64,000 bases of DNA, from assembly GCA_019636335.1 (NCBI GenBank), contig JAHBXR010000004.1, forward strand, positions 124,001 through 188,000, written 5' to 3'. This document shows positions 1-64,000 of the stretch, piece by piece. This DNA comes from Pirellulales bacterium. Lineage in GTDB: Bacteria > Planctomycetota > Planctomycetia > Pirellulales > JAEUIK01. The position numbers were made by a program, and so were the translations under genes. The first letter of the stretch is position 1. The number at the start of each line of letters is the position of its first letter. The notes under the pieces were generated by a model that did not search any database, was not told the DNA's origin, and saw nothing but the letters and a program-made list of their open reading frames with translations.

Positions 1-1262
1 GCGGCCGAACTAGGGCGCCCTTCCGGCTCGAATGCCACGCAGCGTTCCACGAGCGCACGTAGCCGACTATCCCGCGCCAGAACCGAGTCGTCCGGGTACC
101 ACGGCGCGCCGCGTTGATTTTTCAAGTGCTGCTGCGCCGCGTCTTCGAGCGAGGTGGGCGCTGACTCCTTGGCAGGCGGAAAGGGCACCTGCCCCGTCAG
201 CAGTTCGTACAACACGATCCCCAGCGCGAAAATATCGGCCCGCTCGCCGTGCTCGGGTGCTACGTCGATCACCTCGCGCGAAATGCCGGCCACCATCTCC
301 GGGGCCATATAGGGGAGCGTGCCCCCCAGGTTGCGATGCGCCTCGGCGGGATCGACCGAAAGATTGAAGTCGAGCAGCATGGGCCGCCCCGACCAATCGA
401 GCAGAATGTTCGACGGCTTCAGGTCGCGATGCTGAATCCCGCGACCGTGCGCGTAGCTGAGCGCATCGGCGATCTGTGCCACGAGACCGACGATCTGCTC
501 CTCGAAACTCGGGCCAAACCAGGGACGCGATTCGGCGCGAACGTCGGAATTCGGCTGAGCCTGCGCCACGCGTCGCAACAAGCCCGCCAGGCGGCGGGGC
601 GATTCCTCGGCCAGCGACTGGTCGAGCAGATCGCACAAGGTCGCACGGCCGTGAAAGGCCATGCAGATCGCCGACAGCCCGCTCTCCGCGTCGTACTTGA
701 CGCTGTGTACGGTCACGATATTCGGATGCTTGAGCTGCCCCAGCAGCCGTGCCTCGCGTTCGGCAATCGCGGTGACCTTGAGCACGACCTCACGATTGCC
801 GAGTGTGGGATCGGTCGCGAGAAACACCCGCGCAAACGCGCCGTGGCCGATCTCCTCGACCAGTTGAAAGCCCGCGAACACCTCCCCCGCGACGGGCCAG
901 ATCGACGTGTCCGATAGCCCCACAAGATCGAACGACCCCAGCAGCTCGTGAATCTCGAGACGCCGCCTCACCGAGGCCTGATAGCGGGCAAAGCGTCCGG
1001 AAAATTGCTCGGGATCGACCTCCTCGCCCGATTCTCGGCGCAGGCAGAATTCCTCGTAGGCGAGATCCACCACCAGCGACTTGTGCTGCTGCAGTTCGGG
1101 ATTGGCGCGCAGCGCCTCCAGCGCATCGATCGTCGTCCCGCCGCGCCATTGGCGTTTGATCTCCTCGACGAGATTCTCCTCGCGCCGAGAGCGCTGCGAG
1201 CTGATATTCAGCGTCGAGGCTTCGTGTTCCGACCGCGTCGATTGTCGCTGGGCAGGGCTCAT
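1..1262 (-). CDS. Serine/threonine protein kinase, C-terminus beyond window
   Basis: The minus-strand frame starts at ATG 1262 and stays open to the left edge, so the C-terminus is missing (about 420 residues visible). After a ~120-residue N-terminal helical region it shows a Hanks-type kinase domain: glycine loop GHGAFARVF, VVLKV lysine, catalytic HRDLKPSN, then LLDFNLS where DFG is normally found, and MAPEM. The start codon overlaps the stop of the upstream sigma factor as ATGA, so the two are translationally coupled. In planctomycetes such sigma/kinase pairs are common and presumably act in one signalling unit; that function is inferred. The DFG-to-DFN change keeps the metal-binding Asp, so activity is still plausible. 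No membrane segment is visible in the part present. Confidence 0.9.
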   Translation of the reverse strand, partial: MSPAQRQSTRSEHEASTLNISSQRSRREENLVEEIKRQWRGGTTIDALEALRANPELQQHKSLVVDLAYEEFCLRRESGEEVDPEQFSGRFARYQASVRRRLEIHELLGSFDLVGLSDTSIWPVAGEVFAGFQLVEEIGHGAFARVFLATDPTLGNREVVLKVTAIAEREARLLGQLKHPNIVTVHSVKYDAESGLSAICMAFHGRATLCDLLDQSLAEESPRRLAGLLRRVAQAQPNSDVRAESRPWFGPSFEEQIVGLVAQIADALSYAHGRGIQHRDLKPSNILLDWSGRPMLLDFNLSVDPAEAHRNLGGTLPYMAPEMVAGISREVIDVAPEHGERADIFALGIVLYELLTGQVPFPPAKESAPTSLEDAAQQHLKNQRGAPWYPDDSVLARDSRLRALVERCVAFEPEGRPSSA

Positions 1263-1837
1263 GTCCCGGTCTCAAGGTATTCGCGTTCGATCGAATCCAT
1301 GACACGACGAACGGTCCGCTCGGCGCAGCCCAGCGCGGCGGCGATTTCCACATACGTGGCGCCTTTGGCGCGCATCTCGACCATCTCGCGATAGTGCTGC
1401 GGCAGACCGGCCATCAAAAGCTGCCAGCGTTCCTTCGCAGCCACCACCTGGCTGGGACGCGCTCCGTGCGCTTCCAGTGCGATCTCGTTCGAGGGCGCCC
1501 CGCCGAGTGGCACGCCCCGGCGAATATCGCGGCAGGCCCGATGATGATCGCGCACGGCATGTCGCAGCTTGTTGCGTACGATCGCCGTAATGAGCCCCAC
1601 CAGTTCTTTCGGCTGGTCGATGCCCGCCAGACGCGAACGATGACGGAAGAACGACATCCAGGCTGCTTGCGCCAGATCGATCGAGTCGAGCCGCGTGCGC
1701 ATCTGAGGTCCCAGCCCTCGCGCTAGCACGCTGCGAACGTGGGGCTCGTAGCGCTCGACGAGCTCCCACGCGGCCGAATCCGAGCCGGCGCGAACCTCTT
1801 CGAGGAGTTCGGCGAATGTGCGCTGAGTGGATGGCAT
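1259..1837 (-). CDS. ECF-like sigma-70 family RNA polymerase sigma factor
   Basis: A 192-residue protein if read from ATG 1837; a TTG at 1858 would add seven residues. It has a region-2-like segment (RLDSIDLAQAAWMSFFRH, residues about 50-67) and a C-terminal region-4 helix-turn-helix (YVEIAAALGCAERTVRRV). The size and the immediately downstream, overlapping serine/threonine kinase gene are typical of the planctomycete sigma factors that pair with kinases rather than with classical anti-sigma factors. Likely role: redirecting RNA polymerase to a small regulon in response to the coupled kinase. The regulon is not visible here. No clear Shine-Dalgarno sequence precedes either start. Confidence 0.88.
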   Translation of the reverse strand: MPSTQRTFAELLEEVRAGSDSAAWELVERYEPHVRSVLARGLGPQMRTRLDSIDLAQAAWMSFFRHRSRLAGIDQPKELVGLITAIVRNKLRHAVRDHHRACRDIRRGVPLGGAPSNEIALEAHGARPSQVVAAKERWQLLMAGLPQHYREMVEMRAKGATYVEIAAALGCAERTVRRVMDSIEREYLETGT

Positions 1838-1959
1838 CTTAAGTGGGTAACTATTCAACCCGGCCCCCCCATATTGGCGCTAGCTGCGGATATCGTACCT
1901 GCTGCGAAACTTTTTTTCGAAGTTCATGTCCGGTGACAGCCGGCCAGGGGCACACCTAG

Positions 1960-2745
1960 GTGGGGATTGCGATCACTGCCACCGCCACGCGTGCAAACAT
2001 GACTAGGCTACTCGACCAGAGAACCTTCGCCAACGGTTCAGATCGCCTGGAACGCATTCTCCGCATGGTGCGTTTGCTCCGTACCTGGCCCCTCTCCACC
2101 AATCAGGCCGTCGCGGCCGAACTCGGCGTCAGCGTGCGTACCGTGCTGCGCTATCGGGCGCTGCTGGCACGTGCCGGCTACGGAACGCAACTCGATGGGG
2201 CTGATGTGGCTCCGTCGCGCGCCAAATCGGAAGCTCGGTTCTCCGTCGACGAGGTGCTGGCCCTGCTCATGGCCGCCCGGGTCTCGTCGGTCCGCTTTGG
2301 CGACATCAAGTGCGATCCGCTGGCCTCGGCCGTGGAAAAACTACTCGACACATTAACCACTAATCAGCGGCACGAAGTCAATGCTGCACTTTCCGCATTT
2401 TTCGTAGAATCCGTGGAGTACCGTCCCAGTACCGAGGAAGCGGCCGTCTTCGATACGCTGGTCCAGGCCCTCCGCCGCCGGAAGCGCCTGCGGCTGCTCT
2501 ACCGCGGCGACGATCGCAAAGATCTCGTCCCCACCATGCTCTCGCAAGTTCGCATCGGTCGAGAGGAGGGGGCCTGGGTGGTCTTCGGTCGCTCTTCGTG
2601 GCATCGGCGCGTTGTCGCCATTCCGCTTAAGGCAATCGTCCAGATCGAAGAAACGAAGGAAACGGACGACGATCGCGAGTCCTTCCAACCGATCCGCCAC
2701 CCCAGCGGCGCGTTGACCCTCAAGCGGCTCGATATCGCCGGGTAG
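1960..2745 (+). CDS. HTH transcriptional regulator with WYL-like C-terminal region
   Basis: A 261-residue protein. Residues about 28-65 form an N-terminal helix-turn-helix (LSTNQAVAAELGVSVRTVLR); residues about 155-240 resemble the ligand-sensing beta-rich region of WYL/YafY-type regulators, though the namesake W-Y-L triplet is absent. The GTG at 1960 has an AGGGG nine bases upstream; ATG 1999 is the alternative and loses only a low-complexity N-terminus. It faces away from the sigma/kinase pair, so it may have its own promoter in 1859-1959. Target genes are unknown. Family assignment rests on overall layout and is moderate. Confidence 0.7.
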   Translation: MGIAITATATRANMTRLLDQRTFANGSDRLERILRMVRLLRTWPLSTNQAVAAELGVSVRTVLRYRALLARAGYGTQLDGADVAPSRAKSEARFSVDEVLALLMAARVSSVRFGDIKCDPLASAVEKLLDTLTTNQRHEVNAALSAFFVESVEYRPSTEEAAVFDTLVQALRRRKRLRLLYRGDDRKDLVPTMLSQVRIGREEGAWVVFGRSSWHRRVVAIPLKAIVQIEETKETDDDRESFQPIRHPSGALTLKRLDIAG

Positions 2746-2762
2746 GCTCACGACCCGATCCC

Positions 2763-3725
2763 TCAGCGCTCGGCCGAGTCCCGTCGATTGGCGTTTCGGG
2801 CATGTACGTACAGGTCGATCGTGTATTCGACGTGTCGCACCGACCCATCGCAAAAGGCCATTTGGCATCCGCCCGGGTGCGCGCTGCCAAACCGCTGCAG
2901 GCGGGCAGAAGGCTCATCCGCCATCGGAGGGTTCACCCCAAAGCGGCAGTTGTCGATCGAAAAACCCGCGTACATGCTCTCGTCGTCGCCGTCATCTTCA
3001 CCCGTCTGGTAATAATCCTGGTGAATGTATTTTTCACCCACGAGATAGGTATTCGAGGCGCCATCCTGCACGTCTTCGAGACTCACCTCGCTGCGCTGGA
3101 AGCAGATGCCGGTGTAGAGATGCCGGGCCGTCCACGGATAGTTCGGACGTCGACCGTCGGCGAGGCTCGTAGGCCCTGCTCCCATCGATGTCGCGCGATC
3201 GCCGCCATTAGCCGCATAGTCTGAACGGGCCACGACCGTCACGGCCGCCGTTTCGCGCGGCTGCTGCCGATGGCCGTATTGAGCCGCGGGCGCTTTCACC
3301 ACCGTGGGTAGTACCTCGGCCGTGCGGCGACTCGGACAGTTCATTGTCGCCAGAGGAGTGACGATGCGGCGGGCACTGGCCTGGGCGCGGGCATCCCCCG
3401 TCTCGCCGCTCCCCAGGTTGCGCAGGGCGTCCTGCTCGAGAAACGGCAACACGCCGTACACCCATCCTCCGGGCTGCTGGCGATCGTAGCCCTCGTCGGG
3501 CATGCCCACCCAGGCATAGCCCCATCCTCCGGTCGGAAAATGCCCGTGCGTGTCTTCGTGCGCGAGCATGGCCAGCACGATCTGCCGGAGGTGGTTCGCA
3601 CACTGCGAGCGACGTGCCGACTCGCGCGAGAACTGGATCGCCGGCAACAATAGCGCCGCCAATATGCCAAGGATGCCGACCACCATCAGCAGTTCGATGA
3701 GCGTAAAGCCCCGGCGGAAAGACAT
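2763..3725 (-). CDS. DUF1559 domain protein with type IV pilin-like N-terminus
   Basis: A 320-residue protein read from ATG 3725. It begins [18 protein letters not shown], a prepilin peptidase site (G before FTLIE) followed by one hydrophobic helix, then [17 protein letters not shown], the usual DUF1559 start. The C-terminus has the HPGG...FCDGSVRHV signature that closes this family. These pseudopilin-like proteins are hugely expanded in planctomycetes; their function is not established but an envelope location through a type II/IV secretion-like route is expected. An upstream in-frame start at 3782 adds 19 residues that do not resemble the family. It converges with the regulator gene ending at 2745. 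Confidence 0.92.
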
Positions 3726-3849
3726 GGGCCCAAAATGCTCCACCGTCGAAGAGGGTGTGAATCGTTGAACCCCGGCGAGCAACCGGATTATTGAAGTATT
3801 CTCACCCGTGGCGCGGCCAGACGCAATGGCGATGCCATGCCAACACTGG

Positions 3850-4470
3850 TCAGGCTTTGCGTTGGGCCATTCCCGTGTAATGAGCGGCCAGGATGGCTGG
3901 TGTCCCCGGCATCTCGAAGCGTTCCAAACGCTCGATCGTCAATCCTGCCACATCGATCAAGCGGTCGATCGGGCGGTTCAAGTGGCAGCCGCAGGCCACG
4001 AACTTCTGCACGCTATTCCAGCGATCCTGACGCCGGGCAACACGCGGATCCTCGCTTCGCCCATGCTCCAGGAAGAGAAACTTCCCCGTCGGCGCCAGCA
4101 CCCGCCGCACTTCGGCCAGAGCCTGCTCGACGTCGGGAATCGTACACAGCGTCCACGTCGAGACCACGGTGTCGAAGCGCCCCGCGTCGAACGGCAAGGC
4201 CGTCGCATCGAGCTGGGCATGCTCCACGGGGAACTCCACCTCGCGAATGCGCTTTTCCACCTTCTTGGGAAGATGACGCGCCGGATCGATGATGGTCAGC
4301 CGCGACACGCCCGCCGGATAACACGCGAGGTTCAATCCGGTGCCGAAGCCGATCTCGAGCATGTCTCCCCGCGCGGCGGCTAGCGCCGTCCGCCGACACT
4401 CCATCAGGCGACGCTGTCCCATGACCAGGTCGAGCACGCGCGGAAAGATCACATCGCCATATAGGGACAT
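3850..4470 (-). CDS. Class I SAM-dependent methyltransferase
   Basis: A 206-residue single-domain protein. The SAM-binding motif I is [11 protein letters not shown] (residues about 38-48), followed by an acidic end of strand 2 (IIDPA), the motif around [15 protein letters not shown], and LFLEHGRS near strand 5. It resembles the UbiE/Methyltransf_11 group of small methyltransferases that act on lipids or quinones, but the substrate cannot be told from sequence. It stands alone between unrelated genes. Confidence 0.87.
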
Positions 4471-4839
4471 CGTCGAGAACTCACCTCACCTGGCATGTTG
4501 CGTTCTGGCAGCCCTCTCGAGAGGTGTTTGTCACCGCAGTGCCCTGCGCCATGCAAGACCGTCAACGCCGCGACTCCCATGATCGCCTCCCCTTCCCGGC
4601 TGATTAGCGTGACGAAGGCTGGCACTTCCGTAAACCACCCACCGTGCGAATCCGCCCTCAGTTCCAGATGCCAGGAACGCAGAGATGGCTTCTTGCCGAT
4701 CGGCGCCAAGATGCGTTCGGCTGGGCATGCCGCCGGTACACCTCGGGCCGGCTGGTGACCCGTGCGCTGCGACCAGTTATCATGGCGGCCATTCTTGCAC
4801 TGCCGATTTTTCCGCGCTCGTTTTTGCCGAGGTCCCACG
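4471..4839. other. Intergenic region, no gene seen
   Basis: This 369-nt stretch separates two divergent genes, the methyltransferase and the esterase, so it should hold both promoters. Several overlapping open frames run through it, but none has a ribosome site, a recognisable motif or consistent codon use. I see no clear repeat. Confidence 0.5.
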
Positions 4840-5718
4840 ATGTCCCATCCGCTGATGCGTCGTTTTCTTGCCGCGATCACGATCGTCGTCCTGGGTACGA
4901 GCGCGACGCGCGGCGCCGATGTTCCGGTCGAAGTCGAATCGAACGTCGAATACGGCACCGGCGGCGGAGAACCTCTCACGTTGCATCTGGCGAAGCCCAG
5001 CTCGGGCGAAGGGCCCTTTCCGGTTATCGTGGCCATCCACGGCGGCGGCTGGATCGGCGGCACCAAAGATAGTCACATCGCCAACATCAAAGACTACGCG
5101 TCGAAGGGATACGTGGCGGTGTCGGTCGGATACCGCCTCGCACCGAAGCATCCTTTTCCCGCGCAGATCGAAGATTGCAAATGTGCCGTCCGCTGGCTGC
5201 GTGCGCATGCCGACGAGTTGAAGATCGATCCCAACTGCATCGGCGCGATCGGTTGGTCGGCGGGCGCGCACCTGGCGATGATGCTTGGCGTGATGGATTC
5301 GAGCGATGGCTGCGAGGGCAAAGGTGGCTGCGCCGAAGAATCGAGCAAGGTGCAGGCCGTCGTCGCCTACGCCGGTCCGACCAACCTGCTGGCCGAATTC
5401 CCCGACATCGCGGTACCGATCCTTGACAAGTTCCTCGCCGGTCCGCTCCAAGAACGCCGCGCCGCGTATCGTAATGCCTCGCCGGTCACGTACGTCAACA
5501 GCGGCGACGCGCCGATGCTCCTCTTTCACGGCACGAAGGACGAGATCGTGCCGTACGAACAGGCCGTCGACATGGTCGCCGCCCTGACGAAAGCAGGCGT
5601 ACCGGGCCGCATCGAATTGCTCCTCGGCGCCGGCCACGGCTGGGGTCCCGAAGAAGCTGCTCGCACGGACCGCGAGGCGCAGGCCTTTTTCGACGCGGAG
5701 CTCCAGCCGCAGAAGTAG
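4840..5718 (+). CDS. Secreted alpha/beta hydrolase (esterase/lipase type)
   Basis: A 292-residue protein from ATG 4840, chosen because a GAGG lies about eight bases upstream and because the product then begins with a signal peptide (RRFLAAITIVVLGTSATRGAD). It has the oxyanion motif HGGGW (residues 67-71), the nucleophile elbow GWSAG (Ser140; usually GDSAG), HGTKDE with Asp234, and GAGHGWG with His266, so the triad is complete. This is the BD-FAE/hormone-sensitive-lipase-like group of carboxylesterases. The insert around GCEGKGGC contains two cysteines that could form a disulfide. Substrate unknown; short acyl or sugar esters are plausible. Confidence 0.88.
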   Translation: MSHPLMRRFLAAITIVVLGTSATRGADVPVEVESNVEYGTGGGEPLTLHLAKPSSGEGPFPVIVAIHGGGWIGGTKDSHIANIKDYASKGYVAVSVGYRLAPKHPFPAQIEDCKCAVRWLRAHADELKIDPNCIGAIGWSAGAHLAMMLGVMDSSDGCEGKGGCAEESSKVQAVVAYAGPTNLLAEFPDIAVPILDKFLAGPLQERRAAYRNASPVTYVNSGDAPMLLFHGTKDEIVPYEQAVDMVAALTKAGVPGRIELLLGAGHGWGPEEAARTDREAQAFFDAELQPQK

Positions 5719-5748
5719 CCGTCGCGTCGTAACGCACAATGGCCCGGC

Positions 5749-6984
5749 TTACGCGGTGCGCGGCAACACGAGCGGCGTATCGCCCGTCTCGACACGGCCG
5801 ACACGCCGCGTGACGAGCGCCGTCACCGTTCCTTGAAAACGCGTCACGATCAACGTCGCTGCTTCGTCCCCGGGCACGTGCAATTGCCGGCGCAACTCTT
5901 CGGGATCGTACGGCACGCCGCGCTTCTTCACTTCCAGGCGCCCCAGGCCCCGGCTCCGCAACAGCGCCTTCAGGCGCTTCGGCTGAAAGGGCAGGATGGC
6001 CGTCACTTCAAAGCTCGCTGCCAGCAAACCGTTCACCGGCACGTCCCCCGTCAGGTAACCGATGCCGGGCTCGATGCCTTCGAGACGGTGTTGTTCGGCC
6101 AGTACCCCCGACAAACCCGCTGCCAGCACCGCCGGATCGGGCTCGATCAGGTAACGACCGATCCGCGTCGCCGTCTGGGGCACCGCTGCCGCCGGTCCAC
6201 GAAGCGTCTCGTAGGCGCCGCCATTGGCGATGCGCGTGGCACAGCAGGTGCCCGGCTCGGACGCGAGCGCGCCGAACCAGACGACCAGTTGGCGGCATTC
6301 GCCCCCGCGGCTGATCCACTCTGCTTCGGCCACCTCGCGCCAATCACCGGGCAAGCTGGCGGCAGGCGATAGTTTTACGGCGCCGTTGGGACGCGAGCCG
6401 AGCAGCCCACGAATGAAGTTATCGTTGGGCTCGTGGTCCTCGACACGAATGGTGCGTCCACCGTGCGGTCTTCGATCGGGATCGAGATGCCACACGTCGA
6501 ACCGGGCGACATCCACCTCCTCGACGCCGGCCGCCAGGCCGCGCGCAGGATGCGCCGCCCCTAGCGCGCGGCAGTTCGCCTCGGCCATCAGTACCTTGTG
6601 CTCCTGGCAATCGACGCCGAGGGTCGGCCCGCGCTCGGCGAGCGCCGCCAAATCGCCACCAATGCCGCAACAAAGATCGGCGCACGTCACATCCTGCGGA
6701 TAGCGGCGTGCCTTGTACGAGGCCACCACTCGATCGGTCGCCTGTTCGAGTCCCAGCGGCGTGAAGAACATCTGCTCGGCCGCCGCCTGGAACTTCTCGC
6801 GTGCCTTGGCCCGCAACGAGACCTGCTCGAGCACCAAATGGGTCCGCTCGGGCGAAAGGGACTTACGCAGCCGAGAGGTGGCCGCCACCAGCGGCTCGCG
6901 GCGCTCCGCCGTTTCGGCCATCAGCGCAGCAGCCTCCGCGCCCAGCAGCCAGCGGTAATCGCCGAGCACTCCGGTTGCAGTCAT
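5749..6984 (-). CDS. THUMP-like class I SAM methyltransferase
   Basis: A 411-residue protein from ATG 6984; an earlier in-frame ATG at 7083 would add 33 residues without homology-like character. The SAM motif is ADLCCGIGGDL, followed by a catalytic-type DPDRRP segment. The C-terminal ~70 residues (LEVKKRGVPYDPEELRRQL...) match the THUMP-like domain found at the end of this bacterial family, which is related to Trm5/RlmKL-like RNA methyltransferases. The substrate is probably RNA, by inference from the domain. It ends about 30 nt from the esterase stop on the opposite strand. Confidence 0.83.
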   Translation of the reverse strand: MTATGVLGDYRWLLGAEAAALMAETAERREPLVAATSRLRKSLSPERTHLVLEQVSLRAKAREKFQAAAEQMFFTPLGLEQATDRVVASYKARRYPQDVTCADLCCGIGGDLAALAERGPTLGVDCQEHKVLMAEANCRALGAAHPARGLAAGVEEVDVARFDVWHLDPDRRPHGGRTIRVEDHEPNDNFIRGLLGSRPNGAVKLSPAASLPGDWREVAEAEWISRGGECRQLVVWFGALASEPGTCCATRIANGGAYETLRGPAAAVPQTATRIGRYLIEPDPAVLAAGLSGVLAEQHRLEGIEPGIGYLTGDVPVNGLLAASFEVTAILPFQPKRLKALLRSRGLGRLEVKKRGVPYDPEELRRQLHVPGDEAATLIVTRFQGTVTALVTRRVGRVETGDTPLVLPRTA

Positions 6985-7113
6985 GGCGAGCGTCTGGCTA
7001 GCGGCTTGCCGCCAGAACAGGCTGCAAGAAGACGATGCAGCCACCGACGGCAAAAGTCCCATTGTACCCCCAACGGGGTCCATCCGGCCATGCCGACAAT
7101 TGCCCGAAGCGGC

Positions 7114-7917
7114 TTAATGGATGGCTGCCTGATCGGTGGGCAGTCCTACCTGGGGCGGCGGCTCGTTCAGTTTTTCGCGCTCGTCGCGCGTCCCCCTCAG
7201 GTCATTCGTATGCTCGCCGAGCATGGTGATCTCGACGCGCGAGTTCTTGGCCACCGCCTCCGATTCGGTGCGCAAGGTGAACGGTTCGGACGAGCCTGCC
7301 TGGCTCATGCGAATACGTTCGGCGGGAATCCCCTTCGACTCGAGATACTTCATCGTCGCCAGGCAACGATCGTAGCTCAGACGCCAGGGGTCCACCGCTT
7401 TAGCCCCCTCGGTGGCGGGCAACTCGACGGCATGCCCGCGCACCTCGATCTTGAAGGGCTTGCCGAGCAGGATTGGGACCAGTTCGTTGATCCGCTGCCT
7501 GGCCGGGGCGTCCAGCTCGGCCGAGTGGTCGGCAAAGAACACCACCGTACCGACGGCGGCCTTGTCGCCATCGTGCAGGACGAAGAGGCGCGGCTTGCGC
7601 GAGATCTGCCCTTCGTCCGACATGACGGCACGTTCCGTGGGGGGCATCTCCCCCGCGCCGCGTCCCTTCTTGCGATCTCCCTTGAACCGGCCGGTGGCCG
7701 TCGGGGCGCCACCATCTTTGCGCAGCGGCAACAACGACGACGAGCTGGGACGGTCCGACGGAATGCCGTAAGGATCCTTGAAGTACTGCGAGATGGCCTC
7801 CTTGACGGGCGCGTTCTGCTGGGTGATCCACATCACCATGAAGAAGGCCATCATCGCGGTCACGAAGTCCGCGTAGGCCACCTTCCAGGCGCCGCCTCCT
7901 TTTCCCGCCATCGCCAA
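7114..7917 (-). CDS. motB: Flagellar motor stator protein MotB
   Basis: A 267-residue protein with a single N-terminal transmembrane helix in WKVAYADFVTAMMAFFMVMW; Asp17 in YADF is the equivalent of the proton-carrying Asp32 of Escherichia coli MotB. A variable linker (residues ~45-125) is followed by an OmpA/MotB peptidoglycan-binding domain (KIEVRGHA, then SYDRCLATMKYLESKGI). It lies 22 nt downstream of motA. Together they form the ion channel that powers the flagellar motor and anchors to the cell wall. Start 7917 (MAMAGK) or 7911 (MAGK). Confidence 0.93.
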   Translation of the reverse strand: MAMAGKGGGAWKVAYADFVTAMMAFFMVMWITQQNAPVKEAISQYFKDPYGIPSDRPSSSSLLPLRKDGGAPTATGRFKGDRKKGRGAGEMPPTERAVMSDEGQISRKPRLFVLHDGDKAAVGTVVFFADHSAELDAPARQRINELVPILLGKPFKIEVRGHAVELPATEGAKAVDPWRLSYDRCLATMKYLESKGIPAERIRMSQAGSSEPFTLRTESEAVAKNSRVEITMLGEHTNDLRGTRDEREKLNEPPPQVGLPTDQAAIH

Positions 7918-7939
7918 CCAATCCTTTCACGCGGGGAAC

Positions 7940-8800
7940 TTAGTTCCCTTCGATTTCCTTAAAGATCTCTTCCACCTCTTCGCGGCTGGGACGCATGTCC
8001 GATGCCACGCTGCGGCGGGCCTGCTCGATCGCCACCTTGGGCGGAATGTTGTTCACGAAGGCGATGATCACCGTGGCGATCGTACGGAAGAACCCCAGCT
8101 CTTCTTCTCCCTGGAACTCCATGCGCGAGGCCAACGGCGCGAAGAAGCCGTAGCACAAGAGAATCCCCAGGAACGTACCGACGAGCGCGGTACCCACCTT
8201 GTGACCGATCTCGTGGATCGGCCCGTCGATGGCGCCCATCGTGATCACGATGCCGAGCACCGCCGCCACGATGCCGAAGCCCGGCAGCGAGTCGGCCGTC
8301 TTCTGCATCACGTTCAAGGGACCGTGATGCTCGTGGGCCACGACGTTGATGTCGGCCTCCAAGAGCTGCGGCAATTGCTCGGGCTTGGTCGTGCCATCGA
8401 TGATCGGCATCAGCGCGCCGCAGATGAACTCGGTCACGTGGTGGTCGTCGGCAATGCGCGGATACTTGGCAAAGATGCTGCTCTCCTCCGGCTTCGACAG
8501 ATGCGCTTCGAGCGCCATCAGGCCGTCGCGCCGCGCCAGACGCAGCAGTTCGTACAGCAGGCGGAACAGATCGCGATACGACTGTGGTCCATACCGGGAG
8601 CCTTTGACCGCCTGCAGCACTCCCTTCATCAGGTTGACGAGCACCGCCTTGGGCGACATGACGATCAGCGCGCCGAGCGCGGCGCCGCCGATCGTCAGCA
8701 ATTCCGAGGGGTGAATGAGCGAACCGATGGTGCCACCCGACATGGTGAAACCACCAAGCACGGCGCCCATCACGACAATGACACCGACGATGACCAGCAT
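7940..8800 (-). CDS. motA: Flagellar motor stator protein MotA
   Basis: A 286-residue protein from ATG 8800, which gives the canonical E. coli-type start MLVIVGVIVVMGAVLGG. Four transmembrane helices are visible: two at the N-terminus and a pair around LPGFGIVAAVLGIVITMG and GTALVGTFLGILLCYGFFAPLA. The family-typical P...G...LGI and the charged cytoplasmic loop (EAHLSKPEESSIFAKYPRI) are present. It forms the stator with MotB encoded just downstream. The frame is open further upstream (to about 9262), but that extension lacks membrane character and is not believed. No other flagellar genes are in the window. Confidence 0.94.
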   Translation of the reverse strand: MLVIVGVIVVMGAVLGGFTMSGGTIGSLIHPSELLTIGGAALGALIVMSPKAVLVNLMKGVLQAVKGSRYGPQSYRDLFRLLYELLRLARRDGLMALEAHLSKPEESSIFAKYPRIADDHHVTEFICGALMPIIDGTTKPEQLPQLLEADINVVAHEHHGPLNVMQKTADSLPGFGIVAAVLGIVITMGAIDGPIHEIGHKVGTALVGTFLGILLCYGFFAPLASRMEFQGEEELGFFRTIATVIIAFVNNIPPKVAIEQARRSVASDMRPSREEVEEIFKEIEGN

Positions 8801-9245
8801 GGTTGCTTCGCGGATTTCGGGGGGGAAGGTGGTGTGGGGGGCAATCGCGCGCGGAGTGACGGCGCAGCAGTATGCACCGCACATAGATATGTAGCTTGCC
8901 TTGCAACCACTTGCGGCGATGGAAGGGTGTTCCGTGGCTGGTCGTGTGGGTTGTAACGGAAATACCAATGACGCGACGGCGGCTCGTGATCGGATCGGCC
9001 GACACGTGTCGCCGCCAGGCCGCGTGTATGTGTTGCGTAAGGTCGAGCGCGCGCGGCCCCGGCGGCCGATTCCTCGCGCGCCGCTGGTCGATGTAAGTCG
9101 ATAAGCGTCCGCTCCCGTAGATTTCTTCGCGACGGGATACGTCTGACGCGCTATCCGGCTGGGAGCCGGCGCCATGTCCGCTCCAAAACCGATGCCCGTG
9201 CTGGTCGCGGCGAAGCCATCCGCCGCCCAGGGAGGAACTCGCGCG
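8801..9245. other. Intergenic region between divergent genes, no gene seen
   Basis: This 445-nt gap separates motA (leftward) and the anchored unknown protein (rightward) and should contain both promoters. The motA-frame open stretch here is rich in Arg, Pro and Ser and has no motif. No repeat or RNA structure was recognised. Confidence 0.45.
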
Positions 9246-9929
9246 ATGTTTGGCCGCACCAAGATGATGCTCGTGGGCCTGGCTGCCGCCGTGGGCGTTC
9301 CTTACGCCGTCAGTTCGACCGGCGTGACGAAGACGATCTCGTCGAGCGACGAAGCGGCGCCCGCGGTGGCCGTCACCGCGACCAAGGAAACTTCGTCGAG
9401 CTTCCAGATCCCCTTTCTGAGCTCGTCGGAAGAAACGAAACCGGCGCGAATCTCCGACGTACCCGCCTTGCCCTTCGATCCGCGCATCGCGGGCGATCCG
9501 GTGCAGAACCTGGGCGAGATCTTCAACTTCCACGTCACCACTGGCTGGGTGATGGGACGCTGGCCGCGCGTCTCCACGCGCCTGGGCGAGATCGACCTGC
9601 AAGGCTACCGCGTGCCGCTCGTGAGCGGCACCGCCTACGACGACGTCGCCGGCGCGCTGACCTACTACTTCAACAAGGAACAGAAGGTCGAGCGGATCAC
9701 CTTCTTCGGCACGACGGGCGATCCCCAGAAGCTGATCGCCGCGGTCCAACAGCTCGGCCTGTCGCAGGTGATCCACCCCGACGCCGGCCTGATGCTCTAC
9801 CAGCACATGTGGAACGGCCAGGTCGAGAGTGAGCTGCAAGTCCGGCCGGCCAAGGTGGTGCGTTCCGGATCGCCCCACGAGCGGTACTCGGTGGCGCTCG
9901 TGCTGGTCCGCCCGTCGAAACTCAAATGA
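9246..9929 (+). CDS. Membrane-anchored protein of unknown function
   Basis: A 227-residue protein. ATG 9246 is chosen because GGAGGA lies nine bases upstream; an in-frame ATG at 9174 would add 24 residues. It opens with a signal-anchor (KMMLVGLAAAVGVPYAVSS), then a Ser/Thr/Ala-rich linker, then a conserved-looking globular part (residues ~80-227) with LPFDPRIAG, GWVMGRWPRVSTRLGEIDLQGYRVPLVSG and YYFNKEQKVERITFFG. It looks like a planctomycete-restricted envelope family. I do not recognise a function. It converges with the diadenylate cyclase gene. Confidence 0.75.
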   Translation: MFGRTKMMLVGLAAAVGVPYAVSSTGVTKTISSSDEAAPAVAVTATKETSSSFQIPFLSSSEETKPARISDVPALPFDPRIAGDPVQNLGEIFNFHVTTGWVMGRWPRVSTRLGEIDLQGYRVPLVSGTAYDDVAGALTYYFNKEQKVERITFFGTTGDPQKLIAAVQQLGLSQVIHPDAGLMLYQHMWNGQVESELQVRPAKVVRSGSPHERYSVALVLVRPSKLK

Positions 9930-9941
9930 GCGAGGATCATC

Positions 9942-9965
9942 GAACGCAGGCCCGGCGGTGCGTTC
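9942..9965. terminator. Hairpin between convergent genes, possible terminator
   Basis: A perfect 7-bp stem (GAACGCA / TGCGTTC) with a 10-nt GC-rich loop sits between two converging stop codons and overlaps the last bases of the leftward gene. There is no T-run on either side, so intrinsic termination is uncertain. Confidence 0.35.
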
Positions 9966-10896
9966 AATCGCGGCCGTCTTGATCGTGCTCGAAGTCGCGC
10001 CATTTCATGGGGCGGCGGAAGGGCTCGACGCGCAGCACGACCTCGCCGTTCTGAAAGATGCGCACGGTCCCGCTCGACTCGCTGACGGCGATCGCCACGG
10101 CCTTGGTCGATCGGCTCACCGCGGCGGCGGCCCAATGGCGGGCGCCGAGCCCCTTGGACAGCGTCAGCCCCGCGGCCGGCGCGTCGACGTACCGCGCCGC
10201 GGCCTCGACCGTGCCATCGGCCGCGATGACGATCGCGCCATCCATCTGCGCGATCTCTTTGATGCCTTCGCGCACCTTGGCATTCTTGATGTTGCGTTCC
10301 TTGCGGCTGTATCCCTTCACGGGGTCGAAGCCGGTCGGGTAGCTACTGGCCAGCACCTTGCGCGTATCGCCGACGACGAACAGCGTGCCGATCGGCTTTC
10401 CTTCGCGACCTTCGCGGCCGATCTCGAGGGCCAGGTTCACCACCGTGCGCAGCGTTTCGAGCGGGACGCGGCTTTCGAGCTGGCGCAGATCGGCCACGGT
10501 GAGACGACCCAAGTGCTCGCCCAGGTCGAGCAGGCTGAGCGAATCGAACTCGCGCTCCTCGAAGCCACTGTAGAGCGACACGACACGACAACCGGGCGCG
10601 AGGATGTCGTCGGCCACGCTTTCCAACAAGGCCTGCGTGAGCCGCTCGTAGACGGGCAGATCGACGACTCCCACGATCACCGTCGGCAAGCCGCATTCTT
10701 GCGCGCCGGCAAGACAATCGGGAGTCGAGGCCGCCGCCAGCAGCTTCACGCCGTCGGCCAGCCCCTTCGCCTTGGCCCAATCGATCGGACGCTCGGCCAG
10801 CAACAGCAGTGCGTCAGCGTCGGTCGCCCGTGCCATGCGCACGGCGTTCTCGAAGATCGTCTCGAAAAGCTCGTCGACGTGCTGAGACTTCGCCAT
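9964..10896 (-). CDS. Diadenylate cyclase (DAC/DisA_N domain) with N-terminal pyruvate-kinase-C-like domain
   Basis: A 310-residue protein from ATG 10896. Residues ~20-110 look like the Rossmann-like pyruvate-kinase C-terminal domain (ADALLLLAERPIDWAKAKG ... TVIVGVVDL) and residues ~145-290 are a DAC domain: EGKPIGTLFVVGD, QMDGAIVIAADG (the DGA motif, 219-221), GARHWAAAAVSR (RHR-type motif, here RHW, 253-255) and VSESSGTVRIF. This layout is that of DacZ, first described in archaea, which makes cyclic di-AMP from two ATP. The third residue of RHR is Trp instead of Arg, which could alter catalysis. The upstream neighbour is an ABC exporter on the same strand, 220 nt away. Confidence 0.83.
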   Translation of the reverse strand: MAKSQHVDELFETIFENAVRMARATDADALLLLAERPIDWAKAKGLADGVKLLAAASTPDCLAGAQECGLPTVIVGVVDLPVYERLTQALLESVADDILAPGCRVVSLYSGFEEREFDSLSLLDLGEHLGRLTVADLRQLESRVPLETLRTVVNLALEIGREGREGKPIGTLFVVGDTRKVLASSYPTGFDPVKGYSRKERNIKNAKVREGIKEIAQMDGAIVIAADGTVEAAARYVDAPAAGLTLSKGLGARHWAAAAVSRSTKAVAIAVSESSGTVRIFQNGEVVLRVEPFRRPMKWRDFEHDQDGRD

Positions 10897-11116
10897 TGCG
10901 CGACATGAATGGTCAACGGGAGCCAGCCCCCGGGCGCGCACGCCGCGCCAGGAACGGTCTCACCTCGGGGAGAAAAAGCAGCGAACCGGGCGATCCTTCG
11001 CCCAAGGAGGGAATCCACGACAACCACGTGCATGGTAAGGCTTTTCGCCGCGCCCGGCAACCGCCCCCGGCCACTTCGCCGCGCGCCCGTTTGCCGTCGC
11101 CTGGCCCCCTCACGGG

Positions 11117-13153
11117 TCATGCAATCTCGCGGAGTTGGATATCGTACAACCGGGCGTAAAGATCGCAGCGGCGCACCAGCTCTTCGTGCGTGCCGATGTC
11201 GAGAATCCGCCCTGAATTCATCACCACGATCCGATCGGCCAGGGCCAACGTGGCCATGCGGTGCGTGATGAGGAACGTGGTCCGGTTCCGCACGAATGTT
11301 TCGAGCACCTTCTGAATGAGCTGCTCGCTTTCGAGATCGACCTGGCTGGTGGCTTCATCGAGGATCAGGATCGAAGGATCGCGCAGGATCGCCCGCGCCA
11401 GCGCGATCCGTTGCCGCTGACCGCCCGAGAGTTGTCCGCCGCGCGGACCAACGACACTCTCGTAGCCCGCGTGCAAACGCTCTTCGATAAAGCGGTGGGC
11501 GTGCGCCTGCTTGGCCGCCTCGATCACTTGCTCGCGCGTGGCATGCGGCGCCCCGTAGCGAATGTTGTTGAGCACGGTGTCATCGAACAGGTGCGGTTCC
11601 TGCGTGACGAGTCCGATCTGTTGCCGCAGGTCGCGCAACCGCACCTCGCGCAGATCGACGCCGTCGAGCTTCACCGAGCCCGATACCGGATCGAAAAAGC
11701 GCGGAATCAGATTGGCCAGCGTCGACTTGCCGCAGCCGTTCGGTCCGACGATGGCGATCGTCTCGCCAAAAGGGACGCGGAGATTCACGTCGTTGACCAC
11801 CGGCACGCCCGGACGATAGGCGAACTCGACGCGGTCGAAGTGCAACTCGCGCGCGTGGCGCCCCAGCTTGCGCGGCGCGGGGGGATCCTTGATCGTCGGC
11901 TCCCGATCGATCATCGCAAAGATGCGATCGCTCGCCGCCGACGCACGCTGGATACGGCTGAAGATTTCCGACAATTTCCGGGCCGGATCGCTCGTGCCAG
12001 CCAGCAAGCCGTAGAACAGCACGAGTGCCCCCACGTCGAAGGGGCGGTCGCTCATGCGAATGCCGAAGAGATGCGTCTTTTGCTCGAGTACGAGGTAGGC
12101 CCCCGCCATCAGCGCCAGGCAGATCGTGACGATGCCCATGAACTCGGTCAGGGGGCGCGTCAGCGAATCGTAACGATCGATCCGCACCGCCTTTTTGTTG
12201 TACTTCTTGCCGGCGCGATGGAAGCGGGCCCGCTCGGAGCGCTCCATCGTAAAGGCCTTCACGATCTTGATCCCCTGCAGCGTCTCTTCGAGCACGCCGT
12301 AGAGTTGCGACATCTCTTCCATGGCCTTGCGATTGGCGCGTTTCAGGGTTTTGGCCAGCGAACCGATCAGGTAGGCGGCAATCGGAGCCACGACCAGCGA
12401 CAGCACCAGCAACTGCCAGCTAATCAGCGCCGCGCCGGCGAAGCAGACGAACATCTTGAGCGGCTCGCGAATGGCCTTGCCGAAGAGGGCCTTCATGCCG
12501 GCGGCCAGCGACTCGATGTCCTGCGTGAAGCGGCACATCAGGTCGCTCGTCCCTTCATCGGTGAAGGTGGCCAGATCCATGCGCAGCGTGCGTCGATAGA
12601 ACTCGTTGCGCAATTGGAATGTTGTCCGCTGCACGAGCAGGCTGACCAGGATCGACTGCGCGATGAAGAACACGCTTTTGATCAGCGTGCCCACGATCAG
12701 CAGCAGCACGATCAGCACGAGGGTCTGAAAGGCGTCGTGCGGCAGGAAGCGATCGATGTAGTATTTGGCCAACTCGTAATTGGCGACGGCGCGTTCTTCG
12801 GCCGCCAGGCGATGACGGACGCCGGCCAGCTCGCGATCGGCCTCTTGCCTCGCGTCACCTTGCAATTTCGTCAGTTGTGCTTCGAGTTCCGTCGCCTGCG
12901 CGCGAATCGGCGCGGCGGTCGCCTCGGCGTCCGAGATCTTCGTACGCACCCAATCCTGCATCGTGCTGCGCTTGAAGATCACCTCGACGAACGGGTAGAC
13001 CGGGCCGATGTTGGCCCCCCACATGACGCCGACGACGATGGCACAGACCACCGACGAGACAAACAACAGACGGTGCTGGAGCGCCATGCGCATCGCGCGA
13101 CCGAACGTGCTGGGACGAGATGTTTTTTCTTGTGGCACGCGACCTGGATCCAT
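11117..13153 (-). CDS. ABC exporter, fused permease and ATPase (MsbA-like)
   Basis: A 678-residue half-transporter from ATG 13153; an upstream in-frame start at 13195 adds 14 residues. The permease half (residues ~20-410) has about six helices. Between helices 1 and 2 lies an unusually long, probably coiled-coil segment (AEATAAPIRAQATELEAQL ... AGVRHRLAAEERA), predicted outside the cytoplasm. The ATPase half shows Walker A GPNGCGKST, Q-loop VTQEPHLF, signature LSGGQRQRIALARA, Walker B ILILDEAT and H-loop LITHRMA, so it should be active as a homodimer. Substrate is probably a lipid or lipid-linked compound, by family only. Confidence 0.92.
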   Translation of the reverse strand: MDPGRVPQEKTSRPSTFGRAMRMALQHRLLFVSSVVCAIVVGVMWGANIGPVYPFVEVIFKRSTMQDWVRTKISDAEATAAPIRAQATELEAQLTKLQGDARQEADRELAGVRHRLAAEERAVANYELAKYYIDRFLPHDAFQTLVLIVLLLIVGTLIKSVFFIAQSILVSLLVQRTTFQLRNEFYRRTLRMDLATFTDEGTSDLMCRFTQDIESLAAGMKALFGKAIREPLKMFVCFAGAALISWQLLVLSLVVAPIAAYLIGSLAKTLKRANRKAMEEMSQLYGVLEETLQGIKIVKAFTMERSERARFHRAGKKYNKKAVRIDRYDSLTRPLTEFMGIVTICLALMAGAYLVLEQKTHLFGIRMSDRPFDVGALVLFYGLLAGTSDPARKLSEIFSRIQRASAASDRIFAMIDREPTIKDPPAPRKLGRHARELHFDRVEFAYRPGVPVVNDVNLRVPFGETIAIVGPNGCGKSTLANLIPRFFDPVSGSVKLDGVDLREVRLRDLRQQIGLVTQEPHLFDDTVLNNIRYGAPHATREQVIEAAKQAHAHRFIEERLHAGYESVVGPRGGQLSGGQRQRIALARAILRDPSILILDEATSQVDLESEQLIQKVLETFVRNRTTFLITHRMATLALADRIVVMNSGRILDIGTHEELVRRCDLYARLYDIQLREIA

Positions 13154-13274
13154 GAAGGTGCGCCTGCGCAGACCGGCAGGCAGAGATACCGCCAAATGAT
13201 GAGCGGCGTCTTGTAACAGATGCCGCGCGTGCGGCCAAGATCAGCGGCGCGGGGCTCGGCCCCTTCCCTTCCCC

Positions 13275-13601
13275 TCAGGGTCGCCGGCGATAGCGTCGAT
13301 AGGCCTCCCAGGCCGCCGCCGAGCCGCTGGCGATCACGCTGACGGCCACCAATACCGCCAGCGGCGCCACCAGTGCTATCACGACAAAGGTGGCGGAACT
13401 CGACTCCGCTTCGACCCAGGCCATCTTGCTGCGCAGCAGTCCGCCCAAGACGGCGCAGAGCACGCTGGCGATGAGCATCAGCCGGAACAGCGTGGCCAGC
13501 GTGAAGCGCGGCAAGCCAGCCCCCGCCTGTTCCGCCGCCGGCGGAGCAGGAGTCGTCGTCGGAGGCGATTTCCCGCGCGGGGGCTTCTTGCTCGGGGGCA
13601 T
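13275..13601 (-). CDS. Small two-helix membrane protein, unknown function
   Basis: A 108-residue protein. A Lys/Pro-rich N-terminal tail (PPSKKPPRGKSPP) is followed by the segment PRFTLATLFRLMLIASVLCAVLGGL, a hydrophobic helix preceded by the F-T-L-x-T-L-x-x-L pattern seen in many small planctomycete membrane proteins, then a second helix (TFVVIALVAPLAVLVAVSVIA) and a basic tail (YRRYRRRP). It lies 23 nt from the metallophosphoesterase gene, upstream of it on the same strand being that gene, so the two may be co-transcribed. Function not recognised. Confidence 0.65.
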   Translation of the reverse strand: MPPSKKPPRGKSPPTTTPAPPAAEQAGAGLPRFTLATLFRLMLIASVLCAVLGGLLRSKMAWVEAESSSATFVVIALVAPLAVLVAVSVIASGSAAAWEAYRRYRRRP

Positions 13602-13624
13602 CGACGTCTCCCCTCCGCCGCGAT

Positions 13625-14491
13625 TTAAGTCAGCCGCGCGAGACGGCCCACGATCTCACCATGCGTGTAGGTCCGATCGGTCGGCAGCAACAGGCACGTG
13701 GCCTTGTCTCCCGTACAATCGAGAATCACCTGCACGTCGTTCGGTACGTCGAAGCCATTCGGGCAGGGCTCGTGGCCGTGGATCAGCACGTTGGCCGAAA
13801 TGGCCTGGGCAAACGCCACCGCGTTCTCTCGCCGGAAGTCGCGTCCCCACACCAGCTCGAATACGCGTCCATGCTCGCGGAAGTCGATCGCCTCGAGCTG
13901 CTTCTCGAGAATGCTCGTGTCGAAGCCCTTGCGATCGACCTGCTCGGGCAGCGTGTGGCATACCACCACGTCCCCCGGCAGACGCACGGCCAGCGGACAC
14001 GACTTCAAGAACGCCACCATTGCCTCGCGCACCTTGTCGACGGCCGGACCGTACATCACCTGCATGCCCATGCGGAACAGCAGGTTGAGCATCTTCTTCG
14101 CCTTGAGGATCGGGTATTCCGTCATCTCGGCGAGCTCGTGATTGCTGAGGATGAAGTGAACCCGGTCGGGATACTTCGCCTTGAGCTTGGCGACGTCCTC
14201 GAGCATCGAGTGGGACATGCAGCCGCCATTCTCGGGATAGGTTGGCCCGCCGTGGCAGACCTCCTGCATGATGAGGTGCCGCCGCGGATGGTTGTCGAGA
14301 TCGGCCAGCTTGCGAATCGCGTTGAAGTTGCGCCGATGGCCGTGCAGGTCGGCCGTCACGAGCACGTCGTCCGCCATCTCGGGCGTAATGACGACGACGT
14401 TTCCCTCGCGCCCCGGCGTGCGCCGATTCGCCTCGGCCGCCTGGCGATAGGCGGCGATGACACCTTCGATGTAGTCGAACGGAGCAACCAT
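13625..14491 (-). CDS. Metallophosphoesterase-like protein
   Basis: A 288-residue protein. Calcineurin-like phosphoesterase motifs are partly present: TADLHGH (the D-x-H metal site, residues ~46-52), LSNHE (usually GNHE), VVCHTLPE and IHGHEP. The second motif, normally GDxxDRG, is replaced by a region reading MQEVCHGG, so the bridging Asp may be missing or supplied differently. It resembles planctomycete proteins annotated as serine/threonine phosphatases, but the substrate is unknown. It precedes the small membrane protein on the same strand. Confidence 0.75.
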   Translation of the reverse strand: MVAPFDYIEGVIAAYRQAAEANRRTPGREGNVVVITPEMADDVLVTADLHGHRRNFNAIRKLADLDNHPRRHLIMQEVCHGGPTYPENGGCMSHSMLEDVAKLKAKYPDRVHFILSNHELAEMTEYPILKAKKMLNLLFRMGMQVMYGPAVDKVREAMVAFLKSCPLAVRLPGDVVVCHTLPEQVDRKGFDTSILEKQLEAIDFREHGRVFELVWGRDFRRENAVAFAQAISANVLIHGHEPCPNGFDVPNDVQVILDCTGDKATCLLLPTDRTYTHGEIVGRLARLT

Positions 14492-14563
14492 TAAAGATCA
14501 TCTACGAGCGAACGATCCGCTTTGATGAAGGCGGCATCACTTGCCAAGGAGCGCCACGCCACA

Positions 14564-14956
14564 TTAACTGGCCGCTTTGTGCAATTGTTCGTCCAACGAT
14601 GCCAAAGGTAATTGTCGTCGTTGTGCAAGTTCCAAATACATCGAGTCGTAACAAGTAAGGGCAAACTTTCTCGCGAGAGGTAAGAACTGGGAGAAGGGCT
14701 GTTCAGGCGAGAGGAGTTCTACTTCTATTCCAAGCTTGAGCAAATCCGAGATGAACCGCGCCGATTCGACCTCGGTAATGCGTCCCTTTCGTTCGGCAAG
14801 CCCCACGACGTTGGCAATCTCGAGGAACCACCAGCTTGGCACCAAGGCAGTTTCCTGCTCGAGGCGCACGAGAAGTGTATCCGTGCTTTCGGTGGCTTCG
14901 TCTTTGAAGAGCCAAGTCAGAGCGACGGACGCGTCCACGACAAACGCCGCGCTCAT
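14564..14956 (-). CDS. PIN-domain ribonuclease toxin (VapC-like)
   Basis: A 130-residue protein with the four acidic residues expected of a PIN nuclease: Asp8 (VVDASVA), Glu46 (WFLEIANVV), Asp104 (TCYDSMYLELA) and Asp122 (LASLDEQL). PIN toxins cleave tRNA or other RNA using Mg2+. Its start overlaps the stop of the preceding Phd-type antitoxin by four bases, so the two form a coupled toxin-antitoxin module. All catalytic positions are intact. Confidence 0.9.
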   Translation of the reverse strand: MSAAFVVDASVALTWLFKDEATESTDTLLVRLEQETALVPSWWFLEIANVVGLAERKGRITEVESARFISDLLKLGIEVELLSPEQPFSQFLPLARKFALTCYDSMYLELAQRRQLPLASLDEQLHKAAS

Positions 14957-15210
14957 CGCCGGCCCTCTTCGATGAGATCGCGGATCTTGAGGTCGCCTAG
15001 ACTTAACCCCTTCTGGAGTTCTTGAATCCTCCGAATCGCGTCGCGACGCTCTTCCTGAGTGTGCTGGCGTGCCACGGGCACAATCCGCGCGACCGGCTGC
15101 CCATGCTCGGTGATGATGATCTCTTCACCCGAGGCCACTTTTTCCAGCAACTCTGGAAAATGAGCCTGCGCTTCGAAGGCAGCGAACGTATTGAGGGGTT
15201 GTGAGCTCAT
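14953..15210 (-). CDS. Phd/YefM-type antitoxin
   Basis: An 85-residue protein. The N-terminal DNA-binding half (FAAFEAQAHFPELLEKVASGEEIIITEHGQPVARIVP) is the classic Phd/YefM fold and operator-binding region; the charged C-terminus (QELQKGLSLGDLKIRDLIEEGRR) would wrap the partner. It sits immediately upstream of, and overlaps, the PIN toxin gene. It should repress its own promoter and neutralise the toxin. The Phd-PIN pairing is common. Confidence 0.9.
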   Translation of the reverse strand: MSSQPLNTFAAFEAQAHFPELLEKVASGEEIIITEHGQPVARIVPVARQHTQEERRDAIRRIQELQKGLSLGDLKIRDLIEEGRR

Positions 15211-15292
15211 ACCGTGACCCGAGGTTTGCCCGATCCCTCAAGTCTACTGTGGCGCCGCCGGAAATCAAAAAACGATGGTGTGCGATGCGGAA

Positions 15293-15541
15293 TCAGTCAA
15301 GGAATGCCGTTTTCACGGCCTCGCGAGCGATCTCAACGTCCCGCCGGTAATGTTTGTTGTCGAGAATAATCTCTGTCAGTTGTTGTTAAAGCCGGATTTC
15401 TAATTCCCACAGCATGCGTTCCTCTGCCTGATCCTCAAAGGAATATCCTTGGCCGAGATCGCTGCACCGAAATAAGAAATCCCAAAGCACCAAAGCTTCT
15501 TGCCGGGTGAACTCGACTGTTATTCGGTTGGGAATTGACAT
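15293..15541 (-). pseudogene. Small conserved protein gene interrupted by an in-frame TAA
   Basis: Reading from ATG 15541 gives 51 residues (MSIPNRITVEFTRQEA ... EERMLWELEIRL), then TAA at 15388-15386. The same frame continues without another stop for 30 codons (QQLTEIILDNKHYRRDVEIA ... AFLD) to TGA at 15293. The continuation is hydrophilic and helix-like and resembles the expected second half of a small bacterial family with the layout EALVLWDFL ... DQAEER-LW ... AR. A single CAA-to-TAA change would restore an LQQQL run and an 82-residue product. It is next to the PIN/Phd module. It may be a recent pseudogene or a truncated but functional peptide. Confidence 0.6.
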
Positions 15542-15616
15542 CTCGTAATGGCACCACGAGTTTGGGCGATTCGAAGATTGCTCATGACCGAGTGAGCACC
15601 CACTCCGAATCGCCAT

Positions 15617-16729
15617 TCACTGCCCGGCCTGCGGTGACTTGGCACTGGTTTCCGCCGGCATCGCGGCGATCCACTCGCGGATCAGTTCCACCCCTTCCTC
15701 ATGCACGAGCCGCTTGCCCAGCTCGGGCATCATCACGTCGGCTTCGCTCGAGGCGATGCGGAAGGCCAGGATCGACTGATCCGGTTCGCCCGGCACGATG
15801 TCGTACTTCAGTCCGCCCGAGCCGCGTCCGGCGGCGACCGGTGGCTTGAAGATGCCGAACTTGAACGGTTCGGCCTGTGCCACCGACAGGTCGAGCCCCG
15901 AATTCCGGGCCGGTCCGCGGCCGTTGTGACAGTGCGCACAGTTCACGTCCAGCCACGCGCGAGCGCGTTCGTCGAGCGTGCCCGAATGTGGATCGTCCCA
16001 CACCGCCATGCGCGGCGCGTCGGCCGGCGCCGGGGCACCCGACAAGGCCCCCGCTTTCGTCCAATGAGTCAATTGATTCTCGCTACCGCCGGCGTAGACG
16101 AAATCGCCGTTCAACTGGCTCCCCTTGGGGCCGATCGGGCGCATGATGTTGTCTTCGACCTTGTGGCACCCCTTGCACTGGTTGGCATTGGGCACCAGGT
16201 AGTCGATTTTGCGCTCGGCCCCGTCGGTGTGCGTCCAGGAGACCGGCATGATGCGGCCCCCCAACTGTAGCGTGGCCTCGGTCTGCTCCTCGTTCCAGAG
16301 ATAAGGCAGGCCGACCCAGCCCGACTCTTCATGTACTAGGATGCGCGTTTCGAGTAGCCGCTCTCCCTGGCTGGGATCGCGCATGTCGTGCGGATACGCA
16401 AACGTCTTGGCGATGACCGTGCCGACCGGGAAGTCGAACGGCTTTTCAGCGTGGTACGTCGCGCTCGTGCCGGCCGGCAACTTCACGAAACGATACTTCG
16501 ACGTGTAGTCCGAGAAGAGAGGCGTGTTCAGCGCGTAGGGAATCACCCCCGCGGCCGGCTCTTGCGTGGCGCCATTCCCCACGAAGAGACCATACGCCGA
16601 GAGCTTCTCGGGGGGCCCCTCCTCGACGATGGGGGCGCCCGATTTCGAACTACAACCACTCCACGCGACCGCCAGCAAGACAATAGCGGCGCAGCACGAA
16701 AGTCGCCGGCGAGACACGCCGCTTCGCAT
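15617..16729 (-). CDS. SO2930-family diheme c-type cytochrome lipoprotein
   Basis: A 370-residue protein. A lipoprotein signal ends at AVAWSGC (Cys26). Two heme c sites are visible: CKGCH (185-189) and CAHCH (264-268). The conserved context LNTPLFSDYTSKYRFVKLP, WTHTDGAERKIDYLVPNANQCKGCH and WLDVNCAHCHNGRGPARNSGL matches the SO2930/HNE_0200 family (TIGR03806). This family is known to be encoded beside a parallel beta-helix protein, exactly as here: the upstream gene ends 2 nt away. The role is unknown; an electron-transfer or oxidoreductase activity on the outer face of the cell is inferred from the hemes. Confidence 0.88.
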   Translation of the reverse strand: MRSGVSRRRLSCCAAIVLLAVAWSGCSSKSGAPIVEEGPPEKLSAYGLFVGNGATQEPAAGVIPYALNTPLFSDYTSKYRFVKLPAGTSATYHAEKPFDFPVGTVIAKTFAYPHDMRDPSQGERLLETRILVHEESGWVGLPYLWNEEQTEATLQLGGRIMPVSWTHTDGAERKIDYLVPNANQCKGCHKVEDNIMRPIGPKGSQLNGDFVYAGGSENQLTHWTKAGALSGAPAPADAPRMAVWDDPHSGTLDERARAWLDVNCAHCHNGRGPARNSGLDLSVAQAEPFKFGIFKPPVAAGRGSGGLKYDIVPGEPDQSILAFRIASSEADVMMPELGKRLVHEEGVELIREWIAAMPAETSAKSPQAGQ

Positions 16730-16731
16730 CG

Positions 16732-18027
16732 TTACTCCACTCCTTCAATCACAATCGCCGACAGCGGCGGAAGCTCGCCCTCGAACTTCGACAGGTCGCG
16801 CGTCATGCCCGAGGGGTCCCCCTCTTGCAGCTTCACCATGTCGAGGTACACGAAATCGGCGTCGCCGTTGTTCTTGAAGTAGATCCCCTTTTCCGGCGGA
16901 AGCTGGCCATCGACCAGTCGATCCTCGGGGGGCAGGATGCCGTCGTAGATGATGTCGGGCACCGGCATCTCGGTGATGACCGTCTTCAACAGCAGGCCGA
17001 ACTCTCCTTGCGGATTCTTGCCCCCGTCTGAGATTTCGTTGTCGTGAATATAGACCGCCTCGGGATACGGATCGAACTTCGGATCGTCGTACTTCGTGCC
17101 GGTCGCCAGGAAGCTGATGACCGAGACGTTCGAGGTTTGGTTATTGCGAATCTTGTTGTTGAAGACCTCGACATGGTCGTTGGCCATGATCATCAGGCCC
17201 GTGCCCGAGGGAACCGACGCCACGATATTGCCCGCCTTGGCGAAGTTCTCGTGGTTGTTATCGGTAATCTCGTTGTTGTAGACGCGGCAGTGGCTGCCAT
17301 CTTTCTTGTCGAGACCGGGCAGCGTGAACACGCCCAGGCCGCCGGTGTTGCCGCGGCAGATGTTGTCGTACACGTCCGCGCCGGTGGTATTCTCGATCTC
17401 GATGCCCATCACGTTGCGCTCGGCGATGTTGTTGCGCACGATGACGTTCTCCGACTGGCCGACGTAGACGCCGGCGTCCGAGCAATCGGTAACGGTGCAG
17501 TGCTCGACGAGCACGTTCTTCGAGAGCACCGGGTAGACGCCGTAGGCACCGTTGTCGGGGTGCGGCCCGCGCGTCCATTCGACGAGCACGCGACGGAACG
17601 TGCAGCCGTCGATGCCTTGCACCTTGATGCCGTCGGCCTTGGTATCGCGGATCGTTAGATCCTCGATCGCGAAGTTGTCGCAACCCGCGGCCACCTTGAT
17701 CCCTTCGCCGCCGGCGCCGGCCCCCTGCGAGGCGAAGTTGAGAATCGTCTTGTCCATGCCGCGGCCGCGAATCGTCACGCCGGGCGTATCTTCGAGCGAA
17801 AGGGTCATGTCGAGATCGAACGTCCCTTCGGCGAATTCGATCACCTCGCCGGGCTTGGCGGCGATCAAGGCCTCTTGCGCCTGCTGTCGCGCCTCGGCGC
17901 CCGGTTCGATCACCGTCACCTTGGCGGCCGGTTTGCCGCCGTTGGCAGCCTCTCCCTCATGCTTCGCACAACCGACGGTCGACGCGACCACGATGAGTGC
18001 AAACGTTCCCCATATTGATATACGCAT
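16732..18027 (-). CDS. Parallel beta-helix repeat lipoprotein, partner of diheme cytochrome
   Basis: A 431-residue protein from ATG 18027, which follows a strong AGGAGG. The N-terminus is a lipoprotein-type signal (ALIVVASTVGC). Residues ~60-360 consist of right-handed beta-helix coils with repeated IEIENTTGADVYDN, VIVRNNIAERN and NVLVEHCTVTDCS-type segments. It matches the TIGR03805 family, which co-occurs with the SO2930-type diheme cytochrome encoded 2 nt downstream. Beta-helices of this form usually bind or cleave polysaccharide; no lyase or hydrolase residues could be assigned. The pair is very likely one operon and one extracytoplasmic system. Confidence 0.87.
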   Translation of the reverse strand: MRISIWGTFALIVVASTVGCAKHEGEAANGGKPAAKVTVIEPGAEARQQAQEALIAAKPGEVIEFAEGTFDLDMTLSLEDTPGVTIRGRGMDKTILNFASQGAGAGGEGIKVAAGCDNFAIEDLTIRDTKADGIKVQGIDGCTFRRVLVEWTRGPHPDNGAYGVYPVLSKNVLVEHCTVTDCSDAGVYVGQSENVIVRNNIAERNVMGIEIENTTGADVYDNICRGNTGGLGVFTLPGLDKKDGSHCRVYNNEITDNNHENFAKAGNIVASVPSGTGLMIMANDHVEVFNNKIRNNQTSNVSVISFLATGTKYDDPKFDPYPEAVYIHDNEISDGGKNPQGEFGLLLKTVITEMPVPDIIYDGILPPEDRLVDGQLPPEKGIYFKNNGDADFVYLDMVKLQEGDPSGMTRDLSKFEGELPPLSAIVIEGVE

Positions 18028-18472
18028 GACCTTCCCTCCTGGCACGAAAGGTTTTGCTGTACGCGCGGCCAACGAGCTGCTGAAAAGAACGGTGCAAGTA
18101 CGCGTTCTGGGCTTCCGTTGGGCGCCCTAGCCTCATTGACTGCGCGGAGCGGTGTAAATGGCTGATTGCCGTAAGTGATTCATGGTAGCCGGGTACAAGG
18201 CGCGTGACAATCGCCGGACGACGTTCGCAATTGGTTTCCACCAACGAACTTCAGCCCCGCCACGTCGGGCGAATAAATTCGTCGCCCCGCTCTCCCGCTG
18301 CTACCATGACGCGTGGAAATCCTAGGGAATTGTACTCCGCTCGGTACCCGGTTCGGTTGCAGAAGGCCGCGAGCAACTCACCTGTATTTCCACGGCGCCG
18401 TACGTCGCCCGACCGACGTCCACGGCCGGGTGATTCGCAAGATCCTGGCGTGACTCCCCAAGGATAAATCGC
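18028..18472. other. Intergenic region between divergent genes, no gene seen
   Basis: A 445-nt region upstream of both the beta-helix lipoprotein (leftward) and the HisA/HisF-related gene (rightward). The open frames within it have no motif and no ribosome site. Besides the AGGAGG of the lipoprotein at its left end, I recognise no promoter or structure. Confidence 0.45.
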
Positions 18473-19225
18473 GTGCGCGTGCTGCCGGTCCTGGATTTGA
18501 TGTCGGGCGTCGTCGTGCGTGGCATCGGCGGACGCCGCGACGAGTATCGCCCCCTCGAGAGCCCTCTGATCGCGTCGCCCCAGCCCGTCGACGTTGCCCA
18601 CGCGATCGCCGAGCGCTTCGCCAGCCGCGAGTTCTATCTGGCCGATCTCGATGCGATCGCCGGCCACGAGCCTGCCTGGGACACGTACGCCGCGCTCCTG
18701 TCGAGCGGGTACGACCTGTGGGTCGATGCCGGCCTGGCTGACCTGCCGCGCGCTAATGAACTGGCCGAGTTCGTGGCCCACGATCGTTCGCTCACCGGCG
18801 TCATCGCGGGACTCGAGTCTCTCCGGAATCCGCAGCAACTCGCCGAGATGCTCACCGCCGTCGGTCCCTCGCGGCTTGTGTTCAGCTTGGATCTCAAACA
18901 CGGCTCGCCTCTGGCGCGGCACGAAGGAGCGTTCGGCGCCGACCCGTTCGACGTTGCGCGCGCGGCGCTGACCGCCGGCGTCGAACGGATGATCGTGCTC
19001 GATCTGGCGAACGTGGGACAAGACGCCGGCCTCGGCACGCTCGATCTGTGCCGGCGCATTCACGTAGCGGCGCCGCACGTCGAACTTGTCGCCGGCGGGG
19101 GCGTGCGCGGCCTCGACGACCTGCGCGCGGTGGCCGCGGCCGGCTGTCGCCGCGCGCTGGTCGCTTCCGCGCTGCACGATGGCCGCCTGACGCCCGCAGA
19201 TCTGCAAGCTGCCGACGAGCTTTGA
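18473..19225 (+). CDS. HisA/HisF-related TIM-barrel protein
   Basis: A 250-residue protein starting at GTG 18473. It reads like a phosphoribosyl-type TIM barrel: VLPVLDLMSGVVVRGIGG at the N-terminus, FYLADLDAIAG, VFSLDLKHG, MIVLDLANVG and LVAGGGVRGLDDL near the phosphate-binding C-terminal loops. It belongs to the hisAF_rel group (TIGR00734) rather than true HisA or HisF. Members are found in archaea, methylotrophs and planctomycetes, often near tetrahydromethanopterin-linked C1 genes; no such genes are nearby here. The reaction is not assigned from sequence. Confidence 0.8.
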   Translation: MRVLPVLDLMSGVVVRGIGGRRDEYRPLESPLIASPQPVDVAHAIAERFASREFYLADLDAIAGHEPAWDTYAALLSSGYDLWVDAGLADLPRANELAEFVAHDRSLTGVIAGLESLRNPQQLAEMLTAVGPSRLVFSLDLKHGSPLARHEGAFGADPFDVARAALTAGVERMIVLDLANVGQDAGLGTLDLCRRIHVAAPHVELVAGGGVRGLDDLRAVAAAGCRRALVASALHDGRLTPADLQAADEL

Positions 19226-19290
19226 TCCGGCCTAAAAGATACGGTGCATTTGGATGCGTGCCGGGTGAAACATGCCCTGCGAGGAGATGG

Positions 19291-20463
19291 TTAGCGCGTC
19301 GCCTGCTTACTCTCACCAGAGGAGTTCGTGACCATCAAGTTATCGCGATGGATCACTTCTTGATAAGGGCACTGCCCCAGCGCGGCCGCGATGGACTCGG
19401 TGCGCAGGCCCTTGATCTTGAGCACCTCTTCGAGCGAATAGTTGATGATGCCACGGGCGAACTCGACGCCTCGTGCGTCGCGCAGGCCGACGATATCCCC
19501 CTTGTAGAAGTTGCCCTCGGCTGCGGTGACGCCAATGGCGAGCAGACTGCGACCGTCCCGTTCGATGGCGCGGCGCGCGCCGTCGTCCAGCGTGAGATAC
19601 CCGCGCGGCGGCACGGTGAAACCGATCCAACGTTTGCGCGCCGTGATGGCGGCGCCTTGCGCCAGGAAGAGCGTGCCCACCGTCTCGCCGGCCAGGATGC
19701 GCGTCAAACTGCCCGACTGCTTGCCGCCGGCGATGATGACGTTCTCCCCCGCGGCGGTGCAGATCTGCGCGGCCGTGAGCTTGCTGGCCATGCCCCCTTT
19801 GCTGAGCCCCGTGAAACGATCGCGCACGAGACCCCAGATCGATTCATCGAGCCGCGTGACCGTGGGAATCACCTGCGCGTCGGGGAGCGCCGGGTCGCTC
19901 GAATAGAGCCCTTCGACATCCGAGAGAATAATCAAGAGCGGCGCGCGAATCAGGTTCGTCACCAGCGCCGCCAGGCGATCGTTGTCGCCGAAGGTGGTTT
20001 GCAGCTCTTCGACGCTGACGGTGTCGTTCTCGTTGATGATCGGCACCGCGCCCAGCTCGAGCAGCGTGAGAATGGTATTGCGGACGTTCAAATTGCGCTG
20101 GCGGTCTTCCAGATCCTGCGCCGTAAGCAGCACCTGCGCGGCGTGGCGACCATTGGCACGGAGCGCGCGGTCGTAGGTCTGCACGAGATAGGCCTGCCCC
20201 ACCGCGGCCACTGCCTGCAGATGGGCAAGATCGGCCGGGCGCTTCGTCAGCCCAAGCTGCCCCATGCCGGCGCCGACGGCGCCCGAACTGACCAGCACCA
20301 CCTTGCGCCCCGAGGCGAGAATGCCGTTGATCTCGGCGGCCAGCGCCGCGACGCGTCCCTCGTCGAGCGTGCCCGAGGCCGACGTCAGGGGGCGAGTGCC
20401 GATCTTGACCACCACGATCTGAGCCGTCGCGGCGATTTCCTGGCGAACGAGGTCGGTCGGCAT
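19291..20463 (-). CDS. proB: Glutamate 5-kinase
   Basis: A 390-residue protein. The amino acid kinase domain (residues ~10-260) has VVVKIGTRPLTSA, SSGAVGAGMGQLGL, NENDTVSVEEL, ILSDVEGLYSSDP and SKGGMASKLTAAQICTAAG. The C-terminal PUA domain (~285-365) includes RGYLTLDDGARRAIERDGRSLL and NFYKGDIVGL. It phosphorylates glutamate in the first step of proline synthesis. No proA is adjacent. It converges with the HisA/HisF-like gene, leaving 65 nt between the stops. Confidence 0.95.
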   Translation of the reverse strand: MPTDLVRQEIAATAQIVVVKIGTRPLTSASGTLDEGRVAALAAEINGILASGRKVVLVSSGAVGAGMGQLGLTKRPADLAHLQAVAAVGQAYLVQTYDRALRANGRHAAQVLLTAQDLEDRQRNLNVRNTILTLLELGAVPIINENDTVSVEELQTTFGDNDRLAALVTNLIRAPLLIILSDVEGLYSSDPALPDAQVIPTVTRLDESIWGLVRDRFTGLSKGGMASKLTAAQICTAAGENVIIAGGKQSGSLTRILAGETVGTLFLAQGAAITARKRWIGFTVPPRGYLTLDDGARRAIERDGRSLLAIGVTAAEGNFYKGDIVGLRDARGVEFARGIINYSLEEVLKIKGLRTESIAAALGQCPYQEVIHRDNLMVTNSSGESKQATR

Positions 20464-20657
20464 CGTGGTCGTCTAGGGGTGTCGCGGAAGGCGTTGGAAG
20501 GAGTCAGGCGCCTAGAATACTCGAAGGGCGCCACGTCGCCCAGGTTCGCCTGTCGTGCCCGCCTTTGGCTGGCAGGCCCGCCAGACCTGTTGTACGATGA
20601 CCCGGCATGGAGCGAGGTGTTCCATTCTCAGGACAGCGAGGGGAGGAGGCGGTCGAT

Positions 20658-21188
20658 ATGTGGCAGGCTTGGAAGCAATCGCGCGGCGCTTGGCTCGTGC
20701 TCGGATTGTGCTTGGGAATGTTTGTCGGCAGCTTGCTGCCGGGCTGGCCCGACACGCCGCTGCACGCCGTGGCGACCGACCGGCACGACAACTTCGCCAT
20801 CGCCACCGGCGCCCTCGACGAAGACATCGAAGCGGTCTACTTCCTCGACTTTCTCACCGGCGACCTGATGGCCGCCGCCCTGGGCGTTCAGTCGGGCAAG
20901 TTCATCGCCTTCTACAAATACAACATCATGGGGGACTTCCAGGTCGACGTGGCGAAGAACCCCCGCTTTCTGATGGTGACCGGGTTCGCCAACCTGGTGC
21001 GCGGGGGCGCCCGCTTCCAGCCCGCCAATTCGGTTGTGTACATCGCCGAGCTCAGCAGCGGCAAGGTCGGCGCCTACGCGATTCCCTGGGATCCGACCTC
21101 CCATCGCCGCAATCAACCTTTCACCGGCAGCTTTGTCGCGCTCGACGTGAAGCAGTTCCGCAATGTCGCCATTCGCGAGCAGGAATAA
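20658..21188 (+). CDS. Membrane-anchored protein of unknown function upstream of thiSG
   Basis: A 176-residue protein. ATG 20658 is preceded by GGGAGGAGG at a good distance; an in-frame ATG at 20607 is less likely. A single N-terminal helix (AWLVLGLCLGMFVGSLLPGW) anchors a domain with DRHDNFAIATGALDEDIEAVYFLDFLTGDL, FIAFYKYNIMGDFQVDVAKNPRFLMVTGFANL and SVVYIAELSSGKVGAYAIPW. These segments look like strands of a small beta-rich or WD-like unit and are of a type restricted to planctomycetes as far as I can tell. Function not recognised. It lies 12 nt before thiS and may share its transcript. Confidence 0.72.
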   Translation: MWQAWKQSRGAWLVLGLCLGMFVGSLLPGWPDTPLHAVATDRHDNFAIATGALDEDIEAVYFLDFLTGDLMAAALGVQSGKFIAFYKYNIMGDFQVDVAKNPRFLMVTGFANLVRGGARFQPANSVVYIAELSSGKVGAYAIPWDPTSHRRNQPFTGSFVALDVKQFRNVAIREQE

Positions 21189-21200
21189 CACGCGCAGGCC

Positions 21201-21407
21201 ATGTCGCTCGAAATCACGGTGAACGGCGAACCGCGCACGATCCCCCCCGGGACGACCGTCGCCCGGTTGCTCGAAGATCTCGGCGTAACACCGCGCCACT
21301 GCGCGGTCGAAGTGAATCTCGAGCTCGTGCCGCGCGCGCGCCAGGCCCAGCACGAACTGGCCGCCGGCGACCAGTTGGAAGTCGTCACCCTCGTAGGAGG
21401 AGGTTAG
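21201..21407 (+). CDS. thiS: Sulfur carrier protein ThiS
   Basis: A 68-residue beta-grasp protein ([17 protein letters not shown] ... [10 protein letters not shown]). The C-terminal Gly-Gly, which becomes a thiocarboxylate and donates sulfur for the thiazole ring of thiamine, is intact. It lies 7 nt upstream of thiG. Family-typical length. Confidence 0.94.
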
Positions 21408-21414
21408 CGCTCGG

Positions 21415-22254
21415 ATGAGCACGTCTCTCGAGTCCGATGCCGCCTTGCGCATCGGCACGCACACGCTGTCGAGCCGTCTGATCGTCGGCACGGGCAAGTA
21501 CGCCAGCTACGAGCTGATGGCCGAGGCGCTGGCCCTCTCTGGCACCGACTGCATCACCGTCGCCGTGCGCCGCGAGCGCCTGGTCGATCAGGCGGGACGC
21601 AACATTCTCGACTTCATCGATCCCGAGCGCTACCTGCTATTGCCCAACACGGCTGGCTGCTTCACGGCCGACGATGCCGTGCGCGTGGCGCGGCTGGGGC
21701 GCGAGATCCTGCTGGGGCTCGAAAACCCCGGCGCCGATTGGGTCAAGCTCGAAGTGCTGGGCGATACGCGCACGTTGCTGCCCGATCCCGTCGCGACGCT
21801 CGAAGCTACCCGGCGCCTGGTCGACGAAGGCTTCCAGGTCTTGTGTTACACGACCGACGATCCGGTGACCGCGCGTCGCTTGAAGGAAGCGGGGGCGGCC
21901 AGCGTCATGCCCGCGGGCAGCCCGATCGGCTCGGGACAGGGAGTGCTCAATCCGAACAACATTCGCATCTGCCTCGAGTACCTCAAAGAAAACGATCCCG
22001 ACTATCCGGTGATCGTCGACGCCGGCGTCGGCACCGCGAGCGACGTCACCATCGCCATGGAGCTGGGGGTCGATGGCGTGCTGCTCAACACGGGCATCGC
22101 GCATGCGCACGATCCGTTGCTCATGTCGCGTGCCATGAAGGGGGCCGTGGAGTCGGGCCGCATGGCCTATCTGGCCGGTCGTATTCCGAAGCGACTCTAT
22201 GCCACGGCGAGCAGCCCGGAAGAAGGGGTCGTCGCCCGCGCTCGTCCGCGCTAA
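21415..22254 (+). CDS. thiG: Thiazole synthase ThiG
   Basis: A 279-residue TIM barrel that joins deoxyxylulose phosphate, ThiS thiocarboxylate sulfur and an imine to make the thiazole phosphate of thiamine. Lys111 in [11 protein letters not shown] is the Schiff-base lysine; phosphate-site segments [14 protein letters not shown] and [10 protein letters not shown] are present. The gene follows thiS closely, forming a minimal thiSG unit; thiF, thiH/O and thiC are not in the window. No TPP riboswitch was recognised upstream. Confidence 0.96.
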
Positions 22255-22269
22255 AGCACAGACCGTACG

Positions 22270-23844
22270 CTACTCCTTCTTTGGCGATCGGGCCGGCGCC
22301 GGCGCGGCGCCGGTCGCTGAGCCCAACGGAACGGCCCCCGGCTGCACGTTGCTGGGCGTGGTGGAGCCCCGCGGAGCCTGTCCGGGCGCGCCCGCCGCGG
22401 GCTGATTCTGACCGGGAGCCGGCGCGCTACCAGGTCGGGGAATCCCTCCTGGCCGGACCGACGCCGGGTTCGCCAAAGGTTGCTCCGGCAGCGACGTCTT
22501 GCCCGGCAACCCCGAACTTAACGGCGCGGCATTCGGCTTGTTCGCCCCCCCTTTCGACTTGCCCGCCGTCGCCGCTGTCTCGCTGTCGGCGTCGCGCAAT
22601 GGTGGCAGCTTGTCGGCATCGAAATCGGTCGGATGTGGCTGCTGGACCGTCACCTCCGAAGTGGGCAATCCGTCTTCGTACAGGACCTGCGAGATCAACA
22701 CGCCCTCTGCATCCCACTGCGACCAGGTGTCGATGGGAAAGCCCTTCTTATAAAACTGCACCGCCATGGGGCGGCCATTGTCGTGCCAGTAGTCGATACG
22801 TCCGTCGAGCTTGTCGTCGACGTAGCGTCCGACGGCGCGGCGCTCGCCGTTGGCGTGCCATTCGGTCCACTCTCCCTGCTGCCGGCCATGCTCGTAGAGG
22901 GCCTCGCGCTGCTTCACGCCGTCGGGAAAGTAATTGATCTCGACGCCGTGGAGATTGCCGTGCTGGTACAACGCGTCGACGATCAAATGATGGCCGGGCG
23001 CCTCGCCCCATTCGCGCCAATGACCGTGAATCAGGCCGCTCAGATACTCGGCCTCGATCTGTGGCGCACCATCGGGATAGTACTTCGTTGCCTTGCCGGT
23101 CAGGTAGCCGTCGTCGTAGTCCCCCTCGAACTTGAGCTGGCCGCCGACGTGCCATTCCTGCACATGCCCGTGCAAGCGGTGGCGATCGTAGTGCTCTTCG
23201 CGGGCGAGCAAGCCGTTGGCGAACCACTTCTGGGCGGGCCCGTGCTTGATGCCTGCCACGTAGTTTTCGACCGACTGCGTTTTCCCACTGCGGTACCAGA
23301 TGGTCACCGTGCCGTCGTAGAGCCCGGCCTTGAAACTCGCTTCGAGGCGCTTCACGTTTGGGCCTTGAAAATCGACATAAGGACCATGACGCTTGTCATT
23401 CACGTAATGGGCCTCGAGGGCCAAATCGCCCGAGGGCGTGTAGCGTACCTCGCGTCCCTCGCGCGCGCCGCGCCGGTAGTTGTTCTCGATGCGCAACTGC
23501 CCGTTGGGATGCCACTCTTGGGCCACGCCGTCGAGTTGGCCATCCTGAAAGTGGCGCTGGCTCGACATTTTGCCGTCGGGAAAGTAGCGCGTTTCGACGC
23601 CGTGCGGCACGAGTTGCCCCTTGGCGTAAAGGCGCATCTCACAGCGTAGTCTCAGCGTGCCGTCGGGATACTTCTCTTCGACGACTTCTAACTTGTCTGC
23701 CGGCGCCTTCGCGGGGATAGCGGCGTCGGCGGCCTCGGCGCGCGGCAAAAGCACACCCGCGCAAAAGATCGCCCACACCCACGCGCCGATACAGAGCGTC
23801 TCGCGCAAGCGAGGCGATTTCATCGAAGGCCAGGCAGCAATCAC
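22270..23844 (-). CDS. Secreted YwqK/MORN-like repeat protein
   Basis: A 524-residue protein. After a signal peptide (WVWAIFCAGVLLPRAEA) it contains at least a dozen ~22-23-residue repeats built on the pattern E-x-x-Y-x-x-G-x-x-H-G-x-x-x-x-W-x-x-N-G-x-x (for example GVAQEWHPNGQLRIENNY and GEWTEWHANGERRAVGRY). The last ~115 residues are a Pro/Ala/Gly-rich tail. Such repeats form open beta-sheets. The family is sometimes labelled YwqK antitoxin but no toxin is adjacent. GTG 23844 follows an AGGGAG and begins 6 nt after the coiled-coil gene stop; ATG 23823 is an alternative. Likely co-transcribed with that gene. Confidence 0.82.
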   Translation of the reverse strand: MIAAWPSMKSPRLRETLCIGAWVWAIFCAGVLLPRAEAADAAIPAKAPADKLEVVEEKYPDGTLRLRCEMRLYAKGQLVPHGVETRYFPDGKMSSQRHFQDGQLDGVAQEWHPNGQLRIENNYRRGAREGREVRYTPSGDLALEAHYVNDKRHGPYVDFQGPNVKRLEASFKAGLYDGTVTIWYRSGKTQSVENYVAGIKHGPAQKWFANGLLAREEHYDRHRLHGHVQEWHVGGQLKFEGDYDDGYLTGKATKYYPDGAPQIEAEYLSGLIHGHWREWGEAPGHHLIVDALYQHGNLHGVEINYFPDGVKQREALYEHGRQQGEWTEWHANGERRAVGRYVDDKLDGRIDYWHDNGRPMAVQFYKKGFPIDTWSQWDAEGVLISQVLYEDGLPTSEVTVQQPHPTDFDADKLPPLRDADSETAATAGKSKGGANKPNAAPLSSGLPGKTSLPEQPLANPASVRPGGIPRPGSAPAPGQNQPAAGAPGQAPRGSTTPSNVQPGAVPLGSATGAAPAPARSPKKE

Positions 23845-23850
23845 GGGACT

Positions 23851-25476
23851 TTATTCTCCCTCGCGCAACGCATCGAAGTATTTCTGCGCATGCTCGCGAT
23901 AACCGCGTGGCAGACGCTGGCCGGTGAGTGGATCCTCGGCCGCCGATTCCACGTTCTGGAACTGCGACTGAATCTCCTGCTCGACGCCGACCTTGCTCGA
24001 CGGGCCATCCACCTCGCCCACCATGACCCCGCCGCCAGGCTTCACCTTCTGTCGCACGCTCGTGTCGTAGGTCGAGGTGGCGAGATCGGGTCCCGGCTTC
24101 TTATTGCGACCGACACCATGCCCGGGACGCGAGTTCTTGCCTTCGCGCTCTTGCTGGCAGACTTTGCAGCCGGCGCCATGGCATTGTTTGCACTTCATGG
24201 CCCCCTTGGCGTCGGCGATCTCCTGCATCGCCTCGTCGAGCTGTTCGAGCTCTTGCATCTCGCGCTGGAGCGACTCCATTTGCGACTGCATGTCCGCCAA
24301 CGCTTCGCCCGCCTTCTTGTTGTCTCCCTGCTGCATTGCCTCGGCGCACTCGGCACACTGCTGCGCCATTTTACGCATGTCCTTCTCGCGCTGGGCCTGC
24401 TTGGACATGCTGGCTAGCTGGCGTTCCATCTGCTGGGCGTCGGCCTTGCGCCCTTCTTTCTGCGCCTTGGCCAGTTCCTGTTCGAGCTTTTGCCGTGCTT
24501 CTTTTTGCTTCTGCGCCTGTTGGTTGAGCTTCTCGGCCATCGCCTGCATCTGCTGGGCAAGCTGCTTCTGCTCGGCCTCGCCCAGTTGGCCATCCTGCAG
24601 CTTCTGTTGCAGCTTTTCGAGTTCCTTGAGGGCCCGTTCGGTATCTCCCTCGCGCACGGCCTGGGCAAAGCGGTCGGCAGGGCCTGCCTGCAAGTTCTCG
24701 AGCTGGCTGAGCTGTTCCTTCAATTCCTTCGAGCCGGCAAGTTCCTCGCGCCGCTTTTCCAACTCCTTGGCCAGGTCGTTGAGGCCAGTCAGCGCCTGCT
24801 TGCGATCGTCCTGCTCCTTGTCGGCCAACTCGCGCGTCCCCTCTTCCAACTTCTTGAAGAGCTCTTCGGCTGCCGTGAGCCCTTCTTCCTCGGCCTTCTT
24901 GCGGCGCTCGCTCAGCTTCTTCTCGAGCGACGTCGACGTCGTCTTGATCTGCTTCTTGACTTCGAGCGTTTCCTGCCGGGCCACGGCCTGCTGCTGGGCA
25001 GGCACCGGGTTCAGCAGCCACGCCACCAGAAACGCCACCACGGCCGGCGCCAAGGGCAACCACGACGCCCGCGTCAAACGCACGCGGAACTGTTCTCCCA
25101 CGTGCAGGCGCTCGACCCGCGCCGCCGCGTCGGCAATCAAGGCACGGCCCACCGGGGTCTCGCGCGTCGCCTCGTCGAGCGACAACGAACTGGAGACGCG
25201 TTCCTTGAGTTGAAAACGGCGGTCGATCTCGATGGCGGCGTCCATGGTCCGGCGGCGGCGCCACGCCGTCCAGACCAGCGCGATCGCGATCCCCGCGGCG
25301 AGCGCCCCCACGAGCCAGGCCGCCGGCCCGATGCCCAGCGGGCGGTACTTTTCCACGCCAATGCCCAGGGCGGCGAGGCACAAGGTGGCCGTCCAACTCC
25401 ACCCGAGCGCGCGGAGAAACTGCTCGAAGATGAGTCGGCGCAAGGCACGTTGTACTTGACGTCGCAGCACGTCCAT
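23851..25476 (-). CDS. Membrane protein with long coiled coil and zinc-ribbon-like cysteines
   Basis: A 541-residue protein from ATG 25476. Three hydrophobic segments lie in the first ~165 residues (LGWSWTATLCLAALGIGV, AAWLVGALAAGIAIALVWTAW, WLPLAPAVVAFLVAWLLNPVP). Residues ~170-400 are an almost unbroken Glu/Lys/Gln/Ala coiled coil. A cysteine cluster follows (CAECAEAMQQ, then CKQCHGAGCKVC), compatible with zinc binding, and then a low-complexity tail. It resembles large planctomycete membrane proteins of unknown function with DUF4175-like N-termini. It is the first gene of a likely two-gene unit with the YwqK-like protein. Confidence 0.75.
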   Translation of the reverse strand: MDVLRRQVQRALRRLIFEQFLRALGWSWTATLCLAALGIGVEKYRPLGIGPAAWLVGALAAGIAIALVWTAWRRRRTMDAAIEIDRRFQLKERVSSSLSLDEATRETPVGRALIADAAARVERLHVGEQFRVRLTRASWLPLAPAVVAFLVAWLLNPVPAQQQAVARQETLEVKKQIKTTSTSLEKKLSERRKKAEEEGLTAAEELFKKLEEGTRELADKEQDDRKQALTGLNDLAKELEKRREELAGSKELKEQLSQLENLQAGPADRFAQAVREGDTERALKELEKLQQKLQDGQLGEAEQKQLAQQMQAMAEKLNQQAQKQKEARQKLEQELAKAQKEGRKADAQQMERQLASMSKQAQREKDMRKMAQQCAECAEAMQQGDNKKAGEALADMQSQMESLQREMQELEQLDEAMQEIADAKGAMKCKQCHGAGCKVCQQEREGKNSRPGHGVGRNKKPGPDLATSTYDTSVRQKVKPGGGVMVGEVDGPSSKVGVEQEIQSQFQNVESAAEDPLTGQRLPRGYREHAQKYFDALREGE

Positions 25477-25589
25477 CTTGGCGATCTCCCAGACAGAAAC
25501 CGCGGCAACGAACGGCGGGATCACCGCCGGCCACGGTCCATTCCACTAGCAGCCGGCCGGGCGTCGCGACGCGCCTGGCTAACCGCTTC

Positions 25590-25617
25590 TATATAGTGTA
25601 CTCACGCACGTTGTAAG
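25590..25617 (-). promoter_or_regulatory. Possible sigma-70 promoter for the coiled-coil membrane protein
   Basis: On the minus strand CTTACA (25617-25612) is followed 16 nt later by TATATA (25595-25590), about 115 nt upstream of the start codon. The -35 box matches the consensus at four of six positions. Weak evidence. Confidence 0.35.
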
Positions 25618-25859
25618 TTTAGCGGAGTCGAACCGCCTGGGGCGAACGGATTTGCCCGAAATGTGCGTCGCAGGAGCGTTCCACGAAGACTTTACGGCCC
25701 GTTGCGCGGCGTGTACGGCTTGCGGTTGCACTGGGGGGGAGCCGCGCGACTGAGCTTGTTGCTCACCCGCTGCCCCCCTACGATTTACCCGCGCCCCGGT
25801 AGTGGCCTGCCTTGCGGCAGGGCCGGCTGCCGGGCGGGGGCCTGTCCCAGGTGATAGCC
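25618..25859. other. Leader region of the DCC oxidoreductase gene with a hairpin
   Basis: No gene is seen in the gap. At 25804-25824 a strong hairpin (GGCCTGCC, loop TTGC, GGCAGGGCC, with one bulged G) lies 36 nt before the start codon of the next gene. It could affect translation or be a terminator without a T-run. Confidence 0.35.
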
Positions 25860-26333
25860 ATGACCGCCACCGCGACTGCCGACAAGCCTGCCCGCCCCGA
25901 GCCCCGCACGATTCCGACCCCCACCGATCGGCCCCAGGCCGACATCGTGCTCTACGACGGACAGTGCAAGTTTTGCCTGGCGGGGGTTGAACGCTTGCAG
26001 TTCTTCGATTGCCAGAAACGGCTGGCCTATCTGTCGTTGCACGATCCCGAGGTCGCCCGTCGCTGGCCCGATCTGGATCACGACGAGCTGATGCGCAACA
26101 TGTACATCATCGAGGGGGCCACCGGCCGCCGGCATCGGGGCGCCGACGCCCTACGCTATCTGACGCGGCGGCTGCGCCGCCTGTGGTGGTTGGCGCCCTT
26201 GCTGTACATCCCCGGCTCGATGCCCTTCTGGCGCTGGTGCTACTCCCAGTTCGCCACGCGGCGCTACCTGCTGTTCGGCAAGGTCGAGGCCTGCGATAGC
26301 GGTAGCTGCAGCATTCATTTCAAGCCGCGCTAG
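25860..26333 (+). CDS. DCC family thiol-disulfide oxidoreductase (DUF393)
   Basis: A 157-residue protein from ATG 25860. The namesake motif is YDGQCKFC (Cys36 and Cys39), a thioredoxin-like CxxC redox pair. The rest follows the family: LQFFDCQKRLAYLSL, GADALRYLTRRL, LLYIPGSMPFWRWCYSQFATRRY. The C-terminal CDSGSC may be a second redox or metal pair and is not typical. Probably cytosolic or membrane associated; substrate unknown. A dispersed repeat starts directly after its stop codon. Confidence 0.87.
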   Translation: MTATATADKPARPEPRTIPTPTDRPQADIVLYDGQCKFCLAGVERLQFFDCQKRLAYLSLHDPEVARRWPDLDHDELMRNMYIIEGATGRRHRGADALRYLTRRLRRLWWLAPLLYIPGSMPFWRWCYSQFATRRYLLFGKVEACDSGSCSIHFKPR

Positions 26334-26396
26334 CAGGTCGGGGAAGTATTCCTCGGCCTGTGCGAGCCGTGAGCTGCTTCGCTGCGAACCTGGCGA
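26334..26396 (+). repeat. Dispersed intergenic repeat, copy A
   Basis: It begins immediately after the TAG stop with CAGGTCGGGGAAGTATTCC, an imperfect palindrome (arms CAGGTCGGGGAA and TTCCTCGGCCTG), and continues with GCGAGCCGTGAGC to CGAACCTGGCGA. The same two parts occur at 58756-58865, again directly after a stop codon, differing by a few substitutions and a 44-nt insertion. Confidence 0.75.
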
Positions 26397-26559
26397 GGGG
26401 GGAAGAATGCACCACGGGGGCAGTCTTCCCCAGGCTATTAGCCAGCAGGGCCAGCTCGCGTTGACCCGTGCCAGCGCGAGTGCTACAAGGGTCCACCGCG
26501 CGGCAGTCTACCTTGCCGCGCGGGGACTTCTTTTCACTCCGCTGTGCGAGGGTACAAGG

Positions 26560-27951
26560 ATGTACCGACGTCACGGTCAAAAGCTGGCGCATGTCTTTCT
26601 GCTCGTCGATCTTGCGGTGACGGTCGCGGCCTGGCTCGCGGCCTATGCGCTACGCTTCGGCCTGGTGGCCTCGCCCGAAGGGATTCCCCGCTTCGAGCTC
26701 GTCGTGGCCGGCATTCCCTTCGTGCTCGTGTCGGCCGCCGTGGCCTACCGCGCCGCGGGGCTCTACGAAATTCACCGCCTGCGCGAGCTTCCGCGCGAGC
26801 TCGGCGTCGTCTGCCGCGCTAGTGGGCTGCTCTTTCTGATCACCATCGCCGTCACGTTCTTTCGTCGCGATCTGTACGAGTCGCGCCTGGCGCTGCTGCT
26901 GTTTCCCGCGCTCAACGTGCTGGGAATGGCGGTGGCCCGCCGCGCCGTGTGGCAGGTGCTCAAACGCTTGCGACGCAACGGCTTGAACTACGGCCGGGCC
27001 GTTATCGTCGGCGTGGGTCGCACGGGGCGGCGGGTCGCGCGAACCATCGAGCGCCACGACTGGACCGGGCTCGACGCGGTCGGCTTTGTCGACGATCAAC
27101 TGGCGCCGGTCGAATCGAACGTGCTCCCCCGTCTCGGCACGATCGACCGCTTGGGACAGATCGTCGCCGAACACGATATCGATCACGTGTTCGTGGCGCT
27201 CCCCCTGGCCCGTTATGGCGAATTGCCGCGGATCTATCGGGAACTGGCGGGCACGTTCGTCGAGGTGCAACTCGTGCCCGACGTGCCACAACTGACCGGC
27301 ATGCGCATCCGCACGCTCGAGATCGACGACGTGGCCTTCTTGAGCCTGCTCGAAAGCCCCCACCGCGGCTGGCACCGCGTGGCGAAACGGAGCGTGGATT
27401 TGGCAGTCGGATTGGCGGCGATTGTGCTGCTCGCGCCGCTGATGGCGCTGGTCGCGCTGCTGGTCAAATTGACCAGCACCGGTCCGGTCTTCTATCGTCA
27501 GGCGCGAGTCGGACAGGGAGGGCGCACCTTCCACATGCTGAAGTTCCGTAGCATGCGCCTCGACGCCGAGGCCACTACCGGGCCCGTTTGGGCCACACGC
27601 GACGATGACCGCACGACTCGCGTCGGACGCGTGCTGCGGCGGTGGAGCCTCGACGAGCTACCGCAGCTTTTCAATGTGCTGGCGGGGGACATGAGCCTCG
27701 TCGGGCCACGCCCCGAGCGTGACACGTTTATCGAGCGGTTTCGTCGCGAGTTGCCGGGCTATACGCAACGCCATCGCGTGAAAGCCGGCATGACCGGCTG
27801 GGCCCAGGTGAATGGCTGGCGCGGGAACACGTCGCTGCGCCGCCGGCTCGAGTTCGACCTGTATTACGTGGCGAACTGGTCGCTGCTTTTGGATCTGAAG
27901 ATCCTCTGGCTGACGCCGTGGCGCGGACTGCGGCATCGCCACGCCTATTAG
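26560..27951 (+). CDS. Polyprenyl-phosphate sugar-1-phosphate transferase (exopolysaccharide initiation)
   Basis: A 463-residue protein from ATG 26560; the frame is open to 26407 but that extension overlaps the repeat element. Four to five N-terminal helices are followed by a Rossmann-like CoA_binding_3 domain (AVIVGVGRTGRRVARTIER), another helix (LAVGLAAIVLLAPLMALVAL) and the catalytic Bac_transf domain: FYRQARVGQGGRTFHMLKFRSM, RWSLDELPQLFNVLAGDMSLVGPRPE and TGWAQVNGWRGNTS. It should load the first sugar phosphate onto undecaprenyl phosphate for exopolysaccharide or surface glycan. No polymer export genes flank it, so it acts with genes elsewhere. Confidence 0.93.
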   Translation: MYRRHGQKLAHVFLLVDLAVTVAAWLAAYALRFGLVASPEGIPRFELVVAGIPFVLVSAAVAYRAAGLYEIHRLRELPRELGVVCRASGLLFLITIAVTFFRRDLYESRLALLLFPALNVLGMAVARRAVWQVLKRLRRNGLNYGRAVIVGVGRTGRRVARTIERHDWTGLDAVGFVDDQLAPVESNVLPRLGTIDRLGQIVAEHDIDHVFVALPLARYGELPRIYRELAGTFVEVQLVPDVPQLTGMRIRTLEIDDVAFLSLLESPHRGWHRVAKRSVDLAVGLAAIVLLAPLMALVALLVKLTSTGPVFYRQARVGQGGRTFHMLKFRSMRLDAEATTGPVWATRDDDRTTRVGRVLRRWSLDELPQLFNVLAGDMSLVGPRPERDTFIERFRRELPGYTQRHRVKAGMTGWAQVNGWRGNTSLRRRLEFDLYYVANWSLLLDLKILWLTPWRGLRHRHAY

Positions 27952-27994
27952 AAGCAACGTCGATTGCACGCTCGCCGATCGCGGGCCGAGGCTG

Positions 27995-28222
27995 CTAGAC
28001 GGCGTACAGCACGCGTCGCTGCACGTCGATCGGTTGCCGGTGGAATTCATCGAGGGCGTGGCGCAACGCCGGTTCGAAGTGGCTCTCGATGGCCCGATCG
28101 AGCACGTGGTAGACGTACTGTTCCCGTCCCAGCGTCGTCGCGACGGCCCGTCGCAACTCGACCAGTTCGTGTAGCAGGTCGTTCAGAGTTTCGATTTCGG
28201 AGTCGAGGTTTTGTTCGAGCAT
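27995..28222 (-). CDS. Small hypothetical protein
   Basis: A 75-residue, mostly helical, charged protein (MLEQNLDSEIETLNDLLHE ... RRVLYAV). Coding character is supported by the balanced composition and by a full-length product with no low-complexity. I do not recognise the family. It converges with the sugar transferase gene. Confidence 0.5.
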   Translation of the reverse strand: MLEQNLDSEIETLNDLLHELVELRRAVATTLGREQYVYHVLDRAIESHFEPALRHALDEFHRQPIDVQRRVLYAV

Positions 28223-28534
28223 GGGTGGGGATGGTCGTCGCCGTGGCCGACCAGGATTGAAGAGCGATCAGGGGCTGGTCCTACTGACATCACACGGATG
28301 CTGGAGAATGCGGCAGGGAAGGCGCTTTCCCCAAGCACGGAAGTGTCCTGCCTGAAAAAAACTTAGCTCAAACCACAGCCGCGCGGGGCATCAAGAGAAC
28401 GCCGGCAAAAGGGGGGTGCCGTGTGTGAATGCGCAAAGTGTGAACCGTGAATAAATTGCGAATATTCGCGAGCTCCCCCTTCGAGGTGTAAAGGAACATT
28501 GTAAGCCAAATAATTAGCTATTTACCGAAACTGG

Positions 28535-28549
28535 GGCATGGAATTTGCT
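28535..28549 (+). promoter_or_regulatory. Possible sigma-54 promoter
   Basis: GGCATG then four bases then TTGCT: the GG and GC doublets are separated by 10 nt as required for sigma-54, and most consensus bases match. It would start transcription near 28560, ahead of the short frame at 28642. Single-site matches of this kind are often fortuitous. Confidence 0.3.
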
Positions 28550-28641
28550 CGACTGATTCGCATACAATGGGCCGCTCAAACCGAGCCAAGTGATTTCCGA
28601 CAAGTTTCCTCGTAATTCGGTCTGGAGAAGGAGCCGACGCC

Positions 28642-28713
28642 ATGTGGCCAAGTCTTCGCAAACCTTTGCCTGTCAGAGGCTTGCCCTTGACAAAGCAAAG
28701 CCAGATTTCTTAG
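28642..28713 (+). CDS. Possible 23-residue leader peptide
   Basis: ATG 28642 follows GGAGAAGGAG with an 8-nt gap, one of the best ribosome sites in the window. The frame MWPSLRKPLPVRGLPLTKQS... ends at TAG 28711. The basic, proline-rich peptide overlaps a predicted promoter, so it may be a leader peptide, a small protein or chance. Confidence 0.3.
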   Translation: MWPSLRKPLPVRGLPLTKQSQIS

Positions 28714-28716
28714 ACT
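28687..28716 (+). promoter_or_regulatory. Possible sigma-70 promoter upstream of HhH/HTH gene
   Basis: A perfect TTGACA (28687-28692) is followed 18 nt later by TAGACT (28711-28716), about 435 nt before the start codon of the DNA-binding protein. The long distance implies a long 5' untranslated region. Confidence 0.4.
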
Positions 28717-29151
28717 CCGCCGTTGGCATCAATTGGTAAGCGATTTTTTCCACTGTCCGGATCTGTCTGCTAGCGGACTAACTTCATGGAACCCTACTGC
28801 CCGCCGGCGCACCTCAAACTGCAGCAGGTGTCAGCAGAAGGCAAACCGGACGGACCATGTGAAGAAGGCGTGGGGGGATCGAAACCAGGCGGCAACCGCA
28901 CACGTAAATAAGAGAAAAGCAACGAGACGCGACAGAAATAAATCGCACTTGGCATGAGCAACCGGCCCTGCACGGAACAGAGAGCCAAAGGGCCGTGATT
29001 TTGATTGATAACTAGTCGAAAGCACCGCAGCGCGGGTCGCAGGAAGCGATTCGTCGTGAGTGCTCGCCGACTCCCACCAAGCATGGTGGAGAGAGTTGAG
29101 ACCGGTCCCAGTGCCTTCCCCCCCGAGGCACGCAAGACCAGGGAGGATCCC

Positions 29152-30303
29152 ATGAAATTGAATCGGACCTCGGCAGTAGCAGAGTACAAGCTCGTCTCGC
29201 GCTTCGAAAAGCTGCGCCAAGAGCTGCTCGCACCTCAGTACGCCGACCGCCTGGAGAAGCCTCTCGCCTTTTGGGCCCTGCCCGCCGACCGCCGGCTGCC
29301 GCTGGCGTTCATGGGCTGCACGATTCGCGAGTTGCTCGAGACCCCTTTCGAAGAGCTGCTCGCCACGCCCGGCGTCGGCCAGAAGAAGATCAATTCGCTC
29401 GTCAAGCTTCTGGCGCGCGTCGCCAAGGAAGACCCGAACGAAGAACCCGCGACCGCCGCGGAAGAAGCGGTGTTCGACACTGCGGAAGTCGTCGTGCCCG
29501 TGACCGGCGATTCCTTCAACCCGAATGTGGTTTCCGAGGCGCTCTGGGCCCACTGGCGCGAATGCGTCCTGCAGCACGGTCTGGGACGCGAAACGCTGGG
29601 GCGTTTTGCTCCTTCGCTCGAGCATCTGCCGCGCGTGCTGTGGCAGACTCCACTCGAAACGTACACCGATTTTTCGTTGGCCAAGATCCGCCAGCTCAAG
29701 ACGCACGGCGAGAAACGCGTCGCCGCGGTGCTCGAAGTGTTCGCCGAGCTGAATAAGATCCTCGGCCGGCTCGGACCACCGGGCGCCCTTTCGGTGCGGA
29801 TCGTACCCCGTTTCGTTACCGAACTCGAAAGCTGGATCACCGGCGTGCTGGTCCGTCCCGGCGTGCCGAGCGATGCCGAAGTCGAGATGCGCTTCATCCG
29901 GCCCCTGGTCGCCCAGGTGCGGATCGACGCGGGGGCGAACATTGCCGAGCTCGTCGAAAGCCGCCTGGGGTTGCAGGGCGAGGACGCCAGCGTCCGCGAA
30001 GTGGCCGAGCAGTTGGGACTGACCCGCGCGCGCATCTACCAGTTGCTCTCCGACGTCGGCTGCATGATGAGCGTGCGCTGGCCCGAAGGTCAAAAGCTGG
30101 TGGGCCGACTCGTCCGGAAGCTCCATGCCGAGGGACATCCCGGTCGGGCGCTCGAGCAATTCGAGGCCGCCGCCGAGCTCTTCTTCCCTGGCGCGCACGA
30201 CGTGAAGGTCGAGACGGACGACGAAGCTCGCACGATGCCCCTGCCGCACGACGAACTGTTCGGCGAGGAGCTGAACGACCCGACCAATCGGCTCGCCGGG
30301 TAA
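29152..30303 (+). CDS. DNA-binding protein with helix-hairpin-helix and sigma-like HTH
   Basis: A 383-residue protein; ATG 29152 follows GGGAGGA. Residues ~60-87 form a helix-hairpin-helix (TPFEELLATPGVGQKKINSL); residues ~278-303 form a helix-turn-helix of the sigma region-4 type (ASVREVAEQLGLTRARIYQL). The middle (residues ~110-260) is helical with LETYTDFSLAKIRQLKTHGEKRV, a second HhH-like segment. No catalytic motif is visible, so a nucleoid-associated or transcription-regulating role is inferred. It has a long upstream region and its own strong terminator, so it is a single-gene unit. The family appears planctomycete-restricted. Confidence 0.75.
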   Translation: MKLNRTSAVAEYKLVSRFEKLRQELLAPQYADRLEKPLAFWALPADRRLPLAFMGCTIRELLETPFEELLATPGVGQKKINSLVKLLARVAKEDPNEEPATAAEEAVFDTAEVVVPVTGDSFNPNVVSEALWAHWRECVLQHGLGRETLGRFAPSLEHLPRVLWQTPLETYTDFSLAKIRQLKTHGEKRVAAVLEVFAELNKILGRLGPPGALSVRIVPRFVTELESWITGVLVRPGVPSDAEVEMRFIRPLVAQVRIDAGANIAELVESRLGLQGEDASVREVAEQLGLTRARIYQLLSDVGCMMSVRWPEGQKLVGRLVRKLHAEGHPGRALEQFEAAAELFFPGAHDVKVETDDEARTMPLPHDELFGEELNDPTNRLAG

Positions 30304-30331
30304 GTTCCACTCGGTCGGCATGCACGTACAA

Positions 30332-30361
30332 GGCCGCTTCACGCGAAGCGGCCTCTTTTTT
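30332..30361 (+). terminator. Intrinsic terminator after the HhH/HTH gene
   Basis: A perfect 9-bp stem GGCCGCTTC / GAAGCGGCC with loop ACGC is followed by TCTTTTTT, 28 nt after the stop codon. Confidence 0.92.
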
Positions 30362-30416
30362 GCGCGCATCAGCGACGGCCACTCACGCTCGGACCGCGCG
30401 GCGGGCCGAAACCCTG

Positions 30417-32132
30417 TCAACCGATCGTTTCCGTGCCGATCTCGGCGGGGGAGAGCGCAGGCGCGCTGTCCGTACTTTGCGGCGGCGCCTCGTCGCGACC
30501 GACCCACCAATGTGCCGCCATGTCCTGCGACCATTGATCCGCGCACGAGCTGGCCGCCAGGGCGCGTTCCAATTCCGTCGCGTCCTGGTAGCGTTCCTGC
30601 GGCTTCTTCGCCAGGCAACGCAGGACAATCGACTCGAGATCCGCAGGAATGTTGGGGGTTCGTTGCGAGAGAGGCACCACCTCTTCGCGGGCGTGCGCCA
30701 TCATCACCTTCAAAGGCTTGTCGCCCCGAAACGGAGGCTGGCCGGTCAGCAGGAAGTACGCCACCGCCCCCAGGCTATAGACATCGCCACGGACGTCCGC
30801 TTCGACATTCTCGAGGAAGCGTTCTGGCGCCAGGTAGAAGGGAGACCCCGCGATGGCTCCCTCCTGGGTGAGCTTGATATCGCCCGTGTCCTCGAGCGAG
30901 CGCGCCAGGCCGAAATCGAGCAGCTTGGCCACGTCGAACACGCCCCCACGCTTCGAGGCGATGATATTGCTCGGCTTGATGTCGCGATGGACGAGGCCGA
31001 TCGTGTGGGCCTCGACCAGCGCGTAACAGACCTGCCGCAGCAGGTGGACGGCCCGTTCGGGTTGAACCGGACCCTGCCGTTCGACCACTTCCTGCAGGCT
31101 CAGTCCCGGCAGGAACTCCATGGCGTAGTAGAACGTGCCATCCTCGGCGCGGCCGTAGTCGAACACCTCGACCGAATTCCAATGGCTGAGCTTGGCCATC
31201 AGCCGCACCTCGCGCTCGAAGCGGGCCAAGGCCTTGGCATCGGTCGATTGGGCCGGACGGATGAGCTTGATCGCACAGGGGCGCTTAAGGAGTTGATGCT
31301 CGGCCAGATAGACCTCGCCCATGCCGCCGCTGCCGATCTGTTCGGTCAGTCGATACTGGCCGAGCAGGCGTGCCTTGAAGGCCTCGCGGCGCAGCGCCCC
31401 GAGTTTGTACATGCCGTAGGCGCCCAGCGTATAAGCAATGGCCATCGCCACCGCCACGATCACCAGGTCTCCCCAGAACACTACCCGGCCGATTGCCGGA
31501 AGGACGAGCCCCTGCAACGAGATGATCGCCACCGGCGCCAGGGCCATCAGTGCCATCACGATCAAACCGCGCAGCGTCGTGTTCGGGATAAATGTGCTGT
31601 AGATCAGGATAAAGGCGAACCACATGAGCGAGATGAGCATCACGCGGTACTTCACCTCGTAAGGATCGACCACTTGCAACGGGTGCGAGGGGTCGACGAT
31701 CCGCTGCAGGAAACTGAAGTGCAGCACGATGAACAGGGCGCTCAAGATGCCGAAGACGGCCACCTCGACGGCCCGCAACTCGACCAGCGAAAGCTGAATT
31801 CGCGTCCACAACAACACTGTCGCGCCGGTCAGGATGACGACCGCCAGCCCCTGGTAGAGCGTGGTGAAGATGGTCTCGTCCCGCGACTCGCTCAATCCCA
31901 GCCAGTTGCGCAAGACGAAGAAGGCCGTGGTCGAGGCGAGCAGCGTGGCCGCCACGCGCAACCGGTCGCGCAGCAGCTCGGCCGTCTCGACGGCCATGAC
32001 CGGACCGGTTCCCTCGACGAGAGCGACTTGCGGTCGATCGACGCTCGGGAGAGAAGACTCCTCGCCCAGCGGCGTCTCGACCGTCTCGTCGTTCGAGACG
32101 TCGTCCAGCGGCTTTGGTTCAAACGGGCTCAT
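30417..32132 (-). CDS. Membrane-anchored serine/threonine protein kinase
   Basis: A 571-residue protein with unusual order: residues ~55-245 contain about six membrane helices (AATLLASTTAFFVLRNWLGL, LAVVILTGATVLLW, AVFGILSALFIVLHF, VMLISLMWFAFILIYSTFI, IVMALMALAPVAIISLQGLVL, LVIVAVAMAIAYTLGAYGMY), and the kinase follows at ~260-535: GSGGMGEVYLAEH, CAIKLI, HRDIKPSN, KLLDFGLARS, SPFYLAPE and DVYSLGAVAYFLLTG, all intact. Most bacterial kinases put the kinase first and a single helix later. The membrane part could sense a lipid or membrane state. It faces the HhH/HTH gene terminator. Confidence 0.92.
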   Translation of the reverse strand: MSPFEPKPLDDVSNDETVETPLGEESSLPSVDRPQVALVEGTGPVMAVETAELLRDRLRVAATLLASTTAFFVLRNWLGLSESRDETIFTTLYQGLAVVILTGATVLLWTRIQLSLVELRAVEVAVFGILSALFIVLHFSFLQRIVDPSHPLQVVDPYEVKYRVMLISLMWFAFILIYSTFIPNTTLRGLIVMALMALAPVAIISLQGLVLPAIGRVVFWGDLVIVAVAMAIAYTLGAYGMYKLGALRREAFKARLLGQYRLTEQIGSGGMGEVYLAEHQLLKRPCAIKLIRPAQSTDAKALARFEREVRLMAKLSHWNSVEVFDYGRAEDGTFYYAMEFLPGLSLQEVVERQGPVQPERAVHLLRQVCYALVEAHTIGLVHRDIKPSNIIASKRGGVFDVAKLLDFGLARSLEDTGDIKLTQEGAIAGSPFYLAPERFLENVEADVRGDVYSLGAVAYFLLTGQPPFRGDKPLKVMMAHAREEVVPLSQRTPNIPADLESIVLRCLAKKPQERYQDATELERALAASSCADQWSQDMAAHWWVGRDEAPPQSTDSAPALSPAEIGTETIG

Positions 32133-32325
32133 GGAAGGAGCCTGGGGCCGGAATCCGAGTACGACACTCCCTTAGACCGACGGGCGCGCAGACCATCACG
32201 AACGGAGGCCGCGCGGGTTCCTGTAGACAGCGGCATCCATCATAGGCGAAACTTGGGCGCGCGGCGACAGTTTCGAGCACTCGCTCCCCACGACCGCAAA
32301 ACCCTCTGCTGGCGCAAGTTGAACC

Positions 32326-32916
32326 ATGCCCGATGCTCCCGCTCCCCTGCCGCGCAGCCCCGAGCTCATGTCGCGGCACGATACGGCCCTGCTGGTCGTC
32401 GACGTGCAGGGCAAACTCATCACGCTGATACCCGAATATCGTCGGATCGTGTGGAATATTCGGCGCCTGATCGACGGAGCGAAGATTTTCGGGCTCCCGC
32501 TGGCCGGCACGGAGCAGTATCCCCAGGGCCTGGGCCCCACCGTTCCGGAGCTAGCCAGCCTGCTGGGGGATATCCCCGGCAAGACCGCCTTCAGTTGCGG
32601 CGAGTGCGGCAAGCTCTTCCACCAATGGGAATCTCGCGGGGTGCGAAAAATTCTACTCTCGGGAATCGAGGCCCACGTCTGCGTCAGCCAGACGGCCCAC
32701 GACCTGATGGCGGCCGGCTTCCGCGTCTACCTGGCGGCCGACGCCGCCGGTTCCCGTTTCGAGATCGATTACACCACCGGCCTGCGCCGCCTCGAATCGG
32801 CCGGCGCGACGATCACCACCACCGAAGCCGCCCTGTTCGAATGGTGCGAACGCTCCGGCACGCCGGAGTTCAAACAGATCAGTGCGCTAGTCCGTGAGCA
32901 GCCACCTGGCAAGTGA
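32326..32916 (+). CDS. Isochorismatase-like cysteine hydrolase
   Basis: A 196-residue protein with the catalytic triad of the family: Asp26 (LLVVDVQGKL), Lys86 (IPGKTAFS) and Cys119 (GIEAHVCVSQTAHDL). It resembles bacterial and mitochondrial ISOC-type hydrolases rather than nicotinamidases. Substrate unknown. It is divergent from the membrane kinase, with about 190 nt between, and is followed by an inverted-repeat element. Confidence 0.88.
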   Translation: MPDAPAPLPRSPELMSRHDTALLVVDVQGKLITLIPEYRRIVWNIRRLIDGAKIFGLPLAGTEQYPQGLGPTVPELASLLGDIPGKTAFSCGECGKLFHQWESRGVRKILLSGIEAHVCVSQTAHDLMAAGFRVYLAADAAGSRFEIDYTTGLRRLESAGATITTTEAALFEWCERSGTPEFKQISALVREQPPGK

Positions 32917-32981
32917 TTGCGTCGTCGCTCGTCGCGAGAAGTTTGGTGGCCAGGAGCCGGCAGCCGCAAAGCAGCGGCAGT

Positions 32982-33187
32982 GAATAGCCAGGGGCGTGAG
33001 CCCCTGGAAGCGGACGAAAGGCGAAAGACCTGATTCTTTCACAATCCCAACATCCAAGCCCCAACGGGGCGACAATCGCGTCGTACTGCTGTCGCCCCGA
33101 TGAGGCTCAAAATCTTATTGAACAGCCGACACACCTCCAGGGGCTCACGCCCCTGGCTATTGACGGTTGCCCCGTTGGGGCTTTTTT
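32982..33187. repeat. Nested inverted-repeat (REP-like) element
   Basis: Outer arms 32982-33007 and 33137-33162 are reverse complements at 25 of 26 positions, and each arm is itself a palindrome (CCAGGGGC / GCCCCTGG). Inside lie AGCCCCAACGGGGCGACA (33056-33073) and its near reverse complement (33090-33107, 16 of 18). A third copy of the GCCCCGTTGGGGC palindrome at 33169-33181 is followed by a T-run. This looks like the REP/RAYT-type palindromic elements found dispersed in planctomycete genomes. No transposase is present. Confidence 0.75.
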
Positions 33188-33289
33188 TATCGACCGTTGT
33201 GCATCACCGGCAATTCGATCTTCGGAAAGTGCATGCGGGTCGAGTAATCGTTCCCTTCAAACGGAACCTATATCGAAACCCCTGTTTTC

Positions 33290-33318
33290 TTGCTTCCCGG
33301 CCCCTCCGGTGATACGAT
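33290..33318 (+). promoter_or_regulatory. Possible promoter for DUF1501 gene
   Basis: TTGCTT and TACGAT are separated by 17 nt, ending about 57 nt upstream of the start codon. Matches are three and four of six. Weak. Confidence 0.35.
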
Positions 33319-33375
33319 CCAAACTCGGCATTCTGCCGGGGCAAATCGCGTTTTCGCACTCAGGGGATCGGACCG

Positions 33376-34755
33376 ATGCTGCGACTGATCGGCAAGGGCA
33401 CGGCGCACACCTGCGACGGCATCACGCGGCGCGATTTTCTCGAGGCGGGCACCCTCTCGGCCATCGGACTCACGCTGCCGCAGCTCATGGCGATGCAGGC
33501 GCAGGGCGCCGTCACCCCCGCGCACGATGAACGCAGCGTGATCATGATCTTCAACCTGGGCGCGCCGAGCCAGCTCGACACCTGGGACATGAAGCCCGAC
33601 GCGCCGGCCGAGATCCGCGGTCCCTTCAAGCCAATCACCACGTCGGCCCCCGGCATCGAGATCTCCGAGATCTTCCCGCAGATGGCGCGGCACGCCGACA
33701 AGTTCTCCCTCGTGCGAAGCTGCTACCACACGGCGGCCGCGGTCCACGATACTGGTCACCAGATGATGCAGACGGGGCGCCTCTTTACCGGCGGCATCAA
33801 CACACCCCACGCCGGGTGTGCCGTCTCGTACCTGCGTGGGCGGAAGAGCGACCTGCCGGCGCACGTGATCCTGCCCGAGCCGATGGGCCGCACTGGCGGC
33901 AATCTGCCGCACGGACAAGACGCCGGGTTCCTCGGCAAGGCGCACGATCCTTTCGTGCTGATGGCCGATCCGTCGAAGCCCGACTTCCAAGTGCCCGACC
34001 TGCTGCCCCCCAAGGAAATCGGTGAAGTACGACTCGCGCGGCGCCGCAAGCTACGCTCCATCGTCGACGAGCGCGTGAAGGCCTTCGAGACGAGCGCCAG
34101 CGCCCAGCAGCTCGACAACAACTTCGAGGCGGCCTTCCGTCTGATGACGAGCACGCAGGCCCGCGAGGCCTTCGACCTAACTCGCGAAAAACCCGAGACG
34201 CGCGAGCGTTACGGCATGACGCGCTTCGGCCAAAGCTGCCTGCTCAGCCGGCGCTTGATCGAGGCGGGCGTGCGCTTCGTCACCGTGAATACTTTTCTGA
34301 CGGTGTTCGACGAGATCACCTGGGACATCCACGGATCGAAGCCGTTCACCTCGATCGAAGGCATGCGCGACATCGTCGCCCCGATGTACGATCAGGCCTA
34401 CAGTGCGTTGCTCGAGGATCTGAGCCAGCGCGGCCTGCTCGAGAACACCATGGTCTGCAATCTGGCCGAGTTCGGCCGCACGCCCAAGGTGAACCCCGCC
34501 GGCGGGCGCGATCACTGGCCGCAATGCTGGACCGTGTCGTTCGCCGGGGGGGGCGTGCAAGGGGGGCGTGTCGTGGGGCGCAGCGATCCGATCGGCGGCG
34601 TGCCGGCCGAGCGGCCGGTCGAGCCGGCGGAGATCGTGGCCACGATCTACAAGAGCCTCGGACTCGATCTGGAAACGAAGCTGCCTGGCCCGCAGTCGCG
34701 GCCGTTCCCGCTGGTCGATTTCGGCGTCCACGAGATTCGCGAGCTGTTCGCGTAA
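33376..34755 (+). CDS. DUF1501 family protein with Tat-like signal
   Basis: A 459-residue protein. The N-terminus TRRDFLEAGTLSAIGLTLP is a twin-arginine-type signal. The DUF1501 body, related to sulfatase/alkaline phosphatase folds, shows SVIMIFNLGAPSQLDTWDMKP, AVHDTGHQMMQTGR, TWDIHG, VCNLAEFGRTPKVN and GRDHWP, where metal ligands are expected. In planctomycetes these genes usually follow a DUF1549/DUF1553 cytochrome-like gene; here none is adjacent. The function is not established. Confidence 0.93.
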   Translation: MLRLIGKGTAHTCDGITRRDFLEAGTLSAIGLTLPQLMAMQAQGAVTPAHDERSVIMIFNLGAPSQLDTWDMKPDAPAEIRGPFKPITTSAPGIEISEIFPQMARHADKFSLVRSCYHTAAAVHDTGHQMMQTGRLFTGGINTPHAGCAVSYLRGRKSDLPAHVILPEPMGRTGGNLPHGQDAGFLGKAHDPFVLMADPSKPDFQVPDLLPPKEIGEVRLARRRKLRSIVDERVKAFETSASAQQLDNNFEAAFRLMTSTQAREAFDLTREKPETRERYGMTRFGQSCLLSRRLIEAGVRFVTVNTFLTVFDEITWDIHGSKPFTSIEGMRDIVAPMYDQAYSALLEDLSQRGLLENTMVCNLAEFGRTPKVNPAGGRDHWPQCWTVSFAGGGVQGGRVVGRSDPIGGVPAERPVEPAEIVATIYKSLGLDLETKLPGPQSRPFPLVDFGVHEIRELFA

Positions 34756-34997
34756 CCGCCAACTCCTGTGCGGGGCGCGAGTTTCGGCCCCTCGCGGCAC
34801 GATCGGCACAAACGACAAAGTCCTGTTGCGACGGGCTCCCGGCCCTCTTGCCGCGGCGGCAACTGTTGTTGACCGGCGCACCAGGGACTTGTAGAGTTCA
34901 GCGTGAAGGTCGATCGAACGCTAAGTTGCCAGCATGCAACAGTTTTCGCGTCACTGGACGCGCCGCGCGGCTCAAAAAACCCCTGGGGTAACGTCAC

Positions 34998-35723
34998 ATG
35001 AGTTACGTCGACGACAACAATCCATATCGTGCCGGTCTCGGCACCCTGGCCGCGCAGGCCGATGTCAACGAGCGAGCCGAGTTCATCACGAAGACTTACC
35101 TGCACCTGGCCGGTGCGGTGAGCGCCTTCGTTGGGCTCGTGTACCTGTTGCTGAATTTCTTTCCGGCGACCGAACAACTCGTGCAATGGATGACCGGTGG
35201 TTACGCCTGGCTCGTCGTGCTCGGCGCCTTCATGCTGGTGAGTTGGATCGCGCAGAGCTGGGCCATGTCGGCCACGTCGATCGGTCTCCAGTATGCCGGC
35301 CTTTCGCTCTACGTCGTGGCGCAAGCCTTCATCACGCTGCCACTCGTCTGGGTCGCGCAGAACTTCGCCGCGCCGGGTACTATACCCGCGGCCGCGGTTA
35401 TTACGCTCGTCCTCTTCGGTGGTCTGACGGCCATCGTCTTTGTCACGCGGTACGACTTTTCGTTCCTGCGCGGCATTCTCATGCTGTCGGGCTTCGTGGC
35501 CCTCGGCGTGATCGTGTGCAGCATCCTGTTCAGCTTCAACCTGGGCATGCTGTTCACCGCGCTGATGATCGCCTTCGCCTGCGGCTACATCCTCTACGAC
35601 ACGTCAAACATCATGTACCACTACCGCATCGGCCAGCACGTGGCGGCTGCCCTCGGGTTATTCGCCTCGGTGGTGTTGCTCTTCTGGTGGGTGTTGCGAC
35701 TCGTGATGGCCTCGCGCGACTAA
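34998..35723 (+). CDS. Bax inhibitor-1/YccA family membrane protein
   Basis: A 241-residue protein with seven predicted helices. Family features include FITKTYLHLAGAVSAFVGLVYLL, an Asp/His-rich C-terminal region (ACGYILYDTSNIMYHYRIGQHVAAAL) and the final FWWVLRLVM. Homologues are pH-sensitive calcium leak channels or modulators of membrane proteolysis. It appears to be a single-gene unit followed by a strong hairpin. Confidence 0.92.
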   Translation: MSYVDDNNPYRAGLGTLAAQADVNERAEFITKTYLHLAGAVSAFVGLVYLLLNFFPATEQLVQWMTGGYAWLVVLGAFMLVSWIAQSWAMSATSIGLQYAGLSLYVVAQAFITLPLVWVAQNFAAPGTIPAAAVITLVLFGGLTAIVFVTRYDFSFLRGILMLSGFVALGVIVCSILFSFNLGMLFTALMIAFACGYILYDTSNIMYHYRIGQHVAAALGLFASVVLLFWWVLRLVMASRD

Positions 35724-35752
35724 GCCCCGTGCGCCACCACAACTCGAAACTC

Positions 35753-35784
35753 CACACGGCCACGCCAACCGGCGTGGCCGTGTG
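35753..35784 (+). terminator. Strong hairpin after the Bax inhibitor gene
   Basis: A perfect 14-bp stem (CACACGGCCACGCC / GGCGTGGCCGTGTG) with loop AACC starts 30 nt after the stop codon. No T-run follows, so it may act with Rho or protect the 3' end. Confidence 0.6.
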
Positions 35785-35885
35785 CGTTGCGGGGCAGGCA
35801 ACTCGCGTCTGGCAGCGGTCGAAATAGAGGCACGCTCACCACGAAAAGAGTTACGGCGTCGATGTTTAGCGATCTCGACCTCGCG

Positions 35886-35914
35886 TTGTCAGTGAGGGCG
35901 AGAAGCGATATAAT
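35886..35914 (+). promoter_or_regulatory. Near-consensus sigma-70 promoter of the ispF-cysS-ruvCA run
   Basis: TTGTCA (35886-35891), a 17-nt spacer and a perfect TATAAT (35909-35914). Transcription would begin near 35921, within 85-120 nt of the start of ispF coding, and could read through cysS, ruvC and ruvA. Confidence 0.8.
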
Positions 35915-36004
35915 CCGCCGCAGAATCGAGGACTTTCCGCGTCGGATTCGTGCCCGTGGCAAGACCGTACGGCAGCACGCCGGCCGCGACCCTGGATCCA
36001 CCGA

Positions 36005-36502
36005 CTGGGAGACGACGCCACGCTCGCTGCAAGAGTTGGAATCGGACACGATACGCATCGCCTGGCCCCCGGCGGTCCGTTGCGATTGGGCGGGATCGAC
36101 GTCCCCTTCGAGCACGGTCTAGTGGGGCATAGCGATGCCGACGTGCTCCTGCACGCCGTGACCGATGCCCTGTTGGGCGCCGCGGCGCAGGGAGACATCG
36201 GCGAGCTGTTTCCCGACACCGATCCGGCGAACCGTGGTCGCGATTCGGCCGATATGTTGATCGCCGCTCGCCAGCGCGTGGCGGCCGCCGGTTATCGCGT
36301 CTCGAACGTCGATTGCATCGTGTTCGCCGAGCGACCCAAACTTTCACCCTTCAAGGATGCCATTCGCGAGCGCCTGGCCGCCCTGCTCGAGATACCGATC
36401 GATCGTGTCGGCGTCAAAGCCAAGACGGGAGAAGCCGTCGGGCCGGTCGGGCGGATGGAAGCGATCATGGCCCAGGCAATCATCGCGATCGAACCATGTT
36501 GA
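36005..36502 (+). CDS. ispF: 2-C-methyl-D-erythritol 2,4-cyclodiphosphate synthase, non-standard start
   Basis: The enzyme forms the cyclodiphosphate in the non-mevalonate isoprenoid pathway. The frame carries RVGIGHDTHRLAPGGPLRL (D-x-H zinc ligands), VGHSDADVLLHAVTDALLG, DIGELFPDTDP and the C-terminal VGVKAKTGEAVG. The first ATG/GTG/TTG after the promoter in this frame is TTG 36080, which would remove the D-x-H site, and no such codon lies between the in-frame stop at 35867 and 36080. CTG 36005 is used here as the nearest candidate; ACG 36020, eight bases after GGAG, is another. A sequencing or real frameshift is also possible. The catalytic body is complete. Confidence 0.85.
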   Translation: MGDDATLAARVGIGHDTHRLAPGGPLRLGGIDVPFEHGLVGHSDADVLLHAVTDALLGAAAQGDIGELFPDTDPANRGRDSADMLIAARQRVAAAGYRVSNVDCIVFAERPKLSPFKDAIRERLAALLEIPIDRVGVKAKTGEAVGPVGRMEAIMAQAIIAIEPC

Positions 36503-36546
36503 CCACTTCACCGCAGCACACTCCCTCAGAGACTCAAGCGCCCCCT

Positions 36547-38091
36547 ATGGCGATTCGCATCTACAACACGCTGTCGAAGAATAAAGAACCCTTCGAACCG
36601 TTGCAGCCCGGCAAGGTGGGCATCTACCTGTGCGGGCCCACGGTCTACAAGCCCAGCCACATCGGCCACATGGTCGGGCCGGTGATCTTCGACACGATCA
36701 AGCGCTATCTCGTCTACTGCGGCTTCGACGTGACGCTGGTGATCAACGTCACCGACATCGACGACAAGTTGATTAACGAATCGCGCACGCGCGGCATGAC
36801 GATGCCCGAGCTCGCGCGCGAGATGACCGACGACTACATGGCCAACCTCCAGGCGATGGGAGTCGAAACGGTCGATCACTTCCCGCGCGCCACCGACAAC
36901 ATCGAAGAGATCATCGCCCTGACCAGAACGCTCGTCGATGGCGGCTTCGCCTACGTGGCCGCAGGGGGGGACGTCTACTTCGAGGTGGGCAAGGATCCCG
37001 AATATGGCAAGCTGAGCCATCGCTCGGTCGAGGCGCTCGTCGGCGAAGGGGGCGACATGGCCGATCGCAAGCGCTCGGCCGCCGACTTCGCCCTGTGGAA
37101 GGGGGCCAAGCCGGGCGAGCCCTCGTGGCCCAGCCCCTGGGGACCCGGCCGGCCTGGGTGGCATATCGAATGCTCGGCCATGAGCCGCCGGTTGCTCGGC
37201 GAGTCGTTCGACATTCACGGCGGCGGGCTGGATCTCGTCTTCCCGCACCACGAAAACGAAATCGCCCAGAGCGAATGCTGCCACGGCAAACCCCAGGCCA
37301 AGTACTGGCTGCACAATGGACTGATGCAGGCGGCCGATGAAGTCGGCAAAGTCGGCGGACGCAACACGCGCACCGCGGCCGATGGCGACGATCGCGCCGA
37401 GCAAGAAGCGGGCAAGATGGGCAAATCGAAGGGGGCCAGCGCCTTCCGCGACCTGCTCCAGCAATACTCGGCCGAGACGATCCGCTTCTTTTTGCTATCG
37501 ACGCACTACCGCCGACCGATCTACTACAGCGCCGAGCGTCTCGACGAGGTCGGCACCAGCCTGGCCACGTTCTATCGTTTCTTCGAGCGTTTCGCCCGCG
37601 TCGCGGGCTCGAGCTTCTACGAGTTGCAGCCCCCCGTGCGGCGCGGCGCCCAGCACGACGCGAAGAGTCTCGGCGCGGCCGAGCGCGAGCGCTATCTCGA
37701 AACCATGGACGACGATTTCAACACCGGCGGCGCCATCGGCGTGCTGTTCGATCTCGTCCGGTTGCTCAATAAGTTCGTCGACGAAAACAAGCTGGAAGAG
37801 CGCGACAAGCAAACGCCCGAGCTGATGGGCCGGCTGCGCGAAGGCGCCCTCACCTTGCGCGAGCTGTCGGCCATTCTGGGCCTGTTCCGCGAGCCGGTCG
37901 TTCAAGCTGACGCCGCCGGGGGGGACGATCTGGCCGATGGACTGATGCAGCTCATCATCGAGATCCGCGCCGAGTCGCGCAAGAAGAAGGACTTCGCCAC
38001 GGCCGACAAGATTCGCGACGCGCTCACTGCCCTGCGCGTCACGCTCGAGGATCGCCCCGACGGCACCGGTTGGAAGCGCGCCGCGCCGTAA
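36547..38091 (+). CDS. cysS: Cysteinyl-tRNA synthetase
   Basis: A 514-residue class I synthetase from ATG 36547, where the family sequence begins; ATG 36496, overlapping the ispF end, is an alternative. Motifs: zinc ligand and site at YLCGPTVYKPSHIGHMVG, WHIECSAM, FPHHENEIAQSE, and KMGKSKG in place of KMSKS. Between HNGLMQ and KMGKS there is a ~30-residue Gly/Ala/Asp-rich insertion (AADEVGKVGGRNTRTAADGD...) where most bacterial enzymes have about 8 residues. The C-terminal helical domain (KKKDFATADKIRDAL) is intact. Essential gene, co-directional with ispF. Confidence 0.95.
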   Translation: MAIRIYNTLSKNKEPFEPLQPGKVGIYLCGPTVYKPSHIGHMVGPVIFDTIKRYLVYCGFDVTLVINVTDIDDKLINESRTRGMTMPELAREMTDDYMANLQAMGVETVDHFPRATDNIEEIIALTRTLVDGGFAYVAAGGDVYFEVGKDPEYGKLSHRSVEALVGEGGDMADRKRSAADFALWKGAKPGEPSWPSPWGPGRPGWHIECSAMSRRLLGESFDIHGGGLDLVFPHHENEIAQSECCHGKPQAKYWLHNGLMQAADEVGKVGGRNTRTAADGDDRAEQEAGKMGKSKGASAFRDLLQQYSAETIRFFLLSTHYRRPIYYSAERLDEVGTSLATFYRFFERFARVAGSSFYELQPPVRRGAQHDAKSLGAAERERYLETMDDDFNTGGAIGVLFDLVRLLNKFVDENKLEERDKQTPELMGRLREGALTLRELSAILGLFREPVVQADAAGGDDLADGLMQLIIEIRAESRKKKDFATADKIRDALTALRVTLEDRPDGTGWKRAAP

Positions 38092-38111
38092 GGCCCGCGA
38101 AACTTCTATCC

Positions 38112-38639
38112 ATGAACCATCCTGCCAGCACGCTGCGGATCCTGGGCGTTGATCCGGGCCTCAACATCACGGGCTACGGCGTGCTCGACGTTAGCGGCGG
38201 GCAACCGCAGTTGGTCGAGGCCGGTGTCGTGCGCGGCAAGACGCGTGGGTCGCTCACTGCCCGACTGGCCGAGATCCACGAAGGACTGGCCGAGGTGATC
38301 GCCACGCTTGCCCCGGCGGCCATGTCGCTCGAGCAGCTCTACAGCCATTACCAGCGGCCGCGTACGGCGATCTTAATGGGTCATGCACGGGGCGTGATCT
38401 GTCTGGCCGCCTCGCAAGCGGGGGTGCCGGTCTTTCACTACAACGCCACGCAGATCAAGCGCGTGCTCACCGGCAATGGCCGCGCGCCTAAGCTGCAGGT
38501 GCAGCAGGCGATCGAGCGCGAGCTGCGGCTCACCTCGCGGCCCGACCCCCCCGACGTGGCCGACGCCTTGGCCATTGCCATTTGTCACTACTATCTGAAC
38601 CGCGACGGCATACGCCGCGCCCGCGCTCGCAAGGCCTGA
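38112..38639 (+). CDS. ruvC: Holliday junction resolvase RuvC
   Basis: A 175-residue protein from ATG 38112. The four catalytic acids of the RNase H-like fold are present: Asp14 ([14 protein letters not shown]), Glu74 (SLEQLYSHY), Asp148 and Asp151 ([14 protein letters not shown]). It cuts four-way DNA junctions at the end of recombination, with RuvAB. It lies 20 nt after cysS and 38 nt before ruvA; ruvB is not in the window. Confidence 0.95.
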
Positions 38640-38677
38640 CGGGCCACGACTACCCACGCAATGGAGGCGATTCGACA

Positions 38678-39304
38678 GTGATTACGCGCATCACGGGCCG
38701 GCTGCTGGCAGTCTCGGAGGAGTACGTCACGCTCGCCGTGGGGGCGTTCGAGTACGAGGTGCTCATTCCCGAATTTTGCCGCCGCCAGTTGCAGCACGAG
38801 ATCGGCAACGAGGTGAGCCTGCACACGATCGACTATCTCGAAGGAAACCCGATGCAGGGGCGGCTCACGCCCCGACTGGTCGGCTTCTTGAGCCAGGTCG
38901 AGCGTGAGTTCTTCAACCTGTTCTGCTCGGTCGACGGCGTGGGGGTGAAGAAGGCGCTGCGGGCCATGATCCGTCCCGTCCCCGAGGTGGCCCAGGCGAT
39001 CGAGGAGCAAGAGATCAAGGTCCTCTCGGCGTTACCGGGCATCGGCCCCGCGATGGCCGAGCGCATCGTGGCCAAGCTGCGCCGCAAGGTGCCGAAGTTC
39101 GCGCTGCTGGTGGCCCGCGATCTCCCCGCCGGCGCGGACGTCGAGCGCGACGTGGTGGATGAAACCTACGAAGTGTTGCGCACGCTGGGGCATTCGGAAA
39201 GCGACTGCCGCCGCCTGATCGAAGCGGCACTGTCGCGGAAGAAGAAATACAAAGACGTGCAAGAACTGCTCACCGCGGTCTACGATCAGACGCACGCGGG
39301 GTGA
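38678..39304 (+). CDS. ruvA: Holliday junction branch migration protein RuvA
   Basis: A 208-residue protein beginning at GTG 38678, which follows GGAGG and gives the standard start [18 protein letters not shown]. Domain I (OB fold), the double helix-hairpin-helix ([17 protein letters not shown] and [19 protein letters not shown]) and the C-terminal RuvB-contacting domain ([23 protein letters not shown]) are all present. It holds the junction for RuvB. Last gene of the housekeeping run. Confidence 0.94.
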
Positions 39305-39376
39305 TGGCATCAAGTCGAGCGCCCGTGGTTCATTCGATCGGGTATCTGCCCGTTGGATTGGTGCGGGGAAATTCTC

Positions 39377-40270
39377 ATGCCAAATGGATCGGATGCGAAA
39401 TACGACGTCTGTCCCTGCTGCGGCTATGACTCGCTGCATGAGTGGTGTTCGATCTGTTATTGGGAAGAAGACACGGCATGCGAGCGGTTCCCAGATTGGA
39501 CACGTGGTGCAAATTGGCATTCACTGCGCGAAGCACAGGAATTATTCAAGTTGTTTGGATTCTGCGACGGTCCACACGAGCCATGGGCAAATAGGCCGCT
39601 TATCGAGCGAACTAGTGGGTTCGAGCGCAGCTCTTCATGGCAACCGTTCACTCCGCCATTCCGCGGCCCGTCAATCGATCCCGACCTGCCACTGAACGAC
39701 GCGACGTGTCCTTGCTGCGGATTCGTCACGATCAATGCGGGCGAGAATTGGTGTCCGATTTGTGGGTGGACCTTCTGCAGCCAACAGCAGAGTCCAGATG
39801 CTCAATGCATGCCGAATCGCATTAGCCTTCGCAACTCGCAATACAACTATGATCGCTGTGGCGCTATCAACGAGGCTTGGCTTCCATACGTTCGGAAGCC
39901 ATATGTCCGCGACCGCCGTAATCCTGCCTGGCAACCGTTGCAGTGGTGTCACGACGCCACGCAGTACGGTCGGTTGGCTATTCCGGATTCTGCTACCAGA
40001 TCAGACCTGACCTGTCCCTGTTGTGGGTACAAAGCTATTTCTATTCAGACTAGCATTTGTCCAATCTGTCTTTGGCACTTCTATCTGGGACACAGAGACG
40101 CGTTGGATGCGAGCAAGCCCAATTCGATCAACTTGCGTCAAGCACAAGAGAACTATCGCCGCATCGGTGCGTATCGCGAGTTACCGACCCACGAGTTTCC
40201 TTTTGCTAGCCCTCCACGTCAACCAACCGATGATGATGTGCGCGATCCAGAGTGGCGGTCCGTCGACTGA
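39377..40270 (+). CDS. Protein with three tandem CPCC cysteine-rich domains
   Basis: A 297-residue protein from ATG 39377. CPCCG occurs at residues 12-16, 111-115 and 213-217, each followed by a second pair (CSIC 24-27, CPIC 126-129, CPIC 228-231), then W and an N/W-x-x-SL-REAQ/NSQ/RQAQ-type helix, spaced about 100 residues. This is the CPCC domain (PF14206), normally single in a short protein and often seen near polymorphic-toxin or accessory loci. Codon use is visibly more AT-rich than in ruvA next door, suggesting transfer. Zinc binding is expected; function unknown. Confidence 0.85.
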   Translation: MPNGSDAKYDVCPCCGYDSLHEWCSICYWEEDTACERFPDWTRGANWHSLREAQELFKLFGFCDGPHEPWANRPLIERTSGFERSSSWQPFTPPFRGPSIDPDLPLNDATCPCCGFVTINAGENWCPICGWTFCSQQQSPDAQCMPNRISLRNSQYNYDRCGAINEAWLPYVRKPYVRDRRNPAWQPLQWCHDATQYGRLAIPDSATRSDLTCPCCGYKAISIQTSICPICLWHFYLGHRDALDASKPNSINLRQAQENYRRIGAYRELPTHEFPFASPPRQPTDDDVRDPEWRSVD

Positions 40271-40427
40271 AGGTTCGAGGTTGCTCTATTGTGACGTGGA
40301 GCAAATCGATACTCCGCGCACACCTGCCCGAGTAGGTTTCTGAGGGATGATGTTTCGTGGGGCGCGCATTCAAGCACACCTGGAAGACCTGGCTGTCCCC
40401 TTGACGGGAAGGGTTACTCCAGTACGT

Positions 40428-40721
40428 CTACCTTCGGTCTTTCCAGTAGGCAGGACGGCGGCGATGATGGGCCACGGCGAGTATACGGACTCGCCCAGGG
40501 GCTTCGAGCACATAAATGAGTCGGTAAGGGAACGACTTCACGCGTATGTAGCAGAACTTTGTACCGGCAATCTCGTGCGTTCCTGTATCTGCCCTGATGG
40601 CCACTGCGGCGTTCATCACCGAGTCCCGAAAACGCTCCGCCGCCTGCACACTGCGAACGGAATACCACGCCTCGGCAGCACGAGCTTCCTCCGCGGCAAG
40701 ATGATGGAAGACGATTTCCAC
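40428..40721 (-). CDS. ParE/RelE-type toxin
   Basis: A 97-residue protein with the ParE/RelE superfamily pattern: N-terminal helix EIVFHHLAAEEARAAEAWY, the central GTHEIAGTKFCYIRVKSFPYRLIYV and the C-terminal VRILAVAHHRRRPAYW. The HHRRRPxYW ending is typical of the group whose partner is the short addiction-module antitoxin encoded just upstream. Target (gyrase or ribosome) cannot be decided from sequence. Confidence 0.87.
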   Translation of the reverse strand: MEIVFHHLAAEEARAAEAWYSVRSVQAAERFRDSVMNAAVAIRADTGTHEIAGTKFCYIRVKSFPYRLIYVLEAPGRVRILAVAHHRRRPAYWKDRR

Positions 40722-40729
40722 GTCCTAAA

Positions 40730-40939
40730 TCACTCTCTCGTCCAAAGGTTCGAGAGGGGAATAGAAGGCATAGTATCCTGCGCACGTCGTTCCAGTTCGT
40801 CGAGCAGCGCAGTATCGTCAGCGCTGAGTCCCGGCAGTTCTTCCGGTAACGAATCCAAGATTTCTCCCACCAGCAGGAGGCGTTCTTCTTCGGACAGCTT
40901 CAGCACGGCATCGAAGATTTGATCGCGAGCGGAGGACAT
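40730..40939 (-). CDS. Addiction-module antitoxin component
   Basis: A 69-residue protein (DAVLKLSEEERLLLVGEILDSLPEE ... DELERRAQD) of the type usually annotated as addiction module antitoxin (TIGR02574-like). It lies 8 nt upstream of the ParE-type toxin on the same strand. The leucine-rich helix is the probable DNA-binding and dimer part and the acidic C-terminus the toxin-binding part. Confidence 0.82.
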   Translation of the reverse strand: MSSARDQIFDAVLKLSEEERLLLVGEILDSLPEELPGLSADDTALLDELERRAQDTMPSIPLSNLWTRE

Positions 40940-41078
40940 GTCGGCAACCTCGGGTATCCAGAAGCAAGCAAGACTTCCGATTCATTGTAAACAGTGGCGC
41001 CTCATTTTACCTGCGGCAGATCAAGTGGCGAATAGTACGGTTTGCATCGCGGAAATCGGAGAGACGGACCGCCTTGGG

Positions 41079-41648
41079 TCACTCGATCGGTTTCGCTTGA
41101 GCGATTAACTGGTTCCAATAGGGAGTTAAATCTAATGCCTTAACCCAATGCTCGAGGTAAGCGTGATCGAGAACGGCGAACTGCACCTCGTAAACGCCAA
41201 TCGCATCTTGCAGTTGCTTTTCGCTACCACCATACATCTGCGACCAGCGCAACTTCTGAACGATCGTATCTTCTGGAGCACTGACGTGCAGCGCGAGGTC
41301 GCCTGCCCGGTCCTGCATGCGACGCGCAAAGCGGCTCTGGTCGAACTCTTCCTCGGTCAAGAGCCAGAAATCGACTTTATCTCCTTCGCCCAACTCCAGC
41401 AGGTTGAACGTGGAACGCCGGGCGATCGCCTCGCTCATCGCCGGGCGGCTCAGGTAATAGTCGGGCGGCGGAAACGCCGCCAGCAGCCCCTCGATGTGGG
41501 ATGTCGCAAGCTGCACCACGATATCGATATCGTGAGTCGCACGCGGATCACCTTGCAAGCTCGAAGCCAGCGATCCGGTCAGCATGAAGGGGACCTCCAA
41601 GCGCTCCAGCACTTGAACGGTCTGCTTCAATAGTTCCGATTGTGACAT
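41079..41648 (-). CDS. Nucleotidyltransferase-fold protein (AbiEii/MNT-like)
   Basis: A 189-residue protein. LERLEVPFMLTGSLASSLQGD gives the GS motif and THDIDIVVQL the D-x-D of a nucleotidyltransferase, followed by VDFWLLT which may supply the third acid. Such proteins are the toxin-like half of several AbiE- or MNT-type pairs. It overlaps by 22 nt the small gene on its 5' side, which is therefore its likely partner. It is part of the accessory cluster next to tRNA-Leu. Confidence 0.75.
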   Translation of the reverse strand: MSQSELLKQTVQVLERLEVPFMLTGSLASSLQGDPRATHDIDIVVQLATSHIEGLLAAFPPPDYYLSRPAMSEAIARRSTFNLLELGEGDKVDFWLLTEEEFDQSRFARRMQDRAGDLALHVSAPEDTIVQKLRWSQMYGGSEKQLQDAIGVYEVQFAVLDHAYLEHWVKALDLTPYWNQLIAQAKPIE

Positions 41649-41845
41649 GCGGCCAGCCGTGCGAGGTAGAGCTGGTGGAACTCATCGTCCGGCAGCGTGG
41701 GAAATCGACGTCGCAATCCCTGCCGAAACAAGCTCCGCGACAGTTCGGTCAATTCGAACGCTTTCCTCAGTCGCTGCTCGGACGTCATGGCCCGCAGCAC
41801 TGCCAGATGCCGGGCATGATTCTGGCGCGGCTTGGACATTCGCAT
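41627..41845 (-). CDS. Small protein paired with the nucleotidyltransferase
   Basis: A 72-residue basic helical protein (AVLRAMTSEQRLRKAFELTE ... DDEFHQLYLARLAACH). It resembles a widespread small family with the pattern MTPEQRL-KAFELSE...GLR-RFP...E-R-L---RL. It starts at ATG 41845 (or 41839). Its 3' end overlaps the nucleotidyltransferase gene by 22 nt, indicating coupled translation. The frame is open further upstream only because it runs through the tRNA gene; that part is not coding. Confidence 0.7.
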   Translation of the reverse strand: MRMSKPRQNHARHLAVLRAMTSEQRLRKAFELTELSRSLFRQGLRRRFPTLPDDEFHQLYLARLAACHNRNY

Positions 41846-41927
41846 CTCGCCATCCCGCGCAAAACCCCGACCGAGAACTGCCGGGACGATCCCAAATGCC
41901 AGGCGAACCGCCCACGGAAGGAAAAAA

Positions 41928-42010
41928 TACCGGAGGTGGGAGTCGAACCCACACGTCCTTGCGGACACTGGATTTTGAATCCAGCGCGTCTGCCATTCCG
42001 CCACTCCGGC
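41928..42010 (-). tRNA. tRNA-Leu (anticodon CAA)
   Basis: An 83-nt cloverleaf: acceptor GCCGGAG pairs with CTCCGGT; the anticodon arm CTGGA-TTCAAAA-TCCAG gives anticodon CAA (codon UUG); there is a long variable arm (GTCCGCAAGGAC) as in class II tRNAs, and T-loop GTTCGACTC. CCA is not encoded. A run of six T residues follows directly on the minus strand. Confidence 0.95.
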
Positions 42011-42030
42011 GCGCAATGCGCATCCTGAAG

Positions 42031-42057
42031 AGTTTAGCAGCCTGGAGAAGAATTCAA
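42031..42057 (-). promoter_or_regulatory. Possible promoter of tRNA-Leu
   Basis: On the minus strand TTGAAT and TAAACT are separated by 15 nt, and TAAACT ends 20 nt before the tRNA. Spacing is at the short limit. Confidence 0.4.
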
Positions 42058-42124
42058 CAGGCGGTGCCGCACGGTTGCTCGCGGTCCATCGGCGCCCCGT
42101 CCCCCAGGATACCGGACTCCATGT

Positions 42125-43279
42125 TCACCTACTGCCTGGATCCCAAATCGTGGCCATGATGCGACGGAACGGACTCTCCTGCGGATAGAAGTAATACAGC
42201 GTGACCACTTTTCCGTCGGGGCGCTGCAGGGTGCGGGGATAGCCCAGGTCTCGGCCACCGCCCCCGGTTTGCAGCACGAACGGCGCGCTCCACGTGAGGC
42301 CCTCGTCGCGGCTGAATTTCGCCTGTATTTCATAAGGCGCCTTGCGCACGCCGTAAGTCAGGCACAGCCTGCCGTCGGCCAAGCGAATCATCGCGGGAGG
42401 ATTGCCCTCGCCCAAGTCGTCGACCGCGTCGCCGAGCGCCTGCCAGCTCTGCCCGTTGTCGTCCGATTTCCAGAGGTCGATCCAGCGATGCTTGGGCTCG
42501 TCCTCGGCCGCGCGGCGACGGGTCGCCAGCACCAGCTTCTCGGGCGAGAGGCGAACGGTCGAGGGCATGATCGAGAAGCCATTCGGCGACGGTCCCACGT
42601 ACGAGAGGAACTCCCAACTCAGGCCACCGTCGGTCGTCCGGCCGCAAAACACGCGCCCCTCCTGGTGGTTCTTTTTCGACGCCGTCAGAAAGACATGGCA
42701 ATCGCGCGGGCCGTTCACCAGGTAATCGGTGCGGGCCATGACCCCCAACTGGCCGAACGAGGGGACCTCGAACGGCCCCTGCCACGTGTGCCCGCGGTCG
42801 TACGAATAGTAGAGCCGAGAGCTGCCGCCGTCGACGCCGCTGAAACGCAGCGTCATCGAGAAGTCGGGATGCGTGAAGTCGATCGGTTCGGTGATCGGCC
42901 GCGCGGCCGCTTCGGCGTGTGCGGGATCCTGCGTGCCGTGTCGCATACCGCCGAAGTTGATGAGCTGACCGCGCTCGTGAGGATACTCCGTCTGCCACGA
43001 TTCGCCACCATCGAGACTGCGGGCCAGCACGTGGTACTCTGGTTTGCCACGGTCGATGTTGTGCCGCTCTTCGCCCAGATTGGCGTGCTGCCCGACGCTG
43101 AAGCCCACCAGCAACTCGTCCCCCCAACCCCACAGACCATGATTCGCCGGCCAACCGGCAAAAAGCCCCTCTTGGCCAAAGACTACGACCTGCCGTTCGA
43201 CCTTCGGTTCGGCCGCCAACCCCACACGGCAACAAAACGGCAGAAATAAAATGGCGAGGATTTGCCGGTTACGGCGCAT
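42125..43279 (-). CDS. Secreted sialidase-like (BNR/Asp-box) protein
   Basis: A 384-residue protein with a signal peptide (ILAILFLPFCCRVGLA). Five Asp-box repeats of the S/T-x-D-x-G-x-x-W type are seen: SLDGGESW, SYDRGHTW, TTDGGLSW, SDDNGQSW and SRDEGLTW, which mark a five- or six-bladed beta-propeller. It belongs to the sialidase/neuraminidase superfamily common in planctomycetes. The arginine triad of true sialidases was not assigned, so the substrate may be another acidic glycan. Single gene. Confidence 0.87.
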   Translation of the reverse strand: MRRNRQILAILFLPFCCRVGLAAEPKVERQVVVFGQEGLFAGWPANHGLWGWGDELLVGFSVGQHANLGEERHNIDRGKPEYHVLARSLDGGESWQTEYPHERGQLINFGGMRHGTQDPAHAEAAARPITEPIDFTHPDFSMTLRFSGVDGGSSRLYYSYDRGHTWQGPFEVPSFGQLGVMARTDYLVNGPRDCHVFLTASKKNHQEGRVFCGRTTDGGLSWEFLSYVGPSPNGFSIMPSTVRLSPEKLVLATRRRAAEDEPKHRWIDLWKSDDNGQSWQALGDAVDDLGEGNPPAMIRLADGRLCLTYGVRKAPYEIQAKFSRDEGLTWSAPFVLQTGGGGRDLGYPRTLQRPDGKVVTLYYFYPQESPFRRIMATIWDPGSR

Positions 43280-43619
43280 AGCGATTCATCCGATCGGGCA
43301 ACGGGGTCGGAACCAGGGCCAGATTGCATTTTGCATGGTTTGGCCGTGTCAGGAAACCCACGACCGGTGGCGACTTAGCGAACGTGCCGGTCCCGGCGAG
43401 CAACTGACGCCGCACATGCGAAGCTACACAAAGCCTAGCGATTGCCCCGGTTTTATCTGACGGGCAAGACTGCGGTGTTATTCCGCCTTTGCACACACAC
43501 GCATCAAACCTGAAACATCGAACATTTCAGGCCGATCCGTCTAAAGACGCATAACCCGCTCGGCGGGATCGCCGTGCGTGATCGTGCAACACCCTATCGG
43601 AATCATAAAGGTGCGAACC
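43280..43619. other. Intergenic region between divergent genes, with a small hairpin
   Basis: A 340-nt gap upstream of both the sialidase-like gene and the barrel protein. A perfect 7-bp inverted repeat CCTGAAA / TTTCAGG (43509-43515 and 43525-43531, 9-nt loop) lies about 90 nt before the rightward start and could be an operator or leader structure. No gene is seen. Confidence 0.4.
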
Positions 43620-44867
43620 GTGAAGACCCTTACCGCATGCATGGCGGCCTCTGCACTGATGATGGTACCGCTGGCTACGTCTGCCCAGCAGGCGGGGTAC
43701 GCTTATCCACCATCCGGCATGCAGCCGACGGCCTCTCAGCAGTTCGCGCCACAGCCGGGAGCCCCCCAACACCTGCCGCCGGTCTTGCACCCCTCGATTG
43801 GTGCGCCCGCGGGTAACGTCGGGCATCAGCCCGCCATGTACGGACCCATCTCGCAAGGGCTCCCCTACGAAACGAGCCCCCGCGACGTACGTTACGAGTT
43901 GACTGGCGCCGGCAATTCGTGCGACAGCTCGTGCTGCGACGACAGTTGCTGCGCGGATCGCTGCTGTGCGGTCTACACCGGGCACAAGACCGGGGTCTTC
44001 GCCGACTTCCTGCTGTTGCAACCGCGCGGCATCGACATGCCCTACGCGATTCCGCAGAACGGTATCGATCCGGCGATCGCCGTGCCGGTCGGTCCCGTGG
44101 GGGTCGCCGATCCCGACTACGAGCCCGGCTTCCGCATCGGCGGCAACTTCGCGCTAAGCTCCTGCACGAGCATCGGTGCGATGTTCAGCTACCTCGACAC
44201 GCAGACGAACGGTTCGATCGCGATCGACCAGCCGAACGTGATCCACTCGCTGGTCACGCATCCCAACACGATCAGTGCCGCCGCGAACACGCAATTGTCC
44301 GAGGCGAGCTACGACATCGATTTCCGCATCGCGGACGTCTATTATAAGGCCCTGTGGAGCGGCGGCCCCTACCACGAAGTAAACTGGCTCGTCGGTGCCC
44401 GGTATGCCCATCTCAGTCAGGATTTCAACGAACGACATAGCGTTAACGTCGGGCTGACGACCACGGCCACCGACATCGACTTCGACGGCGCCGGTCCCCG
44501 CTTCGGTCTCGAGGCGGAACGCCGCTGCCGCACGAACGGCTTTCTCGTCTACGGCAATGCCTACGCGAGCTTCCTCGCCGGCAACTTCGGCGCGGACTAC
44601 TTGCAGTCGAACACGTTTGCCCTCACACAGGCCGCCACGTCCTTCTCGGACGACCGAGTCGTCTCGATTCTCGAGTACGAAATCGGCATTGGTTGGATCA
44701 GTTGCAACGGTTGTGTTCGCGTGAAGGCCGGCTACTACATGGCCGCCTGGTACAACACGCTGACGACAGGCAAATGGGTGCAGGCCGTGCAGTCGAACAA
44801 CTACGTCGACCAGGAAGACACCGTCACGTTCGACGGTCTCGTGACTCGGCTCGAATTCCTCTGGTAG
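43620..44867 (+). CDS. BBP7/Lpg1974-type outer-membrane beta-barrel protein
   Basis: A 415-residue protein from GTG 43620, preceded by AAAGGTG. It has a signal peptide (LTACMAASALMMVPLATSAQQ), a Pro/Gln-rich linker, a very cysteine-rich stretch (SCDSSCCDDSCCADRCC, residues ~101-117) and then a barrel: FADFLLLQPRGIDMPYA, FRIGGNFALSSCTSIGAMFSYLD, YKALWSGGPYHEVNWLVGARYAHLSQDF and a final strand ending in FLW. This family is abundant in planctomycetes and resembles the Legionella Lpg1974 barrel. The cysteines could make disulfide crosslinks at the cell surface. Expected role: pore or structural envelope protein. Confidence 0.87.
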   Translation: MKTLTACMAASALMMVPLATSAQQAGYAYPPSGMQPTASQQFAPQPGAPQHLPPVLHPSIGAPAGNVGHQPAMYGPISQGLPYETSPRDVRYELTGAGNSCDSSCCDDSCCADRCCAVYTGHKTGVFADFLLLQPRGIDMPYAIPQNGIDPAIAVPVGPVGVADPDYEPGFRIGGNFALSSCTSIGAMFSYLDTQTNGSIAIDQPNVIHSLVTHPNTISAAANTQLSEASYDIDFRIADVYYKALWSGGPYHEVNWLVGARYAHLSQDFNERHSVNVGLTTTATDIDFDGAGPRFGLEAERRCRTNGFLVYGNAYASFLAGNFGADYLQSNTFALTQAATSFSDDRVVSILEYEIGIGWISCNGCVRVKAGYYMAAWYNTLTTGKWVQAVQSNNYVDQEDTVTFDGLVTRLEFLW

Positions 44868-44928
44868 CAGACGGCCAGGTCGGCGGTCGACCCACCACCA
44901 CCTCGACCCCTTTCTCGACGGATAAACT

Positions 44929-44972
44929 CCGAAGCCGGACTTGCCGCAAGGTGAGTCTGGCTTCGGTTTTTT
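44929..44972 (+). terminator. Intrinsic terminator after the barrel protein
   Basis: A perfect or near-perfect 13-bp stem (CCGAAGCCGGACT / AGTCTGGCTTCGG) with a 12-nt loop is followed by TTTTTT, 61 nt after the stop codon. Confidence 0.92.
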
Positions 44973-45308
44973 GTTGCGCCCGGCCGGCATGCTTCTTCCC
45001 CGTTCCGAAGGGCTCTCGTCTCACCAGAGTCGGGTGCCCCCTCGCACACCGGTGAAACAGGGGCAGCCCCGGCAGGGCGAACGCGCAGGGACCGCGGGAT
45101 TTCCCCGAGAAATCCCCTTAAAAGCCCTTGCTTGCGAAATTAGCCGCAACTAGGCTAACCACCCGATTTAGCTAATCTTGCGATTTTGGCGAATCGTCAG
45201 ATTTATCGTCTCCGGTAAGTCTTGCGCGCTAGTGCGCCAATGACTGACTGGGGGGCATTCTCCACCTTGATCGACCACCCATGACCTTACACGAAGAGGG
45301 GACCTGCC
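44973..45308. other. Leader region of the giant surface protein gene
   Basis: A 336-nt region with no gene. The right half is AT-richer (45170-45220) and probably holds the promoter, but no box pair is convincing. Near 45224-45242 there is an imperfect palindrome (TTGCGCGCTA / TAGTGCGCCAA). Confidence 0.35.
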
Positions 45309-48300
45309 ATGTTTCGTCGCCGTCGCGTTCGCCACGGTACTGAGGTTTCCCACGCTCCGCGCCGCCGCGGCACGCCGTTCGCCAGCCGTCTCGGCTCGTC
45401 GTCGCCGTTGAATCACCGCTCCTTCCACCTGGAACCAATGGAAGAGCGGCGCATGCTGGCGGTCGATCCGCTCATGTTCGACGTGGCCCTCGTCAAGGAC
45501 ATCAACCCCAGTGGGAGTTCTTCTCCCGCGGAATCGGTGAACGTGGGTGGGATTCTCTACTTCGCTGCTAGCGACGGGACAAACGGCCGAGAGCTGTGGA
45601 GGAGTGACGGAACCGAGGCTGGAACCGCCATGCTCGGGAACATCAACTCTGGCGCGGGCGACTCCGATCCTCAGAATCTGGTGAACGTGGGAGGCACTCT
45701 CTACTTTACTGCCGACGACGGCTTCAGAGGCCGGGAACTTTGGAAGAGCGACGGGACACCGGCTGGGACCGAGATCGTCAAGGATATCGAGTTCGGACCG
45801 CTAGGCTCCGCGCCCACCAGCCTGGTGAACGTGGGGGGCACCCTCTACTTTGGCGCCGGCGACACCACGAACGGTTATGAGCTTTGGAAGAGTGACGGGA
45901 CCGAGGCCGGAACCGTGCTCGTCAAGGACATCCGTCCCGGCGGGCAAAGCTCCGTTCCCAACCATCTGACGAACGTAGGGGGAATCCTCTACTTCAACGC
46001 CTTCGTCGGTGCGAACGGTTTCGAGCTTTGGAAGAGCGACGGGACCGAGGGCGGAACCGTGCTGGTCAAGGATATCGCTCCCGACTTTGAGAGCTCCGAT
46101 CCTACCCATCTGACGAACGTGGGGGGGATTCTCTACTTCGCCGCCGGCGACACCACGAACGGTTTCGAGCTTTGGAAGAGCGACGGGACCGAGGGCGGAA
46201 CCGTGCGCGTCAAGGACATCAATCCTGGAATCTCCAGTTCCAATCCCAGCAACCTGACGAACGTGGGAGGGATCCTCTACTTCACTGCCGACGACGGCAC
46301 GAACGGTACCGAACTTTGGAAGAGCGATGGGACCGAGGCCGGAACCGTGCAGGTCAAGGACATCAATATCAGTTCGTTCAGTTCCAATCCCAGTAACCTG
46401 ACGAACGTGGGAGGGATCCTCTACTTCGCCGCCGACGACCTCGTGAACGGCACCGAGTTATGGAAAAGCGACGGGACCGGCGCCGGAACCGTGCGCGTCA
46501 AGAACATCAACGCCAGTATTATGGGGAGCTCGAACCCCAGCGAACTGACGAACGTGGCAGGGTTGCTCTACTTCAGCGCCGACGACGGCACGAACGGGGT
46601 CGAGCTGTGGGTGAGCGACGGGACCGAAATTGGGACCGTGCTCGTCAAGAATATCAGTCCCGGTGGGGGGAACTCGAATCCCAGCCAATTGACGAACGTG
46701 AGAGGGGCACTCTACTTCAGCGCCAACGACGGCACGAACGGCATCGAGCTGTGGAAGTTGGATGTGATCGACACGCTGCCGCCGCAGCGCCCCACGCTCG
46801 ACCTGCTGACCGCCTTCGACACCGGCTCGGCCACGAACGACGACATCACGAACCTCGCCGTGCTCGACTTCCGTCTCTCGGCCGAGCTGGGGACGACGGT
46901 CCACATCAAGGACGGCGAGACGATCATCCACACGATCGACGATTTTACGCCCGACGCCGACGGCTTCCTGGTCGTGACGATCGACTTCAACACGGTCTTC
47001 GCCGATTTCGGCATTCCGGTCGAGGGGCCGCACCCGCTGTCGGCCGAGGCCTTCGACTACGCCGGCAACCGCAGCGCGCAGAGCGAAGTAGTGCCGCTGC
47101 TGATCGACACGACAGAACCGCTCGTGGGGGATCCCGCGCTCTATATCCTTTCGTCGAGCGTGACCGACGTCTGCCTGGACGACGACGTGATTCAGACGAG
47201 CATCAACGAACCGGCCTTCTCGGGCTACGTCGAAGCGCTTTCCACCGTGCGGCTCTACGCGCTCAATCTCGATGATCCAAGCGCGCAGCCCGTGTTGATC
47301 GGCGTCGGTCAGGCGGGTTCCGACGAGAGTGACGGCACCCCCGGCGACGGGCTGGGCATCTGGGAGATCACCGTCGAGCCACTGGCCGACGCCACGTACG
47401 CGATCACGATGCAGGTCGAGGACAGCGCCGGCAACATCACGAGCTATACGCACGGCGGCCAGCCAAACACCGTGCTGGTCAAGGACATCAACCCCAGCCC
47501 CGGCACCGGCTCCAGTCCCGAATTCCTGGTAAACGTGGGGGGGATCCTCTACTTCAGCGCCACCGACGGCACGAACGGCTTCGAGCTTTGGAAGAGCGAT
47601 GGGACCGAGGCCGGCACCTTGTTGGTCAAGGACATCAACCCCAACCCCATCACCGGCTCCAGTCCCGAATTCCTGGTAAACGTGGGGGGGATCCTCTACT
47701 TCAGCGCCACCGACGGCACGAACGGCCGCGAGCTTTGGAAGAGCGATGGGACCGAGGCCGGCACCTTGTTGGTCAAGGACATCAACCCCAACCCCAACAC
47801 GGGCTCCAACCCCAGCAGCCTGGTGAACGTGGGAGGGATCCTCTACTTCAGCGCCACCGACGGCACGAACGGTTATGAGCTTTGGAAGAGCGATGGGACC
47901 GAGGCCGGAACCGTACTCGTCAAGGACATCGTCGCCGGCGCGGGCAACTCCAATCCCCAGTACCTGACGAACGTGGGGGGTATCCTCTACTTCAGCGCCT
48001 TCGACACCACGAACGGTTATGAGCTTTGGAAGAGCGATGGGACCGAGGCCGGAACCGTCTTGGTCAAGGACATCAACCCCAACACGGGCTCCAGCCCCAG
48101 CAGCCTGGCGAACGTGGGAGGAATCCTCTACTTCAGCGCCCACGACGGCACGAACGGCTTCGAGCTTTGGAAGAGCGATGGGACCGAGGCCGGAACCGTA
48201 CTCGTCAAGGACATCAACCCCAACCCCAACACGGGCTCCAACCCCAGCAGCCTGGCGAACGTGGGTGGGATCCTCTACTTCAGCGCCAACGACGGCACGA

Positions 48301-51300
48301 ACGGCTTCGAGCTTTGGAAGCACGACGAGCGGTTGATCATCACGATCGACACGCTCGCGCCGCAGCGTCCCACGCTCGACCTGCTGGCGGCCTTCGACAC
48401 CGGCTGGGCCACGAACGACGATATCACGCGCCTCACCTCGCTCGACTTCCGCCTCTCGGCCGAGCCAGGAAGTCACGTCGTGATTAAAGACGGCGAGGTC
48501 GTCATCCTCGAGATCCCGAACTTCACGCCCGACGCCGACGGTTTCCTGATCGTGACGGTCGACTTCAACACGGTCTTCGCCGATTTCGGCATTCCGGTCG
48601 AGGGACCGCACCCACTGTCGGCCGAGGCGTTTGACTGCGCCGGCAACCGCAGCGCGCAGAGCGAGGTGCTGCCCCTGCTGATCGACACGACGGCGCCCAC
48701 GTGGACCTCGATCGAGGTTCTAAATGCCGTGGTCGACGGACCGAATCTCTATACGAACGTCAACCCGATCACGTTCGAAGGGAGCGCCACCGCGGGCGCC
48801 ATCGTGCGGTTCTACTCCAATGGCGATCTCGTCGGCGAAGCGTATGTCGGCGACGATGAAAGTGACGGCAATCCGAACGATGGTTTTGGCGTCTTCACCG
48901 TCACGCTCGCGCCGCTCGCAGACGGTCAGCCAAACTTGACCATCCAGGTCGAGGACCTAGCCGGCAATCTAGACGACACGGACGAAGTCTTTCCAAATCT
49001 GATCCTCGACACGCTCGCGCCGCAGCGTCCCACGATCGACCTTTTAGCGGCCGACGACACGGGCTTTTCCAACGATGACGACTTCACGAGACTCACGGTG
49101 CTCCGTTTCCGCATCTCGGCCGAGGCCGGCAGCGACGTCGTCATCAAGGATGGCAACACCGTCATCGCGACGATCGACAACATCGTGCTCGATTCCGATG
49201 GCTTTGCCACGGTTACGCTCGACTTCGTGGCCAATCAAATCAACCACGGCATTCCGGCCGAAGGGCCACATCCCCTGTCAATCGAGTCGACCGACACGGC
49301 CGGCAATCGCAGCGCGCAGAGTGCCGTGCTGCCGCTGGTGATCGACAGGACCGCTCCCACCTGGACGTCCCTCGAACTCCTGAATGCCATTGCCGATGGA
49401 CCGAATCTCTACACCAGAATCAACCCGATCACGATCGAGGGGCACGCGACCGCCCTGGCGCTGGTGCGTATCTACACCGACAACGGCTCCGACCTCATCG
49501 GCGAGGCCTACGTCGGCGACGACGATAGCGATGGCATCCCGGGCGATGGTTTCGGCGTCTTCACGGTCACGCTGGCGCCGCTCGTCGATGGCTCGTACGC
49601 GTTCCAAATCGAGATCGAGGATCGCGCCGGCAACCTCGATGGCCCGGACGACATCTTTACCAACACGATTCTCGACACCCTCCCCCCCCAGCGGCCGACG
49701 ATCGACCTGATCACGCCGGACGACACCGGTTCGTTCGACAACGACGACATCACGAATCTCAGCACACTGACCTTCCGCATTTCGGCCGAGCCGGGCAGCG
49801 ACGTCGTGATCAAGGACGGCGATACCGTCATCGTCACGTTGAACGATCTCGTGGTCGGCCCCGACGGCTTCACCACCGTCGTCATCGACTTTGCCAACAT
49901 CCCCAACTTCGCGACCGAGGGTCCGCATCCCCTTTCGATCGAGTCGACCGATACGGCCGGCAACCGCAGCGCCCAAAGCGCCGTCCTGCCGTTGGTGATC
50001 GATCTGACCGACCCGATTCTCAGCGACAATCCGATCTTCATCCTCGCATCGAGCGTCACCGACATCTGTCTCGACGACGACGTCACGCAAACGAGCGTCA
50101 ACGAGCCGGCCTTCTCGGGCTACGTCGAGGCCCTGGCCATCGTGCGGCTCTATGCCCGCAATGTCGACGACCCCGACTCCGTGCCCCAGTTGATCGGCAT
50201 TGGCCAGGCTGGCTCCGACGAGAGCGATGGTGACCCGGCCGACGGCTACGGCATCTGGGAGATCACCGTCGAGCCGCTGGCCGACGGCAACTACGAGATC
50301 ACGATGCAGGTCGAGGATGTGGCCGGCAACATCACGCCCTGGCCCGATCCCGACGGCGACGGCCTGTTCATCAAGATCGACACGCTCGCGCCGCAGCGGC
50401 CGACGATCGACCTGGTCAACATCTACGACACCGGTTCGTCCGATCTCGACAACGTAACGAACCTGTGGTGGCTCGACTTCCGTATCTCGGCCGAACCGGG
50501 GAGCCGCGTGCTGATCAAGGATGGGGAAGTCGTGATCTACGAGATCGACCACTTCATCCCCGGCCCCGATGGCTTCGCCATCGTCTCGATCGACTTCTTC
50601 TGGGAAGAGTTCGAGCACTTCATCTCGGCCGAAGGCCCACACCCGCTGTCGGTCGAGGCCTTCGATTGCGCCGGCAATCGCAGTGCCCAGTCGGAGGAGT
50701 TGCTGGTCGAAATCGATCTCACTGCCCCCTGTGCGGTGACGGCCGACATGCTCTCTTCCAGCGACTCGGGCACGTTCGACGACGACAACGTGACCAACAT
50801 CCGCACGCCAGCCTTCTCGGGCTATGCCGAAGCGAACGCCACGATTCGCATCTATGCCTCGCCCGTCATCAACGGGGTCGTCGGCGCGCCCGAGCTGGTG
50901 GGAGTCGGCCGCGTCGGTTCGGACGAGAGCGACGGCAGACCCTGGGATGGCCTGGGCATCTGGGAAGTTACCATCGAACCGCTCGACGACGGCCAGTACA
51001 TCATCACGACCGAGGTCGAGGATCTGGCCGGCAACGTTGGCTACTGCGAAGACGACTATGACTGCGGCGGTGGTGGCGGAGGGCCCGCCTTCGCCCCCGC
51101 CGGCGAAGGTGGATGGGGCTGCTGCTGCGATTGCTACTGCGACTGCGAACCCCTGACCATCTATATCGACACGCTCGTGCCGAACACGCCCTACCTCGAT
51201 CTGGTCGCCTCGAGCGATACCGGTCGCCACAACGCCGACAACGTCACGTTCGACATCACGCCCACCTTCACGATCACTGCCGATGACCTGCCGGGCAACG

Positions 51301-54300
51301 TCAGCATCGATCCCAACGCGATCGTGAACCCGTTCTGGCACGACGTCGTATGGCGGCTCTTCGCGCGTCGCGGCGACACGCCGGAAGTGCTCGTGGCCAG
51401 TCTTAATTCGCTGAGCGAGCTCGGCCACTTCGTCACTACGCTCGACTTGCCCGCCTTCTTCGGTACGAATCCCGGCGACGTCGACGGCGTCTACAACTTC
51501 AAGCTCGAAGTAGAGGATCGCGCCGGCAACATCAGCCCCGACTTCCTGCTCCAGGTCACGTTCGACACGATCGCGCCGATTCCTGCGGGCGACCTGCACC
51601 CGAACAGCGACTCGGGTGTCACCGGCTACACCCCCACGTTCGGCGACAAGGTGACGAACGTGAAGACGCCCAGCTTCTTCGGCTCGGCCGAGGCGAACGT
51701 GTTCGTCGATCTGTTGATCGACGGCGTGCCGGCGGGGGGCTCGGTCTCGGTGCCGCTCGACGGCAACTTCGCCTTCCTGTTGAACGGCGAATTCTACACG
51801 CAGTCGAATCTGAATCTGCAAGACGGCCTGCACACGGCGATTTTCATTCACGAGGATCTGGCCGGCAACAAGCAGTCTTTCACGCGGCTGTTCTTCGTCG
51901 ATACGCAAGGCCCGCGGATCACCAACGTCGTGCGGGGACAAGTCTCGTACGACGGCGTGCTCGATTTCGACGGGGTGAACAGCCTCTTCGCGCCGAAGCC
52001 GCAGAGCAACGTCGATCCGCTGATCCATAGCATCGTGGTCAACTTCCTCGACAACCCGCCGCGCGTGCAGCAGTTCTTGTACGAGGCAGTCTTCGCCGCG
52101 CTGGCCTCGCAGCCGGGCAACTACACCCTGATCGGTGATCGCACCGGTTACGTGACGATCGTCCAGGCGATTCCCACCTTCACGACGATCGCCGGCGTTC
52201 CCGCGCTGGCCAGCGTGGAGCTCGTGTTTTCGGAACCGCTGGCCGACGATCGCTACACCTTCTCCGTCTCGCAGAATCTCCGCGACCCGGCGGGCAACGC
52301 GTTGGACGGCGAATCGTCGGCCGCCGGGCCGTTTGCCGGCAATCCGGCGCCGCAAGATACGCCTCCCTTCTTTCCCACCGGCGATGGCTCGCCCGGTGGC
52401 GGTTTCGTCTCGCGCTTCACGGTCGACAGCCGTCCGGAACTGGGCACGTATGCCTCGACGACGATCTATCTCGACATCAACGGCAACGCGATTTGGGATC
52501 CGCAGGGTCAGAACAACGATCGTACGAACGTCGACTTGACGTTCCTCTTCGGAAATCCGTCGAGCCCGAACGACTCGCGCTTCGCCGGCAAGTTCAGCCC
52601 GCTGGTGAACGGCGTGAAGACGTTGACCGACGGCTTCGACAAGCTTGCTGCCTACGGCAACTTCGGCGGTACGTTCCGCTGGTTGATCGACACGAACAGC
52701 GACGGCGTCCCCGACCTGAACCTGGTGGACGCCTTCCAGAAAGACGGCATTCCGATCGCCGGCAACTTCGACGGGAACAAGGCCAACGGCGACGAGATCG
52801 GCTACTTCACCGGCGACAAGTGGTATCTCGATACGAACGGGGACTATATCCTCGATACCGTCATCACCTCGGCGTTGCGTGGCTTCCCGATCGTCGGCGA
52901 TTTCGACGGCGACGGCTACGACGATCTGGCCACCTACGCGGCCGATCGGTTCCAGTTTGACTTCTACGCCAACGGCGGCTGGAACGGCGTCATCGAGGAC
53001 ACGATCCTGTGGGGCTTCGACGGCGTGGTCGAACGCCCGGTCGCGGCCGATATGGATGCCGACGGCGTCGACGACATTGGCCTGTGGGTACCCGGTCGTA
53101 GCGGCCAGCTCCCACGCGTCGCGGCCGAGTGGTTCTTCCTGGTCTCGGGACGCGATCCGATCCCGTCGCAGCCGGCCAACGGCGTGGCCCCCGCCAACGT
53201 CTATTACGGAACCGCCAACTGGCTGAAGCATGCCTTCTCGCCGGTGCCGTTCGGCAACGATCTGTTCTTCCAGTTTGGCGATGAGTTCGCGATTCCGATC
53301 ATCGGCAACTTCGATCCGCCGAACGATCCGCTGACCGACAACTTCGCCTTCTTGCCGTTCGAAGATTCGTTCGACCGGGCCGATAGCACCAACCTGGGGC
53401 CGAAATGGGTCGAGCGCCTCGGCAACGTGCGGATCGCCAGCGGCGAGTTGGTGCTGCACAATAACGCCACCAGCATCGCGGCGCTCAACGGCGTCACGGC
53501 CACCGACGTCAGCGTCGAAGCCGTGATCGACGTCACCAACGGCAGCAGCGTCGGTTTGCTGGCACGCTACGGCGGCTCCGGCGACTCGAACGCCTACATG
53601 GGTCTGCTCGTCAAGACCGGAAGCGGCTACGCGGCGCAAATCTGGCGCAACGTCGGTGGCACGTGGACGAACCTGACCAGCCAGTCTGTCGGGCGCGGCC
53701 AAGGCACCCTGCGGTTCGAAGTGGTCGGCACGAGCCTGCGGCTCCTCTTCAACGGACAGACCGTCGGTCAGGCGACCGACGGCGTGCTCACCACCGGGGG
53801 TGGCGTCGGCCTGCGTCACTCGGGGGGCAAGGTCGCTAGTTTCAAGGCCGAGACCCAACTGCTCCCGTTCCGCGCCGCGACCGCGTTGCCCTTCGTCGAC
53901 GACTTTGCCCGAGCCAACAGCACATCGTTGGGCGTCAACTGGCAAGAGCTCGAAGGCGACATCGGCATTTCGAACGGGGCCGCCGTGCTCTATCGCAATG
54001 CCACCTCGGTGGCCACGCTCGTGGATGTGGCCGTGGCCGATGTCGTGGTCAGCGCCGATATCGACATCACGGGTGGTGGCAACGCCGGCCTCTTGGCCCG
54101 TCACAGCGGGCCGGGCGATTCGAACGGCTACATGGCCCGCTTGTACCGCGGCGATGCTTTCTACGCGGCACAAATCTGGCGCAACGTCGACGGCCAGTAC
54201 GTGCCGCTCCGCAGCGTGCCCGTCTCTGGCGGCGCCGGCAACCTGCGGTTCGAGGTGATCGGCTCCGAGTTGAAGCTCTACTTCAACGGACAGCTCGTCG

Positions 54301-54923
54301 CCAGCACGATCGATACCTACATCACGGGCGCCGGATCGGCCGGCATCCGGCACTCGGGGGGTAAGCTCGATAACTTCCAAGTCGAACGCGCCACGGCGCC
54401 CACCGCACTGGCCGCCTCGCTTCCCTTTGCCGATGCCTTTACGCGGAACGACAACTCGCTGCTCGCGGCCGATTGGGTGACCCGCGCCGGCGACTTCCGC
54501 ATCTTTGGCGGCAAGGTGAACATCGGCGCGGGCGAAACCTCGATCGCGGTCCTCAACGGCGCGGTTCAGGCCAACGTCAGCGTCGTGGCCGAGATCGACG
54601 TTACCGCCGGTGGCAATATCGGTCTACTGGCCCGCTACAGCGGACCGGGGGACTCGAATGCCTACATGGGACGGCTTGTGACCAGCGGCGGACGCTACTA
54701 TGCCCAAATCTGGAAGAACCTGGGAGGCAACTGGACCTACCTCACCCACGCCGAAGTTGCCAGCGGCAGCGGCACGCTGCGATTCGACGTGGTGGGCAAC
54801 TCGTTGAAGCTCTACTTCGACGGCCTGCTGGTCGGCGATACGGTCGATGCGAGCATCACCGCCGCCGGACAAGTCGGCTTCCGACACTCGGGGGGCACGC
54901 TCGACAACTTCAGCGCGCAATAG
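45309..54923 (+). CDS. Giant repetitive surface protein (3204 residues)
   Basis: ATG 45309 follows GAGGGG. The Arg-rich N-terminus leads to HLEPMEERRMLAVDP, the planctomycete sorting-like motif. Domains in order: a block of ~48-residue ELWKSDGTEAGT units (residues ~57-485), bacterial Ig-like repeats (~487-720), a second ELWKSDGT block (~720-1007), more Ig-like repeats to ~2080 starting DTLAPQRPT-DLL, a Ca2+-dependent-looking FG-GAP/dockerin-like DxNxDGxxD region (~2380-2670: DTNSDGVPD, DGDGYDD, DADGVDD), and three ~170-190-residue LamG-like C-terminal units. A Cys-rich patch (CCCDCYCDCE, ~1938-1947) is unusual. It is acidic and Lys-poor, fitting a calcium-rigidified adhesin or cell-coat fibre. 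A strong terminator follows. Confidence 0.92.
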   Translation: MFRRRRVRHGTEVSHAPRRRGTPFASRLGSSSPLNHRSFHLEPMEERRMLAVDPLMFDVALVKDINPSGSSSPAESVNVGGILYFAASDGTNGRELWRSDGTEAGTAMLGNINSGAGDSDPQNLVNVGGTLYFTADDGFRGRELWKSDGTPAGTEIVKDIEFGPLGSAPTSLVNVGGTLYFGAGDTTNGYELWKSDGTEAGTVLVKDIRPGGQSSVPNHLTNVGGILYFNAFVGANGFELWKSDGTEGGTVLVKDIAPDFESSDPTHLTNVGGILYFAAGDTTNGFELWKSDGTEGGTVRVKDINPGISSSNPSNLTNVGGILYFTADDGTNGTELWKSDGTEAGTVQVKDINISSFSSNPSNLTNVGGILYFAADDLVNGTELWKSDGTGAGTVRVKNINASIMGSSNPSELTNVAGLLYFSADDGTNGVELWVSDGTEIGTVLVKNISPGGGNSNPSQLTNVRGALYFSANDGTNGIELWKLDVIDTLPPQRPTLDLLTAFDTGSATNDDITNLAVLDFRLSAELGTTVHIKDGETIIHTIDDFTPDADGFLVVTIDFNTVFADFGIPVEGPHPLSAEAFDYAGNRSAQSEVVPLLIDTTEPLVGDPALYILSSSVTDVCLDDDVIQTSINEPAFSGYVEALSTVRLYALNLDDPSAQPVLIGVGQAGSDESDGTPGDGLGIWEITVEPLADATYAITMQVEDSAGNITSYTHGGQPNTVLVKDINPSPGTGSSPEFLVNVGGILYFSATDGTNGFELWKSDGTEAGTLLVKDINPNPITGSSPEFLVNVGGILYFSATDGTNGRELWKSDGTEAGTLLVKDINPNPNTGSNPSSLVNVGGILYFSATDGTNGYELWKSDGTEAGTVLVKDIVAGAGNSNPQYLTNVGGILYFSAFDTTNGYELWKSDGTEAGTVLVKDINPNTGSSPSSLANVGGILYFSAHDGTNGFELWKSDGTEAGTVLVKDINPNPNTGSNPSSLANVGGILYFSANDGTNGFELWKHDERLIITIDTLAPQRPTLDLLAAFDTGWATNDDITRLTSLDFRLSAEPGSHVVIKDGEVVILEIPNFTPDADGFLIVTVDFNTVFADFGIPVEGPHPLSAEAFDCAGNRSAQSEVLPLLIDTTAPTWTSIEVLNAVVDGPNLYTNVNPITFEGSATAGAIVRFYSNGDLVGEAYVGDDESDGNPNDGFGVFTVTLAPLADGQPNLTIQVEDLAGNLDDTDEVFPNLILDTLAPQRPTIDLLAADDTGFSNDDDFTRLTVLRFRISAEAGSDVVIKDGNTVIATIDNIVLDSDGFATVTLDFVANQINHGIPAEGPHPLSIESTDTAGNRSAQSAVLPLVIDRTAPTWTSLELLNAIADGPNLYTRINPITIEGHATALALVRIYTDNGSDLIGEAYVGDDDSDGIPGDGFGVFTVTLAPLVDGSYAFQIEIEDRAGNLDGPDDIFTNTILDTLPPQRPTIDLITPDDTGSFDNDDITNLSTLTFRISAEPGSDVVIKDGDTVIVTLNDLVVGPDGFTTVVIDFANIPNFATEGPHPLSIESTDTAGNRSAQSAVLPLVIDLTDPILSDNPIFILASSVTDICLDDDVTQTSVNEPAFSGYVEALAIVRLYARNVDDPDSVPQLIGIGQAGSDESDGDPADGYGIWEITVEPLADGNYEITMQVEDVAGNITPWPDPDGDGLFIKIDTLAPQRPTIDLVNIYDTGSSDLDNVTNLWWLDFRISAEPGSRVLIKDGEVVIYEIDHFIPGPDGFAIVSIDFFWEEFEHFISAEGPHPLSVEAFDCAGNRSAQSEELLVEIDLTAPCAVTADMLSSSDSGTFDDDNVTNIRTPAFSGYAEANATIRIYASPVINGVVGAPELVGVGRVGSDESDGRPWDGLGIWEVTIEPLDDGQYIITTEVEDLAGNVGYCEDDYDCGGGGGGPAFAPAGEGGWGCCCDCYCDCEPLTIYIDTLVPNTPYLDLVASSDTGRHNADNVTFDITPTFTITADDLPGNVSIDPNAIVNPFWHDVVWRLFARRGDTPEVLVASLNSLSELGHFVTTLDLPAFFGTNPGDVDGVYNFKLEVEDRAGNISPDFLLQVTFDTIAPIPAGDLHPNSDSGVTGYTPTFGDKVTNVKTPSFFGSAEANVFVDLLIDGVPAGGSVSVPLDGNFAFLLNGEFYTQSNLNLQDGLHTAIFIHEDLAGNKQSFTRLFFVDTQGPRITNVVRGQVSYDGVLDFDGVNSLFAPKPQSNVDPLIHSIVVNFLDNPPRVQQFLYEAVFAALASQPGNYTLIGDRTGYVTIVQAIPTFTTIAGVPALASVELVFSEPLADDRYTFSVSQNLRDPAGNALDGESSAAGPFAGNPAPQDTPPFFPTGDGSPGGGFVSRFTVDSRPELGTYASTTIYLDINGNAIWDPQGQNNDRTNVDLTFLFGNPSSPNDSRFAGKFSPLVNGVKTLTDGFDKLAAYGNFGGTFRWLIDTNSDGVPDLNLVDAFQKDGIPIAGNFDGNKANGDEIGYFTGDKWYLDTNGDYILDTVITSALRGFPIVGDFDGDGYDDLATYAADRFQFDFYANGGWNGVIEDTILWGFDGVVERPVAADMDADGVDDIGLWVPGRSGQLPRVAAEWFFLVSGRDPIPSQPANGVAPANVYYGTANWLKHAFSPVPFGNDLFFQFGDEFAIPIIGNFDPPNDPLTDNFAFLPFEDSFDRADSTNLGPKWVERLGNVRIASGELVLHNNATSIAALNGVTATDVSVEAVIDVTNGSSVGLLARYGGSGDSNAYMGLLVKTGSGYAAQIWRNVGGTWTNLTSQSVGRGQGTLRFEVVGTSLRLLFNGQTVGQATDGVLTTGGGVGLRHSGGKVASFKAETQLLPFRAATALPFVDDFARANSTSLGVNWQELEGDIGISNGAAVLYRNATSVATLVDVAVADVVVSADIDITGGGNAGLLARHSGPGDSNGYMARLYRGDAFYAAQIWRNVDGQYVPLRSVPVSGGAGNLRFEVIGSELKLYFNGQLVASTIDTYITGAGSAGIRHSGGKLDNFQVERATAPTALAASLPFADAFTRNDNSLLAADWVTRAGDFRIFGGKVNIGAGETSIAVLNGAVQANVSVVAEIDVTAGGNIGLLARYSGPGDSNAYMGRLVTSGGRYYAQIWKNLGGNWTYLTHAEVASGSGTLRFDVVGNSLKLYFDGLLVGDTVDASITAAGQVGFRHSGGTLDNFSAQ
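45480..46770 (+). repeat. ELWKSDGT tandem repeat block 1
   Basis: About nine units of ~141 bp, each encoding a motif like GGILYFTADDGTNGTELWKSD followed by GTEAGTV-VKDI. Units differ more at the nucleotide level than those of block 2. The last unit is degenerate (ELWKLDVID). Confidence 0.85.
47470..48330 (+). repeat. ELWKSDGT tandem repeat block 2
   Basis: Six ~141-bp units, five with ELWKSDGTEAGT and a degenerate sixth (ELWKHDERL). They are nearly identical at the nucleotide level (for example repeated GGGACCGAGGCCGG and CTCTACTTCAGCGCC), so they are younger than block 1. The block interrupts an Ig-like region. Confidence 0.85.
53340..54920 (+). repeat. Three C-terminal LamG-like repeats
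   Basis: Three units of roughly 170-190 residues share the pattern F-DSF-RADSTNLG-W, then SVGLLARYGG-GDSNAYMG, AAQIWRNV-G-W, GTLRFEV-G--L-L-FNGQ and GLRHSGGK---F. Such domains are usually sugar- or protein-binding beta-sandwiches. Confidence 0.8.
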
Positions 54924-54961
54924 CTTGCCCTGAAACTGCCCGCGGAAAATCGATACGCCTG

Positions 54962-55003
54962 GGCCGCTGTGCGACGGTAATCCCGTTGCACAGCGGCCTT
55001 TTT
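54962..55003 (+). terminator. Intrinsic terminator after the giant gene
   Basis: A perfect 11-bp stem GGCCGCTGTGC / GCACAGCGGCC with a 15-nt loop that itself can pair, followed by TTTTT, 39 nt after the stop. Confidence 0.92.
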
Positions 55004-55149
55004 GATACCTGGATGGAGGGGGACGGCCCGGCCATCGCCGAGCGCGGGATTCGAGTTGACGCCCCGCAGCGGCGCGTCGATCATGGATGGTTGCGTCTGG
55101 CGCGGTGCTTGGCCGGGCAGACATGGGCAAGGTCATGCACGGGGGAAGC

Positions 55150-56937
55150 ATGGATCCGACGATCGCGGCACAGCCACGCGCACACGAATCGCCAACAGCA
55201 AATCGCGAAGCACAGCGGTCTGCTGCCACCGCGACCTCGGTGCGACTCCTGTGGCAGCATCGGGCCGTCCTGGTGCTCGCGACGCTCTTCGTCACGGTCC
55301 CCTTTCTCGGCAAGCCGTTGCACATCGACGACCCCCTCTTCGTCTGGTCGGCGCAGCATCTCCAATCCGATCCGGTCGACTTCTACGGGTTCAATGTCAA
55401 CTGGTTCGGCTATTCGGCGCCCATGTCGGACATGATGAAGAACCCCCCTCTGGCCTCCTATTACATCGCGGCGGCGGCCACGCTGCTGGGCTTTGGCGAG
55501 GTCGGTCTGCACACGGCCCAACTTCTGCCCACGATCGCCGCGGTGCTCGGCACCTTCGAGTTGGCGCGGCTGCTCTGCCGGCGTCCGTTCCTGGCGACGC
55601 TCGTCGCCCTGACGACCCCCGTCTTCGTGATCTGTGCCAGCACGCTGATGTGCGACGTGCCGTTCCTGGCGCTGTGGGTTTGGTCGCTCGTGTGCTGGCA
55701 TCGCGGGTTGCACGAAGAACGGCAGGGGCTGCTCCTGGCGGGCGCCGTGCTTGCCACGCTGGCGGCACTCACCAAATACTTCGGCATGTGCCTCGTGCCG
55801 CTCATGCTGCTCGACGCCATCGACGTGCGCCGCAAAGCCACCTGGGGCATGCTCTGGCTGCTCGTGCCGGTGCTGGCCATGCTCGCCTTCGAGCGAGTCA
55901 CCGAATCGATGTACGGCTTCGGACTGGTCTCGGACGCACAATCGTATGCCTCTCGGGCGAATGAAACCGAAGGCGCCCCGCGCAACTTGCAGGGCTTTTT
56001 CCGGCTGGTCGTCTATATCGGCGGCTGCGTCGTGGGAGTGGCCTTGTTTGCGCCGCGCTGCTGGCAGTATTGGACGCTCGGCGTTACGGTGGTCGCGTCC
56101 CTCGTGCTTTCATTCCTGGCGCTCTACCGCGGCTGGGCCGACGTGCTGCAGCAAGTCACCAGCCTGACCACGGGCGAAGGCTGGCGCCTCTTCGCCCACG
56201 TGTTCGTCTTTCTGCTGGCCGGGTTCACCGTGCTGGGTCTGGTGGTCTCGGATTTTGCTGCCCAGCGCCAGCGTTCGAAACTTCTGCTGGGGGGCTGGAT
56301 GGTCGGCACGCTCCTGTTCGCCGGCTTCGTCAATTGGACGATCAACGGCCGCTCGGTGCTGCCCATGGTGCCGGCGCTCGGCATACTCGTGGCACGACGA
56401 CTTGAAGAAACCGAAAGTGATGTCGCTGAGAAAAAGTGGCTGGACGAAATCAGTCTCCGCGACGCGGCGCCCTTGCTGGTCGGTCTTGCCGCGGCCATGC
56501 TAGCTACGGCGGGAGATTACGAACACGCGGCCTCTGCCCGACGCGCTGCCGAGATCCTGGCCCGCGACCATCGTCCGCAGGACCAGCAGTTTACCTTCGT
56601 CGGACATTGGGGCTTCCAATACTATTTCGAAAAGCTGGGCGTTGCGCCGCTCGATTCGAGCCGAATTCGCTTCCAGGAGGGCGATGTCGTCGTGGCCCCA
56701 CTGGCCAATACGAACACGGTGCTTCTGCCTACCGAACTTGCCGAAGTGAAGACCGCCGTCACGATGAACATGAAACTGCCCGTGGCCACCCAGCGGAAGC
56801 AGGCAAACGCGGGCTTCTACGGCACCAGCTATGGTCGGCTCCCCTGGCGGTTGGGATCTGTTCCTGCGGACCAATACCTGGTACAGGTTCTACGGCGCGA
56901 TTTCAAATTGGATCTTCCCCCGCCGGCCATTCGCTAA
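55150..56937 (+). CDS. GT39-type membrane glycosyltransferase (ArnT/PMT-like), first copy
   Basis: A 595-residue integral membrane protein from ATG 55150, preceded by GGGGGAAG. Roughly 10-12 helices. Near the N-terminus LHIDDPLFVWSAQHLQSDPVDFYGFN carries the acidic pair in the first outer loop typical of polyprenyl-phosphate-sugar transferases, followed by MKNPPLASYYIAAAA. The C-terminal soluble part (FVGHWGFQYYFEKLGVAPLD) lies outside. It should transfer a sugar from a polyprenyl carrier to protein or lipid. A paralogue follows 60 nt downstream. Confidence 0.87.
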   Translation: MDPTIAAQPRAHESPTANREAQRSAATATSVRLLWQHRAVLVLATLFVTVPFLGKPLHIDDPLFVWSAQHLQSDPVDFYGFNVNWFGYSAPMSDMMKNPPLASYYIAAAATLLGFGEVGLHTAQLLPTIAAVLGTFELARLLCRRPFLATLVALTTPVFVICASTLMCDVPFLALWVWSLVCWHRGLHEERQGLLLAGAVLATLAALTKYFGMCLVPLMLLDAIDVRRKATWGMLWLLVPVLAMLAFERVTESMYGFGLVSDAQSYASRANETEGAPRNLQGFFRLVVYIGGCVVGVALFAPRCWQYWTLGVTVVASLVLSFLALYRGWADVLQQVTSLTTGEGWRLFAHVFVFLLAGFTVLGLVVSDFAAQRQRSKLLLGGWMVGTLLFAGFVNWTINGRSVLPMVPALGILVARRLEETESDVAEKKWLDEISLRDAAPLLVGLAAAMLATAGDYEHAASARRAAEILARDHRPQDQQFTFVGHWGFQYYFEKLGVAPLDSSRIRFQEGDVVVAPLANTNTVLLPTELAEVKTAVTMNMKLPVATQRKQANAGFYGTSYGRLPWRLGSVPADQYLVQVLRRDFKLDLPPPAIR

Positions 56938-56997
56938 CATGTACTCCGCGCGGCAAGCTTATCGCGCGCCCTTCGACCTTTGCGCGAGCAGTATTCG

Positions 56998-58755
56998 ATG
57001 TCATTTCCGGCGCCGGCCACCTCGAAGCCTCTCGTGCAGACACCCAAGCTCGCACAAGACTCGACACCGGATTGCTCCGCGCGCCTCGTCGTCCGCTACC
57101 CCAGGCTGCTGCTCGCGGGACTGACGCTGGCCTGCCTGCTCCCCTTCGTGGCGCAGCCGCCACACGTGGACGACCCCCTCTTCATCTGGACGGCCCAGCA
57201 TATCGCGCAGGTACCGGCCGACTTCTATGGCTTCTCGGCCAATTGGTTCGGCACCGAAGCGCCGATGATCATCAACATGAAGAACCCGCCCCTGGCCTCC
57301 TATTATCTGGCGGTCGTGGGGTCGCTGTTTGGCTTTCACGCGGTCGTGCTCCATCTGGCCATGCTGGCGCCGGCCGTATTGACCGTGTGGGGGGTCTATA
57401 CACTGGCCGACCGCTTGGGTCTCGACCCCCTTCTCTCGGGCTGCCTCACGCTGGCCATGCCCGTGTTTCTCATGTCGGCCACCATGCTCATGTGCGACGT
57501 CATGTTGTTGGCCTGCTGGACTTGGGGCATCGCCTTTTGGGTCGATGGCATCCAGCGCCGCAGGTTGCTACCCCAAGCATTGGCCGCGCTCTGCATGGCA
57601 TTGGCCGTGCTCATCAAGTATTTCGGCATCGCCCTGGCCCCCTTGCTACTGGTCTATGCCCTAACCGTCCGGAAGAACGTCGGCTGGTGGTTGCTCTGGT
57701 TCGGCGTGCCACTGGCGACCCTGGTCGGTTATGAGTCGTGGACGGCTCACCTCTACGGCGCGGGGTTGCTCGCCGATGCCATGCACTACAGTTCTGAAGC
57801 CCGGCAGGCAAATCAACTGCTCATCAGTTTGGAAACGAGCTTTGTCGCGGTGCTGTTTCTCGGGGGCTGCCTGTTGGGGGTGCTGACCTATGCTCCGCGA
57901 ATGTGGAACATCGTTTGGCTGGTGGGCATCGTCGTGGTGATCTGCCTGATTAGCGTGGCAGCCGTGTCGCAGGGCTGGCTCGACCCCGACAATCTCGCGC
58001 CTGATATCTCGAGTCCAAGCGAACGCACCATTCAGGTCGTCCATGTGCTGCTGATGGTTGGAGCAGGACTCACCGTTCTCGTGCTGGTCGTCAGCGACCT
58101 GAAAAACCAGCGCGACGCCCTGTCGCTAATGCTGGCCTTGTGGGTCGGCGGAACGTTCATCTTCGCCGGCTTTCTGAATTGGACGGTCAGTGGAAGATCG
58201 ATGCTCCCCATAGCGCCGGCCGTGGCCCTGCTGGTGGCACGCAACCTCGAGCGTTGTTCGCTGCTGCGGGGACCGCGACGCTGGCGATGGGACTACGGCT
58301 CGCTACTTTTTGGTCTGGCCGTGGGGATGCTGGGAGCCTGGGGTAACTACGCCCAGGCCTCGACCGCTTACGAAGCAGCCCAACAAATCGTCGCCAAGTA
58401 CCAGAAAGACGGCACTCGACTCTGGTTCGAAGGACATTGGGGATTCCAATACGAGATGCAGCGTCTCGGCGCGATGCCCCTCGACTACGATCACCTCGAT
58501 TTGGCCGTGGGCGACTACGTGGCAATCCCCAGCTACAACACGAATCTGTGGCACCTCTCGACCGAACTGGCCACGACCCGCGAGTCGTTCGAGATCGCGC
58601 ACCGCTCCCCCGTGATCACGATGCGGGCCCCGCTCCACGCGGGCTTCTATGCCGCCGTGATCGGCCGCTTCCCTTACATCATGCTGGGAGACATCTCCCC
58701 GGATCGCTATACCGTCTACCAGATCCGCCAGCCGTTGCAGCGCAAGTCGCGCTAA
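56998..58755 (+). CDS. GT39-type membrane glycosyltransferase, second copy
   Basis: A 585-residue paralogue of the preceding gene. It shares VDDPLFIWTAQHIAQVPADFYGFSANWFG, MKNPPLASYYLAVV, a similar helix order, FLNWTVSGRSMLPIAPA and the C-terminal FEGHWGFQYEMQRLGAMPLD. Only the first-loop acids and the MKNPPLASYY motif are strictly kept, so the copies have diverged and may use different sugars or acceptors. The two are probably co-transcribed. A dispersed repeat begins directly after its stop codon. Confidence 0.87.
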   Translation: MSFPAPATSKPLVQTPKLAQDSTPDCSARLVVRYPRLLLAGLTLACLLPFVAQPPHVDDPLFIWTAQHIAQVPADFYGFSANWFGTEAPMIINMKNPPLASYYLAVVGSLFGFHAVVLHLAMLAPAVLTVWGVYTLADRLGLDPLLSGCLTLAMPVFLMSATMLMCDVMLLACWTWGIAFWVDGIQRRRLLPQALAALCMALAVLIKYFGIALAPLLLVYALTVRKNVGWWLLWFGVPLATLVGYESWTAHLYGAGLLADAMHYSSEARQANQLLISLETSFVAVLFLGGCLLGVLTYAPRMWNIVWLVGIVVVICLISVAAVSQGWLDPDNLAPDISSPSERTIQVVHVLLMVGAGLTVLVLVVSDLKNQRDALSLMLALWVGGTFIFAGFLNWTVSGRSMLPIAPAVALLVARNLERCSLLRGPRRWRWDYGSLLFGLAVGMLGAWGNYAQASTAYEAAQQIVAKYQKDGTRLWFEGHWGFQYEMQRLGAMPLDYDHLDLAVGDYVAIPSYNTNLWHLSTELATTRESFEIAHRSPVITMRAPLHAGFYAAVIGRFPYIMLGDISPDRYTVYQIRQPLQRKSR

Positions 58756-58865
58756 CAGGCCGGGGAAATATTCCTCGGCCCGTGCGGATCGCGGGATGCG
58801 ATCCCAGAATCGCGACGCAAGTCGTCATTTTGCGAGCCGTGAGCAGCTACACGCGAACCTGGCGA
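58756..58865 (+). repeat. Dispersed intergenic repeat, copy B, with insertion
   Basis: CAGGCCGGGGAAATATTCC directly after TAA, matching copy A at 26334-26396. After GTGCG an extra 44 nt (58787-58830) precedes a second TGCG, then GAGCCGTGAGC ... CGAACCTGGCGA resumes. The insert includes a perfect 7-bp hairpin GGATCGC / GCGATCC made with adjoining bases, so it may be a small palindromic insertion with a 4-bp duplication. Confidence 0.75.
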
Positions 58866-59049
58866 TGGCTTCGACCGGGCCTTGGCGGCGTGCCAGGCCC
58901 TTGCTTCGTCCGGCGGCCCAGGGCAGCAGCGGTTGACCGTCTGGCAACGCGGCGCTAAGGTTATCGGCGGATAGACGCGGCAGGGAGCCGTTTCAGCCGG
59001 CTGCTGCACGCAGCAAGACTTCGCCTCGCCCCTCGGGCACAGGACCGCC

Positions 59050-60285
59050 GTGACCGTCGTTCTCTTCGAAGATGAATGGGTGCCGCAGCTCTACCCGGTT
59101 TCGATCGGCAAGCCGGCCTTTGCGATCACCTGCGGCGGATACCGGCTCATCGATCTGATCGCGGAGTTCGATGCCTCTGTCCGTTGGATCGTGCGTCCCT
59201 ACTTGCGCGAGATTCAGCGCGAGAATTTTCCTGAGTTGGCCGCCGCACCTGCCGATCCAGGCCCGACGCTGCTCGTCAATGCGGCGCTCGCCCCGCTCGC
59301 CTCGTCGCTCGACACGCTCGACAGGCTCGTGCGCGAGGGGCGGCCCTGCATCGTGCGAGCCAAGAAACGCACGGTCGTGGCGCTGTTGCCCGCCGGCGCC
59401 TCGCCTCCGGCCGAAGGTTCGACCGCCGAGGAGCTCACGCTCTACTTCAAGGGGCTCGAGTTCGACGCGCTCGAGCTCGACCTGCCGCTGCTCGAGTATC
59501 CGCACGACATCGTGCGTTACCACCTGCTGGGGCTGGCCGGCAATCTCGAGCGGCGTCTGCAGCGCGGCCACTACCGCGAGGCCTCGCCTGGCCTGTTCGT
59601 GTCCGACGAGGTTCAGCTCGGCGCGCACGTGGTGACCGACACGCGCAAGGGCCCCATCCTCGTCGACACGGGTGCCAACATAGGTCCCTACTGCTACCTG
59701 AATGGCCCGGCCTACATCGGCGCCCACGCCCGGGTCATCGAGCACTCGGCCATCAAGGATGGCGTCGTGCTCGGCCATACGACCAAGATCGGCGGCGAGG
59801 TCGAGGCCTCGGTCATCGAGCCCTACACGAACAAACAGCACCACGGTTTCCTCGGGCACAGCTATCTGGGAAGCTGGATCAACCTGGGCGCCGGTACGTG
59901 CAACAGCGATCTGAAAAACACGTACGGCGAAGTGAACATGGAGTACCAGGGCAAGCGCGTGCCGACCGGCATGCAGTTCATTGGCTGCATCGTGGGAGAC
60001 TACGTCAAATCGGCCATCAATACCGGAATCTTCACCGGCAAGACCATCGGCGTCTGTAGTATGGTCTATGGCTTCGTGACGACGAACGTGCCCAGCTTTG
60101 TCAACTACGCGCGCCTCTTCGGCCAGGTGACCGAAACGCCGGTCGAGGTGCTGATCGACACGCAGGCACGCATGTTCGCGCGGCGTAACGTGACGCAACG
60201 ACTCTGCGATCGGCAGTTGCTGCGCGACATGTACGAGCTGACGCGCTACGAGCGTCAACTGGCCGGCGAACCGCTGGTCCTGTAA
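59050..60285 (+). CDS. GlmU-like nucleotidyltransferase/acetyltransferase-type protein
   Basis: A 411-residue protein from GTG 59050. The N-terminal ~190 residues are a degenerate nucleotidyltransferase-like part (VVLFEDEWVPQLYPVSIGKPAFAITCGG). The rest is a left-handed beta-helix of hexapeptide repeats (ILVDTGANIGPYCYLNGPAYIGAHARVIEHSAIKDGVVLG), then SYLGSWINLGAGTCNSDLKNTYG. It matches the alternative GlmU family (TIGR03991), likely involved in UDP-N-acetylglucosamine-type sugar activation. The CxxC-like GTCNSDLK and NxGAGTxxxN are family-typical. It is 17 nt ahead of metF. Confidence 0.87.
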   Translation: MTVVLFEDEWVPQLYPVSIGKPAFAITCGGYRLIDLIAEFDASVRWIVRPYLREIQRENFPELAAAPADPGPTLLVNAALAPLASSLDTLDRLVREGRPCIVRAKKRTVVALLPAGASPPAEGSTAEELTLYFKGLEFDALELDLPLLEYPHDIVRYHLLGLAGNLERRLQRGHYREASPGLFVSDEVQLGAHVVTDTRKGPILVDTGANIGPYCYLNGPAYIGAHARVIEHSAIKDGVVLGHTTKIGGEVEASVIEPYTNKQHHGFLGHSYLGSWINLGAGTCNSDLKNTYGEVNMEYQGKRVPTGMQFIGCIVGDYVKSAINTGIFTGKTIGVCSMVYGFVTTNVPSFVNYARLFGQVTETPVEVLIDTQARMFARRNVTQRLCDRQLLRDMYELTRYERQLAGEPLVL

Positions 60286-60301
60286 GGGGGACAGGGGATC
60301 T

Positions 60302-61201
60302 TTGGAACGGGTGGATAGATCGTTGGCGACGAAACTCTCGCAAGTCTACGGCTCTGGACGCTTCACGCTTTCCTTCGAGCTCTTTCCGCCCAAGACGGCC
60401 GAAGGAGAAGCGGAGATGTTCCGCCACGTGGCGGAGCTCGTAAAATTCTCGCCCAGCTTCGTCACCTGCACTTACGGGGCCGGTGGATCGACGCGCGATA
60501 AGACCCTTTCGATCGTCGAACGCGTGCGGCGCGACTTCGATCTCGACGTGGCAGCTCACCTCACGTGCGTCGGCTCGACCGTCGACGAGCTGCGCGGCTA
60601 TCTCGCCGAGGCGATCCAGCGCGGCGTCGGCAGCATCGTCGCCCTGCGCGGCGATCCCCCCAAGGGCGAAACCAGCTTCCGCGCCGTCGCCGGCGGATTG
60701 TCGTATGCCAACGAGCTGGTGACCCTCATCCGACGCGAGTTTGCCACGCTGGGCATCGCCGTGGCTGGTTACCCCGAGACCCACCAAGAGGCCCCCAGCG
60801 CGGAGAGCGATCTCGAGAACCTCAAGCGCAAGGTCGACGCGGGCGCCGACGTCGTCGTGACGCAGTTGTTCTACGACAACGACGACTTCTTCCGCTTCCG
60901 CGACCGCGCCGAAAAGCTGGGCGTGCGCGTGCCGATCGTGCCGGGCGTCTTGCCCGTCACGAACCTGGCCCAGATTCGCCGCATCACCTCGCTCTGCGGC
61001 GCGAAGCTGCCGCTCGACTTCGTCACGCGACTCGAAGCGCAGCAAGACGATGCCGCCGGGCAATTCGACGTCGGCGTCGAGTTCGCCACCGCCCAGGTCC
61101 AAGGGCTGGCCGATGGCGGCGTGCCGGGCGTTCACTTCTACGTGCTCAACAAGTCGCAGGCCACGGCGGCCGTGCTCCGCAACGTGAAACGGCCGGGATA
61201 A
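60302..61201 (+). CDS. metF: 5,10-methylenetetrahydrofolate reductase
   Basis: A 299-residue FAD-dependent TIM barrel. FTLSFELFPPKTAEGEAEMF, VTCTYGAGGSTRDKT, AHLTCVGST, IVALRGDPPKG, AGYPETHQEA and VVTQLFYDN give the flavin and folate sites. It supplies methyltetrahydrofolate for methionine synthesis. A TTG at 60302 is used; GTG 60311 is an alternative. GGGGGA precedes it and the GlmU-like gene ends 17 nt upstream. Confidence 0.94.
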   Translation: MERVDRSLATKLSQVYGSGRFTLSFELFPPKTAEGEAEMFRHVAELVKFSPSFVTCTYGAGGSTRDKTLSIVERVRRDFDLDVAAHLTCVGSTVDELRGYLAEAIQRGVGSIVALRGDPPKGETSFRAVAGGLSYANELVTLIRREFATLGIAVAGYPETHQEAPSAESDLENLKRKVDAGADVVVTQLFYDNDDFFRFRDRAEKLGVRVPIVPGVLPVTNLAQIRRITSLCGAKLPLDFVTRLEAQQDDAAGQFDVGVEFATAQVQGLADGGVPGVHFYVLNKSQATAAVLRNVKRPG

Positions 61202-61444
61202 CGCCGTCCGAATCGTCCATCATCGTGTGGCGCTGCCCGTCGCACCCCCCAGGGTCTTCGCGACTGATCTCGGCGCGTGGACGATAAGTTTTTCAACTTC
61301 GACGTGCGAGCCAGTCGATACTCACTTGATGGGTGCTTGCGTGCGACGAGCCGACTTGGACTAGGCGCCAAACGGCAATTCGGTTACACGTTGGGCACGA
61401 TTTTGCAGGCGGTCCGCTCACAGCACAGCGCAAGGAATGCACTG

Positions 61445-62908
61445 GTGCCGAGACCGTTGAGCTTTGCTCCGAGCCGGCGCGAGCTCCGCCTGGGATGGCG
61501 GTCCTGGCTCACTCTCTCGGCGGTGGCCGGCCTCTTTCTCCTGCTCGGCCTGGAGACCCTCTGGCAACACGGTCGCAGTCCCGACCCGAGCCTCTACCGC
61601 GCCCCCAGTGGCGTCGTGCTCGTGCTGTTGGCCCTCGTGCAGTGGCACGTCCTGTGGCGTCTCTACCGGTGTGGCGGCGCCGCCGATCCACGTCAGCTCT
61701 ATTGGCGTCCCAACTTCTGGCAGTGGATGTTCGCCGGCGCTGTGCTGAACTACGTGGCCGTTCTTTCGCTGGGCGAACCGCACGACGTGCGGTACCTGTT
61801 TCGGGCCGCCGTAGCCGCCTGGTACACCGCGAGCCTGCTGCCGCTGGCGGCCCCGCGACGCTTCGAAAAAATCACCGTCACGCTCGGCGAACGCGCAACG
61901 ATGCGCTCTTTGGGACGGCTGGCGTTTTACATCCTGCTGCTCGTCGCCTCGTTCGAGGCGACGTTGCGGCTGCACACGCTGGTCTTCGATGGTCGCGGTC
62001 CGGCGGCCTTCGTCGCCCAGGGCTTGCGGCTTCCCCCCGGCAGCCAGCACGGCGGCCGCAACGTCAATCGCCACGGGTACTGGGACGACGAATTCGTTCG
62101 CGCGACCACGCCCGGCGTCTTCCGCATCGCGGCCCTGGGGGATGGCGTGACCATTTCCGGCACGGCTCAGACGAACTACCTGGAGCTCGTCGAACAGAGC
62201 CTGCCCGGCGTCGAGATCTACAATTTCGGGCTGCCGCATGCTGGCCCGCGAGAATACGCCGCCCAGCTCGTGCATGAAGTGGCCGGCTTCCGGCCGGGGC
62301 TCGTCCTCGTCTTCCTCTCGGTCGACGACGACATCACGCGCGAGCTGCCCCTGCCCGATCCCTTTGAATGGCAGGGACTACGGCTCTATCAAACCATGAC
62401 CGGCGCACTGCTCCCCCGCACGGGCAGGCAGCTTGCCGAAGAAGAATCGGCCGAGCGCGAGCGCCGCAAGGCCGAGGCGCTCGCCGTCTGTCGCACGCCC
62501 CTGGGGGACGAGATGCGCACGCGGTGGGACGAAGCCCTGGCCCACGTGAACGATCTCGTCGAGCAGTGTGCGCGGCGCGATTTACCCTGCGCCCTGGTGA
62601 TCGTGCCGGGCGAGTTTCAGCTCAACGACGCCCGTTGTCAGAGCCTGGCTCGCCGCGCCGGTTACCCCCTGCAAGAGCTCGATCTGGAATTGCCGCAGCG
62701 GCGGATCGTGGGCTTCGCCCAAGAGAGGGCCGTGGCTCACCTCGACCTGCTTCCCTACCTGCGGCGCGCCGAGCAGCCCGTCTACGCGCCGCAGGATGGA
62801 AACTGGACGAGTGCCGGCCATCTCGCCGCGGCCGATTCGATCCGCGGCTGGTTGACGCGACAGTTTGGCCCCCTGATGACCTCGCACGCCCAAGCGGCGG
62901 CGTACTAG
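61445..62908 (+). CDS. Membrane protein with SGNH-hydrolase-like domain lacking the serine
   Basis: A 487-residue protein. GTG 61445 with AAGGA eight bases upstream is preferred; the frame is open from 61277. Five or so helices (WLTLSAVAGLFLLLGLETLW, VVLVLLALVQWHVLWRLY, WMFAGAVLNYVAVL, AFYILLLVASFEATLRL) lead to an SGNH-like domain: RIAALGDGVTISGT where GDS is expected (Ser replaced by Gly), FGLPHAGPREYAAQL, VFLSVDDDI and a C-terminal QDGNWTSAGHLAAA with the D-x-x-H-type pair present. It may be an inactive or modified acyl transferase/esterase that modifies surface sugar. Unknown partner. Confidence 0.72.
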   Translation: MPRPLSFAPSRRELRLGWRSWLTLSAVAGLFLLLGLETLWQHGRSPDPSLYRAPSGVVLVLLALVQWHVLWRLYRCGGAADPRQLYWRPNFWQWMFAGAVLNYVAVLSLGEPHDVRYLFRAAVAAWYTASLLPLAAPRRFEKITVTLGERATMRSLGRLAFYILLLVASFEATLRLHTLVFDGRGPAAFVAQGLRLPPGSQHGGRNVNRHGYWDDEFVRATTPGVFRIAALGDGVTISGTAQTNYLELVEQSLPGVEIYNFGLPHAGPREYAAQLVHEVAGFRPGLVLVFLSVDDDITRELPLPDPFEWQGLRLYQTMTGALLPRTGRQLAEEESAERERRKAEALAVCRTPLGDEMRTRWDEALAHVNDLVEQCARRDLPCALVIVPGEFQLNDARCQSLARRAGYPLQELDLELPQRRIVGFAQERAVAHLDLLPYLRRAEQPVYAPQDGNWTSAGHLAAADSIRGWLTRQFGPLMTSHAQAAAY

Positions 62909-62942
62909 GTGCATCCTCAACTCGCAGGCCGACGCGATCGTC

Positions 62943-64000
62943 TCAGGCGATCTCGACGCCGTCGACGAAGCCACCCAACTCGCGGCAGCGCACCGGGTGC
63001 TGCAGCTTGCGGACGGCCTTGGCCTCGATCTGTCGCACGCGTTCGCGGGTCACGGAGAAGATTTTGCCCACCTCTTCGAGCGTGTAGGCATAACCGTCCG
63101 TCAGGCCATATCGCAGGCGGATGATTTCCCGCTCGCGATAGTTCAGCCCCTCGAGCACGTCGTCGATGGTGCGCTTGAGGTGCTCCTGGCTCAGGTCTCG
63201 CAGCGGATCTTCGTTGTGCCCATCCTCGACGAATTCTCCGAAGAAGCTATCGTCGTGCTCGCCGACCGGTTGATCGAGCGAAAGAGGATGCCGGGTCATG
63301 TTCAACACGCAGCGGGTCTCTTCGAGCGAAAGTCCCGCGGCCAAGGCGGTCTCTTCCAGGCTGGGATCGCGCCCCTTCTCCTGGTACAGGTCGCGCGTCA
63401 CGGTGCGCACCTTGCTCATCGTCTCAATCATGTGAACCGGCAGGCGGATCGTGCGGCTCTGATCGGCGATGGCCCGGGTAATCGCCTGGCGAATCCACCA
63501 CGTGGCATAGGTCGAGAACTTGTAGCCGCGGGCGTGCTCGAACTTGTCGACGGCCCGCATCAGGCCGGTGTTGCCTTCCTGAATCAGGTCGAGGAAGCTC
63601 AGCCCCCGGTTGCGATAACGCTTGGCGATCGACACGACCAGACGCAGGTTGCCGGCTGAGAGGACCCGCTTGGCGGCATCATAGCGAGCCTGCAAGTGGT
63701 GCGTCCTCGCCACGCGACGACGCAGCGTGGCGGGACTCTCGTAGGTGATCTTCATCAGGTAGTGCAGCTCGCTCTTCAGCTCGTCGGGGTGCGACATGCA
63801 CAGGCCCCCCCGCTTCGCCTCGGCCAGTTGCTGCTGGAGGGCGTCCATCCGAGCACTGATCTCGGCCAATTGCTGCATGAGCGGTTGCAGGCGTTGCGTA
63901 CGCAGGCCCAACTCTTCGACGAGGCGGACCGCCTTGTGACGGCGGCGCACCAGGCGGCGCCAGGCGGCACGGCGCTCCGACATGGGATAGCGCTTCGACA
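62943..64000 (-). CDS. rpoD: Main-type RNA polymerase sigma-70 factor, N-terminus beyond window
   Basis: The frame is open to the right edge, and ATG 63983 is probably internal. Visible residues include a coiled N-terminal part ([18 protein letters not shown]), region 2 ([61 protein letters not shown]), region 3 ([13 protein letters not shown]) and region 4 ([11 protein letters not shown] ... [23 protein letters not shown]). The near-identity of region 2.4-4.2 motifs to RpoD/SigA supports the principal sigma factor or a close group-2 paralogue. A short stop-to-stop gap of 34 nt separates it from the convergent SGNH-like gene. Confidence 0.9.

Follow-up and report, generated by a model that had tools for sequence, protein, structure and literature searches.

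Does a tandem repeat that is copied unit by unit build a fibre of any length, or does it build a structure in which the number of copies matters? This question is raised by a gene on the forward strand at positions 45309..54923 of the window, i.e. the whole stretch of 64,000 nucleotides that was analysed. It encodes a giant mosaic protein of 3204 aa with two blocks of ELWxxDGT units, on which the TIGR04534 profile scores 1005 bits over 16 stretches (curated cut-off 65), far beyond chance. We consider it quite probable that this is an exported mosaic protein in which the ELW units are beta-propeller blades, the ring is the unit that is kept, and block 2 is late and open.

The open reading frame, its coordinates and the order of its parts had been given correctly in the initial annotation. 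All features lie on the + strand. Close to the start, LEPMEERRMLA (45429..45461) resembles a motif of planctomycete exported proteins; it is visible by eye, with PF07595 (Planc_extracel) staying below its gathering cut-off (11.8 vs 25.5 bits, E 0.21). A similar motif was seen by eye near the start of eight paralogues. Judging from this motif and from the domain company, the protein is probably exported. ELW block 1 runs from VALVKDI to the closing half-unit ELWKLDV (45477..46766). It is followed by the Ig-like domains A1 (Big_13 type, 46767..47102) and B1 (47103..47468), ELW block 2 (47469..48326), a short linker piece (48327..48344), and the alternating Ig-like series A2 B2 A3 B3 A4 B4 A5 B5 (48345..51164). 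Big_13 (PF19077) reaches 321.1 bits over 13 stretches (gathering cut-off 27), and Ca_tandemer NF033510 is above its cut-off on the Ig series, too. The linker after B5 contains the dense cysteine patch that had been noticed before: 8 of the 13 cysteines of the protein fall within aa 1913-1946 (51045..51146). Two more Ig-like domains, delimited by a border motif and Big_13 stretches, occupy 51165..51896.

The C-terminal third begins with a conserved core of FG-GAP/VCBS-type repeats and DxDxDG loops (51897..53354). FG-GAP (PF01839) is above its cut-off when aa 2201-2682 are searched alone (23.4 vs 22.1 bits) and is not listed in the whole-protein scan. Four DxNxDG-type loops (aa 2461, 2508, 2531 and 2581) lie inside this core, so that calcium-type loops do precede the C-terminal domains, as had been proposed. 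The proposal of three LamG-like domains at the C-terminus (53355..53876, 53889..54410 and 54423..54920) stands as far as three related copies are concerned: They are mutually 49-54% identical, the third being 54% and 49% identical to the first and the second, respectively. The family assignment is less firm. Two copies match ConA-like/LamG families, both below the cut-offs (PF13385, best 15.0 vs 27.6 bits; PF06439, best 17.2 vs 26.8 bits), and the third has no Pfam match. Hence, the ConA/LamG resemblance is a lead. The gene also contains antisense open reading frames, the longest of 1700 aa, which are presumably shadows of high GC. The upstream neighbour is an outer-membrane-protein-like gene (PF05150, 86.2 bits), and two adjacent genes for PMT_2-type glycosyltransferases lie directly downstream (55087-58755, +). 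Another neighbour (42125-43279, −) encodes an Asp-box/BNR propeller (PF13088, 56.6 bits).

Counted by the half-motif LYF...ELW, block 1 comprises nine and block 2 six units with a spacing of 47-49 aa (141-147 bases), which corroborates the layout of two ELW blocks that flank and interrupt Ig-like domains. The units of block 1 share on average 71.4% of their DNA (36 pairs, range 61.8-83.3), those of block 2 86.5% (15 pairs, range 79.9-91.8), and the mean between the blocks is 75.4% (54 pairs). When the units are treated as exchangeable, a difference this large occurs in one of the 5005 ways to split 15 units into nine and six. Equal divergence in both blocks, looked for as an argument against a later expansion of block 2, is thus not found. 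The lower divergence of block 2 had been recognised correctly; the description 'nearly identical' fits just its first two units, which are 98% alike over 39 codons. Four-fold degenerate sites agree at 84% in block 2 and at 67% in block 1. The nearest neighbours of the five full block 2 units are one another. Outside block 2, the nearest unit belongs to block 1 for four of the five and to a paralogue (L009) for one, and two of the four block 1 units tie with a unit of another paralogue (L012) after rounding. By these comparisons, block 2 looks recently expanded or homogenised.

How did block 2 come to lie among Ig-like domains? It splits an Ig-Ig linker: B1 ends in the left half (SYTHGGQPN), with AGNITSYTHGGQPN before the block, and ERLIITIDTL follows it, the right half beginning with ERLIIT (48327..48344). 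An intact counterpart, AGNITPWPDPDGDGLFIKIDTL, is present at the border B4|A5. When block 2 is taken out, a clean A-B-A-B series results. In L039, a protein from another genome of this order (G022), these two Ig kinds form an alternating series as well, and a further domain and the core are present; the domain order was read by eye, and no ELW unit was found in the protein by pattern. Because the linker is split and this series exists without ELW units, the comparison supports a later insertion of block 2 into an Ig-Ig linker.

However, A1 and A2 are 85% identical in DNA, as against 67-74% for all other A pairs, and their four-fold sites agree at 42 of 52 positions. For each of them, the other is the closest copy, which makes it doubtful that block 2 landed cleanly and by itself: Either ELW units were copied with A1 included, or the two domains were homogenised, and the history of block 2 probably comprises more than one clean landing. 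Of the initial view, a later expansion that landed within the Ig series, the lower divergence supports the expansion and the split linker the place inside the series; the landing itself appears less simple. The first of the two options can be extended to a composite duplication, in which the end of block 1 and A1 were copied as one segment and gave rise to block 2 and its following Ig domain. An abrupt end of the A1-A2 similarity at the A|B border agrees with such an event, as does the fact that at both transitions from ELW to Ig a closing ELW half-unit is joined to an A domain. On the other hand, ERLIIT, typical of a native Ig-Ig linker, follows block 2 and is absent at the block 1 junction, and collinearity between the block 2 units and the final six of block 1 is lacking. 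Furthermore, other Ig pairs (B1-B4, B2-B3) are mosaic as well, so that gene conversion could explain A1-A2. A composite duplication is a serious possibility, which we do not favour over a later insertion into the linker.

What do the units fold into? Block 1 was modelled with AlphaFold2 from an alignment of 40 rows, block 1 itself and 39 relatives trimmed to nine units; these 39 were taken from 60 prepared rows, 24 from the 28 single arrays and 15 from the 32 double arrays. Due to this trimming, the model is limited to nine units. It has a pLDDT of 94.0 and a pTM of 0.91. Its 36 strands are arranged as one entering strand, eight four-stranded blades and a last blade with three strands, and the entering strand (residues 6-12) is predicted to be placed such that it completes the ninth blade. 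Block 1 is thus predicted to be a closed nine-bladed beta-propeller, with closure resting on the strand list and on the match to 6tji. This designed propeller, labelled Cake10, is the best solved match (Z 23.6, rmsd 3.6, 343 of 360 residues), followed by the next at Z 17.0. Its 360 residues presumably correspond to nine blades, at 40 residues per blade. A Foldseek search with the block 1 model placed sortilin first (E 4.4e-10, TM 0.52) and listed other propellers, with modest TM-scores of about 0.5 to natural ones. By sequence, no solved chain similar to the protein was found at E 0.1. A profile of the nine-unit alignment yielded 21 matches, all of them weak (E 0.0055 at best). Almost all are to LRRK2 or to an unnamed kinase of that kind, and they were not taken as a relationship.

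The block 2 model (pLDDT 93.0, pTM 0.89) was built from 30 of 44 prepared rows, all six-unit cuts of longer arrays. It lacks the entering strand and ends in a three-stranded blade, an answer that such rows favour. Foldseek returned a best E of 8.8e-07, with TM-scores to the query of about 0.4-0.5 in the top rows. The VIA rows are headed by peptidase propellers at Z 17.0 (rmsd 5.3, 264 residues), none of which stands out clearly; designed Scone propellers reach Z 15.0 (rmsd 3.6, 226 residues). These matches to the model show a propeller fold that is compatible with both an open and a closed ring. The open six-blade arc predicted for block 2 is a lead, and alignment bias or a collapse in the assembly could explain the missing strand.

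If nine blades close a ring, array lengths elsewhere should be informative. Arrays were counted in 79 genome loci (from many phyla, according to their titles), three viral-contig loci, the eight paralogues and 40 places in genomes of the same order that were picked by hand. The genome loci represent the best 80 matches to a nine-unit query; owing to this query short arrays are under-represented, which cannot explain a gap at 10-15 units. One of the viral-contig loci (L154, from an IMG/VR contig listed as viral) carries an array of 7-8 units. Counting was done with a half-motif profile, and arrays at contig or stretch ends (7 of 108 and 4 of 69), four repeats of the same array and the two of the window gene were dropped. 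An earlier counter with a lax threshold had taken the entering half-unit for a unit, with peaks at 9-10 and 17-19, and was replaced.

The strict count covers 160 distinct arrays from outside the window gene. Of these, 59 fall at 8-9 units, 63 at 16-18 and three at 25-27, leaving eight at 10-15, three at 19-24 and 24 below eight. After joining arrays split by degenerate units (n = 151), 54 have 8-9 units, 65 have 16-18, three have 26-27 and 12 are below eight, so that 17 of the 139 arrays with at least eight units are off the peaks; joining produced one false case (L126, nine units, a spacer and nine units counted as 23), and some arrays of 19 include a long linker between rings. A smooth negative-binomial null expects 94.8 arrays in the gaps where 17 were observed (lowest of 20,000 draws, 72), although it overstates the certainty since the arrays are related and not independent. 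The peaks persist when arrays are grouped by single linkage at 60% identity: 65 groups remain, 16 of them at nine and 22 at 17-18 units. This count adds a closing unit by a pattern that is partly specific (31 of 54 vs 26 of 120 control segments).

The ends of the arrays carry a mark of their own. The DGT loop is absent from unit 9 in 36 of 42 nine-unit arrays and from unit 18 in all 18 eighteen-unit arrays. In the strict count, the last unit of 17-unit arrays keeps DGT in 78% of 23 cases; by eye, many of these arrays end in a further degenerate unit that the counter skipped, and in our judgement a last unit with DGT indicates a missed 18th unit. A relative genome in a single contig (G010) yielded 742 ELW candidates at first look, with several arrays of 8 or 16 units, which suggest that rings of eight may also occur. 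In 49 of 51 long arrays, neighbouring units resemble each other more than the array average. Copying of complete nine-blade rings in tandem was rejected as the main process: Similarity at lag 9 lies a mere 0.009 above the average. Among the lags from 4 to 12, lag 9 ranks first in 7 of 51 arrays, compared with 10 arrays for lag 4. A ring, an Ig-like spacer and another ring are also found in L104, L126, L143 and L133, where the spacers look Ig- or Calx-beta-like by eye, so that ring-spacer-ring may be a recurrent design.

Block 1 with nine units fits the ring rule, and block 2 with six is off the series. Judged by eye, it is the smallest array of this set with clean spacing and both ends intact. 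Might six be an artefact, block 2 truly having nine units of which near-identical copies collapsed in the assembly? Units of 141-147 bases, one pair of them so alike over 39 codons, are prone to this, the genome is in 60 contigs, so that short reads may have failed to resolve them, and clean arrays of fewer than eight units are rare in the census, as seen by eye. Yet all six units are distinct, and over their full length they differ pairwise at 8-20% of bases, a divergence that usually assembles. For this reason, a collapse is considered unlikely. Block 2 as a six-unit array, the reading that we retain, may be an unfinished ring or a ring completed by another chain, with an assembly undercount as the third option.

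Because the lengths cluster at 8-9, 16-18 and 26-27 units, the arrays appear to comprise one, two or three rings and not to be fibres of any length. According to the scheme that we propose, the chain of block 1 would enter with a half blade (VALVKDI) and pass nine LYF...ELW half-units, and the entering strand would complete the ninth blade to yield one closed ring. Throughout the family the ring, usually with nine and sometimes with eight blades, would be the unit that is kept. Blades would be gained by local duplication of units, and lengths between rings would be rare. An extra blade would crowd or open a ring until a further ring can close, without lengthening a fibre, and arrays would therefore stay near one, two or three rings. 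Block 2 would have come into the Ig-Ig linker later and have been expanded or homogenised recently, its six blades leaving the predicted ring open. Rings, Ig-like spacers and the ConA-like tail would most likely present ligand-binding surfaces outside the cell. We infer that selection acts on ring closure. Additional ELW copies seem to build further rings and not a longer fibre.

The initial annotation had suggested a cell-coat fibre that grows by unit duplication. A modular protein with duplicating units is upheld; a modular surface fibre without preferred length, which local duplication, the recent look of block 2 and arrays of up to 27 units would allow, is very unlikely in view of lengths clustering near 9, 18 and 27 and of a unit predicted as a propeller blade and not as a fibre repeat, even if a rod made of the Ig series between rings is conceivable. 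A more detailed version of the ring scheme is somewhat doubtful: Here, arrays evolve blade by blade, ring closure restricts them to the vicinity of multiples of nine, and block 2 would be a young six-blade arc in an Ig linker, between two steps. Its options would be to gain three blades, to be completed by a partner chain or to persist as an open binding surface.

The same genome contains nine ELW genes in all (grouped from 120 matches), eight besides the window gene. Four of the eight have the same ConA-like C-terminal domains in two to three copies each, three have glycine-rich repeats that look RTX-like by eye, and one is truncated at the end of its contig. One ELW locus (L014, genome G000, contig C4:193044-193856) lies some 14 kb downstream of the gene on the same strand and combines ELW units with two ConA-like domains. 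ELW repeats occur in 68 of 246 genomes of the order, the own genome included. A same-order relative (G125:C164, around 10200-10337) has an ELW unit in an open frame of 12346 aa.

The core has a distribution of its own. Its sequence (aa 2201-2697) is matched at E 1e-20 or better in 26 of 96 relatives, none of which belongs to the same genus, and at E 0.001 in 75 of 97 genomes including the own, a number that comprises weak FG-GAP matches. The 26 genomes provide 27 core-bearing open reading frames, of which 11 are cut at the 5' end by the contig or stretch and 16 are informative for the N-terminal part. No ELW unit was found in any of the 27 with the pattern.LW..[DN]GT, which degenerate units could escape. 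Other modules follow the core in the 14 C-termini inspected by eye. By this pattern, the architecture is not fixed among relatives; a fixed one had been named as evidence against a protein growing by unit duplication.

Part of this picture is known from other systems. TIGR04534 comprises the same sequence repeat and is widespread, occurring in many phyla by the record titles of the best 80 matches; the window gene differs by its long Big_13 series, its FG-GAP core and a second block of just six units. Literature searches by name and motif for ELWxxDGT, TIGR04534 or ELWKSDGT found no paper, and the titles and abstract openings searched on nine-bladed propellers hold no ELW case. For WD40-like amplified propellers, blade numbers that peak at 7 and 14 are reported in the sections consulted of Pereira and Lupas, 2022 (PMC9218822), which also mention another family whose paralogues have 6 and 9 blades; the ELW term is absent from this paper. 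These recently amplified propellers (WRAP and others) share with ELW arrays, as far as those sections go, the duplication of blades and the peaks at one and two rings. For designed Cake repeats, passages of PMC8458387 describe folds of eight or nine blades, governed by the number of copies; in these 8-9 blades they resemble ELW arrays, with the difference that Cake is designed. No paper on Cake10 was found, and 6tji is absent from the passages of PMC8458387 that were consulted. The Ig-like adhesins of bacteria (Ca_tandemer, Big_13) have the same kind of Ig series, which is above both cut-offs here. The window protein differs in that two Ig kinds (A and B) alternate and that a propeller block and a Cys patch break up their series.

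Amplified propellers with peaks at ring multiples are already known. What is added here is the predicted fold of the ELW family, its quantum of nine and an off-series block. A widespread repeat family that has been named by its motif alone gains a predicted fold and a length rule. Provided that selection maintains rings of nine as the unit, the ELW arrays of many phyla would be a natural record of propellers being built blade by blade. If this is true, rare off-series arrays such as block 2 are the places to test how far an unfinished ring is tolerated.
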